Source of the DNA: Lentisphaeria bacterium
GTDB taxonomy: Bacteria > Verrucomicrobiota > Lentisphaeria > Victivallales > Victivallaceae
Direction of reading: 5' to 3'
NCBI GenBank assembly: GCA_017454215.1
Contig: JAFTDL010000039.1
Span: 1-42,739, forward strand
Length of the DNA: 42,739 bases
Shown here: positions 1 to 42,739 of the stretch, one piece after another
Position numbering within the stretch: position 1 is the first letter of the stretch
How the letters are laid out: each line of letters opens with the position of its first letter
Notes under the pieces: generated by a model
Told to the model about the DNA's origin: nothing
The model's input: the letters and a program-made list of their open reading frames with translations, nothing else
The model's database searches: none
Translations under genes and position numbers: made by a program

Positions 1-1500
1 GGTACGATCAAATACTTCAACGTGCGCACCGTCAAGAACAACAAGGGCAAATCCGTTGTCGTCAACAAGAACGGCTACGTTGTCATCTACGATCCCGTCA
101 AGGCCAAGGCGCTCGAGAAGCGCGCCCGCGAGAATATCCTCGGCGAGATCGCCGCGCTGGGCACGGTGCAGAAGGATTTCGACTTCTGGGCCGACGCCAT
201 CGAGGAAGCCGAACTGGAGCGTTACGATCTCGACACCGGATCCGTGCTCGACAAAGCCGACGGCGATTCGGTCAAAGAGGGCGAATCGTTCATCAGCTGG
301 GATCCCAGTCAGGTGCCGATCATCATCGAGCAGGCCGGTATCGTCCGTCTGAACGATCTGGTCGAGGGCGTCACCATCCAGAAGCAGAAACGCGGTTCCG
401 CGGATCAGGGCATGGTGATGGAGCACCGGGACGATCTGCATCCCCAGATCGTCATCACCGACGCCGAGGGAACGATGCTGGCCAGTTATCCGCTGCCTTC
501 GGGCGCGGTGCTCATGACCAAGAACGGCGCGAAGGTCACCCCCGGTATGGTCGTTGCCCGTGTGCCGCGTCAGTCCGCCAAGAACAAGGACATCATCGGC
601 GGTCTGCCGAGGATCGCCGAGTTGTTCGAAGCGCGCATTCCCAAGGATGTGGCCGAGATCGCCCGCATCGACGGTGTGGTCGAGGTGGACAATCTGGTCC
701 GCGGCAAGCGTCAGCTCATCATCCGCGACAAGATCTCCGGCAACGAGGAGGAGCACAACAACATCCCGCTGCACAAGCGTCTCACCGTGAGCAAGGGGGA
801 CTACGTGAAGAAAGGTCAGAAACTGACCGAAGGCTCCATCGTTCCGCACACGCTGCTCGAGATCTGCGGCATCAACGAACTGCAGCGCCATCTGGTCGAC
901 GAGATCCAGCTGGTGTACCGCACGCAGGGTGTCGAGATCAACGACAAGCACATCGAGATCATCATCCGTCAGATGATGCAGAAGGTCCGCATCACGTCGC
1001 CCGGCGACACGGATTATCTGCAGGGCGAGCAGCTTGACCGCGGTGAGTTCAACCGGGTCAACCGCGAGGTCATCGAGCGCGGCGGAACTCCCGCTGAAGC
1101 GGAACCGGTGCTGCTGGGTATCACCAAGGCGGCGCTGGAGACCGAAAGTTTCATTTCGGCGGCCAGCTTCCAGGACACCACCCGTATTCTGACCGAGGCG
1201 GCCACGGTCGGCAAGATCGACGTTCTCGCCGGTTTCAAGGAGAACGTCATCACCGGTCACCTCATCCCGGCCGGAACCGGAACGGAGCACATGCAGAAGC
1301 TGAAGCTCAAGTATCTCGGCACCGAGATCGAACCCGAACCCGTTGTCGAGGAGTCCGCCGACAAGACCGCCAGCGAGATCGCCGCCCAGTGGCGCGATAC
1401 GGGCGACGATCAGGAGGACGTGATCCCCGACGAGGCCAAGGAGCTCATTCTGGATGAATCCGAAGTTCAGGATCTCAATACGGAATCGGAAGATTTTTGA
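1..1500 (+). CDS. rpoC: RNA polymerase beta' subunit, C-terminal part
   Basis: The C-terminal third of the beta' subunit, which forms the jaw and downstream-DNA clamp of RNA polymerase. The reading frame is open from base 1 (GTIKYFN...), so the start lies outside the window. Visible family blocks are GGLPRIAELFEARIP (the conserved segment after the trigger loop), the QMMQKVRIT block, and the terminal AALETESFISAASFQDTT, LTEAA and GKIDVLAGFKENVI blocks. It ends in an acidic tail and a TGA stop. The family resemblance is unambiguous. It sits just upstream of rpsL, the usual rpoBC-str order, but a 148-nt gap with its own promoter separates the two. Confidence 0.98.
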   Translation, partial: GTIKYFNVRTVKNNKGKSVVVNKNGYVVIYDPVKAKALEKRARENILGEIAALGTVQKDFDFWADAIEEAELERYDLDTGSVLDKADGDSVKEGESFISWDPSQVPIIIEQAGIVRLNDLVEGVTIQKQKRGSADQGMVMEHRDDLHPQIVITDAEGTMLASYPLPSGAVLMTKNGAKVTPGMVVARVPRQSAKNKDIIGGLPRIAELFEARIPKDVAEIARIDGVVEVDNLVRGKRQLIIRDKISGNEEEHNNIPLHKRLTVSKGDYVKKGQKLTEGSIVPHTLLEICGINELQRHLVDEIQLVYRTQGVEINDKHIEIIIRQMMQKVRITSPGDTDYLQGEQLDRGEFNRVNREVIERGGTPAEAEPVLLGITKAALETESFISAASFQDTTRILTEAATVGKIDVLAGFKENVITGHLIPAGTGTEHMQKLKLKYLGTEIEPEPVVEESADKTASEIAAQWRDTGDDQEDVIPDEAKELILDESEVQDLNTESEDF

Positions 1501-1551
1501 GATAAAGAATGAAAAAAAGGTCATAAATCGGCGTATTTGCGCGGCAAGGAC

Positions 1552-1580
1552 TTGAATTTGCCGCACCTGTGTGCTATCTT
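1552..1580 (+). promoter_or_regulatory. Candidate sigma70 promoter for the rpsL operon
   Basis: TTGAAT at 1552-1557 and TATCTT at 1575-1580 are separated by exactly 17 nt in an AT-richer stretch between rpoC and rpsL. Transcription would start near 1587, leaving a leader of about 60 nt containing an 8-T run. Assigned by eye from consensus and position. Confidence 0.6.
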
Positions 1581-1648
1581 ATATGACCTGATGTGTGTGA
1601 ATTGTAGTTTTTTTTCGAGTATATAACAGGAAAAAGCAGGAAAAGACC

Positions 1649-2050
1649 ATGCCGACAATCAACCAGCTGGTGCGTTTCGGACGCGAAGAGAAAGAAAAGA
1701 AAAGCAAGTCCAAGGCTCTTGCGGCCTGCCCGCAGCGCCGCGGGGTCTGTCTTCAGGTGACCACCCGTACTCCCAAGAAGCCGAACTCGGCTTTGCGCAA
1801 GATCGCCCGTGTTCGCCTGACCAACGGTCAGGAAGTCACCGCCTACATCGGCGGCGAGGGGCACAACCTTCAGGAACACTCCGTCGTTCTGGTCAAGGGC
1901 GGCAGGGTGCGTGATCTGCCGGGCGTGCGCTACCACATCGTGCGCGGCGCCCTCGACAGTCTCGGCGTCGACAAGCGCCGTCAGGGCCGTTCCAAGTACG
2001 GCGCGAAACAGCCCAAGGCCGGCGCCGACGACGGCAAGAAGAAGAAATAA
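1649..2050 (+). CDS. rpsL: 30S ribosomal protein S12
   Basis: Decoding-centre protein of the small subunit. The [11 protein letters not shown] block (about residues 41-51) carries the lysines where streptomycin-resistance changes occur in other bacteria; both are lysine here. [15 protein letters not shown] contains Asp89, the residue that RimO methylthiolates in many bacteria. At 133 aa it is slightly longer than the usual ~124, because of a C-terminal tail ending in GKKKK. The start is ATG after a purine-rich stretch (aggaaaagacc). It is the first gene of the str-type operon; rpsG follows after 25 nt. Confidence 0.99.
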
Positions 2051-2075
2051 CATCTGATAGGAGAATGCTCAGGAT

Positions 2076-2546
2076 ATGAGAAGACGCAGTGCAGTTAAGC
2101 GGGAACTCGTTCCCGACATGAAGTACGACAGCAAACTGATCGCCCGGCTGATCAACACGATCATGAGCCGCGGCAAGAAGTCCACCGCCCAGCAGATCGT
2201 TTACGGCGCGCTCGACATCATCGGCGAGAAGAAAAAGGACATGGCTCCCATGGACGTTTTTCTTCAGGCCCTCGAGAATGTCAAGCCCACGCTCGAAGTC
2301 AAGAGCCGCCGGGTCGGCGGCGCCACCTATCAGGTTCCCATTGAGGTCGATCCCGAGCGTCAGGTCGCTTTGGCCATGCGCTGGATCTGCACCTATTCCC
2401 GCGGCCGCAAGGGCAAATCCATGACCGAGGCTCTGGCCGGTGAGCTTCTCGATGCGTTCGAGAACACCGGTTCCTCCATCAAGAAGAAGGAAGATACCTT
2501 CAAGATGGCTCAGGCCAACAAGGCGTTTGCTCACTACCGCTGGTGA
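2076..2546 (+). CDS. rpsG: 30S ribosomal protein S7
   Basis: Primary 16S rRNA-binding protein that nucleates the head of the small subunit. It is 156 aa, the standard bacterial length, opening with [17 protein letters not shown], followed by [15 protein letters not shown] and ending in [10 protein letters not shown]. It lies 25 nt downstream of rpsL and 27 nt upstream of fusA in the same orientation, the classic str order. In other bacteria S7 is the translational repressor of this operon; I did not see an obvious S7-binding mimic in the short rpsL-rpsG spacer. Stop is TGA. Confidence 0.99.
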
Positions 2547-2573
2547 TCCAGCAGAAAGTCTCTTTCGGCGAAA

Positions 2574-4682
2574 ATGAGCAGCGACAGACAGGATTACAAT
2601 GAGAGTCCGAGACGGCAGGTCCGCCTCGGCAATGTCCGCAACATCGGCATCATGGCCCACATCGACGCGGGCAAGACGACGCTGACCGAGCGTATTCTTT
2701 TCTATTGCGGACGCAATTACAAGATCGGCGACACCCATGACGGGACGGCCACCATGGACTGGATGGCTCAGGAGCGCGAGCGCGGCATCACCATCACCAG
2801 CGCCGCCACCACCTGTTTCTGGAAAGGGCACCGGATCAACATCATCGACACTCCCGGACACGTGGATTTCACCGCCGAAGTTGAGCGCAGTCTGCGCGTC
2901 CTCGACGGAGCTGTCGCCGTGTTCTGCTCTGTCGGCAAGGTCCAGCCTCAGAGCGAGACGGTCTGGCGTCAGGCTCAGAAATACGGTGTCCCCATCATCG
3001 CGCTGGTCAACAAGATGGACCGTACCGGCGCCGATTTTCAGGGCGTCGTCGACGAGATCAGGTCGAAACTCGGAGCCAATCCGCTTCCGGTGTATCTGCC
3101 CATCGGCAAGGAAGCCGATTTTCAGGGCGTGATCGACGTTCTCGAGGCCAAGGCGATCTATTTCAACAGCGAGGACAACGGCGCCGAGGAGCATATCAGG
3201 GAACTGACCGAGGAACAGCAGGCCGAGCAGAAAGAGGCTTTCCGCAAGCTCGTCGAGACCCTTGCCGACGTCGACGACGCCGTCATGGAGGTCTTTCTCG
3301 AAGACAAGATCCCCCCTGTGGAGGAACTGCGGGCCGCGCTGCGCCGGGCCACGCTGGCGGGCAAGGTCGTGCCCGTGGCGGCCGCTTCGGCCTTCAAGAA
3401 CAAGGGCGTTCAGCCGCTGCTTGACGCCATCACCTACTATCTGCCCAGCCCCATCGACATCTGGGACATCAAGGGGACCGATCCCAATACGGGCGCCGAG
3501 ATCACCCGTCACGTGGGCGACATGCAGCCCTTCTCGGCGCTGGTCTTCAAGATCATGAGCGATCCCTTTGTCGGCAAACTTTATTACTTCCGCATTTACT
3601 CCGGCATCGCGGCGCAGGGTATGACGGTGTACAATCCGCGCACGGGCAAGGCCGAGCGTTTCGGCCGTCTGCTGCAGATGCACGCCAATCAGCGCGAGGA
3701 GCGTCAGGAGATCTTCTCCGGCGATATCGCCGCGGCGGTGGGACTGCGCAACGTCACCACCGGCGATACGCTCTGTCTGGAGTCCTGTCCCATCGCGCTG
3801 GAATCCATGACGTTCCCCGAGCCGGTGATCTCCATCGCCGTGGAGCCCAAGAGTTCCGGCGACCGCGACAAGCTGTCCAAGGGACTTCTGGCTCTGGCCG
3901 AAGAGGATCCCACCTTCCAGATCCACAGCGACGAAGAGACCGGTCAGACGATCATCTCCGGAATGGGTGAACTTCACCTTGAGATCATTCTCGACCGGCT
4001 GATCCGCGAGTTCAAGGTCGAGGCCAACACCGGAGCGCCGCAGGTGGCCTACCGCGAGGCGCTTCAGAAGGAAGCGACCAGCGATATGCGTTTCGTGCGT
4101 CAGACGGGCGGACGCGGTCAGTACGGTCACTGCATCATCAACGTCATTCCGCAGGAGCGCGGAGCCGGCATCACGATCGAGAACAAGGTGGTGGGCGGCA
4201 ACATCCCCAAGGAATACATCAAGCCGATCGAGAACGGTATCCGCGAAGCGGCGCAGAGCGGTGTTCTGGCGGGGTATTCGGTGGTGGATTTCAAGGTCGA
4301 GATCATCGACGGAAGCTACCATCCGGTGGACTCCAACGAAATGGCGTTCAAGATCGCCGGATCCATGGCGTTCAAGGATGCCGCAAAGAAGGCGGGCATC
4401 GACCTTCTCGAACCGATCATGAAGGTCGAGTTGACCACTCCCGACGAGAATATGGGAGATCTGATCGGCGATATCACCAGCCGCCGGGGCACGATCGTCG
4501 AGATCAAGGCCGGAAACAACAGTTTCACTCAGGTGGTTGCCAACGTTCCTCTGTCGGAGCTGTTCGGATACGCGACAGCTATTCGTTCGCTTTCCCGCGG
4601 CCGCGCGACCTATTCGATGGAGCCGGCGCACTTCGAGCGTGTTCCCAAACAAGTTCAGGAAAAAATCTTGGAGAAAAAATAG
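2574..4682 (+). CDS. fusA: Translation elongation factor G
   Basis: GTPase that drives translocation on the ribosome. It is 702 aa, full length. GTPase motifs are AHIDAGKTT (G1, residues 29-37), DTPGHVDF (G3), NKMD (G4) and a SAF-type G5. Domain IV and V signatures ([18 protein letters not shown]) are present, so this looks like a canonical translocase rather than a tetracycline-resistance relative. It follows rpsG after 27 nt. The TAG stop is only 1 nt from the rpsJ start, so the two are probably translationally coupled. The tuf gene that commonly follows fusA is absent. Confidence 0.98.
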
Positions 4683-4683
4683 T

Positions 4684-5007
4684 ATGGCTACTGCAAAAAC
4701 TCAACGGATCCGCATCCGGCTTCAGGCTTACGAGCACCGGATCCTGGATCAGTCGGTCAACGAGATTCTCGACGCTGCCAAGCGCACCGGTTCCATGGTC
4801 GCGGGTCCGATCCCGCTGCCGACGCGGATCGAGCGCTGGACGGTCAACCGTTCGCCCCACGTGGACAAGAAGTCCATGGAGCAGTTCGAGATGCGTACGC
4901 ACAAGCGTGTGCTCGACATTGTCAATCCCAACGCCAAGACGGTGGATGCGCTGAAACAGCTCAATCTGCCCGCGGGCGTGGATATTTCAATCAAGACGGG
5001 ATTCTGA
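4684..5007 (+). CDS. rpsJ: 30S ribosomal protein S10
   Basis: Small-subunit head protein (in E. coli also NusE in antitermination). It is 107 aa from the ATG at 4684; family blocks [35 protein letters not shown] and [13 protein letters not shown] are clear. The frame is open upstream over the end of fusA, but the 4684 ATG starts exactly where homologues do ([11 protein letters not shown]), 1 nt after the fusA stop. It normally heads the S10 operon; here it is fused onto the str operon. An unusual 182-nt gap then precedes rplC. Confidence 0.98.
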
Positions 5008-5189
5008 AAAACCGTCGGAGAAAGACGTTTCCGCCGTGTCCCGAGCGCCCGGAAAACGGGTGAAAGGGTTCCGGCGGGGTTCGCTTTTTTCGGGAGTAAC
5101 GGTTTTTTCCGGAGCCCTAGATACCGCCGTTCCCGGCCGATTGGGAACGCGTATCGAAAGTTTCTCTACTTCGAGGAAAGGAGAAAGGT
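5008..5189 (+). promoter_or_regulatory. Structured leader between rpsJ and rplC
   Basis: This 182-nt gap is far longer than the other spacers in the operon (0-27 nt). CCGCCG (5031-5036) can pair with CGGCGG (5072-5077) around an inner CCCG/CGGG hairpin (5048-5060), followed by T6 (5085-5090); this resembles an attenuator. CCCGA plus GCG (5040-5047) could instead pair with CGC and TCGGG (5082-5094), a structure that excludes the first. A second hairpin pairs GATAC with GTATC (5120-5124/5151-5155) and CGTTCCC with GGGAACG (5128-5134/5143-5149). TTTCTC (5161-5166) can pair with GAGAAA (5181-5186) over the ribosome-binding site. Regulation, for example L4 autocontrol as in the E. coli S10 leader, is inference. 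Confidence 0.45.
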
Positions 5190-5831
5190 ATGAAAGGTTT
5201 AATCGGTAAAAAAGTCGGAATGACTCAGGTCTACGATGACAAGGGCGTCCTGATCCCGGTGACGGTGATCGAGGCCGGTCCCTGTGTCGTGACCGCGGTC
5301 AAGACCGTCGAGCGTGACGGATACTCCGCTGTCCAGCTGGGTTTCGGTTCACGCAAAGCCAAGAATCTCACCAAGGCCGACCGCGGACATCTGGCGAAGG
5401 CCGGGGTCACGGGCGACAAGCTCCCGGCGATCCTGCGTGAGATCCGCACCAGCGAGCCTGCCGAGCCGGGGACCGTCCTCAAGGCGGACATTTTCGCCGA
5501 CGGGGAGTTTCTTGATGTCATCGGCATCAGCAAGGGCCGCGGTTTCCAGGGCGTTGTCAAGCGCTGGAATTTCGGCGGCGGCCGCGCCAGCCACGGCGGA
5601 GCCTGGGAGCGCTGCACCGGATCCATCGGCTGCCGCGAGTGGCCCGGCAGGATCATCAAGGGCAAGCGCATGCCCGGACATACCGGCAATGTGCAGCGCA
5701 CTGTCCAGAATCTGCAGATCGTGCGCGTCATGGCCGATGACAACGTTCTTCTGGTCAAGGGCGCGGTTCCCGGGGCCAACGGCGGAATTCTCACTATCCG
5801 CGGTGCTTTGAAGAAACCGGCGGCGAAGTAA
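5190..5831 (+). CDS. rplC: 50S ribosomal protein L3
   Basis: Early-assembly large-subunit protein whose central loop approaches the peptidyl-transferase centre. It is 213 aa, typical length. It begins MKGLIGKKVGMTQVYDDKG and contains VIGISKGRGFQGVVKRW and GSIGCREWPGRIIKGKRMPG. That last block includes the glutamine/arginine loop region; the methylated Gln of the E. coli type is not evident. Its ribosome-binding site (aggaaaggagaaagg) is strong. rplD follows after 15 nt. It is preceded by the structured leader at 5008-5189. Confidence 0.98.
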   Translation: MKGLIGKKVGMTQVYDDKGVLIPVTVIEAGPCVVTAVKTVERDGYSAVQLGFGSRKAKNLTKADRGHLAKAGVTGDKLPAILREIRTSEPAEPGTVLKADIFADGEFLDVIGISKGRGFQGVVKRWNFGGGRASHGGAWERCTGSIGCREWPGRIIKGKRMPGHTGNVQRTVQNLQIVRVMADDNVLLVKGAVPGANGGILTIRGALKKPAAK

Positions 5832-5846
5832 TTGGAGGGATGAACC

Positions 5847-6476
5847 ATGTCTAAAACTTTGGATATCCTCGATTGCACCGGCGCCAAGGTCGGTGATTAC
5901 GCGCTTCCCGAGAGCGCGATCGAGATGGAAAAAGGCACTCAGGCCGTGCATGATACGGTCGTTGCCTATCTGGCCGGCGCGCGTGCCGGTACGGCCTGCA
6001 CCAAGACCCGCGGGATGGTCTCCGGCGGCGGTGCGAAACCTTTCCGTCAGAAGGGCCGCGGCGGCGCCCGTGCCGGTTCCGGCCGCAGTCCCGTGTGGGT
6101 CGGCGGCGGTACGATCTTCGGACCTGTGCCCCGTTCCTTCGCGAAAAAGATCAACAAGAAAGTTCTGGCGCTGGCTCTCAAGCGGTCGTTTTCGGAGCGT
6201 GTCGCCGAGGGCGACGTGGTCGTGCTCGACAAATTCGCTCTGCCGGATCACAAGACCCGCAGCGCCGTTGCCGTGCTCAAGAACCTCAAGGTCGCGGACG
6301 ACACGGTCCTTCTGGCCGTCAACGAGCTTGATGAAGCCGCGCTCTGCGCCACCGGCAATATCGCCAACATGGTGCTTCGCCGCGCCGCGACCGTCAACGT
6401 GTACGAGCTGCTTCGCTTCAAGAAGGTCGTCTTCACGAAAGAGGCTCTCGACGCATTCATCGGGCGTCTGGCGTAA
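5847..6476 (+). CDS. rplD: 50S ribosomal protein L4
   Basis: L4 lines the peptide exit tunnel; in E. coli it also represses its own operon by attenuation at the S10 leader. It is 209 aa. The extended tunnel loop is recognisable (GTACTKTRGMVSGGGAKPFR, then QKGRGGARAGSGRSPVWVGG), as is the globular part with a FSERVAEGDVVVLDKF segment. It lies between rplC and rplW in standard S10-operon order. If L4 autoregulates in this organism, the rpsJ-rplC gap is the obvious target site; that is inference. Confidence 0.97.
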   Translation: MSKTLDILDCTGAKVGDYALPESAIEMEKGTQAVHDTVVAYLAGARAGTACTKTRGMVSGGGAKPFRQKGRGGARAGSGRSPVWVGGGTIFGPVPRSFAKKINKKVLALALKRSFSERVAEGDVVVLDKFALPDHKTRSAVAVLKNLKVADDTVLLAVNELDEAALCATGNIANMVLRRAATVNVYELLRFKKVVFTKEALDAFIGRLA

Positions 6477-6488
6477 GGAGGTGTTACA

Positions 6489-6770
6489 ATGAAATCTGCA
6501 TTTGATGTCATCATCGCCCCGGTCGTGACCGAGAAGTGCAACGCTCTCATTCAGGAGAAGAAGTACACTTTCCGCGTTGCTCCGGATGCCGGACGGATCG
6601 AGATCGGCAAGGCTGTTGAAGAGCTTTTCAAAGTCAAGGTCAAATCGGTCAACGTCATGAATTACCAGGGCAAGAAGAAGCGTGCCGGGCGTTCCCTCAA
6701 GGCGGGACGCCGTCCCGACTGGAAGCGCGCCGTCGTCACGCTTGCCGAGGGAAGTATCGAGATCATCTAA
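6489..6770 (+). CDS. rplW: 50S ribosomal protein L23
   Basis: Exit-tunnel rim protein and docking point for trigger factor and SRP. It is 93 aa, normal for the family. It contains IIAPVVTEKC, the KYTFRVAPDAGRIEIGKAVEELF block and VKVKSVNVMNYQGKKKRAGR. A perfect AAGGAGG-type ribosome-binding site (gtaaggaggtgttac) precedes the ATG. It is 12 nt after rplD and 15 nt before rplB. Confidence 0.97.
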   Translation: MKSAFDVIIAPVVTEKCNALIQEKKYTFRVAPDAGRIEIGKAVEELFKVKVKSVNVMNYQGKKKRAGRSLKAGRRPDWKRAVVTLAEGSIEII

Positions 6771-6785
6771 GGGAGAAGAGATAAA

Positions 6786-7613
6786 ATGGCTATCAAAAGT
6801 TATAATCCGACGACTCCCTCACGCCGTCACATGACGGTCGTTGACAAGTCCCAGCTGAGCAAGAACGGTCCGGAGAAATCGCTGACCCGCGGCAAGAAGT
6901 CCACGGGCGGGCGCAACAACACCGGCCGCATGACCACCCGTTTCCGCGGCGCGGGCAACAAGCGCCGTTTCCGGCTGGTCGATTTCCGCCGCACCAAGGA
7001 CGGCATCCCCGCCAAGGTCGTCTCTCTGGAGTACGATCCCAACCGCAGCGCCAATATCGCGCTCATCAGCTATGCCGACGGTGAGAAGTCCTATATCGTC
7101 GCTCCCAACGGCCTCAAGGTCGGCGATGTGGTGATGAACGGACCCAAAGCCGAACTCAAGCCGGGCAACTGTCTGGCGATCAAGGATATTCCGGTCGGCG
7201 TGGATATCTGCTGCATCGAAATGGTCCCCGGTTCGGGTGCGAAGCTCGTCCGTTCCGCCGGTCAGGTCGCCACTCTCCGCGGCAAGGAAGAAGATTATGC
7301 GCAGGTCAAACTGCCCTCCGGCGAAGTCCGCATGATCCATGTGAACTGCCGGGCCATGATCGGTCAGGTCGGCAATCTGGACCTGATGAACACCAAAATG
7401 GGCAAGGCAGGCAAGAAGCGTTACTTGGGATTCCGTCCGCACGTGCGCGGCGTCGCCCAGAACCCGGTCGATCATCCGATGGGCGGAGGTGAAGGACGCA
7501 GTTCCGGCGGCGGTCATCCCGTCTCTCCGTGGGGCAAGCTTGCCAAAGGCAAACGTACCCGCAATCCGAAGAAGACTTCCACGAACTTCATTGTCGAACG
7601 GAGGAAGAAGTAA
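6786..7613 (+). CDS. rplB: 50S ribosomal protein L2
   Basis: Highly conserved large-subunit protein required for subunit joining and peptidyl-transferase function. It is 275 aa, standard. It opens [18 protein letters not shown], has the [24 protein letters not shown]-like and [11 protein letters not shown] blocks, and a C-terminal [20 protein letters not shown] that carries the essential histidine. The TAA stop shares one base with the rpsS ATG (TAATG), indicating coupling. Confidence 0.98.
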
Positions 7614-7876
7614 TGGCAAGATCTATCAAGAAAGGACCGTTTGTCGATCAGCATCTGCTCGACAAAGTCGAAAAGATGACCGGCGCCAAATCGCCGATCA
7701 AAACCTGGAGCCGCCGCTCTCTTATCATTCCGGATTTTGTCGGACACACTTTCAGCGTTCACAACGGAAAGAGCTTCGTTCAGGTTTTCGTGACCGAGAA
7801 CATGGTCGGTCACAAGCTCGGCGAGTTCGCGCCCACCCGTGTATTCAAAGTGCACGGCGTCGTTTCCGGAAAGTAA
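7613..7876 (+). CDS. rpsS: 30S ribosomal protein S19
   Basis: Small-subunit head protein contacting S13 and the A-site tRNA. It is 87 aa from the ATG at 7613, matching homologues ([19 protein letters not shown]). Blocks [20 protein letters not shown] and [18 protein letters not shown] are diagnostic. It overlaps rplB by 1 nt. In most bacteria rplV, rpsC, rplP and others follow; here the cluster stops and a strong terminator begins about 20 nt downstream, so the rest of S10/spc must lie elsewhere. Confidence 0.98.
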
Positions 7877-7896
7877 TTTTCGGGATCGCATCCTTT

Positions 7897-7937
7897 GCGA
7901 CGGTCGTTTGGCAGCAAGCGGCCGTCTGCTTTTTTTT
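7897..7937 (+). terminator. Rho-independent terminator after rpsS
   Basis: GACGGTCG (7899-7906) pairs with CGGCCGTC (7919-7926), 8 bp with one G-U. GC at 7897-7898 can extend the stem across a bulged T by pairing with 7928-7929. A run of eight T follows at 7930-7937. It is placed directly behind the last ribosomal gene. Confidence 0.85.
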
Positions 7938-7940
7938 GGA

Positions 7941-8054
7941 GCCCTGTTCCCGACACGGGGCGGCGGATCCGTTTCCAAACCGCCCCGCTTTTTTTTGAAA
8001 GGCTCTGTTCCCCGCACGGGTCGGCGGATCCGTTTACAAAACACTCCGCTTTTC
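7941..8054 (+). repeat. Two tandem ~61-nt direct repeats carrying terminator-like stems
   Basis: Copy 1 (about 7941-7996) and copy 2 (about 8002-8054) share CTGTTCC, CACGGG, CGGCGGATCCGTTT, CAAA and CCGCTTTT at a constant 61-nt offset. In copy 1, GGGGCGG and CCGCCCC form a stem followed by eight T. In copy 2 the stem has decayed to GCGGA/TCCGC followed by four T. This looks like duplication of a terminator module with one copy decaying. Confidence 0.75.
7957..7996 (+). terminator. Second rho-independent terminator in repeat copy 1
   Basis: GGGGCGG (7957-7963) pairs perfectly with CCGCCCC (7980-7986) across a 16-nt loop that itself contains the palindrome CGGATCCG; eight T follow at 7989-7996. 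It lies 20 nt behind the first terminator, giving a tandem pair that would tightly end ribosomal-operon transcription. Confidence 0.75.
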
Positions 8055-8186
8055 CCGCAAAAGGATGGGGACTCGGGGGGGAAGGGCGGGCAGCACCCGC
8101 CGGCGGACAACGGCGCGCTGTCCTTCCGCCTTCACCAAGGTCTCGGCGGACAAGTCGGGGACGCGCCGGACAGGAAACAGAACTTT

Positions 8187-8206
8187 CCCTGCGGCTTCCC
8201 GCAGGG
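8187..8206. repeat. Perfect 8-bp hairpin with CTTC tetraloop
   Basis: CCCTGCGG (8187-8194), loop CTTC, CCGCAGGG (8199-8206). There is no T-run on either side, so it is unlikely to be a simple terminator. It is the most stable-looking local stem in the 499-nt gene-free stretch 7877-8375, in which I see no convincing coding sequence. Confidence 0.7.
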
Positions 8207-8239
8207 CAGGCCGCAGTCACACCGGAGCCGACGTTTCGG

Positions 8240-8257
8240 CCTTTTCACGTGAAAAGG
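8240..8257. promoter_or_regulatory. Perfect 18-bp palindrome, possible operator
   Basis: CCTTTTCACGTGAAAAGG reads identically on both strands, with a CACGTG core. It lies 119 nt upstream of the orphan gene at 8376. A perfect, gapless 18-bp palindrome in a GC-rich intergenic region is what a dimeric repressor site would look like. A second short inverted repeat, CCGG-N6-CCGG, lies at 8281-8294. No regulator can be assigned from sequence. Confidence 0.45.
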
Positions 8258-8375
8258 GGATTTCCCTTCCCCCGAAACCACCGGTTTTTACCGGGAACGG
8301 CGCGTTTTTGAAAGGGAATACAGGCCCGGGTGAAGACAGGGCATATATCAATCGGACAATTTCGGAAGGCGGATC

Positions 8376-8918
8376 ATGGCAGGATCACAGGAGTATGTTT
8401 TCAGTCGTTCCATAGCCGCGCAGCAGGCGGCGCAGATCATAGTCGAAACGGCCCGGCGCGGCGGTTTCATCACGGGACCGGTATTCACCGCTCCGGAACT
8501 GGCCGAGTCGGAAAAGGCGCTGATGCTGAAGATCCTGTCCGCCGTCGCGGACAAGCGGCAGCGGGACGGAGACGCGTTGAGCGATGACACGATCAGTTCG
8601 ATGTTCACTTTCGTTTTCGCCCGGGCGGCGGAGGCCGTGACCAACTACGCCAACCATCGGCCCGATGATTTCTCTATGCTGGGTCTCTTCGATGGCCGCG
8701 CGCCGCTGTACGCCGACGAACAGCTGACGGGATATTTCAAAAAATTGAGTTTCCCCGGGGAGTGCGCCCAGAATTTCTGGGACTGGATCCATTCGGACGT
8801 GGTTCCGGCGGGGACGGATCCGCTTCTGGCGCTCATGGAGTCGCTGAAGTGGTGCTTCCGGCTCTCATGTCACATCGCGGTCACTTACTTGCACGGCCGC
8901 GGATTCCGTTTCTCGTGA
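8376..8918 (+). CDS. Hypothetical protein, 180 aa
   Basis: I do not recognise this family. The start is ATG at 8376 behind a GGAAGG-type ribosome-binding site. The protein is soluble-looking, with no signal peptide or membrane segment, and appears mostly helical. It has an alanine-rich N-terminal half (IAAQQAAQIIVETARRGG) and an aromatic C-terminal half (AQNFWDWIHSDV, WCFRLSCHIAVTYLHGRGF). The 3' end runs 38 nt into the convergent glycosyltransferase gene at 8881. It stands alone between the terminated ribosomal operon and a minus-strand operon. Coding looks real (third-position GC bias, start signal), but its function is unknown. Confidence 0.65.
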   Translation: MAGSQEYVFSRSIAAQQAAQIIVETARRGGFITGPVFTAPELAESEKALMLKILSAVADKRQRDGDALSDDTISSMFTFVFARAAEAVTNYANHRPDDFSMLGLFDGRAPLYADEQLTGYFKKLSFPGECAQNFWDWIHSDVVPAGTDPLLALMESLKWCFRLSCHIAVTYLHGRGFRFS

Positions 8919-10776
8919 TCTCCAGATTTTTTTTGTAGCCGGTCTCTTCCGGTGCGAGGGCCAGAGCGGCGGCAAAGCATTTCTCCGCGACCTCCGGCCG
9001 TCCCGAACGCAGGGCGATCACGCCCAGCAGGTTGTAGGCCCGGTGACAGGTGTTGTCGCATGCCAGCGCGGTCAGCAGTTCCTTTTCGGCCTCCCGCAGT
9101 TTGCCGCGTCCGTTGAGAAAGACGGCGTGATTGTAGTGGAGAACGGCCGAGTTCGGCGCTCTGCGCAGGGCCTCAGCATAGAACTTTTGCGCCTCGGCGT
9201 GCCTCCGGGGGAAACGGGCGGAGAGATTGGCCAGATTCATCCATGACTCCATGGCGTCGGGATCGCCTGCCGCGGCTTCGCGGTAGGCCCGTTCCGCACC
9301 GGCAAAGTCGCCGTGGCGCTCCAGCAGCATGCCGATCTGATTGCTGATGCGGGCCGGGTCGTAATAGCCTTTCCGGGCAAAGGACAGATCGCGGAGGGCG
9401 CGTTTTGCATCGCCTTTCCGCCATGCGGCTTCTCCGGTGAGGGCCGCCGCTTCGTATCCGCCCCGGGAGAAACTTCCCGTGATGAGGGGCAGCGCCAGAA
9501 AGAGGACAAGAAGCGGCAGGTAAAAATACTTTTTCCAGTCGAAGGAGACAAGACCGCAGGCGGAGAAAAACAGGATCGCCGGCAGCATGGCCAGACGGTA
9601 GCGCCCCGACGTCACGGTGAGGATCTGTCCGGCATACAGCGCGGCGGCAAGGAGCTGCAGCGGGACGGGAACCGGTTCCTTTTTTTTCGCGGTGTACAGG
9701 ATCCCCCACAGGGCGAAAAAGAGGATCAGGGGCGCGGTGAACGCGCCCCCGCGCATGATCTTCGTGCGGTAGAGCAGGGCGCCCGGATCGGCTCCGGCGG
9801 GAAGTTCGGCGGGATACCATACCATGACGGCTTTTTTGAGGAAGAGGTAAATACCTTTGACGGGATCGCTTCTCCAGAAGCGCAGAGTCCGGCCGATCCA
9901 TATCCGGTCGGCGGAAACGCCGCGCCTGAGAGCTTCTGTTTCGGCATCCTTATGCAGTTTTCTCCAGAGGGGACCGGGACGCAGCCGGCAGCCGCCCGTG
10001 GCGTCGGGACTGTTGCCCAGCCAGAAGTTGAAACCGCCGTTCTGCTGTATGCCCGTGAGTTTTCCGTAGTGCAGGGTCTTTATTCCCGCCACGGGCAGGA
10101 CGATGAGGAACACTCCCGCAAGGAAGACGAGGGCCTCTTTGCGGGCCTTGCGGCAGAGGCCGTACAGAAAGACCGCCGCGGCGAAGGTCAGGGGCAGCGG
10201 ATGGGTGACGGCGGCCAGTCCGGCGGCAATGCCCGCGGCTCCGGCACGGATGTTTCTTTTGAGGGGATCGAACTCCGTCGCAGCCAGTTCCAGCATCCAC
10301 AGCGCGACGGTGAGCAGGGGCAGCAGCAGGGATTCGGAGATCAGTTCCGCCTGATGAAAAACGGGAATGACGTACAGCATGCCCAGCGCCAGAAAGACCA
10401 TGCGCACGGCGAAGGGAACACCCTGACGGAAGAGCAGCCGTTCCAGTGCGGGCCAGCAGAGAAAATTGAGCAGCAGCTGTCCGGCGCGCACCGGCGGGAT
10501 CGACAGGCCGCTCAGGAGATAGCACAAGGCCAGAAACAGGGGATAAAGCGGCGCGTGGATGTCAGGGACGGCCGGGAAGAGGCGTCCGGAGAGGATCTCC
10601 CGGGCGCGCTGATCGTACTCGTTCACGTCGGGGCCCACCGGCACGTCGAAGTTGATCAGGGACGCGTATTCATACAGATAGACGGTCCGCAGCAGGAGTC
10701 CCGCGATGAGCAGAAGAGGCGGCAGCCAGACGTCAGCGCGGCGGAAAATCGAATTCTTTTTCAAAGAGATCTCCAA
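8881..10776 (-). CDS. GT-C family glycosyltransferase with C-terminal TPR domain
   Basis: A 631-aa polytopic membrane protein. The N-terminal ~440 residues contain many hydrophobic helices and the layout of dolichyl-phosphate-mannose/ArnT-like GT-C enzymes. After the first helix comes a short periplasmic loop with an acidic motif (VGPDVNEYDQRAREILSG, the usual place of the catalytic Asp), then HAPLYPLFLAL. The last ~190 residues are about five TPRs (examples: HGDFAGAERAYREAAAGDP, GRPEVAEKCFAAALALAP). Such enzymes transfer sugar from a lipid-phosphate donor on the outer face of the inner membrane; acceptor unknown. It is the last gene of the KDO operon and overlaps the HPr-like gene by 44 nt, so the exact start (ATG 10776) is a little uncertain. 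Confidence 0.8.
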   Translation of the reverse strand: MEISLKKNSIFRRADVWLPPLLLIAGLLLRTVYLYEYASLINFDVPVGPDVNEYDQRAREILSGRLFPAVPDIHAPLYPLFLALCYLLSGLSIPPVRAGQLLLNFLCWPALERLLFRQGVPFAVRMVFLALGMLYVIPVFHQAELISESLLLPLLTVALWMLELAATEFDPLKRNIRAGAAGIAAGLAAVTHPLPLTFAAAVFLYGLCRKARKEALVFLAGVFLIVLPVAGIKTLHYGKLTGIQQNGGFNFWLGNSPDATGGCRLRPGPLWRKLHKDAETEALRRGVSADRIWIGRTLRFWRSDPVKGIYLFLKKAVMVWYPAELPAGADPGALLYRTKIMRGGAFTAPLILFFALWGILYTAKKKEPVPVPLQLLAAALYAGQILTVTSGRYRLAMLPAILFFSACGLVSFDWKKYFYLPLLVLFLALPLITGSFSRGGYEAAALTGEAAWRKGDAKRALRDLSFARKGYYDPARISNQIGMLLERHGDFAGAERAYREAAAGDPDAMESWMNLANLSARFPRRHAEAQKFYAEALRRAPNSAVLHYNHAVFLNGRGKLREAEKELLTALACDNTCHRAYNLLGVIALRSGRPEVAEKCFAAALALAPEETGYKKNLEITRNGIRGRASK

Positions 10777-11020
10777 TCTGGACGATGGCGGCGTCTTCGT
10801 CGGGTCCTTCGATGCGGAGCACGGCGGAAGTGCCGCAGGAAAGCCCCAGAGAGATCAGCGACAGAATGCTGTCTTCGATCCCGACGGTCTCGCCTCCGGC
10901 AGTCACCTCCACGCTGTGAAACGGAAAGTGCTGTTTTATGGCATTGAGGATCTCGCTCGACGGACGGCAGTGGATCCCCGCCTTGTTCCTTATCGTTATC
11001 AGACGTTCCTTCACGATCAT
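10733..11020 (-). CDS. HPr-like phosphocarrier protein
   Basis: A 95-aa HPr/NPr fold protein. The active-site motif NKAGIHCRPSSEI carries His17, the residue phosphorylated by Enzyme I, with Cys where Ala is usual (GLHARPA). Further on, GIEDSILSLISLGLSCGT matches the KSIMGLMSLG block, and Ser51 aligns with the regulatory Ser46 that HPr kinase modifies. No Enzyme I, PTS transporter or HprK is in the window. The gene lies between an LptC/A-like gene and a glycosyltransferase in an LPS operon and overlaps both (by 4 and 44 nt). A regulatory role in envelope synthesis, like NPr in E. coli, is a reasonable inference; direct sugar transport is less likely. Confidence 0.88.
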   Translation of the reverse strand: MIVKERLITIRNKAGIHCRPSSEILNAIKQHFPFHSVEVTAGGETVGIEDSILSLISLGLSCGTSAVLRIEGPDEDAAIVQIGDLFEKEFDFPPR

Positions 11021-13383
11021 TTTCCTTTGGTTTCGAACAGTGTCGTTTCGGTATTGCCGCGGCTCTCGAACCGCTCTTCCTTCAGGTGATAGACGAGTTT
11101 GTCGCTCTCCTGCCGGTGCTCGCGGCTCCGCACCCAGGGACGGCGGGGCGGCTTGCCGGTGATGACGATCCGTCCGGTGCTGACCTTGTAGTCGGCGTGT
11201 TCGCCGCCCGCGGCCACGTCCTGGCCCTGGGTCTTATGGGTGATGACCACGTTGTCGATGCACTCCACCCGGTCGAGTTCGAGATCGCCCGAAATGGCGA
11301 TGCGTGAGGGCGCGAAGTTCTCGGACGACGTCATATCGAAAGGATCGTCGTCGATGTTCGTCTGCGGAACGGCGGCTTTCGCGGGAACGGGGGAAGCCTT
11401 CACTCCGTAAAGTTTGAGGGTCTCGCACCTGAGGCTCGAGAGTTCGTCGAAAACATTGACTTTTCCCGAGAAGGTGCTGATGTTGGTCGCCATATCCGTG
11501 AAGGAACGCATGGCGACGAGGGTCCGCCGGCCTTTGCCGGCGGAGACGCCCTGTGGCAGATTCGAGGAAGAGACACTGCCCGTGCTGTCGAGCCGGACGC
11601 CGTTGTCGCACGTGATCTTCGTCAGCACCGCGCCGCCGGATTGAAGCATGCCGCTTCGGACTTTTTCTCCCGGCCGCGCTTCCCGGAAAAACAAAGTCAG
11701 CAACCCTGTGCGCAGGGTCGCGTTGGGATCGGTCATGACGACGTTCCCCGTGGCTACGGCCCGGTCGAGGGTCTTGCCCGAGGCGGCGCCTTCGCGCAGA
11801 GCGGCGGAGTTGACGGGAACTTTTTCGGAGGAGGGATTTTTGCGGTCGGCCAGCACCAGTTCGATGCGGCTGCAGGTCAGACGCGATCTCTCCTGTTCGC
11901 CCCGGACTCTCTCGTAGAAGAGGATCCTGTTCCGGCCGGGGAAAAAGTCGGCTTTATCCGCGGACAGCGTCGCCGATCTGGCATCGGACTGGCGGTGGAG
12001 GAGTTTCACGTTCCTGCGGCAGAGCACCGAATCGAGTCCGGCGCCTGCCGAAAGATCGCCGGTGTTCCTGCCTTTTTTGAGGTTGAGCCGCGCCGCATCG
12101 CAGGTGAGGACCGTGCCGGAGTCCTGCGCGAAAACATTTTTCTTGAGGTCGATGGCGTTGAGATCGGGCAGAAATTCTCCCTGGTCGGCGCAGACGAGAA
12201 AGGGCTCGTCCCCTTTGCCGGCCGTCTGCTTGCCGGCGAGGACGATGCCCTGCGGATAAACGATGCTCTTCACGGACTCGGCCCCGCCGCGTGAATCGGT
12301 TTCGGTCATGCCGCTGATAAGTTCCCCTGCGGGCAGGGTCGCCGTGCCGGACCGGCGCAGTTCGATCTGAACGATCCTGCCGTAGGAACGGGTCCGGGGA
12401 TCGTCGACCACCACGAAGCCTTGAGTCTCATGAGGCGCTTTTTTGAGCAGTGAACGGATCTGTGTCCGGAGCCGGGCTATGGGAAGAGGATTTTTCGGCG
12501 TGTCGCTTGAGAGCGTGATCCTGCCCCCGTGGATATCGTAGACCAGGTGGTCGGCATAGAGTTTGCCCGTCGAACCTTTGGCTCCCGAAACGACGATGCT
12601 GCCGTCCGCGAGGATGCGCGAGAGGCCCGCGATCTCCGATTCCGTGTCGATCAGCCGTTTCTTCTTCTGCTGCGCGGCTTCCTTGTCCTTTGAAAGCAGG
12701 ATCGTCAGTCGATCGCAGGTTATGGTCGCCTGCTCTTCTTTGACGACGACGCTGCCGATGAGCATGATGCGCTTCTCCATCAGCTCGATGAGGAGCGCAT
12801 CCCCGGTGGCGGTGATGAAGCTGTGCTTTTTGTTTTTCAGCGATTCCAGTTTGCGGGGATCGCTGCCGGCGGTCCTGAGGACGACTTCGATCTCGGAATT
12901 CACCCTTATCTCGCGGCGGTCGAAGTCCGCTTCGAAGCCGATGCCGTTGAGGTCGAGCAGGGGAGAACGCAGAAAGATGCGGTCCGATCCGGAAGCCTTG
13001 TGGGTCTCCTGATCGATGTCGGCCCGCGAGGTGGTCACGACGGCTTCACTGTACTTCAGCCGCGGCAGCCAGAAGTCGAAGACCTCCCTGAAGGGCGCGT
13101 TGAGGGGATAGGCCCGCAGTTTCCACGCGTCACCGATGTCGTCGACGCTGGCGGTGGGACGGATGAAGTCCAGCACGGTCGTCATGCCCGAAATGACCCG
13201 TCCGCGGCGCTCCGCCCGGGTGACGAAGATCATCATCTGGGGCTTGCCGCCCCGGTTGTAGATGGGTATCTTCGCATTGCTGAGGGTCAGTCCCCGCAGA
13301 TCGCTCAGGTCGTTGCGGGCGAAGAGCGCGCCCGCTGCCGTGAGGATCAGCAGAGTCAGAAGTGCGGCCCGTGCGTATTTCAT
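11017..13383 (-). CDS. LptC/LptA-like periplasmic protein with multiple OstA-type repeats
   Basis: A 788-aa exported protein starting at ATG 13383, where a signal sequence begins (MKYARAALLTLLILTAAGAL). The start overlaps the kdsC stop by 4 nt (ATGA). Around residues 147-170 is an LptC-like stretch (GIGFEADFDRREIRVNSEIE). Repeated segments then follow the LptA/OstA pattern of a 'GNVxV' strand and a 'cDxLxL' strand: residues ~189-231 (ITCDRLTILL), ~257-295, ~397-437 (LTCDAARLNLK), ~450-512, ~539-568 (VATGNVVMTD), ~634-659 (LRCETLKLYG) and ~703-778 (VECIDNVVITH). LptA normally has one such domain in ~180 aa, so this is far larger. Likely role: LPS transport across the periplasm. LptD is less likely, as there is no C-terminal beta-barrel pattern. 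Confidence 0.75.
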   Translation of the reverse strand: MKYARAALLTLLILTAAGALFARNDLSDLRGLTLSNAKIPIYNRGGKPQMMIFVTRAERRGRVISGMTTVLDFIRPTASVDDIGDAWKLRAYPLNAPFREVFDFWLPRLKYSEAVVTTSRADIDQETHKASGSDRIFLRSPLLDLNGIGFEADFDRREIRVNSEIEVVLRTAGSDPRKLESLKNKKHSFITATGDALLIELMEKRIMLIGSVVVKEEQATITCDRLTILLSKDKEAAQQKKKRLIDTESEIAGLSRILADGSIVVSGAKGSTGKLYADHLVYDIHGGRITLSSDTPKNPLPIARLRTQIRSLLKKAPHETQGFVVVDDPRTRSYGRIVQIELRRSGTATLPAGELISGMTETDSRGGAESVKSIVYPQGIVLAGKQTAGKGDEPFLVCADQGEFLPDLNAIDLKKNVFAQDSGTVLTCDAARLNLKKGRNTGDLSAGAGLDSVLCRRNVKLLHRQSDARSATLSADKADFFPGRNRILFYERVRGEQERSRLTCSRIELVLADRKNPSSEKVPVNSAALREGAASGKTLDRAVATGNVVMTDPNATLRTGLLTLFFREARPGEKVRSGMLQSGGAVLTKITCDNGVRLDSTGSVSSSNLPQGVSAGKGRRTLVAMRSFTDMATNISTFSGKVNVFDELSSLRCETLKLYGVKASPVPAKAAVPQTNIDDDPFDMTSSENFAPSRIAISGDLELDRVECIDNVVITHKTQGQDVAAGGEHADYKVSTGRIVITGKPPRRPWVRSREHRQESDKLVYHLKEERFESRGNTETTLFETKGK

Positions 13384-13898
13384 TTGCGGTAACGCTCCAG
13401 GACCTGATCCCAGATGCCGCTTTCGCGGAAGAGACGCTCGAGGATCTCCACGAATACGCCGTGTCCGCCGGGGGTCTTCAGCCGCCAGTCGGCGAATTCG
13501 TCCAGCGCGGGAACGGCGTCGGCGACGGCGACCGAAATGCCGGCGCGGCTCATGACGGGGGCGTCGACGAGGTCGTCGCCCACATAGAGGCACTGCTCGG
13601 GGGCGAGATCGTATTCCTTGAGGATCTCCTCGAAGGCCGTCCGCTTGTCGTGAACGTCTTCCCTGCAGAAATCCATGCCCAGTTCCTGCGCGCGGAGGCG
13701 ATTGGCCGACGCCGAGCGGCCGGAGATGAGACCGGTGATGTAGCCGTGACGCCTGGCCAGTTTGAGCCAGTGGCCGTCGCGGTAGTTGAAGAATTTGATG
13801 AATTCCGGCGCTCCGTAGCCGACCCGGCAGTCGGTCAGGACGCCGTCGATGTCGGAAATGATCGCGCGGATGGCTTTGAATCTGTCAGTCGAGATCAT
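13380..13898 (-). CDS. kdsC: 3-deoxy-D-manno-octulosonate 8-phosphate phosphatase
   Basis: HAD-superfamily phosphatase releasing KDO from KDO-8-phosphate. It is 172 aa, the capless C0-type length that works as a tetramer. Motif I is ISDIDGVLTDCRVGYG (nucleophile and acid Asp pair), motif II includes LISGRSA, and motif III/IV is LYVGDDLVDAPVM. It overlaps kdsA by 14 nt at its start and the LptC/A-like gene by 4 nt at its end, inside a complete KDO block. Confidence 0.95.
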   Translation of the reverse strand: MISTDRFKAIRAIISDIDGVLTDCRVGYGAPEFIKFFNYRDGHWLKLARRHGYITGLISGRSASANRLRAQELGMDFCREDVHDKRTAFEEILKEYDLAPEQCLYVGDDLVDAPVMSRAGISVAVADAVPALDEFADWRLKTPGGHGVFVEILERLFRESGIWDQVLERYRK

Positions 13899-14697
13899 GG
13901 ATGACCTTCACTTTTTTGAGAATTTTTTCGGCATCGGCGAAATCCAGAGAGTTGGGGCCGTCGGAGAGGGCGTGAGCCGGATCGGGATGCACTTCGCAGA
14001 AAATGCCGTCGATCCCCACCGCCGCCGCCGCGCGGGCCAGAGGAAAGATGAACTCCCGCTGGCCGCCCGAGGCGTTGCCGAGCCCCCCCGGAAGCTGGAC
14101 TGAATGGGTGGCGTCGAAGATCACCGGCACGTCGAAACCGCGCATGACCGGCAGACTGCGGAGATCCACCACGAGATTGTGGTAGCCGAAGGAACTGCCG
14201 CGCTCGGTGAGCATGACCTGGTTGTTCCCGGTCATGCGGACCTTTTCGACGGCGCCGCGCATGTCCTCGGGAGCCATGAACTGGCCCTTCTTGATGTTGA
14301 CCGGCCGGCCGCTGCGTCCGGCCGCCTGCAGAAGATCGGTCTGGCGGCAGAGAAAGGCCGGGATCTGGAGGACGTCGGCCACCTGCGCCACTTCGGGGAC
14401 TTCGGCGCTTTCGTGCACGTCGGTCAGGACCGGGATGCCGAAACGCTCCTTCACCGCGGCCAGAAATGCCAGTCCCGCCTTGCGGCCCGGTCCCCGGCGG
14501 GAGGAACCGCTGGAACGGTTGGCCTTGTCGTAGGAGGCCTTGAAAATGTACTGGATGTCGAGCTTTTTACAGAGACCCGTGAGAAACTCCGCCGTTTTCA
14601 TGCACACGTCGAGACTTTCGGCCATGCACGGACCTCCGATGAGGACGAGTCTGCCGTCCCCGATGGTGACATTTTTTGCAACGACGACCTTGTTCAT
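13885..14697 (-). CDS. kdsA: 2-dehydro-3-deoxyphosphooctonate aldolase (KDO-8-P synthase)
   Basis: Condenses phosphoenolpyruvate with arabinose-5-phosphate to KDO-8-phosphate in the cytoplasm. It is 270 aa. Signatures: LIGGPCMAES near the N-terminus, FKASYDKANRSS (PEP-binding Lys/Arg), VLTDVHES, and FDATHSVQLPGG with DGIFCEVHPDPAHALSDGPN near the end. Asn replaces Cys in the metal-site position of some relatives (YIFKASYDKAN), so metal dependence should be decided by alignment. It overlaps kdsB by 4 nt (ATGA) and kdsC by 14 nt. Confidence 0.96.
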   Translation of the reverse strand: MNKVVVAKNVTIGDGRLVLIGGPCMAESLDVCMKTAEFLTGLCKKLDIQYIFKASYDKANRSSGSSRRGPGRKAGLAFLAAVKERFGIPVLTDVHESAEVPEVAQVADVLQIPAFLCRQTDLLQAAGRSGRPVNIKKGQFMAPEDMRGAVEKVRMTGNNQVMLTERGSSFGYHNLVVDLRSLPVMRGFDVPVIFDATHSVQLPGGLGNASGGQREFIFPLARAAAAVGIDGIFCEVHPDPAHALSDGPNSLDFADAEKILKKVKVIHDLD

Positions 14698-15425
14698 TTG
14701 AGCATTCCTTTTATTGCGGCCTCGGCTTTTGCCAGATCTTCAGGCGTGTCCACGCCGATGCTGGAGAGATCCGAGGTCAGTACGTGAATTTTCATGCCGT
14801 TTTCCAGCGCCCGGAGCTGCTCCAGCTTTTCGCAGTTCTCCAGCGGACTCGGGGGCAGGGCGACGAACTTTTCGAGCGCCGCCCTGCGGTAGGCGTAGAT
14901 GCCCCAGTGCAGCCACATCGGGGCTTCCACCCCGCCCGAACGCAGAAACGGTATCGGCGCGCGGCTGAAATAAAGCGCCGTATGATCGGCTCCGAAAACG
15001 ACCTTCACGTTGTTTTCGGTCATTTTTTCGCGGACGGCGGGGACCGCCACGGTCGCCATGTCCAGTTCGGGGCGCGCCTTCATGAGGGCGATGAGTTCGT
15101 CGATGACGGAGCTGGGGATCAGCGGTTCGTCGCCCTGAACGTTGATGACGATCTGCGCGTCGGTCCCTGCGACGGCCTCGCAGATGCGGTCGGTGCCGGA
15201 AGGATGGTTTTTCCCTGTCATCACCGCCTTGAATCCGGCGGCGGTGACGGCGCTGAAGATCCGTTCGTCATCGGTCGCGACCATGACCGTGTCGGCACAG
15301 CTGGACGCGGCCTTTTCGCAGACGTGAAGGATCATCGGCTTTCCGGCCAGAACGGCCAGCGGTTTGCCGGGAAAACGGCTGCTGGCATAGCGGGCGGGAA
15401 TGACTACGGCGACTTTTTCGGACAT
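14694..15425 (-). CDS. kdsB: 3-deoxy-manno-octulosonate cytidylyltransferase
   Basis: Activates KDO as CMP-KDO for transfer to lipid A. It is 243 aa. The N-terminal nucleotide-binding signature VVIPARYASSRFPGKPLA, the VATDDERI block, GKNHPSGTDRICEA and NVQGDEPLI are diagnostic, as is LHWGIYAYRRAALEKF. The ATG shares one base with the stop of the upstream heptose kinase (TGATG), and its own stop overlaps kdsA by 4 nt. Confidence 0.97.
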   Translation of the reverse strand: MSEKVAVVIPARYASSRFPGKPLAVLAGKPMILHVCEKAASSCADTVMVATDDERIFSAVTAAGFKAVMTGKNHPSGTDRICEAVAGTDAQIVINVQGDEPLIPSSVIDELIALMKARPELDMATVAVPAVREKMTENNVKVVFGADHTALYFSRAPIPFLRSGGVEAPMWLHWGIYAYRRAALEKFVALPPSPLENCEKLEQLRALENGMKIHVLTSDLSSIGVDTPEDLAKAEAAIKGMLK

Positions 15426-16438
15426 CAGGCATCCTCCTGTTCACAAACGTCACACAATTCTGAAAAAGCGATCGGCGCGGTGCCGACTTTGGCGACGACC
15501 ACGCTGGCCGCCCGGTTGGCGATGTCGGCCGCCGTTACGGGATCGGCTCCTGAAGCCAGCGCCAGCGTGTAGGCCGCCGTCACGGTGTCGCCCGCGCCGG
15601 AAACGTCGAAAACTTCGCGGGCCCGGGTCGGAATGATCTCTTCCTTCCGGTCCCTGCGGAAAAGTCCCATGCCCTGAGCTGCGAGGGAGATGAGCAGATG
15701 GTCGGGCTGCCACTGCTCCAGAAGGACTTCCGCGGCGTTTCTGAGGGCCGGATCGGTCCGGGGATCGGCGCCGGGGGTCCTGTCCTGAACGTTGGCCATG
15801 GCGAATGCCTCGTTCCGGTTGGGTTTGATGAAGGTCAGTCCCCTGACCGGATCGATGCCGCCCGGCTTGGGGTCCAGCGCCGTGGCCACGTTGTACTTGC
15901 GCGCCTCGGCAACGATCTCTTCGAGCATCCACGTCGCCAGCAGACCCTTGGCGTAGTCCTCGAAAATGATCGCGTCGAACTCTCACGAACGGATGCGGTC
16001 GATGATGAGATCGACCATTTTGCGCCTGACCCCGTCGGGAACGGGAGAAGTGTTCTCCTGATCGACCCGCAGAAGCTGCTGTCCGGAGGCCATGATCCGG
16101 CGTTTTTCCGTCGTCGGACGGGCGGGATCATAGAGGACTCCGTCTGCGCCGATCTTCTCCGCGGCGAACTCCGCCAGCACCTGTTTGCCTGCGTCGTCGT
16201 CGCCGATGACACCGAAACCTTCGGCGCGGGCGCCGAGTGTTGCGATGTTGCGCATGACGTTGGCGGCTCCGCCGAGACAGCAGGTACGCTTCTTGACGCT
16301 CACCACGGGCACGGGGGCCTCCGGCGAAATGCGGGTGACCTGACCCCACAGATAGATGTCGAGCATGATGTCTCCGAGCACGGCGACCCGGGCCGAACTG
16401 AAGCGCGGCAGGATGGCGGATCTGTTTCCTGTGATCAT
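15425..16438 (-). pseudogene. rfaE1: D-glycero-beta-D-manno-heptose-7-phosphate kinase, interrupted by an in-frame TGA
   Basis: A PfkB-type kinase that phosphorylates heptose-7-phosphate at C1 for ADP-heptose synthesis. The frame spans 337 residues, normal for the stand-alone kinase, but codon 152 is TGA (15985-15983). The N-part (151 aa) has VAVLGDIMLDIYLWG, RISPEAPVPVV and GGAANVMRN. After the TGA, in the same frame, come EFDAIIFEDYAKG, LDPKPGG, KPNRNEA and the catalytic DVSGAGDTVTAAY. An ATG at 15928 lies 18 codons downstream but lacks a clear ribosome-binding site. Both halves are fully conserved, so the lesion is recent, a sequencing error, or read through. It overlaps orf153 by 4 nt and kdsB by 1 nt. 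The adenylyltransferase partner rfaE2 is at 16974. Confidence 0.85.
15983..15985 (-). other. In-frame TGA codon in the heptose kinase
   Basis: On the coding strand the codons read CGT TCG TGA GAG TTC GAC, with homology continuing in the same frame on both sides. The position falls in the variable stretch just before the conserved DYAKG motif, where homologues show no fixed Trp or Cys. A one-base change from CGA (Arg), GGA (Gly) or TGG (Trp) would produce it. I see no clear bacterial SECIS-like hairpin immediately downstream. Confidence 0.85.
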
Positions 16439-16896
16439 TTCTTTTTCCCCTTCTGTGACAGCAGACCGTTGAGATAAAGGGACGTATCCAGTTTCTGCTC
16501 CCTGGAATAGGCCTGGCCCCGGTGCAGTTCTTCGGTGATCTTGCGGATGGCGTCGATCTTGCCCTGCAGAGATTTCAGCTCCGCGGCGTCCAGATATGCG
16601 ATGTTTTCGCGCAGGTAGTCGGCCATGCTGTCCAGAGCCCAGCGCAGCAGACGCATCTCGGACTCCCTGACTTCGTCGCGTCCCCGGTAGGCCGCTCTTG
16701 CCCGGGCGCCGTCGAAGGAGTTCCGCATTTTGATGCGCAGTACCTCCAGCGCCATGGCGTCCTCACGCCGAAGATACCATGGAATGCTCACGGCAAGAAA
16801 GACTTCCGACAGAATGATCGCGCAGAACAGCGTTATGGCGAGTCCCGTCAGCGTATTGCGTTTGAAATGTGCCGATTGAATGATTTTTTCTGCCAC
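16435..16896 (-). CDS. Small single-pass membrane protein, first gene of the KDO operon
   Basis: Family not recognised. It is 153 aa from a GTG at 16896 (VAEKIIQSAHFKRN), preceded by an AAGG-type ribosome-binding site. The frame also stays open up to a TTG at 16977, but that would overlap the promoter at 16949-16977, so I prefer the GTG. One transmembrane helix lies at about residues 18-41 (LTGLAITLFCAIILSEVFLA). The rest is a charged, probably helical or coiled-coil region (RREDAMALEVLRIKMRN, ELKSLQGKIDAIRKITEELH) ending in GKKK. It overlaps the heptose kinase by 4 nt, so it is co-translated with LPS core genes; its role is unknown. Confidence 0.7.
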   Translation of the reverse strand: MAEKIIQSAHFKRNTLTGLAITLFCAIILSEVFLAVSIPWYLRREDAMALEVLRIKMRNSFDGARARAAYRGRDEVRESEMRLLRWALDSMADYLRENIAYLDAAELKSLQGKIDAIRKITEELHRGQAYSREQKLDTSLYLNGLLSQKGKKK

Positions 16897-16948
16897 GATA
16901 ACACCTTGTCTTCCACGGATGACGGAAAAAACGATCCGTCCGCGTGCT

Positions 16949-16977
16949 AATATACACGCGCGCGGGAGGTTTTTCAA
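16949..16977 (-). promoter_or_regulatory. Strong sigma70-type promoter of the KDO/LPS operon
   Basis: On the minus strand, TTGAAA (16977-16972) and TATATT (16954-16949) are separated by exactly 17 nt. The -35 overlaps the stop codon of rfaE2. In the predicted leader, ACGGAT and ATCCGT (plus-strand 16915-16920 and 16934-16939) can form a stem-loop before the GTG start at 16896. Confidence 0.75.
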
Positions 16978-17465
16978 TCCTTCTTGCGTATCTTCTCCAC
17001 GATCCCCGTGGTCGAATGTCCGGGAACGAAGGGCATGAATACGATCTCTGCTCCGGCGTCCAGCAGGGCTTTGCGTTCGCCCGGGTCGAGTTTTTCGAGG
17101 GTGTAGTCCCCGGCCTTGACGTAGACGTCGGGGGAAAGCGCCGCGAGCTCCGCATCACAGCGGGGGGAGTCGAAGACGACCACCCGGTCAACCGCCCGCA
17201 GCGAGGCCAGCAGATAGGCCCGGTCCTGTTCCGTGTTCAGCGGACGCGAGGGTCCTTTCAGGGCCCGCACCGACGCGTCGGAGTTGAGCAGCACCAGAAG
17301 CGCGTCCGCGCAGCCGCGCGCCTCCAGAAGGTACGAGGCGTGTCCCCTGTGCAGCAGATCGAAACAGCCGTTGGTCACCGCAAGTCTGCGCCCGTTCCGG
17401 CGCAGGGCCTGCCGCCACCTGACCGCCTGTTCCAGCGAAAGAAGAGATCTTGCCGGGTCCTTCAT
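16974..17465 (-). CDS. rfaE2: D-glycero-beta-D-manno-heptose 1-phosphate adenylyltransferase
   Basis: Nucleotidyltransferase converting heptose-1-phosphate and ATP to the ADP-heptose precursor. It is 163 aa, matching the stand-alone C-terminal half of HldE. The cytidylyltransferase-fold motif is VTNGCFDLLHRGHASYL, with the HxGH nucleotide-binding signature; later blocks include GPSRPLNTEQDRAYLLASL, DVYVKAGDY and FVPGHSTTGIVEKI. The ATG (17465) shares one base with the stop of the dCMP deaminase (TGATG). The kinase half is encoded separately at 15425-16438, in the next transcription unit. Confidence 0.94.
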   Translation of the reverse strand: MKDPARSLLSLEQAVRWRQALRRNGRRLAVTNGCFDLLHRGHASYLLEARGCADALLVLLNSDASVRALKGPSRPLNTEQDRAYLLASLRAVDRVVVFDSPRCDAELAALSPDVYVKAGDYTLEKLDPGERKALLDAGAEIVFMPFVPGHSTTGIVEKIRKKD

Positions 17466-17932
17466 CACGCTTCGTCTTCCTCCAGCGGACGGACCACCAC
17501 GCCCGCCTCCTTCAGCAGCGCGGTGGAGACGTCGTCGATGGTGTAGTGCTTGTGGTACACCACTTCGACGATCCCGGCATTGATGATCATTTTTGCGCAG
17601 GTGAGGCACGGACTGAAAGTCGTGTAGAGCGTCGAACCCTTCACGGCGATGCCGTGATAGGCCGCCTGCACGATGGCGTTTTCTTCGGCGTGACAGCACA
17701 GACAGTCGCCCAGACCGTGACCGGAGGGCGTATCCGAGTTGCACCGGGGACAGCCCCCGTCGGAACAGTTGCGGACGCCCCGGGGCGTGCCGTTGTATCC
17801 GGTGGAGATGATCCGGCGGTCGCGCACCAGCACGGCGGCTACGTGACGGCGGCTGCAGTTGCTGCGCGACGCCGCCACCAGCGCGATGTCCATGAAATAC
17901 TTGTCCCACCCGGGACGCTGGGTTCCACTCAT
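17465..17932 (-). CDS. dCMP deaminase (ComEB-like)
   Basis: Zinc-dependent cytidine/deoxycytidylate deaminase family member, probably making dUMP for thymidylate synthesis. It is 155 aa. The catalytic signature HAEENAIVQAA, paired with FSPCLTCAKMII (PCxxC), supplies the zinc ligands and proton shuttle. STGYNGTPRGVRNC and the cysteine/histidine-rich CPRCNS and CLCCHAEEN are typical of dCMP deaminases, where extra Cys/His bind a second zinc. It starts 18 nt after the upstream gene and overlaps rfaE2 by 1 nt. Confidence 0.92.
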   Translation of the reverse strand: MSGTQRPGWDKYFMDIALVAASRSNCSRRHVAAVLVRDRRIISTGYNGTPRGVRNCSDGGCPRCNSDTPSGHGLGDCLCCHAEENAIVQAAYHGIAVKGSTLYTTFSPCLTCAKMIINAGIVEVVYHKHYTIDDVSTALLKEAGVVVRPLEEDEA

Positions 17933-17950
17933 GTTCTTTTTCCTTATTTT

Positions 17951-18658
17951 TCAGATCGCCCTGAGCATCAGCGGAAGGAGCTGCGCCGGACTGTACACCA
18001 GAAGCACATTTCCCTCCTTCGTGACACTTGCTTTTTTCACGACGCCGCAGAAAGCGGCGTAAACGCCCGCATCTTGCATCTCCTGCGCCGCATCGAGCAG
18101 AAATTTCCCGGCCAGGGCCGAAGAAAGCGGCAACGCTCCCGCGCGGCAGTCGTGGACCGTCACCCGCAGCCGGGAATCCTCGAAATCGGGGGTCAGGATC
18201 GCGCTGATCTTGAGAACGCCCCCGAAAAGCACTCTGACGTTCGTGTCCACGGGATAGACGACGTGCAGACGCCCCTTGCGGAAAACGGGCCGGAACGTGC
18301 GGGGCAGGGGACCCGAATAGCGGCCCGCCAGTTTCGCTCCCGACAGGCCGCAGTCCGCCAGACGGAAGAGAGAATTGACCTCCTTCTCGGTGAGAACGAT
18401 CTGCGACTCCTTCTTCGGGCTGCGCCGGAACACCTCGTTCGTCAGGCGGCGGATCAGCCGCTGCTGCAGATAGAGATCGTCCGTTTCGGGCGGAGAGAAG
18501 GGGATATTTTCGGGAGACGAAAACACCGCGGCGCAGAGCAGCACCGCGGCGGGAACCACGACGGCGAGAAGAGACAACAGCACGATGACGGTCGTTTTCT
18601 TCCGTCCGCCGCCGCGGGATGCCTCCTCACGGGAACCGTTGTCAATGCCGTCTTTCAA
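17951..18658 (-). CDS. Membrane-anchored hypothetical protein
   Basis: Family not firmly recognised. It is 235 aa: a short charged cytoplasmic tail with GGGRKK, one hydrophobic helix at about residues 23-46 (TVIVLLSLLAVVVPAAVLLC), then an extracytoplasmic domain. That domain includes IVLTEKEVNSLFRLADCGL, a segment that resembles the start of YpmS/DUF2140-like domains; this is only a suggestion. The ATG overlaps the tsaB stop by 4 nt (ATGA), so the two are coupled. Function unknown. Confidence 0.75.
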   Translation of the reverse strand: MKDGIDNGSREEASRGGGRKKTTVIVLLSLLAVVVPAAVLLCAAVFSSPENIPFSPPETDDLYLQQRLIRRLTNEVFRRSPKKESQIVLTEKEVNSLFRLADCGLSGAKLAGRYSGPLPRTFRPVFRKGRLHVVYPVDTNVRVLFGGVLKISAILTPDFEDSRLRVTVHDCRAGALPLSSALAGKFLLDAAQEMQDAGVYAAFCGVVKKASVTKEGNVLLVYSPAQLLPLMLRAI

Positions 18659-19314
18659 TTTGAAGTGTACACCGCGGGCCTTATGTAGACCAGTTTCGTG
18701 AGATCGTTGTCAAATGGGCGGCACATCGTCCTGTCAAGCAGGACCGTATCGGAAAATGCGAAACATTCGAGCCCTGCTTCGGACGGCAGTACGGCGCGCA
18801 CGGCTTCCTCTTCGCAGGCGAAGGCCGCCAGCCGTTCTCCGGGACGTTTCGAGAAGAATTCCGCCGCCTGCTCCCTGTTGAGAATGGCGGTCTCCCCCGC
18901 GGGGCGGACGTCGCCGCCGGAGCACCCCTCCACGCCGAAGTAGAGGATCTCGCGGTTGCGTCCGTCATAGACGGCTCCGACCCGTTCGCCGGGGGCGGGA
19001 TGAAGCATGCCGGCCAGCGCCGCCGCTCCGGGAACACTGCGGGTCAGCACGTCGTCTTTGCCGAGACTCCAGGCCGCGACCAGCGCGGCAACGATCCGCA
19101 GTCCCGTGAAACTGCCGGGACCGGATCCCACCGTCCAGCGCTTGATATCGCCGGGGGCAATATTCCGTTTCGAGAGCGTTTCCAGCAGAAAAACCGGAAG
19201 TTCCGCCGCGTCGCGTCCGCGCATGGGACGGTTTTCGAGACAGACGACTTCCCCGTTCCCGATCAGGGCGAACGCCGTGTGATCCGGCGCCGGGTCTATG
19301 ACGGCACGGTACAT
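18655..19314 (-). CDS. tsaB: tRNA threonylcarbamoyladenosine biosynthesis protein TsaB
   Basis: Scaffold partner of TsaD in t6A37 tRNA modification. It is 219 aa, of the ASKHA/Gcp fold. The diagnostic motif is VGSGPGSFTGLRIVAAL, preceded by LSKRNIAPGDI; AVYDGRNREILYF is the usual 'DARR.evY' block. The N-terminal phosphate motif is eroded (VIDPAPDHTAFAL), as is normal for this non-catalytic paralogue. It follows lysA by 3 nt and overlaps the next gene by 4 nt. Confidence 0.92.
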   Translation of the reverse strand: MYRAVIDPAPDHTAFALIGNGEVVCLENRPMRGRDAAELPVFLLETLSKRNIAPGDIKRWTVGSGPGSFTGLRIVAALVAAWSLGKDDVLTRSVPGAAALAGMLHPAPGERVGAVYDGRNREILYFGVEGCSGGDVRPAGETAILNREQAAEFFSKRPGERLAAFACEEEAVRAVLPSEAGLECFAFSDTVLLDRTMCRPFDNDLTKLVYIRPAVYTSN

Positions 19315-19317
19315 GAT

Positions 19318-20538
19318 TTACAGATCGACTCCCTCTTTGAGGATGTTTTCGATCATTTCCGTGTCGGAGAGACGGCGGCGGCGATAGATCACTTTGCCTC
19401 CCGAAACCACCACTTCGCCCGGCATGCTGCGCAGATTGTAGATGCTTCCCATGGAGTAGCAGTACGCCCCCGCGTTGCGGATGGCCAGAATGTCGTACTC
19501 GCGGATCTCGGGGATCTCACGCTGTTCCGCAAAACGGTCCCCCGTCTCGCAGATGTTGCCGCAGACGTCGTAGATCTGCGGCGCGCCGTCGGGATCGCTC
19601 AGGTTGTCGATGGTGTGCCACGCTCCGTAGAGCATGGGCCGGATCAGCTGCGGGAAACCCGAGTTGCATCCGGCGATCAGACGCTCCCGGTTGCGCTTGA
19701 TGGTGTTGACTTCGACCAGCAGGTGTCCGGCTTCGGCCACCAGATACTTGCCCGGTTCGAAGCGCATGACCAGCTCCCTGCCGTAAGACTTGCAGAATCC
19801 GGCGAACAGGTCGGCGATCCTGCGCCCCATGGTCACGTAGTCGATGCGCTGTTCGTCCGGCTTGTACGGCACCTTGAAGCCGCCGCCGAAATCGAGGAAT
19901 TCCAGTTCGGGAAAGTTTTCACGGGACGCGGCGGCCATGAGGCGGCTCATGGCGGTGTAGACCGATTCGGCGTGCTGAAGTCCGCTTCCCGTGTGTTCGT
20001 GGAGACCCACCACGTGAAGATCTCCCTCCCGGACCAGTTTCTTCACCTCTTCGAGGTCGTCCAGAAGGATCCCGAATTTGGTCAGGGCTCCGGCGGTCAT
20101 GGTGTGGACGCTGTCGCCGTCGCAGACATCGGGGTTGAAACGCAGACACAGGCGCATGCCCGGATGCTTCTTCACGATCTTGCGCAGACGCGAGAGGGAG
20201 CCGATGTTCATCACCACGCCCGTTGCGCAGACGCTCTCGAACTCCGCGTCGGTCATGTTGTTGGCGGTGTAGATGATCTTGTCTTTGGCGAATCCCAGCC
20301 GCAGGGCCAGTTCCACCTCTGCGGGACTCACCGCGTCGATGCCGGCTCCCGCGTCGCGCAGAAGTTTCAGCAGTCCGATGCTGTAATTGGCCTTCAGCGC
20401 GTAGTGTATCTGAAGTTTCGGCCAGGGAATGAAGCGGTACAGATCGCCGTAACACTTTTTGACCATGTCTCCGTCGTAGACGAAGAGCGGCGTTCCGTAC
20501 TGCCCGGCAAGTTTGAGAAGAAATGCGTTGGACAGCAT
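19318..20538 (-). CDS. lysA: Diaminopimelate decarboxylase
   Basis: PLP-dependent fold-III decarboxylase making L-lysine from meso-DAP. It is 406 aa from the ATG at 20538 (MLSNAFLLKLAGQYGTPLF). The PLP lysine lies in HYALKANYSIGLL; HEHTGSGLQ matches the HxGS phosphate-binding region, GGGFKVPY and EPGKYLVAEAG are present, and the second-subunit catalytic Cys is in ICETGDRFA. Ornithine or carboxynorspermidine decarboxylases share the fold, but CETGD with AYCYSMGS near the end fits LysA best. The frame is open further upstream into the cupin gene, but homology begins at 20538, 4 nt after the cupin stop. Confidence 0.88.
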   Translation of the reverse strand: MLSNAFLLKLAGQYGTPLFVYDGDMVKKCYGDLYRFIPWPKLQIHYALKANYSIGLLKLLRDAGAGIDAVSPAEVELALRLGFAKDKIIYTANNMTDAEFESVCATGVVMNIGSLSRLRKIVKKHPGMRLCLRFNPDVCDGDSVHTMTAGALTKFGILLDDLEEVKKLVREGDLHVVGLHEHTGSGLQHAESVYTAMSRLMAAASRENFPELEFLDFGGGFKVPYKPDEQRIDYVTMGRRIADLFAGFCKSYGRELVMRFEPGKYLVAEAGHLLVEVNTIKRNRERLIAGCNSGFPQLIRPMLYGAWHTIDNLSDPDGAPQIYDVCGNICETGDRFAEQREIPEIREYDILAIRNAGAYCYSMGSIYNLRSMPGEVVVSGGKVIYRRRRLSDTEMIENILKEGVDL

Positions 20539-20542
20539 TTTT

Positions 20543-20899
20543 TTACCCCGGGAATTTGGAGATGACGGCGAGAACTTCCAGCGTCTCGCCGCCGATGTTT
20601 TCGATGGCGTGACCCGCGCCGCCGCCGGTGAGGACGGCGTCTCCCGCAGCGATTTCGGCAACCTGTCCGTTGTCGTCGATGCGGGCGCGGCCCTTCATGA
20701 TGACGAAGAGTTCCTCTTCACCGTCGTGACGGTGAAAACCGATGGAGTTGCCCGGTTCGATGACGAGACGGGCGCAGAGACGGTTCTGCGACCTGATCTC
20801 GCTGCCGGGTTCGAACATGTGGGCGATGCGGATCGTTCCTTTGCCGCCGCGCATTTCAAAGCGCTCTTCGATGCGGCAGTCGTTCTTTCTGCGGATCAT
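20543..20899 (-). CDS. Cupin-domain protein
   Basis: A single-domain cupin of 118 aa. The ATG at 20899 is chosen because it has a near-perfect ribosome-binding site (GGGAGG, 6 nt upstream). Cupin motif 1 is visible as GFHRHDGEEELFVIMKGRARI, giving two His and a Glu for metal, and motif 2 as GDAVLTGGGAGHAIENIG, giving the last His. The substrate cannot be told; relatives include sugar-phosphate isomerases and small sensors. It is the first gene of a unit running into lysA, tsaB and rfaE2. The 198 nt upstream (20900-21097) hold no gene that I can support. Confidence 0.85.
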   Translation of the reverse strand: MIRRKNDCRIEERFEMRGGKGTIRIAHMFEPGSEIRSQNRLCARLVIEPGNSIGFHRHDGEEELFVIMKGRARIDDNGQVAEIAAGDAVLTGGGAGHAIENIGGETLEVLAVISKFPG

Positions 20900-21097
20900 G
20901 AAAACCTCCCGGATCCCCCGAAAATTCGCCGTTTCGCGCAATGGCGCTCACGCCCTCACCCGGGTTCCGGCCTGTTTTCGGGGAGGACCCCCCGCGCTCC
21001 GCACCTCCGAAGCTCAGCCGCTCCCGCGGCCTCGCGTTCCGGTACTGCGCGCAAAGGATCCTGTTTATTCTTTATGACGGTATGAATGCCATCTCCT

Positions 21098-23176
21098 TCA
21101 GGCCAGAGGGCCGAAAATGTTTCCGTACTTCTTTTCGTTGAGCGCCTCCACATAGGCGCTGATCTTGGTCTCGGTACTGCACGGGTCGATGGTGGTGTCG
21201 ACGCAGTCGCCGTCGAGCATGAGCAGGGGGACCCCGGCCTTGTTCAGTTCTTCTCTCAGGTGCTTGGCGAAGGAACTGTCGGACATGGAGCAGCGGCCGA
21301 AGCCGTGATTGTAGAGGATACAGCCGTTGATGCCTATTTTACGCCCCTCCTCGACGATGGAGCGCACCCGCAGGGCCGGGTCCAGAAATCCCGTGGTCAG
21401 GAGCTTTCTGGCCAGACTGCGGAAGGGGTCGTCGGGATCCAGATCTCCCCAGCCGATGAAGTTCACCTCTTCGAATACGATAGGCGCGCGGCAGTTGATC
21501 TCGACGTAGTCCAGCAGCGAACTGTCGTAGAAGGGCGGCAGGTGCAGCCACAGCAGACGGTGCGTGCTCGATATATCCACGGACTTGATCCGCTCCTCGC
21601 GGATCTCCTGGAGCTCCTCGTAGAGCTTCTTCTGGATGTCCACCAGTTCTCTGCGGCCCCACAGCTGGCTGAAGATGTTGGCGAAATAAATGGCCTGCCC
21701 GCCGCGGATGAGCGGCGGCGACTGGTAACGCAGTTCGTTGCACAGCACCGAATATTTGCGGGCCTCGTTCGAGAGCACGCAGGCTTCGGCCAGCCTGCCC
21801 ATGTCCAGCTTCAGCCCGGTGGCGCGTTCGATGGCGTGGACCGAACGGTTGAGTTCTTCGGCCATGTGCTCCACGTTGCTGTCGCACAGACCGCCTTCTG
21901 CCGGAGTATGCAGAGAAATGTAGTGCTCTTCGATGCCGTAACTGCGGGCCAGATCGCGGAAGATGCGCTCGCCCTGCTGGCAGGGCTGGCTGGTGGAGAT
22001 CACCGCCGAGGCCTGAGGCAGATCGACCCCTTCGAGCACCCGCAGAAACGAACAGGTCTCCGCCGAGAAGCCCTTGCAGGCGGCCTGATCGAAGGCGCTG
22101 CGCACCTTGCGCTGACTGCGCGCCATGAGCGCCGCATAGGTCTCGAGGGTCAGGGAGCGCACGCCGATGGCGTTGAGCAGTTCGCTGGGGAAGAAGAGAT
22201 TGCGCCAGACGAGCTTGCTTTTGCCGCGGCCGAGGAAGTCGGCGCGGGTTGCTTTGGCGCGCAGTCCCACGGACTCCAGTTTGCGCTCGGGCGGGGGCAG
22301 ACCGATGGTCTTGTCGAGTTTGCCCTTGAGTTCCGAGAACTGGCGGGCCAGACAGGCGGCGCCGATGGCTCCCATGACGCCGTTGAACTCCGGCGTGATG
22401 ATGTTGTTGCCGGTGATGAGGCGCAGATAGTAGGCCACGGCCCGGTTGTAGGCCACGCCGCCCTGAAAGACGATGTCCCCCCTGTAGTTGAGAAAGAGCT
22501 GGCCGACGCCCGACATGATCGTGCGGGCCTGAGCCCGGCAGGCGCCGCCGATGATGTCGCCCAGCGGAAAACGATTCTTGAATTTGTTGATCGATGTGGC
22601 CGAAAGCACGGCGCAGACCGAGGAGAATTCCAGATTGCTGTCGTAGTTGGCTCTGTCGGCCATGTTTTCGACGGGGACGCCGAGTTTTCCGGCCACGCTG
22701 TCGAGAAAGGCTCCGGTGCCGGCGGCGCAGATGCCGCTCATCTTGTAGTTCCAGATCTTCATGTTGTCGTTGAAGACCATGGCCTTGCTGTCCTGGCCGC
22801 CCACGTCGAGAATGGCTTTGCAGTCGGGGTAGAAATGCCGTGCGCCGGCCACGTGGGCGGAGACTTCGCTCACGCGGAAGTCGTAGGGCAGAAAGTCCGA
22901 AGTGTCGGCCACGATCTGACTGCCGGTGACCACGGTGCAGGTGACCTCCTCAAGGGACCTGATGCCGGAATCGGCCAGAAATTTATCCACCGTCTGGCGG
23001 AGCTGGCCGAAATTGCACGCGCCGCAGCGGGAGCAGACTCCCGAACAGCGGACCCTGCCCGTGTCGACCGGGCGGGTACGCTGGTAGAGCGTCTGATGGA
23101 CTCTGCCGTTTTCACGGACCAGAGCCGCCTTGAACGTGGTCGAACCGATATCTATACCCAAATAGAGTTTTTCCAT
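21098..23176 (-). CDS. Fused ATP-dependent activase and 2-hydroxyacyl-CoA dehydratase-type Fe-S protein
   Basis: A 692-aa fusion. Residues 1-~280 are a BadF/BcrA/HgdC-type ASKHA ATPase: YLGIDIGSTTFKAAL, LDVGGQDSKAM, and the cysteines of the inter-subunit [4Fe-4S] cluster in GICAAGTGAFLDS (C150) and SSVCAVLSATS (C188). Residues ~320-680 are an HgdB/double-cubane-type component: FFPSELLNAIGV, ETCSFLR (C375), STSQPCQQGERIF (C399), NHGFGRCSMSD (C629), LMLDGDCVD. Known relatives couple ATP hydrolysis to very low-potential electron transfer in anaerobes. An extra C-x3-C-x2-C-x2-C motif (C44, C48, C51, C54) sits inside the ATPase. No CoA-transferase or substrate gene is adjacent, so the substrate is unknown. 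Confidence 0.88.
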   Translation of the reverse strand: MEKLYLGIDIGSTTFKAALVRENGRVHQTLYQRTRPVDTGRVRCSGVCSRCGACNFGQLRQTVDKFLADSGIRSLEEVTCTVVTGSQIVADTSDFLPYDFRVSEVSAHVAGARHFYPDCKAILDVGGQDSKAMVFNDNMKIWNYKMSGICAAGTGAFLDSVAGKLGVPVENMADRANYDSNLEFSSVCAVLSATSINKFKNRFPLGDIIGGACRAQARTIMSGVGQLFLNYRGDIVFQGGVAYNRAVAYYLRLITGNNIITPEFNGVMGAIGAACLARQFSELKGKLDKTIGLPPPERKLESVGLRAKATRADFLGRGKSKLVWRNLFFPSELLNAIGVRSLTLETYAALMARSQRKVRSAFDQAACKGFSAETCSFLRVLEGVDLPQASAVISTSQPCQQGERIFRDLARSYGIEEHYISLHTPAEGGLCDSNVEHMAEELNRSVHAIERATGLKLDMGRLAEACVLSNEARKYSVLCNELRYQSPPLIRGGQAIYFANIFSQLWGRRELVDIQKKLYEELQEIREERIKSVDISSTHRLLWLHLPPFYDSSLLDYVEINCRAPIVFEEVNFIGWGDLDPDDPFRSLARKLLTTGFLDPALRVRSIVEEGRKIGINGCILYNHGFGRCSMSDSSFAKHLREELNKAGVPLLMLDGDCVDTTIDPCSTETKISAYVEALNEKKYGNIFGPLA

Positions 23177-23248
23177 GATATTTCCCGATCTATCTCCGGA
23201 TCGGCGGGACCGTCCCGGAACAGTTTATGGTACACTGGCACGACTGAT

Positions 23249-23277
23249 AATATAGCACGGAAAGTCCTTTTTTGCAA
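23249..23277 (-). promoter_or_regulatory. Sigma70-type promoter of the activase/dehydratase fusion gene
   Basis: TTGCAA (23277-23272) and TATATT (23254-23249) on the minus strand, exactly 17 nt apart, lie in the 124-nt gap after the kinase gene. The leader would be about 65 nt. The same hexamers and spacing recur upstream of the SurA-like gene. Confidence 0.75.
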
Positions 23278-23300
23278 GAAAACGGCATGTCTGCCGGGCT

Positions 23301-25820
23301 TCACTGCCGCGGGAAGGCCTCTCTGTAATATTTGAACGCGTTTCTCCAGAACGCCGCCGGAGCGCGCCTGGCGTCGGCCTCGGGAGAAATGCGGCGCGTC
23401 ATCAGATCGTAATAGAACTCCACATCGGGCAGATCCGTGTTTTTCACCAGATAGCGGAGCAGCTGGCGGCGCTGTTTCTCGGATGCCGGACGGTAGACGC
23501 CCTTGACGTTGCCGGGAGAGGTGACGTAGAGGACGCTGCCGTCGGGCTTGAGGCCCGTGAGTTTCGCAAGTCTGTTCCGCTGCACCATGAAAAGACCGCG
23601 GGACTGGAACGCGGAACCGGCGGAAATGAATTTCGCGTACCGGGCGGAAGCGTCTTTCGCGGTCCGCTTCAGCGCCGCAAGTTCGCTGACGGCGGCCCGT
23701 TCCCGCGGCGTGTCGCACTCCGACGGCACGACGTAGCCGTCCACGGCGGCGAGGGCGGCGTTCAGGGGATCGGGACTGCCGGACTCCGCCGAGAGCACCG
23801 CCCCCTTGAGCAGCTGTGCGCTGAGACCGGCCAGATCTTTTTTGAGTTTTGCGGCGCGGGCGTCGATCTCGGCCTGACGTTCTTTCTGGTCCTGTGCGAG
23901 CTTTGCGGTCTGCTCCTCCTGTTCGCGTCTGCGCTGTTCTTCCGCCTGCCGGCGTTCGAGGCGCAGACGCTCCTCGCGTTCCTTCGCCGCACGCCGGGCT
24001 TCAGCCGCCTCTTCGAACTTTCTGCGGGCGGCCTCGCGGCCGGGCTGGAAACGCAGGATCTCATCGGCGGTGGAGTACATCTCCCACGCGCCGCGCAGTA
24101 CGGCCAATTCCTCGGGGGTCTGCGGCGGTCCCAGACGGACGAAGGCCGCATCGGCCCTGTCGAGCCACCGCTCTCTGCGGGAAGACGGCGTGTCGCGGAA
24201 CTCCGAACGCAGAGCTTCGAGGGTGTTCACGTACTCGGGACGGGTCACAGGCTTGGGCGGAGGCGGCGGCGGAAGCGGCACGGCGGGTTTCTTTGCCGCG
24301 ACGGTCCTGCCGGGATCTTCGGCGGGTTTCGTCATGGGAGATTTCTCCGCCGCCTGTCCCAGTTTGGCCAGCAGTTTTTCTCCCCACGGTTTGAGTTTTT
24401 CGGGGAGTTTGTCCTTTCTGGCCGCGAAGTAGAAGGCCGCGGCCAGACCCGCCGCAACGAGCAGGACCGCCGCGAGAACGGTCAGCACCTTTTTGAGGAT
24501 CGCCTTGCCACGTCCGGGAACGGCGGCCTCTCCGACAGGGGCTTTTTCCCGTTTGAATCTGCCGGCCAGGCGGGAGATCGGAGAGAGGGCTTTCGGCGCT
24601 TTTTCGGCATCGGCTCCCTCCTGCGGCGCTTTCGTGTCGTCTTTTTTTTCGACGGGCTTCGGCGCGGGCTTTGCGGGAACGGGCTCGGGTTTTGCGGGAA
24701 CGGGCGCGGGTTTCGCGGGAACGGGCGCGGGTTTCGCGGGAACGGGCGCGGGCTTTGCGGGAACGGGCGCGGGTTCCGCGGGAACGGGCGCGGGTTTCGC
24801 GGGAACGGGCGCGGTGTTCCCCGCTCCCGTCCGCGGCAGATGGAGTTTGCCGCCCAGCGTCAGTTTTCCCGGCTTGCGGTTGGCGCTGCTGAGGTAATTG
24901 TCGAGGTCCTTGATGAGTTCAGAGGGCAGCTGGTAACGCTTGCTGATGTCGCGGGCCATCATTTTCACGATGATGCTGTTGATGGCGTCGGGCACTTCGG
25001 GGTTGAAATTTTTGGGCGGCACCAGATTGCCCTCGACATGCATCCGCGAGATCTCCTCGGCGGTGTCGGCCACGTAGGGAAAACGTCCGGTGACGAACTG
25101 GAAAAACGTCGCGCCCAGACTGTAGATGTCGCTGCGTACATCGGTGGGAACGCCGGTGAGCTGCTCCGGACTGATGTACTGGGGCGTGCCCATGACTTCG
25201 TCGGCATCGTCGGCCTTGTCGTTGGCTGAGGCCTTTCTGGCCAGACCCAGATCGGCGAGTTTTGCGAAGCCGTTGGAGTCGAGCATGATATTGTCGGGTT
25301 TTATGTCCTGATGCACCAGTTTCTGTTCTCTCCATGCGACATCGAGAGCGCCGGCCACTTCGCGGATGACCTTGGCCGCCTGGGTGAAACTGAGCACCTT
25401 TTCCCTCTGGAGGATCTTCTTGAAGGTCTCGCCCCGGATGAGCTCCATGGCGAAGTAGTACACGCCGTCCTCTTCGCCCACGGCGTAGGCCTGAACGATG
25501 TTGGGATGAGTGATCTTCGCCGCGGCGCGGGCTTCGCGGAACAGACCGTCGATGTATTCCCTGTCGTTGTTGAACCGGTCCTGCAGCACTTTGAGGGCCA
25601 CGGGGCGGTCCAGCGAGAGCTGACGGGCCACGTAGACCTCGCCCATGCCGCCGTGACTCAACGGTTTTTCGATGAGAAAATCACCGATGACCACGCCCGG
25701 CGCGACCTTTTTTTCGGGCACCGGGATCTCCTTGCCGCACTGGGGGCACTTTACCTTTGTGACGCCCGCCTCGGCGGCCGCCGGAAACACTTTCTGGCAT
25801 GTGTCGCAATAGAGTTTCAT
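23301..25820 (-). CDS. Membrane Ser/Thr protein kinase with zinc ribbon and Pro-rich linker
   Basis: An 839-aa Hanks-type kinase. Order: zinc ribbon CxxC-x16-CxxC (C5, C8, C25, C28); kinase domain ~45-310 with LSHGGMGEVYVAR, Lys77 in VALKVL, HQDIKPDN (H170, D172), LADLGLARKA and GTPQYISPEQ; heptads of APVPAKP (337-388); one transmembrane helix (~445-466); and an outer region with a long Arg/Glu/Gln coiled coil followed by an unassigned ~190-aa domain. The catalytic loop is HQD, not HRD, so the Arg that usually contacts the phosphorylated activation loop is missing. It begins 19 nt after the SurA-like gene. Targets unknown. Confidence 0.9.
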   Translation of the reverse strand: MKLYCDTCQKVFPAAAEAGVTKVKCPQCGKEIPVPEKKVAPGVVIGDFLIEKPLSHGGMGEVYVARQLSLDRPVALKVLQDRFNNDREYIDGLFREARAAAKITHPNIVQAYAVGEEDGVYYFAMELIRGETFKKILQREKVLSFTQAAKVIREVAGALDVAWREQKLVHQDIKPDNIMLDSNGFAKLADLGLARKASANDKADDADEVMGTPQYISPEQLTGVPTDVRSDIYSLGATFFQFVTGRFPYVADTAEEISRMHVEGNLVPPKNFNPEVPDAINSIIVKMMARDISKRYQLPSELIKDLDNYLSSANRKPGKLTLGGKLHLPRTGAGNTAPVPAKPAPVPAEPAPVPAKPAPVPAKPAPVPAKPAPVPAKPEPVPAKPAPKPVEKKDDTKAPQEGADAEKAPKALSPISRLAGRFKREKAPVGEAAVPGRGKAILKKVLTVLAAVLLVAAGLAAAFYFAARKDKLPEKLKPWGEKLLAKLGQAAEKSPMTKPAEDPGRTVAAKKPAVPLPPPPPPKPVTRPEYVNTLEALRSEFRDTPSSRRERWLDRADAAFVRLGPPQTPEELAVLRGAWEMYSTADEILRFQPGREAARRKFEEAAEARRAAKEREERLRLERRQAEEQRRREQEEQTAKLAQDQKERQAEIDARAAKLKKDLAGLSAQLLKGAVLSAESGSPDPLNAALAAVDGYVVPSECDTPRERAAVSELAALKRTAKDASARYAKFISAGSAFQSRGLFMVQRNRLAKLTGLKPDGSVLYVTSPGNVKGVYRPASEKQRRQLLRYLVKNTDLPDVEFYYDLMTRRISPEADARRAPAAFWRNAFKYYREAFPRQ
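24657..24812 (-). repeat. 21-nt tandem repeat encoding PAPVPAK heptads
   Basis: About seven to eight copies of a 21-nt unit within the kinase gene, encoding APVPAKP with one AEP and one KPEP variant. Synonymous third-base differences between copies are few, so the array is young or still homogenising. It forms a stiff, positively charged linker between the kinase domain and the membrane. Copy number is likely to vary between strains. Confidence 0.9.
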
Positions 25821-25839
25821 ACTGCCTGTCCTGTCCCTG

Positions 25840-26781
25840 TCAGAAAAAGTACCTGATGATGGCCTCTTTCCTCAATCGCTGTGTATATTTCTTTCTGCTT
25901 TCTTTTCTCTGTTCGGCTTCGAGGGTCCTGCGTATTTCGGGAATGCTCTCTCTGAAGGTCTTTCTGACGGGCGGCGTGTAGGCCAGCACCTTGAGGAACA
26001 CGATGCCCTCCGGCGTGGTGACGGGACCGTAGACTTTGCCCTGTTCCGGCCGGGCGAGGACGCCGGCAAACTCCGGACGGAGCAGACGGCATTCGATCTT
26101 GCCGAGCCGTCCGCCGTCCTCTTTCCCGGGCCCCTCGGACCATTTCGTCGAAAGCGCCGCGAAACTGCCGGGATCCTTCTTCAGGGCCGCGGCGATCCCG
26201 GGCGCTTCGGCTTTGTTTTTTTCCCCCAGCAGGATCATCGCAAGCTCCACGCTCCCTGAGCTCGCCGTTTTTTCGATGTTCTTTTTGTAGTAGGCGAACA
26301 TCATCTCGGGCGTGATGCTTCTGGCGGCGACGAATTCCCGGTGGAGCATGAGCTGAACGATCATGACGTCGCGGACGTTTTTTCTCACCTCCTCGATGCT
26401 GCTTCCCTGCTGCCGGAGCAGACGCAGAAACTCGTCCCTCGAGCGCACGCCCATGCGCTGGGCGACCTCGTCCACGGAGTTTTCGATATCCCGCTCGGTG
26501 ATCTCGAATTTTTTTCCGGCGTAGTCTTCGAGGATGAGTTTGCGGTCGATGAGCTCGTCCACGGCCTCGCGGCGGATTTCGATGATGCGTTTTTTGAGGC
26601 TGTCGCCCGAACGGGTGCTGAAAGCCCGGTACTCCTCCGCCCGGGTCAGGGGCAGGACGTCCTGAAGGCTGATGGGACTGCCGTTCACCGAGCCGAGAAT
26701 GGAGTTCAGCTCTCCCCGCTCCTTCCCGGAACAGGCAAGGACGCAGAAGAGCAGCACCACAAATGACGCGATTTTTTTCAT
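25840..26781 (-). CDS. SurA/PrsA-like peptidyl-prolyl isomerase lipoprotein
   Basis: A 313-aa periplasmic chaperone. The N-terminus MKKIASFVVLLFCVLACSGK has a lipobox (VLAC, Cys17), so it should be a lipoprotein. A SurA N-like region follows (VNGSPISLQDVLP, DELIDRKLILEDYAGK, ITERDIENSV), then one parvulin-type domain at ~185-280 (FAALSTKWSEGPGKEDGGRL, GPVTTPEGIVFLKVL). The parvulin domain is recognisable but loose, so isomerase activity is uncertain; chaperone function is likelier. It is followed 19 nt later by the kinase gene, which starts inside the same unit. Confidence 0.85.
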   Translation of the reverse strand: MKKIASFVVLLFCVLACSGKERGELNSILGSVNGSPISLQDVLPLTRAEEYRAFSTRSGDSLKKRIIEIRREAVDELIDRKLILEDYAGKKFEITERDIENSVDEVAQRMGVRSRDEFLRLLRQQGSSIEEVRKNVRDVMIVQLMLHREFVAARSITPEMMFAYYKKNIEKTASSGSVELAMILLGEKNKAEAPGIAAALKKDPGSFAALSTKWSEGPGKEDGGRLGKIECRLLRPEFAGVLARPEQGKVYGPVTTPEGIVFLKVLAYTPPVRKTFRESIPEIRRTLEAEQRKESRKKYTQRLRKEAIIRYFF

Positions 26782-26829
26782 TTCAGACCGATTCAGCCCC
26801 GTTTTCGAAAATGCGAACTATAATCAATT

Positions 26830-26858
26830 AATATAGACTGCCATGTGTCCGATTGCAA
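26830..26858 (-). promoter_or_regulatory. Sigma70-type promoter of the SurA-like/kinase unit
   Basis: On the minus strand TTGCAA (26858-26853) and TATATT (26835-26830) are separated by 17 nt, the same elements as at 23249-23277. The promoter lies in the divergent intergenic region facing the DUF2062 gene, about 50 nt ahead of the ATG. Confidence 0.75.
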
Positions 26859-26895
26859 ATAGGCCCCGTTCTTCCCGCCCGGCGCCCCGCTGACG

Positions 26896-26925
26896 GCGTC
26901 TCCCCGCTTTCGGGGGAAAAGACGC
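26896..26925. terminator. Hairpin between the two divergent promoters
   Basis: GCGTC (26896-26900) pairs with GACGC (26921-26925), and inside it CCCCG (26902-26906) pairs with CGGGG (26911-26915) around a CTTT loop. No uninterrupted T-run follows directly on the plus strand, so it may be a regulatory stem rather than a terminator. Confidence 0.4.
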
Positions 26926-26963
26926 GGCGCGGAACGATTATTTTTTGTTAAAGATTGCCGAAA

Positions 26964-26969
26964 TATAAT
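26964..26969 (+). promoter_or_regulatory. Possible -10 element for the DUF2062 gene
   Basis: A perfect TATAAT at 26964-26969 lies in an AT-rich patch 78 nt ahead of the start. At 17 nt upstream there is only a T-run (TTTTTT) in place of a good -35; TTGTTA is present but 13 nt away. Confidence 0.4.
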
Positions 26970-27046
26970 GCCCCGGCTTGATTTTTACGCTCAAAACGTG
27001 TATTTTGTGGACGTGACAAAAACAGCGAAAGGACAGAAGGAACGCC

Positions 27047-27547
27047 ATGGGCCGCAGTTTTTACAGGAGGCATCTCATCCGTTTGTATGCGAAGATCGTC
27101 CGGGAGAAGGCTTCGCCGGAGTACATCGCCCGCGGATGGGCCATCGGCATGTTTTACGGCTGTCTGGTCCCTTTCGGTTTTCAGCTCATCCTGTCGATCC
27201 CGACGGCGTTTCTGCTCAAGGCCAGCAAGATCGGAGCCACGGTGGGGACGCTCATCACCAATCACTTCACCATATTCATCATCTATCCGGTGCACTGTTA
27301 CGTCGGCGCTCTCCTCATGGGCAGGGGGCGCGGACTTGACGAGATCAGACGCATCATGGAGGACGTGATCCGCCGTCAGAGTTACGAAGCGCTGTGGAGC
27401 ATCGGACTGGATCTGGTCGCCGCCTTCTTCATCGGCGGCGCGCTGCTGACGGCGGTCATGACGCCCCTGACCTACTTCTTCGTCAAAGGCCTGGTGATCC
27501 GCTACCGGAAACGGAAAAGCGGACAGCGGACGGCGCTCCGGCAGTGA
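27047..27547 (+). CDS. DUF2062 membrane protein
   Basis: A 166-aa protein matching DUF2062: charged N-terminus (MGRSFYRRHLIRLYAKIV), then the family pattern ARGWAIGMFYGCLVPFGFQ followed by hydrophobic helices (LILSIPTAFLLKASK, NHFTIFIIYPVHCYVGAL) and a C-terminal pair (LVAAFFIGGALLTAV, LTYFFVKGLVIRY) with a basic tail. Function of the family is not established; it is often fused or next to glycosyltransferases. An AGGAGG-like sequence at 27064-27069 lies inside the coding region; the ATG at 27047 fits homologues. The stop is 3 nt from the convergent VOC gene. Confidence 0.85.
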   Translation: MGRSFYRRHLIRLYAKIVREKASPEYIARGWAIGMFYGCLVPFGFQLILSIPTAFLLKASKIGATVGTLITNHFTIFIIYPVHCYVGALLMGRGRGLDEIRRIMEDVIRRQSYEALWSIGLDLVAAFFIGGALLTAVMTPLTYFFVKGLVIRYRKRKSGQRTALRQ

Positions 27548-27550
27548 CCG

Positions 27551-27931
27551 TCAGTTTTCCTTTGTCCGTTCCTTTACGAGGAAAACGTTGTTTTCGGGAT
27601 CCCGTCCCCGGTGGAAATCGCTGCGGCAGAAGCCGCGCAGGGGCGTGAGCGGCGCGTAGCCGCTGGCGTCGAGCCGTTTCGAAAGCGCCTGGATGTCGTC
27701 GCACTCGAAGGACCAGCTTGTCGCGGCCGAAGCGTGTTCGAGAAACGGCGCCGAGACCTTTTCGAGGATCAGGAAAAAGTTTTCCGCCGGAGTGAATCTC
27801 ACGGCGAAGGAACTGTCGAGAGAGGGCTCCCCGAGACCGAGAAGGTCCCGGTAGAAGGCGCGGCAGACATCGAGGTCGTTGACCTTTATGACGACGCCGA
27901 AGGACGGAAAAGTGTTTTTTGTGGTGCTCAC
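27551..27931 (-). CDS. VOC (glyoxalase/bleomycin-resistance fold) family protein
   Basis: A 126-aa single-module vicinal oxygen chelate protein: FPSFGVVIKVNDLDVCRAFY at the N-terminus, YRDLLGLGEPSL, and the closing DPENNVFLVKE strand with the usual 'DPdGn' turn. Metal-ligand positions are not all evident, so it may be a binding protein rather than an enzyme. It converges on the DUF2062 gene with a 3-nt gap and diverges from purB across 161 nt. Confidence 0.82.
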   Translation of the reverse strand: MSTTKNTFPSFGVVIKVNDLDVCRAFYRDLLGLGEPSLDSSFAVRFTPAENFFLILEKVSAPFLEHASAATSWSFECDDIQALSKRLDASGYAPLTPLRGFCRSDFHRGRDPENNVFLVKERTKEN

Positions 27932-27956
27932 GGTCTAAAATCTTCGCTGCTCAAGG

Positions 27957-27985
27957 TTGATTTATTTTCTCCGCGGTATTATTTT
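27957..27985 (+). promoter_or_regulatory. Possible promoter upstream of purB
   Basis: TTGATT (27957-27962), 17 nt, TATTTT (27980-27985). Several other AT-rich hexamers lie within 40 nt, so the exact promoter is uncertain. The leader also holds a GGCGA/TCGCC hairpin with ATTT loop (28049-28062). No known purine riboswitch architecture is recognisable. Confidence 0.35.
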
Positions 27986-28092
27986 ATATCGCGCGTCCGG
28001 TTTTTATAGATATTATAGCCGGTATTTCGCAAAAGGCAAACGCGATTTGGCGAATTTTCGCCGGAAAACGTAAAATTTCGGGGAATGGCAGA

Positions 28093-29535
28093 GTGAATAC
28101 GACAAGTTATTGCAATCCGCTGACCGACCGCTACGCGGGGCGTTCGATGAGTTATGTCTGGTCGCCGCAGTACAAACACTCCACCTGGCGGCGGCTGTGG
28201 CTGACCCTGGCCCGCTGCGAGAAGGAACTGGGACTCAACATCACCGACCGGCAGATTGCCGAACTGGAGGCCCATCTCGAGGATATCGACTTCGACCGGG
28301 TGGCCGAGATCGAGAAGGGCCTGCGCCACGACGTTATGAGCCACATCCGCGCTCTGGCCGAACTGGTCCCTGAGGCGGCTCCCATCATCCACCTCGGCGC
28401 GACCAGCTGTTTCGTGACGGACAACACCGAACTCATCCAGATGCGCGAAGCCATGAAGCTTCTGCGGGGCAAGGTCCTGCGGCTCATTTCCCAGCTGGCC
28501 GATTTCTGCGACGAACGCAAGGAGCTGCCCGTGCTGGGTTTCACCCATCTTCAGCCGGCGCAGCTGACCACGCTGGGCAAGCGTTTTGCCCTCTATCTGC
28601 AGGACTTCATGTTCGATTTCGAGCGCCTCGACCGGGAGATCGCCGAACTGCCCTTCCGCAGCGTCAAAGGCACCACGGGCACCCAGGCAAGTTTCCTCGA
28701 ACTCTTCGACGGGGATCATGAAAAGTGCCGCGAACTCGAGAAGCGCGTCGCCTCCGCCATGGGGTTCGAGCATGTCGTCGCCCTTTCGGGCCAGACCTAC
28801 ACCCGCAAGATCGACTACTTCGTGCTCTCCATTCTTTCGGGACTGGCCCAGTCCGCCGCCAAGATGGCCACCGACATCCGTCTGCTCGCCAACATGAAGG
28901 AGGTGGAGGAGCCCTTCGGCGCCAAACAGGTGGGCTCCAGCGCCATGGCCTACAAACGCAATCCCATGCGCTGCGAGCGGGTCTGCTCTCTGGCCCGTTA
29001 CGTGATGAATCTGCCGGGCAACGCGGCGTACACCGCCTCCACCCAGTGGTTCGAGCGCACCCTCGACGACTCGGCCAACCGCAGACTGGTCCTGCCCGAG
29101 GGCTTCCTCGCCTGCGACGTGATCCTCTCGATCCTGCTGGACGTCACTTCGGGACTTCAGGTCTGGCCCAAGGTCATCGCCAGACACGTGGCCGCCGAAC
29201 TGCCCTTCATGGCCACCGAAAATCTGCTGATGGCCGCCGTGAAGAAGGGCGGCAACCGGCAGGACCTTCACGAAGTGATCCGCGCCCACTCCATGGCCGC
29301 CGGACGGCGGGTCAAGGAGGAGGGGCTCGAGAACGATCTTCTCGACCGCATCAGAAAGGATCCGGCATTCGCCGCCATCCGCGACGAATTCGATTCTCTC
29401 ATCGATCCGGCGGCCTTCGTCGGCCGGGCTCCGCGGCAGGTCGCCGATTATCTGCGCGACGAAGTCCGTCCCCTGCTGAAGGCCCGCGCCTCCGACATGG
29501 CGGCCGACGACGACTGCGCCTCCCTCAACGTCTGA
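28093..29535 (+). CDS. purB: Adenylosuccinate lyase
   Basis: Cleaves SAICAR and adenylosuccinate in purine synthesis. It is 480 aa, starting at GTG 28093 after a GGGGA stretch. The fumarase/aspartase signature is GSSAMAYKRNPMRCERVCSL; HLGATSCFVTDNTELIQM, GFTHLQPAQLTTLGKR and KGTTGTQASFLELF are the other active-site blocks. The longer, eukaryote-like type is suggested by the length and the TTGTQASF segment. It is followed by uxaC after 30 nt and purM further down. Confidence 0.96.
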   Translation: MNTTSYCNPLTDRYAGRSMSYVWSPQYKHSTWRRLWLTLARCEKELGLNITDRQIAELEAHLEDIDFDRVAEIEKGLRHDVMSHIRALAELVPEAAPIIHLGATSCFVTDNTELIQMREAMKLLRGKVLRLISQLADFCDERKELPVLGFTHLQPAQLTTLGKRFALYLQDFMFDFERLDREIAELPFRSVKGTTGTQASFLELFDGDHEKCRELEKRVASAMGFEHVVALSGQTYTRKIDYFVLSILSGLAQSAAKMATDIRLLANMKEVEEPFGAKQVGSSAMAYKRNPMRCERVCSLARYVMNLPGNAAYTASTQWFERTLDDSANRRLVLPEGFLACDVILSILLDVTSGLQVWPKVIARHVAAELPFMATENLLMAAVKKGGNRQDLHEVIRAHSMAAGRRVKEEGLENDLLDRIRKDPAFAAIRDEFDSLIDPAAFVGRAPRQVADYLRDEVRPLLKARASDMAADDDCASLNV

Positions 29536-29565
29536 CACTCTTTCAAAACTCAGGAGATGAATGAA

Positions 29566-30936
29566 ATGGCTTTCCTCGGAAAAAACTACCTCATCGGAAA
29601 CGGAACGGGTCAGGTGATCTTCGACAGCATCAAAGGTCTGCCGGTGATAGATCCCCACAACCACGCCAACGTCAGGGAGATCGCCGACAACGGCTGTTAC
29701 GCCGACGCCTGGCAGCTCTTTGCCGCCACCGACCATTACGTCTGGGAAATGCTCCGCAAGCGCGGCGTGCCCGAATCCATGATCACGGGTCCGGCTTCGC
29801 CCCGCGAGAAATTCCTCGCGCTGGCCCGGGTCTTCCCCGAGATCGCCGGCAATCCGGTGTACGAGTGGATCCATCTCGACCTTGCGCGTTACTTCGGCAT
29901 CGACGAACGGCTCAGCGCCGCGACGGGTGAAAGGATCTACGATGCGGTCAACGCCAAACTGGCCACTGACGCCTACCGGCCTCAGGCCCTGCTGACCGGT
30001 CCCCTCAACGTGGAAGTCATGTGTTCCACCGACGACCTCATCGACAAGCTCGAGGATCACGACCGGGCCAACGCCGCCTTCGGCAAGACCATGATCCGTC
30101 CCACCTGGCGTCCGGACAAGGCCATGAAGATCTTTGCCTCCGGCTGGCGCGCCTACATGGATCAGGTCGAAAAGCGCTTCGGCATGAAGCTTCTCTCTCT
30201 CAAAGACCTCTTCGGCGCGGTGGAGAAGAGCCACGATTACTTTGCCGGACGGGGCTGCCGGGCCAGCGACCACGGCATCGAACTGCCGCTGCGGGCGGAC
30301 TACGACTTTGCCGATGCCGACGCCGTGTTCAGAAAAGCCATGGCCGGAGAGAAACTCTCGGCCGCCGAATGCGACTGCTTCATGGGCGTTTTCATGGTCG
30401 AGGTCGGCGAACTCAACAGCAAAACGGACTGGGTCACTCAGCTGCACCTCGGAGCCGTCCGCGACGTGCGCACGAAACTCTTCGACAGCCTCGGTCCCGA
30501 CGTGGGCGGCGACGTCAGCAACCACTATCAGGACTACCTCCCCGGACTGGTCACGTTTCTCAACCGCTTCGACGACCGGCTCAAGGTCGTGCTCTACTGT
30601 CTCGAGGCGGGCCATCAGGCGACTCTGGCCACGGTGGCCCGGGCCTTCGGCGAGAAGGTGGCTCTCGGCTCCGCGTGGTGGCTCAACGACACTCCCATCG
30701 GCATGCGCCGCCAGCTGGAGTACATCGGCTCCACCGACGTGTTCAGCAATTTCGCGGGCATGGTCTCCGACTCGCGCAAACTGCTCAGCTACGGTTCCCG
30801 GTTCGAGATGTTCCGCCGGGTGCTGTCGGATGTCCTCGGCGGCATGACCGAGCGCGGGCAGATCCCCATGGACATCACCATGGACCTGGCTTCCCGCATG
30901 GCCTACGCCGGACCCAAAAAGTTCTGGAATCTGTGA
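29566..30936 (+). CDS. uxaC: Glucuronate (uronate) isomerase
   Basis: Interconverts D-glucuronate and D-fructuronate (or galacturonate and tagaturonate), an amidohydrolase-fold enzyme. It is 456 aa from ATG 29566, chosen because AGGAG (29552-29556) lies 9 nt upstream; the earlier ATG at 29557 is too close to it. Signatures include VIDPHNHANV (the DxHxH metal motif), FGKTMIRPTWRPDKAM, FMVEVGELNSKTDWVTQLH, and the C-terminal RFEMFRRVL segment. It sits between purB and purM with short spacers, an unusual place for a sugar-acid catabolic gene; other uronate genes are absent from the window. Confidence 0.93.
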   Translation: MAFLGKNYLIGNGTGQVIFDSIKGLPVIDPHNHANVREIADNGCYADAWQLFAATDHYVWEMLRKRGVPESMITGPASPREKFLALARVFPEIAGNPVYEWIHLDLARYFGIDERLSAATGERIYDAVNAKLATDAYRPQALLTGPLNVEVMCSTDDLIDKLEDHDRANAAFGKTMIRPTWRPDKAMKIFASGWRAYMDQVEKRFGMKLLSLKDLFGAVEKSHDYFAGRGCRASDHGIELPLRADYDFADADAVFRKAMAGEKLSAAECDCFMGVFMVEVGELNSKTDWVTQLHLGAVRDVRTKLFDSLGPDVGGDVSNHYQDYLPGLVTFLNRFDDRLKVVLYCLEAGHQATLATVARAFGEKVALGSAWWLNDTPIGMRRQLEYIGSTDVFSNFAGMVSDSRKLLSYGSRFEMFRRVLSDVLGGMTERGQIPMDITMDLASRMAYAGPKKFWNL

Positions 30937-30954
30937 GAAAAAGGAGGACCGATC

Positions 30955-31998
30955 ATGGCGAAGGAAGTCAGAAGCGACCTCTACAAGGCGGCGGGAGTCG
31001 ATATCGACCTCGCCACGGAACTGCTGGGCCGGGCCAAGAAGGATCTGGCCTCCGCCCGCCGTCCGGAAATGCTCGCCCCCATCGGCGGCTTCGGCGGACT
31101 GTTTTCGGCCCGGTTCGACGGCTACCGGGATCCCGTCCTCGTTTCCAGCATCGACGGCGTGGGCACCAAACTCATGATCGCCATGATGATGGAAAAATAT
31201 GACACAGTGGGCTGCGACATCGTCAATCACTGCATCAACGACATCTCGGTGCAGGGCGCCGAACCCATCTACTTCATGGACTACATCGGCATCGGCAAAC
31301 TGCGCAGTCCCCTGTACGAACTGGTGCTGAGCGGGATCGCCCGGGCCTGCCGCGAGGCGAACTGCGCCGTCCTCGGCGGCGAGACCGCCGAAATGCCCGG
31401 CATGTACGGCAACGACTTCGATCTGGTGGGCGTCATCACCGGCGTCGTGGAGCGTTCGAAGATCATCGACGGCACCCGCATTTCCCCCGGTCACGTCGCC
31501 GTCGGCATCGCCTCCAACGGTCTGCACACAAACGGATTCAGTCTGGCGCGCAAGATCCTTTTCGCGGACGGCAAACTCTCGGTGCATACCCGCCTCGAGG
31601 AGCTGGGCGAGACCGTGGGCGAAGCGCTGCTGCATCCCCATATCTGCTACTATCCGGCCATCCGCGAGGCGATGAAGCGGAACATCCCGCTCGACGGCAT
31701 CGCCCACATCACCGGCGGCGGACTTTACGACAACGTGCCGCGCATTCTGCCTGAAGACGTCGATGTCGTTTTCCGCAGTTCCGCCATGGCGGTGCCGCCG
31801 ATATTCCGGCTTCTCACCCGCATGGGAAAGGTGGAAAAATCCGAAGCCTACCGGGTGTTCAACATGGGCATCGGCATGGTGTGGTTCGTTCCCGCCGGCG
31901 CGGTGGAGTCTTCCATCGAAGTCATCCGCGGCGCGGGCTATACCTGCGGCGTCATCGGTGAAGTGGTTCCGGGCAGCCGCAAGGTCGAGGTCCTCTGA
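30955..31998 (+). CDS. purM: Phosphoribosylformylglycinamidine cyclo-ligase
   Basis: AIR synthetase, step five of de novo purine synthesis. It is 347 aa. Motifs: SIDGVGTKLMIAMMM, DIVNHCINDISVQGAEPIYF (metal/ATP), GGETAEMPGMYG, ASNGLHTNGFSLARK, and HITGGGLYDNVPRIL. The TGA stop and the ATG of the next gene share one base (TGATG), tying purine synthesis to the downstream membrane genes. An AAGGAGG ribosome-binding site precedes it, 18 nt after uxaC. Confidence 0.97.
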   Translation: MAKEVRSDLYKAAGVDIDLATELLGRAKKDLASARRPEMLAPIGGFGGLFSARFDGYRDPVLVSSIDGVGTKLMIAMMMEKYDTVGCDIVNHCINDISVQGAEPIYFMDYIGIGKLRSPLYELVLSGIARACREANCAVLGGETAEMPGMYGNDFDLVGVITGVVERSKIIDGTRISPGHVAVGIASNGLHTNGFSLARKILFADGKLSVHTRLEELGETVGEALLHPHICYYPAIREAMKRNIPLDGIAHITGGGLYDNVPRILPEDVDVVFRSSAMAVPPIFRLLTRMGKVEKSEAYRVFNMGIGMVWFVPAGAVESSIEVIRGAGYTCGVIGEVVPGSRKVEVL

Positions 31999-33824
31999 TG
32001 CCGGGGTGGTTTTCACGGTTTTCGCCCTCCGTTCTGCGGGCGGGGGGCCTGAAACACTCCCTGAAGCGTTCCTATGAAATGCTCGCGGGGATGTTTTCGG
32101 ACGACGACCGCGAAAAGGAGCGCCGCAGGGCGATCCTCTCTCTGGTGCGCACCATGCTCGACGAGAAAGGCCGCATCTCCGATTCGCGGCTCGAGATCGT
32201 GCGCGCCGCCGTCGAGGAGCTGCGGGGCATGGAGGAGGCCGGGAAACTGATCCGCGCGCTGGGCGAAGTCCCCGAAACGACGCCTGAAAAGGCCGCTTCC
32301 GTTCTGGGAAAAATGTCCCGCGCCGATCTGTGCAACCTTCTGCGCTTTCTCGTTCTGCTGGTCCTTGCGACCGGCGCCATGACCGATGTCAACCGGACCT
32401 TTCTGACCGCCTTTGCCGGATGCGCCGGCATGTCCGGAGATGAATTCGCCTCTCTGCTCGACGCCGTGGAGTCCGAGAGAAGGGCCCACGACCGTCTGAT
32501 CCGTTCCGGCGCGGGGATCGTCGCTTCTCTCATCATCATCGCGGTATTCATTCTGACGGCGACGCTGCTGCGGTCGGTCATTTTCGGATTGATCGGCGCG
32601 TATCTGCTTCTGCCGCTGGAAAGGTATTTCGAGAAAAAACTGCGCAGCCGCCGCGGGATCGCTTTCTGTCTTGTCAGTCTGGTCGAGGGGATATTCTCTC
32701 CGCTCAACCGGCTCCGCCGGGCGGTGAGCCGCCGTTCCGGGGCGGAGGATGCCGCCGATGCCCGGCTCACCGCCGACCGCAGGATCACCCGGCAGGCAGT
32801 TTCCCTGACCGCGTTTCTTGCCGCTTTCGTCTTTCTCGGCGTGATCTTCAGCGCCTCGACCCTCACCGGCAAGTACGTCGTGCGCACCGGGCGCGCCTTC
32901 CGCGACCGGCAGACGGCGCGCAGCGCGTACCGCCGCGCGGAAACGGAGGGGCCCAAATACTATATCGCCCGGCTCGAAGAGCATCTTGAAAAGGTCAAGG
33001 AGTGTTTCAGCCGTTATCCTCTTGTCCGCCGCGGCGTCGAATTCATCCGCCAGAGTCTGGCCGACGAAAAGACGCGAAACGAAATGATCCGCGTCGTCCT
33101 GCGTTCGACGGGAGGCGTGGTCAACTTCACCGCAAGTCTGCTGGGCACGATCGTTTCCATCATCGGAGATCTTGTGCTGTCGGTGTTCTTCGGCCTGCTG
33201 TTTCTCTTCAAACTGGCGGAGTTCTGCCGGTCCGACGGCGGTCCGGGGCGGCAGAGCGAGTACCTTGTCCGGACCGTTTTCAACGGCAAGTGGCTTCCCG
33301 GAGCCGACGAGAGCACCGTCGCCGGAGCCGGCGTCATCCTCAGCGGCACGTTTTCGCGTCTGAGGATCTGGGTGCGCGGGTATCTGCTGCTCATGCTGAT
33401 CGACAGCACCGTCTACACGACGATGTTCTTCCTGCTGGGCGTGCCGTACTTCCCGCTGCTGGGCGTCGTCGCCGGATGCGGCATCCTGCTGCCCTACATC
33501 GGACCCGTTCTCGGGTGTCTGCTCACCCTGCTCACCACCATCGCCGTCGGCGATGCAAGCGGCATGCAGATACTGGGACTGCTGCTCTGCTACATGATCT
33601 ACAGCGGCGTCATCGAGCAGTTCATCCTGTATCCGGCGGTGATCGGGGAGTCGCTGGGACTCACCACGCTCGAGACCATCATCGTGGTGCTGCTCGGCGC
33701 GGTTTTCGCCGGTATTTCGGGAATGATCCTCGCGCTGCCCGCTGCCTCGGTCATCAAGTACATCGTGCCGCAGATCTACCGCAGCTGGAGCACCTTCCCC
33801 CCGCACCGGGGAGGAACGGTATGA
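31998..33824 (+). CDS. AI-2E/PerM-family membrane protein with N-terminal TerB-like domain
   Basis: A 608-aa protein. Residues ~40-160 form a helical region resembling TerB-like domains (AILSLVRTMLDEKGRISDSR, FLVLLVLATGAMTDVNRTFL, DEFASLLDAVE). The rest is the PerM/AI-2E transporter layout: two early helices (GIVASLIIIAVFILTATLL, SVIFGLIGAYLLLP), an amphipathic middle, then the conserved C-terminal set (FFLLGVPYFPLLGVVAGCGI, LLPYIGPVLGCLLTLLTT, GVIEQFILYPAVIGESLGL). Transport substrate cannot be assigned; family members have been linked to signal export and Na+/H+ antiport. It starts on the purM stop and overlaps the next gene by 4 nt. Confidence 0.8.
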   Translation: MPGWFSRFSPSVLRAGGLKHSLKRSYEMLAGMFSDDDREKERRRAILSLVRTMLDEKGRISDSRLEIVRAAVEELRGMEEAGKLIRALGEVPETTPEKAASVLGKMSRADLCNLLRFLVLLVLATGAMTDVNRTFLTAFAGCAGMSGDEFASLLDAVESERRAHDRLIRSGAGIVASLIIIAVFILTATLLRSVIFGLIGAYLLLPLERYFEKKLRSRRGIAFCLVSLVEGIFSPLNRLRRAVSRRSGAEDAADARLTADRRITRQAVSLTAFLAAFVFLGVIFSASTLTGKYVVRTGRAFRDRQTARSAYRRAETEGPKYYIARLEEHLEKVKECFSRYPLVRRGVEFIRQSLADEKTRNEMIRVVLRSTGGVVNFTASLLGTIVSIIGDLVLSVFFGLLFLFKLAEFCRSDGGPGRQSEYLVRTVFNGKWLPGADESTVAGAGVILSGTFSRLRIWVRGYLLLMLIDSTVYTTMFFLLGVPYFPLLGVVAGCGILLPYIGPVLGCLLTLLTTIAVGDASGMQILGLLLCYMIYSGVIEQFILYPAVIGESLGLTTLETIIVVLLGAVFAGISGMILALPAASVIKYIVPQIYRSWSTFPPHRGGTV

Positions 33825-35710
33825 AGAGCGCGTTCCGGCGTATTCTTTTTGCGGCGTCCGCGGGCGGACTTCTGCTCCTTGCCGGATGCGCTTCCGGCGA
33901 AGTGGGGATCAGAAAGGTCAGTCCCGAGCGGCGCTTCGAGTACAGCAGCAGCATGGTGCAGGGACACGGCGGCCTGATGCCCGGCAGCGTGAACGTGCTG
34001 GGAAACTTTCTGCTCAACGACCTTTACCGCAGCGAATCGGAGCGGCTGCTGGAAAAACTCGAAAAACTTTACGGCGCCGAGCCCCAGAATGTCTATATGG
34101 AGACTCTGGCCGACTGCGCCCTCGATCTGGGCGTCCGTTTCAGGTCCGATCCGGACACGGCCATCCGCTACTATCTGAGCGCGGTCCTGTACGCCTCGTG
34201 CTACATCTCGAAGCTGGACAAGGCCGAATCGGTCTACAATCCGGCGCGTCTGGGGATGGTCCGCGTGTACAATCTGGCTCTGGCCGAACTCTTCGCCTGT
34301 CTGGCGGAGCGGAAACTGGAACACAACGGCGGCTTCGAACTCACCGCCGCCGCGGGACAGACGGTGTTCTTCGATCCGCCCGCGTACCGGCTCTCGGGAA
34401 ACGTGGGCCGCAAGAGCTCCTTCCTGCTGTGCGCCGATTACCGGCCGGTCAATCTCACCCACGAGTCCCACCGTTTCGGCATCGGCGTGCCGCTGATCAT
34501 CGTCCCGGACAAAACCGAGCGTCACGCCGGAGAAAACTTCGCGGCCGACATCGTTCTGCCGGGGACTCTGGTCATGGAGTTCGACAGGTTCCCCTTCGGC
34601 AAGGATCCCCGCTGCCGCGCCCGGCTGATCTTCGCCGACTCCCGCAACGCCGACGAGATCGAACTGGGCGGCAGAAAGATCCCGCTGGAGCAGGACCTCT
34701 CCACGCCGCTGGCCTACATGGCCAAGGATCCGCCGCCCTTCAATTTTCTTTTCTACATGATCCGGCCCGACGAGACCCGTCAGATGCAGGGGCTCTACCG
34801 CCTCGAAGCCTTCGATCCCGACCGGATCCCCGTCGTGCTGGTGCACGGTCTCATGTCCGACACCCGCACGTGGCTGCAGATGGTCAACACCCTGCGCAGC
34901 GATCCCGTGATCCTCAAAAAATATCAGATATACGGATTTTCCTATTCCAGCGGCAATCACGTGCTGCATTCGGCATTGTTTCTGCGCACGGCGCTCCGCC
35001 GGGAGCGGGAGCTCATCTTCAAGGCGGGGTTGTCGCCCGAAAAATTCGACCGGATGGTCCTTGTCGGCCACTCCATGGGGGGCCTGCTCAGCCGTCTGGC
35101 CGTCAGCCGCTCGGGGGACGCCGTCGAAAAGCTCATCACCGAGAACGGACGGCACTCCCTCGACGAACTTCTGGCGGATCTCAGCGAAGAAGACAGGACG
35201 CGGGTACGTGAATTCACTCATCTTGAGCCGCTTCCCTTCGTGAAAAGAGTGGTCTTTATCGCCGTTCCCCACAAGGGGTCCGTCATGGCCCAGAGCTGGA
35301 TCGGCCGGCTCGGCGCCAAAATGATCCGGCTCCCGAGCCGCCTGATCTCGTTCCGCAAGACCAGATTCTTCCGTCAGATGCTGCGCGCCATCGGCAAGAC
35401 CGAACTGCACAACACCGGGATCGACAATCTGGATCCCGACAACGAGGTCATCGCCTTCATAAACAATGTGCAGATAGATAAGAAGATCCCCGTTCACTCC
35501 ATCATCGGCAACATCCGCGAAGCCGGCTGTCCGGGCGGGAGCGACGGCATCGTGCCTTACTCCAGCAGTCATCTGGATCAGGCGCAAAGCGAACTTGTGG
35601 TCAAATCCGGACACAGCGCCCAGAAGAATCCTCTGGCCATTCAGGAACTGCGGCGAATCCTGCTGCTGCACCTGCGTTCGGCGGACGGGGAGGGGAAGGG
35701 CGGAAAATGA
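33821..35710 (+). CDS. Lipoprotein with alpha/beta-hydrolase (lipase-like) domain
   Basis: A 629-aa protein starting at ATG 33821 (4-nt overlap with the previous stop). The lipobox is LLLLAGCASG (Cys23), so it should be lipid-anchored. The N-terminal ~300 residues are family-specific. The hydrolase core begins about residue 335 with IPVVLVHGLMSDTRTW, has the nucleophile elbow VLVGHSMGGLLSRL, the later FIAVPHKGSVMAQSW and GGSDGIVPYSSSHLD (acid region) and KSGHSAQKN (catalytic His). Likely an esterase or lipase on the outer side of a membrane; substrate unknown. Its stop overlaps the DUF4105 gene by 4 nt. Confidence 0.88.
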   Translation: MKSAFRRILFAASAGGLLLLAGCASGEVGIRKVSPERRFEYSSSMVQGHGGLMPGSVNVLGNFLLNDLYRSESERLLEKLEKLYGAEPQNVYMETLADCALDLGVRFRSDPDTAIRYYLSAVLYASCYISKLDKAESVYNPARLGMVRVYNLALAELFACLAERKLEHNGGFELTAAAGQTVFFDPPAYRLSGNVGRKSSFLLCADYRPVNLTHESHRFGIGVPLIIVPDKTERHAGENFAADIVLPGTLVMEFDRFPFGKDPRCRARLIFADSRNADEIELGGRKIPLEQDLSTPLAYMAKDPPPFNFLFYMIRPDETRQMQGLYRLEAFDPDRIPVVLVHGLMSDTRTWLQMVNTLRSDPVILKKYQIYGFSYSSGNHVLHSALFLRTALRRERELIFKAGLSPEKFDRMVLVGHSMGGLLSRLAVSRSGDAVEKLITENGRHSLDELLADLSEEDRTRVREFTHLEPLPFVKRVVFIAVPHKGSVMAQSWIGRLGAKMIRLPSRLISFRKTRFFRQMLRAIGKTELHNTGIDNLDPDNEVIAFINNVQIDKKIPVHSIIGNIREAGCPGGSDGIVPYSSSHLDQAQSELVVKSGHSAQKNPLAIQELRRILLLHLRSADGEGKGGK

Positions 35711-36648
35711 CCTTCCTGCGGAGTCTTGCGGAAAAAGTCTGTCTCGTTCTCGCACTGCCCGTGCTCGTCTGGTGTCTCGGCGTTCTGCATTTCCTGCTTT
35801 TCCGGGAAGAGATTTTTCTCACCCTCATTGCCGGAGCGCTGTTTTTTCTGCTTTACTTTGCCGGATGGTTCCGTTTCCGGGCGGCGGTGATGCTGATCCT
35901 GGCCGAGGTCGGCATCGCCCTGTTTTTCCGGTGCATCACTCCCGTTCAGCGGTTTGCCCGAACGAAATGGCAGACCCCCTGGGCCCGCCGTCCCGCGGCG
36001 GGATTTCCCGGAAAAGGAAAGATCCTCTTTCGGGACGTGCGCGATTTCCGCTACCGGACCGAAAACGATTACACCGTCCGCTATCTGGATATGACCGTCG
36101 ATCCGGATCGGCTGAGGTCGGTGGATCTGGCGCTCTCCCACTGGGACGGTCTGGAAGCTGTCGCCCACACCATGCTCGGCTTCAATTTTTCGGACGGGAA
36201 AAGGCTGGTCCTGTCCATGGAGACCCGGCTCCCCGAAGGCCGCGGTCAGGACGCCGTCGCGGGTCTTTTCAAACAGTACGAGATCATTCCCGTGCTGGGC
36301 ACGCCGGAGGATGTTCTGGATCTGAGGGTCAGATACCGCGGCGAGGACCTCTATCTGTACCGGACCTGCGTCACGCCGGAGCAGGGGCGGCTTCTCCTGA
36401 TGTGCATCGCCCGCCGTATCAACGGCGGAAGAGCGTTTTACAACACCCTGACCCGCAACTGCTCCACCAGTCTGGCGCCGCTGGCCGAGGTGGCCGGCGG
36501 CGAGCCCTTCCGCGACATCCGGGTGCTGGTCAACGGTTTTTCGGACAGGATGCTCTACGAACTCGGCTACCTGAAACACCGCGAGGGCGAGTCCTTCGAC
36601 TCTCTGCGGAACCGCAGCTACATTCCCGGTAAAAGTCGGGGGCGTTGA
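35707..36648 (+). CDS. DUF4105-domain membrane protein
   Basis: A 313-aa protein with an N-terminal set of about three hydrophobic helices (VCLVLALPVLVWCLGVLHFL, FLTLIAGALFFLLYFAGWF, AAVMLILAEVGIALFF), followed by an outer-side domain. This contains the DUF4105 hallmarks: the LALSHWDGLEAVAHTMLGF block ('sHa...f'), LYLYRTCVTPEQGRLL, and FYNTLTRNCSTSL, where Asn-Cys is the invariant pair. The last suggests a papain-like catalytic or binding Cys; activity unproven. It overlaps the hydrolase gene by 4 nt (ATGA) and ends the unit. Confidence 0.82.
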   Translation: MTFLRSLAEKVCLVLALPVLVWCLGVLHFLLFREEIFLTLIAGALFFLLYFAGWFRFRAAVMLILAEVGIALFFRCITPVQRFARTKWQTPWARRPAAGFPGKGKILFRDVRDFRYRTENDYTVRYLDMTVDPDRLRSVDLALSHWDGLEAVAHTMLGFNFSDGKRLVLSMETRLPEGRGQDAVAGLFKQYEIIPVLGTPEDVLDLRVRYRGEDLYLYRTCVTPEQGRLLLMCIARRINGGRAFYNTLTRNCSTSLAPLAEVAGGEPFRDIRVLVNGFSDRMLYELGYLKHREGESFDSLRNRSYIPGKSRGR

Positions 36649-36679
36649 ACGGTTTTTCGGCGATTTGTCCGCGTTTTCC

Positions 36680-36708
36680 TTGTATTAACCGGAGCGAGGG
36701 GTTATATT
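36680..36708 (+). promoter_or_regulatory. Sigma70-type promoter for the psd-pssA unit
   Basis: TTGTAT (36680-36685), 17 nt, TATATT (36703-36708). Just after it, GTACG (36712-36716) pairs with CGTAC (36723-36727) across TGTTTT, an inverted repeat that would overlap the transcription start near 36715 and could be an operator or a 5'-end stabilising stem. Confidence 0.7.
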
Positions 36709-36759
36709 TATGTACGTGTTTTCGTACGTGAACATTTGTAGAACGGAGGTTTTCGGAAT

Positions 36760-37446
36760 ATGACTCTGACCCATTATGGAATCCGCGAGTGGGGAACGGC
36801 TCTTGTCGTTCTGGTGCTGATCCTTGCCGGGTGCTGGTATCTGGCGTTCGAAAAAGGATATATGACGGCCGCGGTCGTCATTGCTTCCGTCGCGGCTCTG
36901 CTGTTTCTGGTCATCGCGGCGTTTTTCCGCAGTCCCTGCCGCCGGGTCCCCGCCAATCCCTGCCTCATAACCAGTCCGGCCGACGGGACGGTCTGCGATA
37001 TCGTCGAAGTGGACGATTTCAAACTGCCTCCCTTCGAGGGTCCCGCCGTGCGCGTCGGCATCTTTCTCTCGGTGCTCGATGTACACGTCAACCGGGCTCC
37101 GGCGGCGTTCACGGTCGAGAACGTGAGCTACCGGGAAGGCGAATATCTGGACGCCCGCAGCGAAGGGGCTTCGCAGCGCAACGAGGCCATGACCATTTCG
37201 GGAACGGCGGTCTTCGAGGACGACAGGCTTCCGATCGCCGTCCGCCAGATATCGGGGGCCATCGCCCGGCGGATCGTCTGTCCCGTCAAACCGGGACGCA
37301 AACTCAGAAAAGGCGAGATCTACGGCATGATCAAATTCGGTTCCCGGACGGAACTCTATCTGCCCGTCGGCCGCGTCGAGCTCAGCGTCAAGGTGGGCGA
37401 CAAGGTCAAGGGCGGCGCGTCCGTCATTGCGACTCTGACGGAGTGA
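36760..37446 (+). CDS. psd: Phosphatidylserine decarboxylase, short type
   Basis: Makes phosphatidylethanolamine from phosphatidylserine. It is 228 aa, the short (archaeal-type/PSD-A) form. Two hydrophobic N-terminal segments anchor it (LVVLVLILAGCWYL, AAVVIASVAALLFLVIAAFF). SPADGTVCDI, IFLSVLDVHVNRAP and SRTELYLP are conserved. The self-processing site is Gly194-Ser195 in MIKFGSRTEL, where Ser becomes the pyruvoyl group of the alpha chain. It is 6 nt upstream of pssA, so the two pathway steps are co-transcribed. Confidence 0.95.
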   Translation: MTLTHYGIREWGTALVVLVLILAGCWYLAFEKGYMTAAVVIASVAALLFLVIAAFFRSPCRRVPANPCLITSPADGTVCDIVEVDDFKLPPFEGPAVRVGIFLSVLDVHVNRAPAAFTVENVSYREGEYLDARSEGASQRNEAMTISGTAVFEDDRLPIAVRQISGAIARRIVCPVKPGRKLRKGEIYGMIKFGSRTELYLPVGRVELSVKVGDKVKGGASVIATLTE

Positions 37447-37452
37447 TCCCGC

Positions 37453-38256
37453 ATGAAGAAAAAACTCCATCTCAGCGACCGGACGAAGCATTTTCTTCGC
37501 TTCGTGCCGAATCTGCTCACCATCTGCAATTCGCTCTGCGGTTTCGCTGCGATCCTCTACACGCTTCAGGTGTACCGGAGCGCTCCCGACGACGTGCTCG
37601 GCGTGTTCTGCGTGAGCGCCGTCATGATCTTTTCGGCGATGATCTTCGATGCCATCGACGGCCTGGCCGCCCGGGCGCTCAATGCGGCCAGTGTTCACGG
37701 CATCCAGATGGATTCCCTTTCGGACATGGTGACTTTCGGCGTCGCTCCGGCGACGGTGGTGGTCGTCATGACCGATTCGCTCCGCGACGGCGTCATGGAG
37801 CCGCTGCAGATCGCCGCGGTCTATCTGCTCTGTTCGGTGTACATCGGGTGTGCCGCGCTGAGACTTGCCACCTACAATATCCATGCCATGTCCGCCGAAA
37901 AGAAGGGGGATCCGGCCTGGTTTTCGGGCATGCCGTCCCCCGGCGCGGCGGCGGCGATCTGCGTGGCGGTGTTCTTCGCCCACGACACGGCTCTGCCGGT
38001 GGAGAAGTTCGCCTTTGTGTTGCCCGTGTACGCCGCGATACTGGGTCTGCTCATGGTGAGCAGGATCCCGTACATCCACGCCGGGCGCTGGCTGTTTTCG
38101 GTGCGCCGGAGCCGCCGCCGGATGCTGATACTGGCGGTGCTGCTCGTCATCGCCGCGGTGTTCCGCACGGGCGGCATCGCGTGTATCGTCACGGCTTACG
38201 TTCTCTCCGGCCCTCTGCTCGGATTGTTCGGCATCATCAGGAGTAAGAATTCATGA
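37453..38256 (+). CDS. pssA: CDP-diacylglycerol-serine O-phosphatidyltransferase
   Basis: Integral membrane enzyme making phosphatidylserine. It is 267 aa with several hydrophobic helices. The CDP-alcohol phosphatidyltransferase signature is complete: D66-x2-D69-G-x2-A-R-x8-G-x3-D87-x3-D91 (FDAIDGLAARAL, GIQMDSLSDM). It lies downstream of psd by 6 nt and overlaps the SDR gene by 4 nt (ATGA). Confidence 0.95.
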   Translation: MKKKLHLSDRTKHFLRFVPNLLTICNSLCGFAAILYTLQVYRSAPDDVLGVFCVSAVMIFSAMIFDAIDGLAARALNAASVHGIQMDSLSDMVTFGVAPATVVVVMTDSLRDGVMEPLQIAAVYLLCSVYIGCAALRLATYNIHAMSAEKKGDPAWFSGMPSPGAAAAICVAVFFAHDTALPVEKFAFVLPVYAAILGLLMVSRIPYIHAGRWLFSVRRSRRRMLILAVLLVIAAVFRTGGIACIVTAYVLSGPLLGLFGIIRSKNS

Positions 38257-39221
38257 AGTATCTCATCACCGGCGGCGCCGGATTCATCGGCAGTCATCTT
38301 TCGGAGTCTTTGCTCGGGGACGGGCACAGCGTCACCATCGTGGACAACTATTCCACCTCGACGCCCGACAACATCGCCCATCTGGCGGGAGCTTCCGGAC
38401 TGCGGGTCGAGGAACTCGACGTGGTGGAGTCTCCCGACAAGATCGATACTCTGGTGCGCGAGTCCGACTGCGTCATCCATCTGGCCGCCGCCGTGGGCGT
38501 GGAACTGGTCGTCAAGGACCCCGTCCGGACCATCACGACCAATGTCCACGGCACCGAAAACGTGCTGATCCCGGCGGCGAAGTACGGCAAGCGGGTCGTC
38601 GTCGCCTCCACCAGCGAGGTCTACGGCAAATCCTCACACGAGAAATTTTCCGAGACCGACGATCTGCTGATCGGCTCCCCCATGAATTCCCGCTGGAGTT
38701 ACGCGTGCAGCAAACTGCTCGATGAGTTTTACCTCATGGCCTACCAGAGGACCGGCGCCTTTCCCGGCACGGTGGTCCGCTTCTTCAACACGGTGGGTCC
38801 CCGGCAGACCGGACGCTACGGCATGGTGGTCCCGCGCTTCGTCGGCGCCGCTCTCCGCGGCGAACCGATCTTCGTTTACGGCGACGGCGGGCAGTCCCGG
38901 TGTTTCTGCCATGTCCGCGACGTGGTGCGGGCTTTGAAACTGCTTCTGGCAGAACCGGGGTCGGTGGGACAGGTCTTCAATATCGGCAGTCAGGAACTTG
39001 TTTCGATCCTCGAACTGGCGCACCGCGTGGTCAAGTTGACCGGCAGCCGGTCGCCGATAAAGTTTCTCTCTTACGACGAAGCCTACGAACAGGGCTTCGA
39101 GGACATGCGCCGCCGCTGTCCCGATACGGACAAACTGCACGGACTCACCGGCTGGAGACCGGAGTCTTCGCTGGACGACATCATCCGCGACGTCGCGGAT
39201 GATCTGCGGCGCAGACGCTGA
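38253..39221 (+). CDS. NAD-dependent sugar-nucleotide epimerase/dehydratase (extended SDR)
   Basis: A 322-aa extended SDR. The NAD site is LITGGAGFIGSHL. The active site has VASTSEVYGKS (Thr/Ser) and SYACSKLLDEF (YxxxK). VVRFFNTVGPRQTGRYGMVV and VYGDGGQSRCFCHVRDVV are shared with UDP-glucose 4-epimerase and UDP-glucuronate decarboxylase-like enzymes. The exact nucleotide sugar cannot be fixed from sequence. It overlaps pssA by 4 nt and stops 5 nt from the convergent glycosyltransferase gene, so it may supply a precursor for surface glycans. Confidence 0.85.
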   Translation: MKYLITGGAGFIGSHLSESLLGDGHSVTIVDNYSTSTPDNIAHLAGASGLRVEELDVVESPDKIDTLVRESDCVIHLAAAVGVELVVKDPVRTITTNVHGTENVLIPAAKYGKRVVVASTSEVYGKSSHEKFSETDDLLIGSPMNSRWSYACSKLLDEFYLMAYQRTGAFPGTVVRFFNTVGPRQTGRYGMVVPRFVGAALRGEPIFVYGDGGQSRCFCHVRDVVRALKLLLAEPGSVGQVFNIGSQELVSILELAHRVVKLTGSRSPIKFLSYDEAYEQGFEDMRRRCPDTDKLHGLTGWRPESSLDDIIRDVADDLRRRR

Positions 39222-39226
39222 ATGCA

Positions 39227-40837
39227 TCAGGGGACGATGCGGTAGAGCGAGACCGCGCCGTCGGTGTGTGCGGCGAAGGCTCCCGCGTCGAAGGCGCAGT
39301 TTTCGGGGATCCTTCCCGCCAGCAGCGCGTAACGGCCGGCGCCTTCGCCGCAGCACAGCCACGGGTTGAGTTTCAGCCAGACGATGCCGCTGTTCCGAAG
39401 CACGAAAAGCATCCTTGACATCTCCTGCGCGGACACCGGGCGGATGGCGAGTATCACGGCGTCTCCCGGGGAGGCGTTCGTCACTTCTCTGAGCGTGTAG
39501 CGCCGGCAGGGCAGTCCGCAGACCGTCTCCGCCCGGCCCCGGACGGGAATCGTCATCACGCACTCGTTGTTGTTTCCGTCGTTCCCGTTGATCCTCCCCG
39601 GACCGTCGAACATCAGCAGTTCCCGCACGGGGGAGCGGTCCAGCAGGCGGTTGACGAGATCGGTGTAGACGGCGGGGCGGTTGTTCCACGCCAGCGGATA
39701 GCCGCTGGTGGCCCGATGGACCACCAGCACGGAAAACGGCTCCCTGGCGGATCTTTCGTAGACTTTTCTCCAGTCCGGCGTGCGCCAGCGGGGCAGGGAG
39801 ACCGCCGCGCCTCCGCAGAGGACTCCGGCAAAAAGCAGACACGCGGGAATGCGCAGATCCTTTTTTTTCAGCCGTTCCGACAGTTCCGATGCGGCGCATC
39901 CCGCGGCGACGGCCGCCGCCGCGCAGAACGGCAGATAGGCGCGCGCGGGACCGCCGTTGGTGACCGCCGCCGCGCCGAGAGGCAGCACGATCACCAGCAG
40001 GATCGGAAGATTCCGCCTTCCGAGGATCAGAAAAAAGAGCAGCGACAGAAGCATGGCGGGGAAAAGCAGCTGATCGAGCGCTGCCGCCGCGAATGAAAAG
40101 AAATCTCCGGCTCCTGTAAAGGGGGTCCCCCATTTGCGGGCCGCGTTGAGCTGCTCGAAGTTGCCCAGACAATAGACCAGCGCAAGGACCGCTCCCGCGC
40201 CCAGCACGGCGAGAAGGCTTTTCGGCGGTCTGCGTCTGTATATGAGTCCTGCGGCAAGAGTTATGGCCGCAAGATACATGACGCTGGTCGGCAGTGTGAG
40301 CACGGCTCCCGCGCCGCCCGCGAAAACGGCGGTTTCCGGAAGGAAGCGCAGACCTTTTTTCTGCGGACGCAGGGCGCCGCAGGATGCCAGCCCCGCCGCA
40401 AAGAGGGCGAGAAAGAAGACCTGAAGCGCGTAGCCCCGGGCCAAGGAAGCGTAGACGATATCGGGCGCGGACAGCGCCAGAAAGGCCATGGTCCACAGAA
40501 AGGCCGTTTTCTTTTTTCCGGCCAGGACCCATGAAACGAAGCCCGCGAGGGGAAGCGCGGCCAGACTTGCCAGCAGAGAGTGCAGACGGATGCTCCACAC
40601 CGGCCCCCCGACGGCGGAGACGAATTTTATCCACAGCGAGTTGAGAGGCTGATTGTTGGGCAGGGCCAGCTCCGTGAATATTTTCATCACGGAAAGACCG
40701 GCAAAATTTTCGAGGCTCCAGATCTCGTCGTATTCCAGCGCGCCGAACAGGGTCCGCGTGCGCAGAAAAGCCCCCGCCGCAAATATCAGCAGACAGAGAA
40801 GTCCGAAGAGTCTGTTCTTTTCTTTCGGCGGAGTCAT
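39227..40837 (-). CDS. GT-C family membrane glycosyltransferase
   Basis: A 536-aa polytopic protein starting at ATG 40837, which overlaps the ispG stop by 4 nt. The N-terminal loop after the first helix has LEYDEIWSLENFAG, the acidic pair typical of GT-C (PMT/ArnT-like) enzymes, then NNQPLNSLWIKFV. About ten hydrophobic helices follow, and a C-terminal outer domain of ~150 residues lacking the TPRs of the protein at 8881. The donor should be a lipid-phosphate sugar; acceptor unknown. Its position with rseP and ispG suggests growth-linked expression. Confidence 0.78.
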   Translation of the reverse strand: MTPPKEKNRLFGLLCLLIFAAGAFLRTRTLFGALEYDEIWSLENFAGLSVMKIFTELALPNNQPLNSLWIKFVSAVGGPVWSIRLHSLLASLAALPLAGFVSWVLAGKKKTAFLWTMAFLALSAPDIVYASLARGYALQVFFLALFAAGLASCGALRPQKKGLRFLPETAVFAGGAGAVLTLPTSVMYLAAITLAAGLIYRRRPPKSLLAVLGAGAVLALVYCLGNFEQLNAARKWGTPFTGAGDFFSFAAAALDQLLFPAMLLSLLFFLILGRRNLPILLVIVLPLGAAAVTNGGPARAYLPFCAAAAVAAGCAASELSERLKKKDLRIPACLLFAGVLCGGAAVSLPRWRTPDWRKVYERSAREPFSVLVVHRATSGYPLAWNNRPAVYTDLVNRLLDRSPVRELLMFDGPGRINGNDGNNNECVMTIPVRGRAETVCGLPCRRYTLREVTNASPGDAVILAIRPVSAQEMSRMLFVLRNSGIVWLKLNPWLCCGEGAGRYALLAGRIPENCAFDAGAFAAHTDGAVSLYRIVP

Positions 40838-41940
40838 TCGCAGCTTTTGAGCAATTCCTGTCTGAAAACTTCGAATCCGGCGTTTGCGGGATACGCGCCG
40901 AGGACTTTGCCCGCCCTGAAAAGCAGGACCTGTTCTCCGGATCGGCTGCCGGCGATGCCCAGATCGGCGTCCTTTGCCTCCCCCGGACCGTTGACGGGAC
41001 AGCCCATGACGGCGATCCTGCGCAGATTTATCCTTTTGCCGGAGTTTTTGATCTCCTGAACCAGTTTTTCCACGCGGTCGGCCAGTCCCGGCAGATCGAT
41101 CTCGGTCCTGCCGCAGGTGGGGCACGAAACGATCTCGGGGGCCGCCTCGCGGAGTCCGCAGCTTTCGAGGATGGCCAGCCCCGTCAGGATCTCCTCCTCG
41201 GGCGGCGCGGTGAGGCTGACGCGCAGGGTGTCGCCGATGCCTTCGAGCAGCAGCGCGCCGATGCCGCAGGCGGATTTTATGACGCCGCGTTTGCGCGTCC
41301 CGGCTTCGGTGACCCCCAGATGCAGCGGATAATCGGTCCGCCGCGCGAATTCTCTGTACGCCGCGGCCGTGACGGGGACGCTGGAGCTTTTGAGTGCGAC
41401 TTTGATGGCCGAAACGCCCGTTTTTTCAAGTTGATCGCATTGGCGCAGCGCGGCTTCCACCAATGCGGAGACCAATGCGTCGTCGTGGGGCATGCCCTGC
41501 GCCATTTTTTTCTTGACGGCCTCGGTCCCCACGCTGCCGGAGTTGACGCCGACGCGAATCGGGATGCCGTGCGCCTTGGCCGCCTCCGCCACCGGACGGA
41601 GCTGACGCGCATCGCGCACCAGTCCCGGATTGAGCCGCACCGCCGCCGCGCCCGCTTCGATGGCGCCGACCGCGGCGGAGGCGTCGAACTGGATGTCGGC
41701 CACCACGGGAACGGGACTTGCGGCGCAGATGGTCTTCAGCCCCGCGATGTCCCGTTCGTTGTCCACCGCGGCGCGGATGATGTCGCATCCCAGCGCCGCG
41801 AGGCGTTCGATCTGGGCCAGGGTGGACTCCGGATCGCGGGTCGGCGTGTCGGTCATCGACTGGACCGAAACCGGCGCGTCTCCGCCGACGGGCACGCGTC
41901 CCACGAAGATCTTACGGCTTTTGCGGCGACGGATCGGCAT
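40834..41940 (-). CDS. ispG: 4-hydroxy-3-methylbut-2-en-1-yl diphosphate synthase
   Basis: [4Fe-4S] enzyme of the MEP isoprenoid pathway. It is 368 aa, the short bacterial type. Motifs: VSVQSMTDTPTRD, VADIQFDAS, RLNPGLV, RVGVNSGSVG, and the cluster cysteines in ISCPTCGRTEIDL (two) and VMGCPVNGPGEAKDADLG (one), plus the Glu of GPGE. It overlaps rseP by 29 nt at its start and the glycosyltransferase by 4 nt at its end. In many bacteria dxr-rseP-ispG is a conserved order, so dxr is likely just beyond the window. Confidence 0.97.
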   Translation of the reverse strand: MPIRRRKSRKIFVGRVPVGGDAPVSVQSMTDTPTRDPESTLAQIERLAALGCDIIRAAVDNERDIAGLKTICAASPVPVVADIQFDASAAVGAIEAGAAAVRLNPGLVRDARQLRPVAEAAKAHGIPIRVGVNSGSVGTEAVKKKMAQGMPHDDALVSALVEAALRQCDQLEKTGVSAIKVALKSSSVPVTAAAYREFARRTDYPLHLGVTEAGTRKRGVIKSACGIGALLLEGIGDTLRVSLTAPPEEEILTGLAILESCGLREAAPEIVSCPTCGRTEIDLPGLADRVEKLVQEIKNSGKRINLRRIAVMGCPVNGPGEAKDADLGIAGSRSGEQVLLFRAGKVLGAYPANAGFEVFRQELLKSCE

Positions 41941-42739
41941 TGTTCTGCTCCGCTTGCGGTTGAGGTTGTTCCTGCGGGAAAAACTCCCTGAACAGCCGGC
42001 GGCTGTCCGAGAAGGTCACGTAGATCATAAGTCCGATCAGCAGGGCCACGAAGACGTTCGAGAGGGCCTTGATGACGACATTGGGCAGAGGACGGCCCGC
42101 GGCCATTTCGATGATGCCGAAGAGGATGTGTCCTCCGTCCAGCACGGGGAAGGGCAGCAGGTTGAAAATGGCCAGCGCGAAGGAGATCACCACGGTGAAG
42201 TAGATGCCGCTGATGAGAGACGACTTGTGGACCGAATTGAAGAGCACCATGCCGATGCCCAGAGGACCCGACATGTGACTGGGCTTGATGGAACTCTGCT
42301 TCTCGGTGAACCCCAGTTTGTTGCCGATGCCGATCACGATGCCGCGCAGGGATTTCCAGCTCATGTCGATGGTGGAGACGAAAAGCTGCCACGGCGTGGG
42401 GTGGTCCAGCAGCAGAATGCTCACGCCGATGGTGCGGGGAATGATCTTGCGGGCGGCAACGGTCAGTTCCAGCACCTTTCCTCCGCGGGAGCAGCGCAGT
42501 TTGAAGGGGGCGTCTTTCTTTTCCTGAACCGCCATGATGAAGTCCGCGGGGGCGGCGGTCTCGCGGCCGTCGACGGCCAGCAGTATGTCTCCGGCCCGGA
42601 GTCCGGCCTTCTCCGCGGGCAGACCCGGACGGGCCTGAACGACCAGCGCTCCCTTGCCCGATTCGGGCGGCCGGATGTCCGCGCCGATGAGATAGCGGTT
42701 GAATTCCTCGCTCAAGCCGGGAATGGGCGCGGGCGAGAC
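41912..42739 (-). CDS. rseP: RseP-like site-2 protease, C-terminal part
   Basis: Intramembrane M50 metalloprotease acting in regulated intramembrane proteolysis. The frame is open to the last base of the window, so the N-terminal HEXXH helix is not seen. Visible are a PDZ-like domain (LPAEKAGLRAGDILLAVDG), a SHMSGPLGIGMV-type segment, the third metal-ligand motif NLLPFPVLDGGHILFG (Asp as zinc ligand), and a last transmembrane helix (NVFVALLIGLMIYVTF). A Gln/Pro-rich tail ends the protein. It overlaps ispG by 29 nt. Confidence 0.92.
   Translation of the reverse strand, partial: VSPAPIPGLSEEFNRYLIGADIRPPESGKGALVVQARPGLPAEKAGLRAGDILLAVDGRETAAPADFIMAVQEKKDAPFKLRCSRGGKVLELTVAARKIIPRTIGVSILLLDHPTPWQLFVSTIDMSWKSLRGIVIGIGNKLGFTEKQSSIKPSHMSGPLGIGMVLFNSVHKSSLISGIYFTVVISFALAIFNLLPFPVLDGGHILFGIIEMAAGRPLPNVVIKALSNVFVALLIGLMIYVTFSDSRRLFREFFPQEQPQPQAEQNNADPSPQKP

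Follow-up and report, generated by a model that had tools for sequence, protein, structure and literature searches.

ATP-driven electron pumps of the superfamily considered here perform some of the hardest reductions in biology, and to our knowledge its characterised systems need two to four different proteins. The superfamily comprises class I BCR, HAD, DCCP and, in part, TudS (PMC11971306). The 2-hydroxyacyl-CoA dehydratases are alpha-beta heterodimers in which electrons run from the activase to the beta subunit, and the known alpha-type subunits rely on this electron-relaying partner (PMC11574389). The cluster ligands of BzdO and BzdN and the role of Glu65 have also been described (PMC11971306).

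The window, the whole stretch of 42,739 nucleotides analysed in this work, carries on its minus strand a gene that joins an activase and an HGD-D domain in one chain:

21098..23176, minus strand: 692-aa single-chain activase and HGD-D fusion gene; open frame with ATG start
22346..23161, minus strand: N-terminal ASKHA/archerase activase domain, residues 6–277 (PF01869; best folds 4ehu and 1hux, Z about 24)
21140..22198, minus strand: C-terminal HGD-D domain, residues 327–679, of HgdA/HadB/BzdO (alpha) type (PF06050; tree; fold Z)

The best structural match is with HgdC/HgdA and HadI/HadB (1hux, 4eht, 3o3m), which have in common with the fusion an activase fold with two cluster cysteines and an HGD-D part with three cysteines and a glutamate. 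The fusion differs from them in being one chain, in a four-cysteine insert, an LSATS segment and the cysteines C658 and C666, in scoring far under the equivalog cut-offs, and in that no beta subunit was found in the carrier genomes tested. BzdO (with BzdN, BzdP and BzdQ; class I benzoyl-CoA reductase, 8s02) shares the positions of the [4Fe-4S] cysteines, the counterpart of Glu65 and the fold (Z 33.9), but the fusion is a single chain with glycine at the His131 position, and no BzdN-type partner was found in those genomes. The plan of DCCP/DCCP-R (6eno, 7yyl) and E. coli YjiM/YjiL, a homodimer plus activator with no heterodimeric partner, is one that the fusion may share; unlike them, it is fused, lacks the distal cubane ligands, has an alpha-type half and carries the extra insert.

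A sequence-only reading of this DNA had presented the joining of activase and electron acceptor in 692 aa as exceptional. The fusion of the two components stands on the Pfam matches, but it is not unique at such a size, because the 685-aa fusion of Azoarcus sp. KH32C (WP_156822349.1) has the same domain order and a similar length. The Azoarcus protein differs in its double-cubane-like HGD-D half (221.8 bits), in the lack of the four-cysteine insert and in the retention of FAESE; its gene lies on a plasmid (L118:7006-11197) in a row with those of an activase and another HGD-D protein. Large activase/DUF2229/HGD-D fusions of about 1000–1550 aa also have activase and HGD-D-related parts on one chain, but with two activase domains plus DUF2229 (e.g. 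L119) and an HGD-D match that is partial and below the cut-off. An activase/HGD-D fusion alone is thus already in the sequence records with the Azoarcus protein; judged by sequence, the insert and the lone alpha-type half set the present family apart from it.

Our preferred reading, to which we give a probability of roughly 0.5, is that the fusion forms a homodimer and acts by itself as an ATP-driven low-potential reductase (or dehydratase), its insert being an electron-entry [4Fe-4S] site.

Domains and predicted structure

Both Pfam domains occur once each and at full length. BcrAD_BadFG (PF01869) is matched with an E-value of 8.5e-29 and 101.3 bits (gathering threshold 31.5) over positions 1–271 of a profile of 271, and HGD-D (PF06050) with 2.6e-42 and 146.1 bits (threshold 28.4) over positions 2–342 of 342. 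An AlphaFold2 model built with 13 sequences has a mean pLDDT of 79.5 and a pTM of 0.82. Its N-terminal half resembles HadI (Z 24.4) and HgdC (Z 24.0), and its HGD-D half resembles HadB (Z 34.7, rmsd 2.8, 370 aligned), BzdO (Z 33.9) and DCCP (Z 29.8). The pLDDT falls below 50 at residues 371–375, 547–549, 625–632 and 657–665, among which are the presumed cluster (cysteine) loops; low values there are expected because the cofactor is missing from the model.

A 749-aa plus-strand frame (21086-23335) runs antisense to the fusion gene. Just 11 of the 67 homologues keep it open, and it was therefore rejected as a gene and taken for a composition shadow.

Family and conservation

Full-length relatives occur in Lentisphaeria (34 loci) and in further orders of this class; a different class of the phylum has them in one family (f39). 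Genome contigs were scanned once, with exact short query peptides, and occurrence beyond the phylum is possible. Plasmid records gave no match spanning 80% of the 692-aa fusion. The 706–717-aa frames at L098, L099 and L101 appeared to be further fusions, but they are activases of about 330 aa in over-long frames. A search of the open-access literature, the coverage of which is incomplete, found no paper on this fusion family, which is weak evidence.

The fetched loci contain 93 family members, of which 67 non-identical full-length sequences were used to assess conservation; their pairwise identities are 53–100% (mean 66%). The fusion of both domains is retained in all full-length members. Twelve cysteines are present in 67/67 sequences (C44, C48, C51, C54, C150, C188, C213, C375, C399, C629, C658 and C666), C466 and C619 are kept in 63/67, and C80, C119, C275, C367, C431, C479 and C562 are variable. 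The codons of the invariant cysteines alternate between TGC and TGT, at each of the four insert-motif positions as well, which argues that selection holds the residue and not the DNA.

The ORF is confirmed as a genuine gene. The sequence-only reading had named two outcomes that would speak against it, poor conservation of C44–C54 in homologues or a C-terminal half devoid of the three ligating cysteines; the motif is present and invariant, the three ligating cysteines of the C-terminal half are kept, and the observation therefore stands.

The activase half and its four-cysteine insert

The features of the N-terminal half are as follows:

23135..23152, minus strand: phosphate-1 motif DIGSTT, residues 9–14; near-invariant in the family
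23024..23074, minus strand: 17-residue family-specific insert, about residues 35–51, in the gap between strand 3 and helix 1 (alignment with 28 activases; limits from the model)
23015..23047, minus strand: four-cysteine motif C44-x3-C48-x2-C51-x2-C54, probable extra [4Fe-4S] site as judged from its residues (67/67; synonymous codon drift only)
22727..22729, minus strand: C150, activase dimer [4Fe-4S] ligand (aligns with the HgdC/HadI cluster cysteine; 67/67)
22613..22615, minus strand: C188, second activase dimer [4Fe-4S] ligand (alignment with other activases; 67/67)
22592..22606, minus strand: LSATS, residues 191–195, replacing FAESE (all six aligned family representatives)

The translation also contains the phosphate-2 motif DVGGQDSK (124–131) and GGVAYN (239–244). 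The replacement of FAESE by LSATS after C188, pointed out in the sequence-only reading, is a family trait, and in the six representatives the segment is one residue shorter than its counterparts in other activases.

The C44–C54 motif sits some 30 residues past the phosphate-1 motif (D9–T14). The insert, which carries its first three cysteines (C44, C48 and C51), occurs in none of the 28 further activases in the alignment, the placement of the gap being approximate; these came from E. coli, Rhizobium, Azoarcus, Paraclostridium, Fusobacterium, Rhodococcus, Sphingopyxis, Sulfurovum, Ilyobacter and relatives within the phylum. The TIGR00241 domain cut-off is missed (121 against 125.4 bits) with a match beginning at profile position 51, and the insert probably disrupts the N-terminal part of this match.

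In the predicted fold the insert lies between strand 3 (26–33) and helix 1 (55–69). The strand-strand-strand-helix order of the first half of the ASKHA fold recurs in the second (121–126, 129–136, 141–147 and 151–165), and C54 directly precedes helix 1 as C150 directly precedes helix 1'. From this topological argument, the four-cysteine motif would face the dimer cluster across the nucleotide cleft by internal pseudo-symmetry.

The insert has a rival explanation that turns on the metal: four cysteines are able to hold zinc, and their spacing differs from the classic ferredoxin order CxxCxxCxxxC, so the motif could be a structural zinc site with no extra redox centre, a reading compatible with the other views of the rest of the protein. 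We hold it possible but doubtful, because the tight spacing, with four cysteines in 11 residues, resembles that of [4Fe-4S] sites, the insert takes the place that corresponds by topology to the C150 cluster in the predicted fold, and the protein family is otherwise built on Fe-S clusters. From the residues present, the insert probably holds an extra [4Fe-4S] cluster, and it is plausible that C44–C54 bind it and feed electrons in.

Genome content and neighbourhood

In the genome of the window (83.6% complete), HGD-D and the activase domain are each matched once, both times by the fusion; no separate activator was found in it. Exactly one HGD-D match was present in 22 of 25 further genomes, being the fusion in 21, whereas in the remaining one (G036) it falls on a 433-aa frame that encodes another protein. 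With a single match per carrier genome, no second HGD-D gene for a separate beta subunit is seen in the 21 carrier genomes tested or in that of the window.

The fusion gene has a kinase gene upstream and cupin, lysA and tsaB genes downstream. The linkage to lysA/tsaB is found in most loci of the same family, with other neighbours elsewhere, and no catabolic neighbour is conserved across the compared loci. The earlier remark that no acyl-CoA genes are nearby agrees with the Pfam scan of the window ORFs, in which none was found; the remaining window is mostly housekeeping, with ribosomal proteins, EF-G, RNA polymerase, LPS, isoprenoid and lipid genes. The next gene downstream is the following:

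20543..20899, minus strand: 118-aa Cupin_2 protein (PF07883)

Its distance from the fusion gene is 5–123 bp in most loci that have the cupin, 202 bp in the window and 667 bp in L008. The cupin is present without the enzyme in three genomes (G026, G031 and G008) and is absent from several carrier genomes; it is therefore not counted as a functional partner, but as a frequent loose neighbour.

The upstream gene (23301-25820, minus strand) encodes a Ser/Thr protein kinase that has a zinc-ribbon-like cysteine motif at its N-terminus and a PAKPAPVP repeat; among the compared loci, only the window and L002 have it next to the fusion gene. Farther away, a sugar-kinase-like gene (15425-16438, minus strand) beside a heptose adenylyltransferase gene has one in-frame TGA (15983-15985); the gene is a single open frame in L002 and L003, and the TGA may be a real nonsense change or an error of the assembly.

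On an Ilyobacter polytropus plasmid (L126:4867-9021), a 330-aa HGD-D protein and an activase are encoded directly before queD, queE, folE and queC, an arrangement suggestive of an ATP-driven reaction in the metabolism of 7-deazaguanine or in a related pathway. Because this pair adjoins que genes, the role of a missing epoxyqueuosine reductase was considered for the fusion. It was rejected: QueH is present in 25/27 genomes regardless of the enzyme, and QueA likewise in 25/27; the scan for QueG gave no match above the cut-off.

The type of the C-terminal half

The residues of interest in the HGD-D half are as follows:

22142..22144, minus strand: E345, counterpart of the BzdO catalytic Glu65 (profile alignment; invariant in the A1 and A2 sets)
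22052..22054, minus strand: C375, first HGD-D [4Fe-4S] ligand (aligns with BzdO C95 and HadB/HgdA; 67/67)
21980..21982, minus strand: C399, second HGD-D [4Fe-4S] ligand (aligns with BzdO C128 and HadB/HgdA; 67/67)
21290..21292, minus strand: C629, third HGD-D [4Fe-4S] ligand (BzdO C380 loop, alignment offset about two residues; 67/67)
21203..21205, minus strand: C658, extra invariant cysteine in the last strand-helix loop (67/67; column without cysteine in 13 other HGD-D proteins)
21179..21181, minus strand: C666, extra invariant cysteine in the same loop (67/67; column without cysteine in 13 other HGD-D proteins)

By alignment, the half retains the three cysteines and the glutamate of a single-[4Fe-4S] site. 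The sequence-only reading had described it as double-cubane-type and had pointed to a family tree against HgdB and double-cubane proteins for a check, and here it has to be corrected. A tree built from 22 HGD-D sequences places the family with HgdA, RhizA, RhodB and SphA (support 95/95) and away from HgdB, YjiM and further proteins of beta or double-cubane type; several branches are long, and the tree is therefore moderate evidence. The NCBIfam scores all miss their cut-offs, with 51 of 448.6 bits for BzdO (TIGR03191), 49.2 of 750 for the HadB equivalog (NF052455) and a partial 31.6 of 350 for the double-cubane model (NF040772), on which the YjiM control scores 531 bits. The distal double-cubane positions (C36, C263 and C293 in BzdN; C40, C251 and C278 in YjiM) are occupied by N326, L546 and V571. 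The half thus belongs with the catalytic alpha type (HgdA/HadB/BzdO) by its aligned residues, its place in the tree, its profile scores and its predicted fold, which matches HadB and BzdO better than DCCP.

This placement invites the view that the protein is a conventional 2-hydroxyacyl-CoA dehydratase or aryl-CoA reductase fused by chance, with a CoA thioester bound at the HGD-D half and an electron that only starts radical dehydration or ring reduction. The grouping with HgdA and other alpha-type subunits, the best folds (HadB and BzdO) and the retained glutamate and cysteines are as it would have them. We nevertheless consider it unlikely, given that a beta subunit was found in none of the carrier genomes tested, that the HadB and BzdO scores are far under the equivalog cut-offs, that the scanned neighbours include no acyl-CoA gene, that no catabolic neighbour is shared across the loci, and that G402 stands at the BzdO His131 position in the profile alignment.

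The fusion could also serve to activate some other metalloenzyme or cofactor reductively, as the RACE proteins do for corrinoids; the HGD-D half would then be an electron relay or docking part with no active site. Such a role would suit a stand-alone gene with no constant neighbour, and the segment after C375 is short in alignments with HgdA and BzdO; yet no target gene travels with the fusion gene and the residues near the presumed HGD-D cluster show some of the highest conservation in the whole chain, and we regard this role as improbable.

C658 and C666 lie one helix and one strand beyond the C629 loop, and the proposed scheme gives them no role, which counts against it. They might join the three alpha-type cysteines in a five-cysteine cluster that would be neither the [4Fe-4S] cluster of HgdA/BzdO nor the DCCP double cubane, combined with the extra electron-entry cluster and a non-CoA substrate. 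We offer this as a speculative reading with rather low odds; if true, the family would add a branch to the BCR/HAD/DCCP superfamily. A double-cubane protein with a reductase fused on is very improbable, for although the superfamily is the same, the DCCP fold and the double-cubane profile give some match, and C658 and C666 might serve as non-canonical ligands of a second sub-cluster, the distal ligand positions lack cysteine and the half is of alpha type in the tree.

Proposed mechanism

The preferred reading, that of a self-contained ATP-driven reductase or dehydratase, can be put as a series of steps. Two chains would dimerise via their activase domains and share one dimer [4Fe-4S] cluster, with C150 and C188 of each chain as ligands. 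The [4Fe-4S] cluster of the insert may accept electrons from ferredoxin or flavodoxin and hand them to the dimer cluster, from which ATP binding and hydrolysis would drive single electrons of very low potential into the HGD-D [4Fe-4S] cluster (C375, C399 and C629). This transfer would run from the activase cluster straight to the alpha-type cluster, without a beta relay. The open iron site of the HGD-D cluster, aided by E345, would then do the chemistry, as reduction or radical elimination.

We infer the homodimer, the clusters, the electron path and the low-potential chemistry from the features described above. The self-contained enzyme is supported by the completeness of both halves, with all their motifs, by the nine presumed cluster cysteines being invariant in 67/67 sequences under codon drift, and by the lack of a further HGD-D match in the 21 carrier genomes and in that of the window. 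Against it speaks the reliance of known alpha-type subunits on a beta relay, for which these genomes gave no candidate. In three solved entries the chains of DCCP and DCCP-R are equal in number (12 and 12); this 1:1 ratio is the one that a fusion would fix, and it was counted in favour of the scheme.

Significance

Anaerobic Lentisphaeria bacteria carry the fusion gene, among them the cultured Victivallis vadensis DSM 14823 and strain zth2, and the family is therefore open to experiment. With the pump, its acceptor and what is probably an electron-entry cluster encoded by one gene, the fusion could offer a compact model for the lowering of redox potential by ATP, and the lone alpha-type half calls the need for a beta relay subunit into question.
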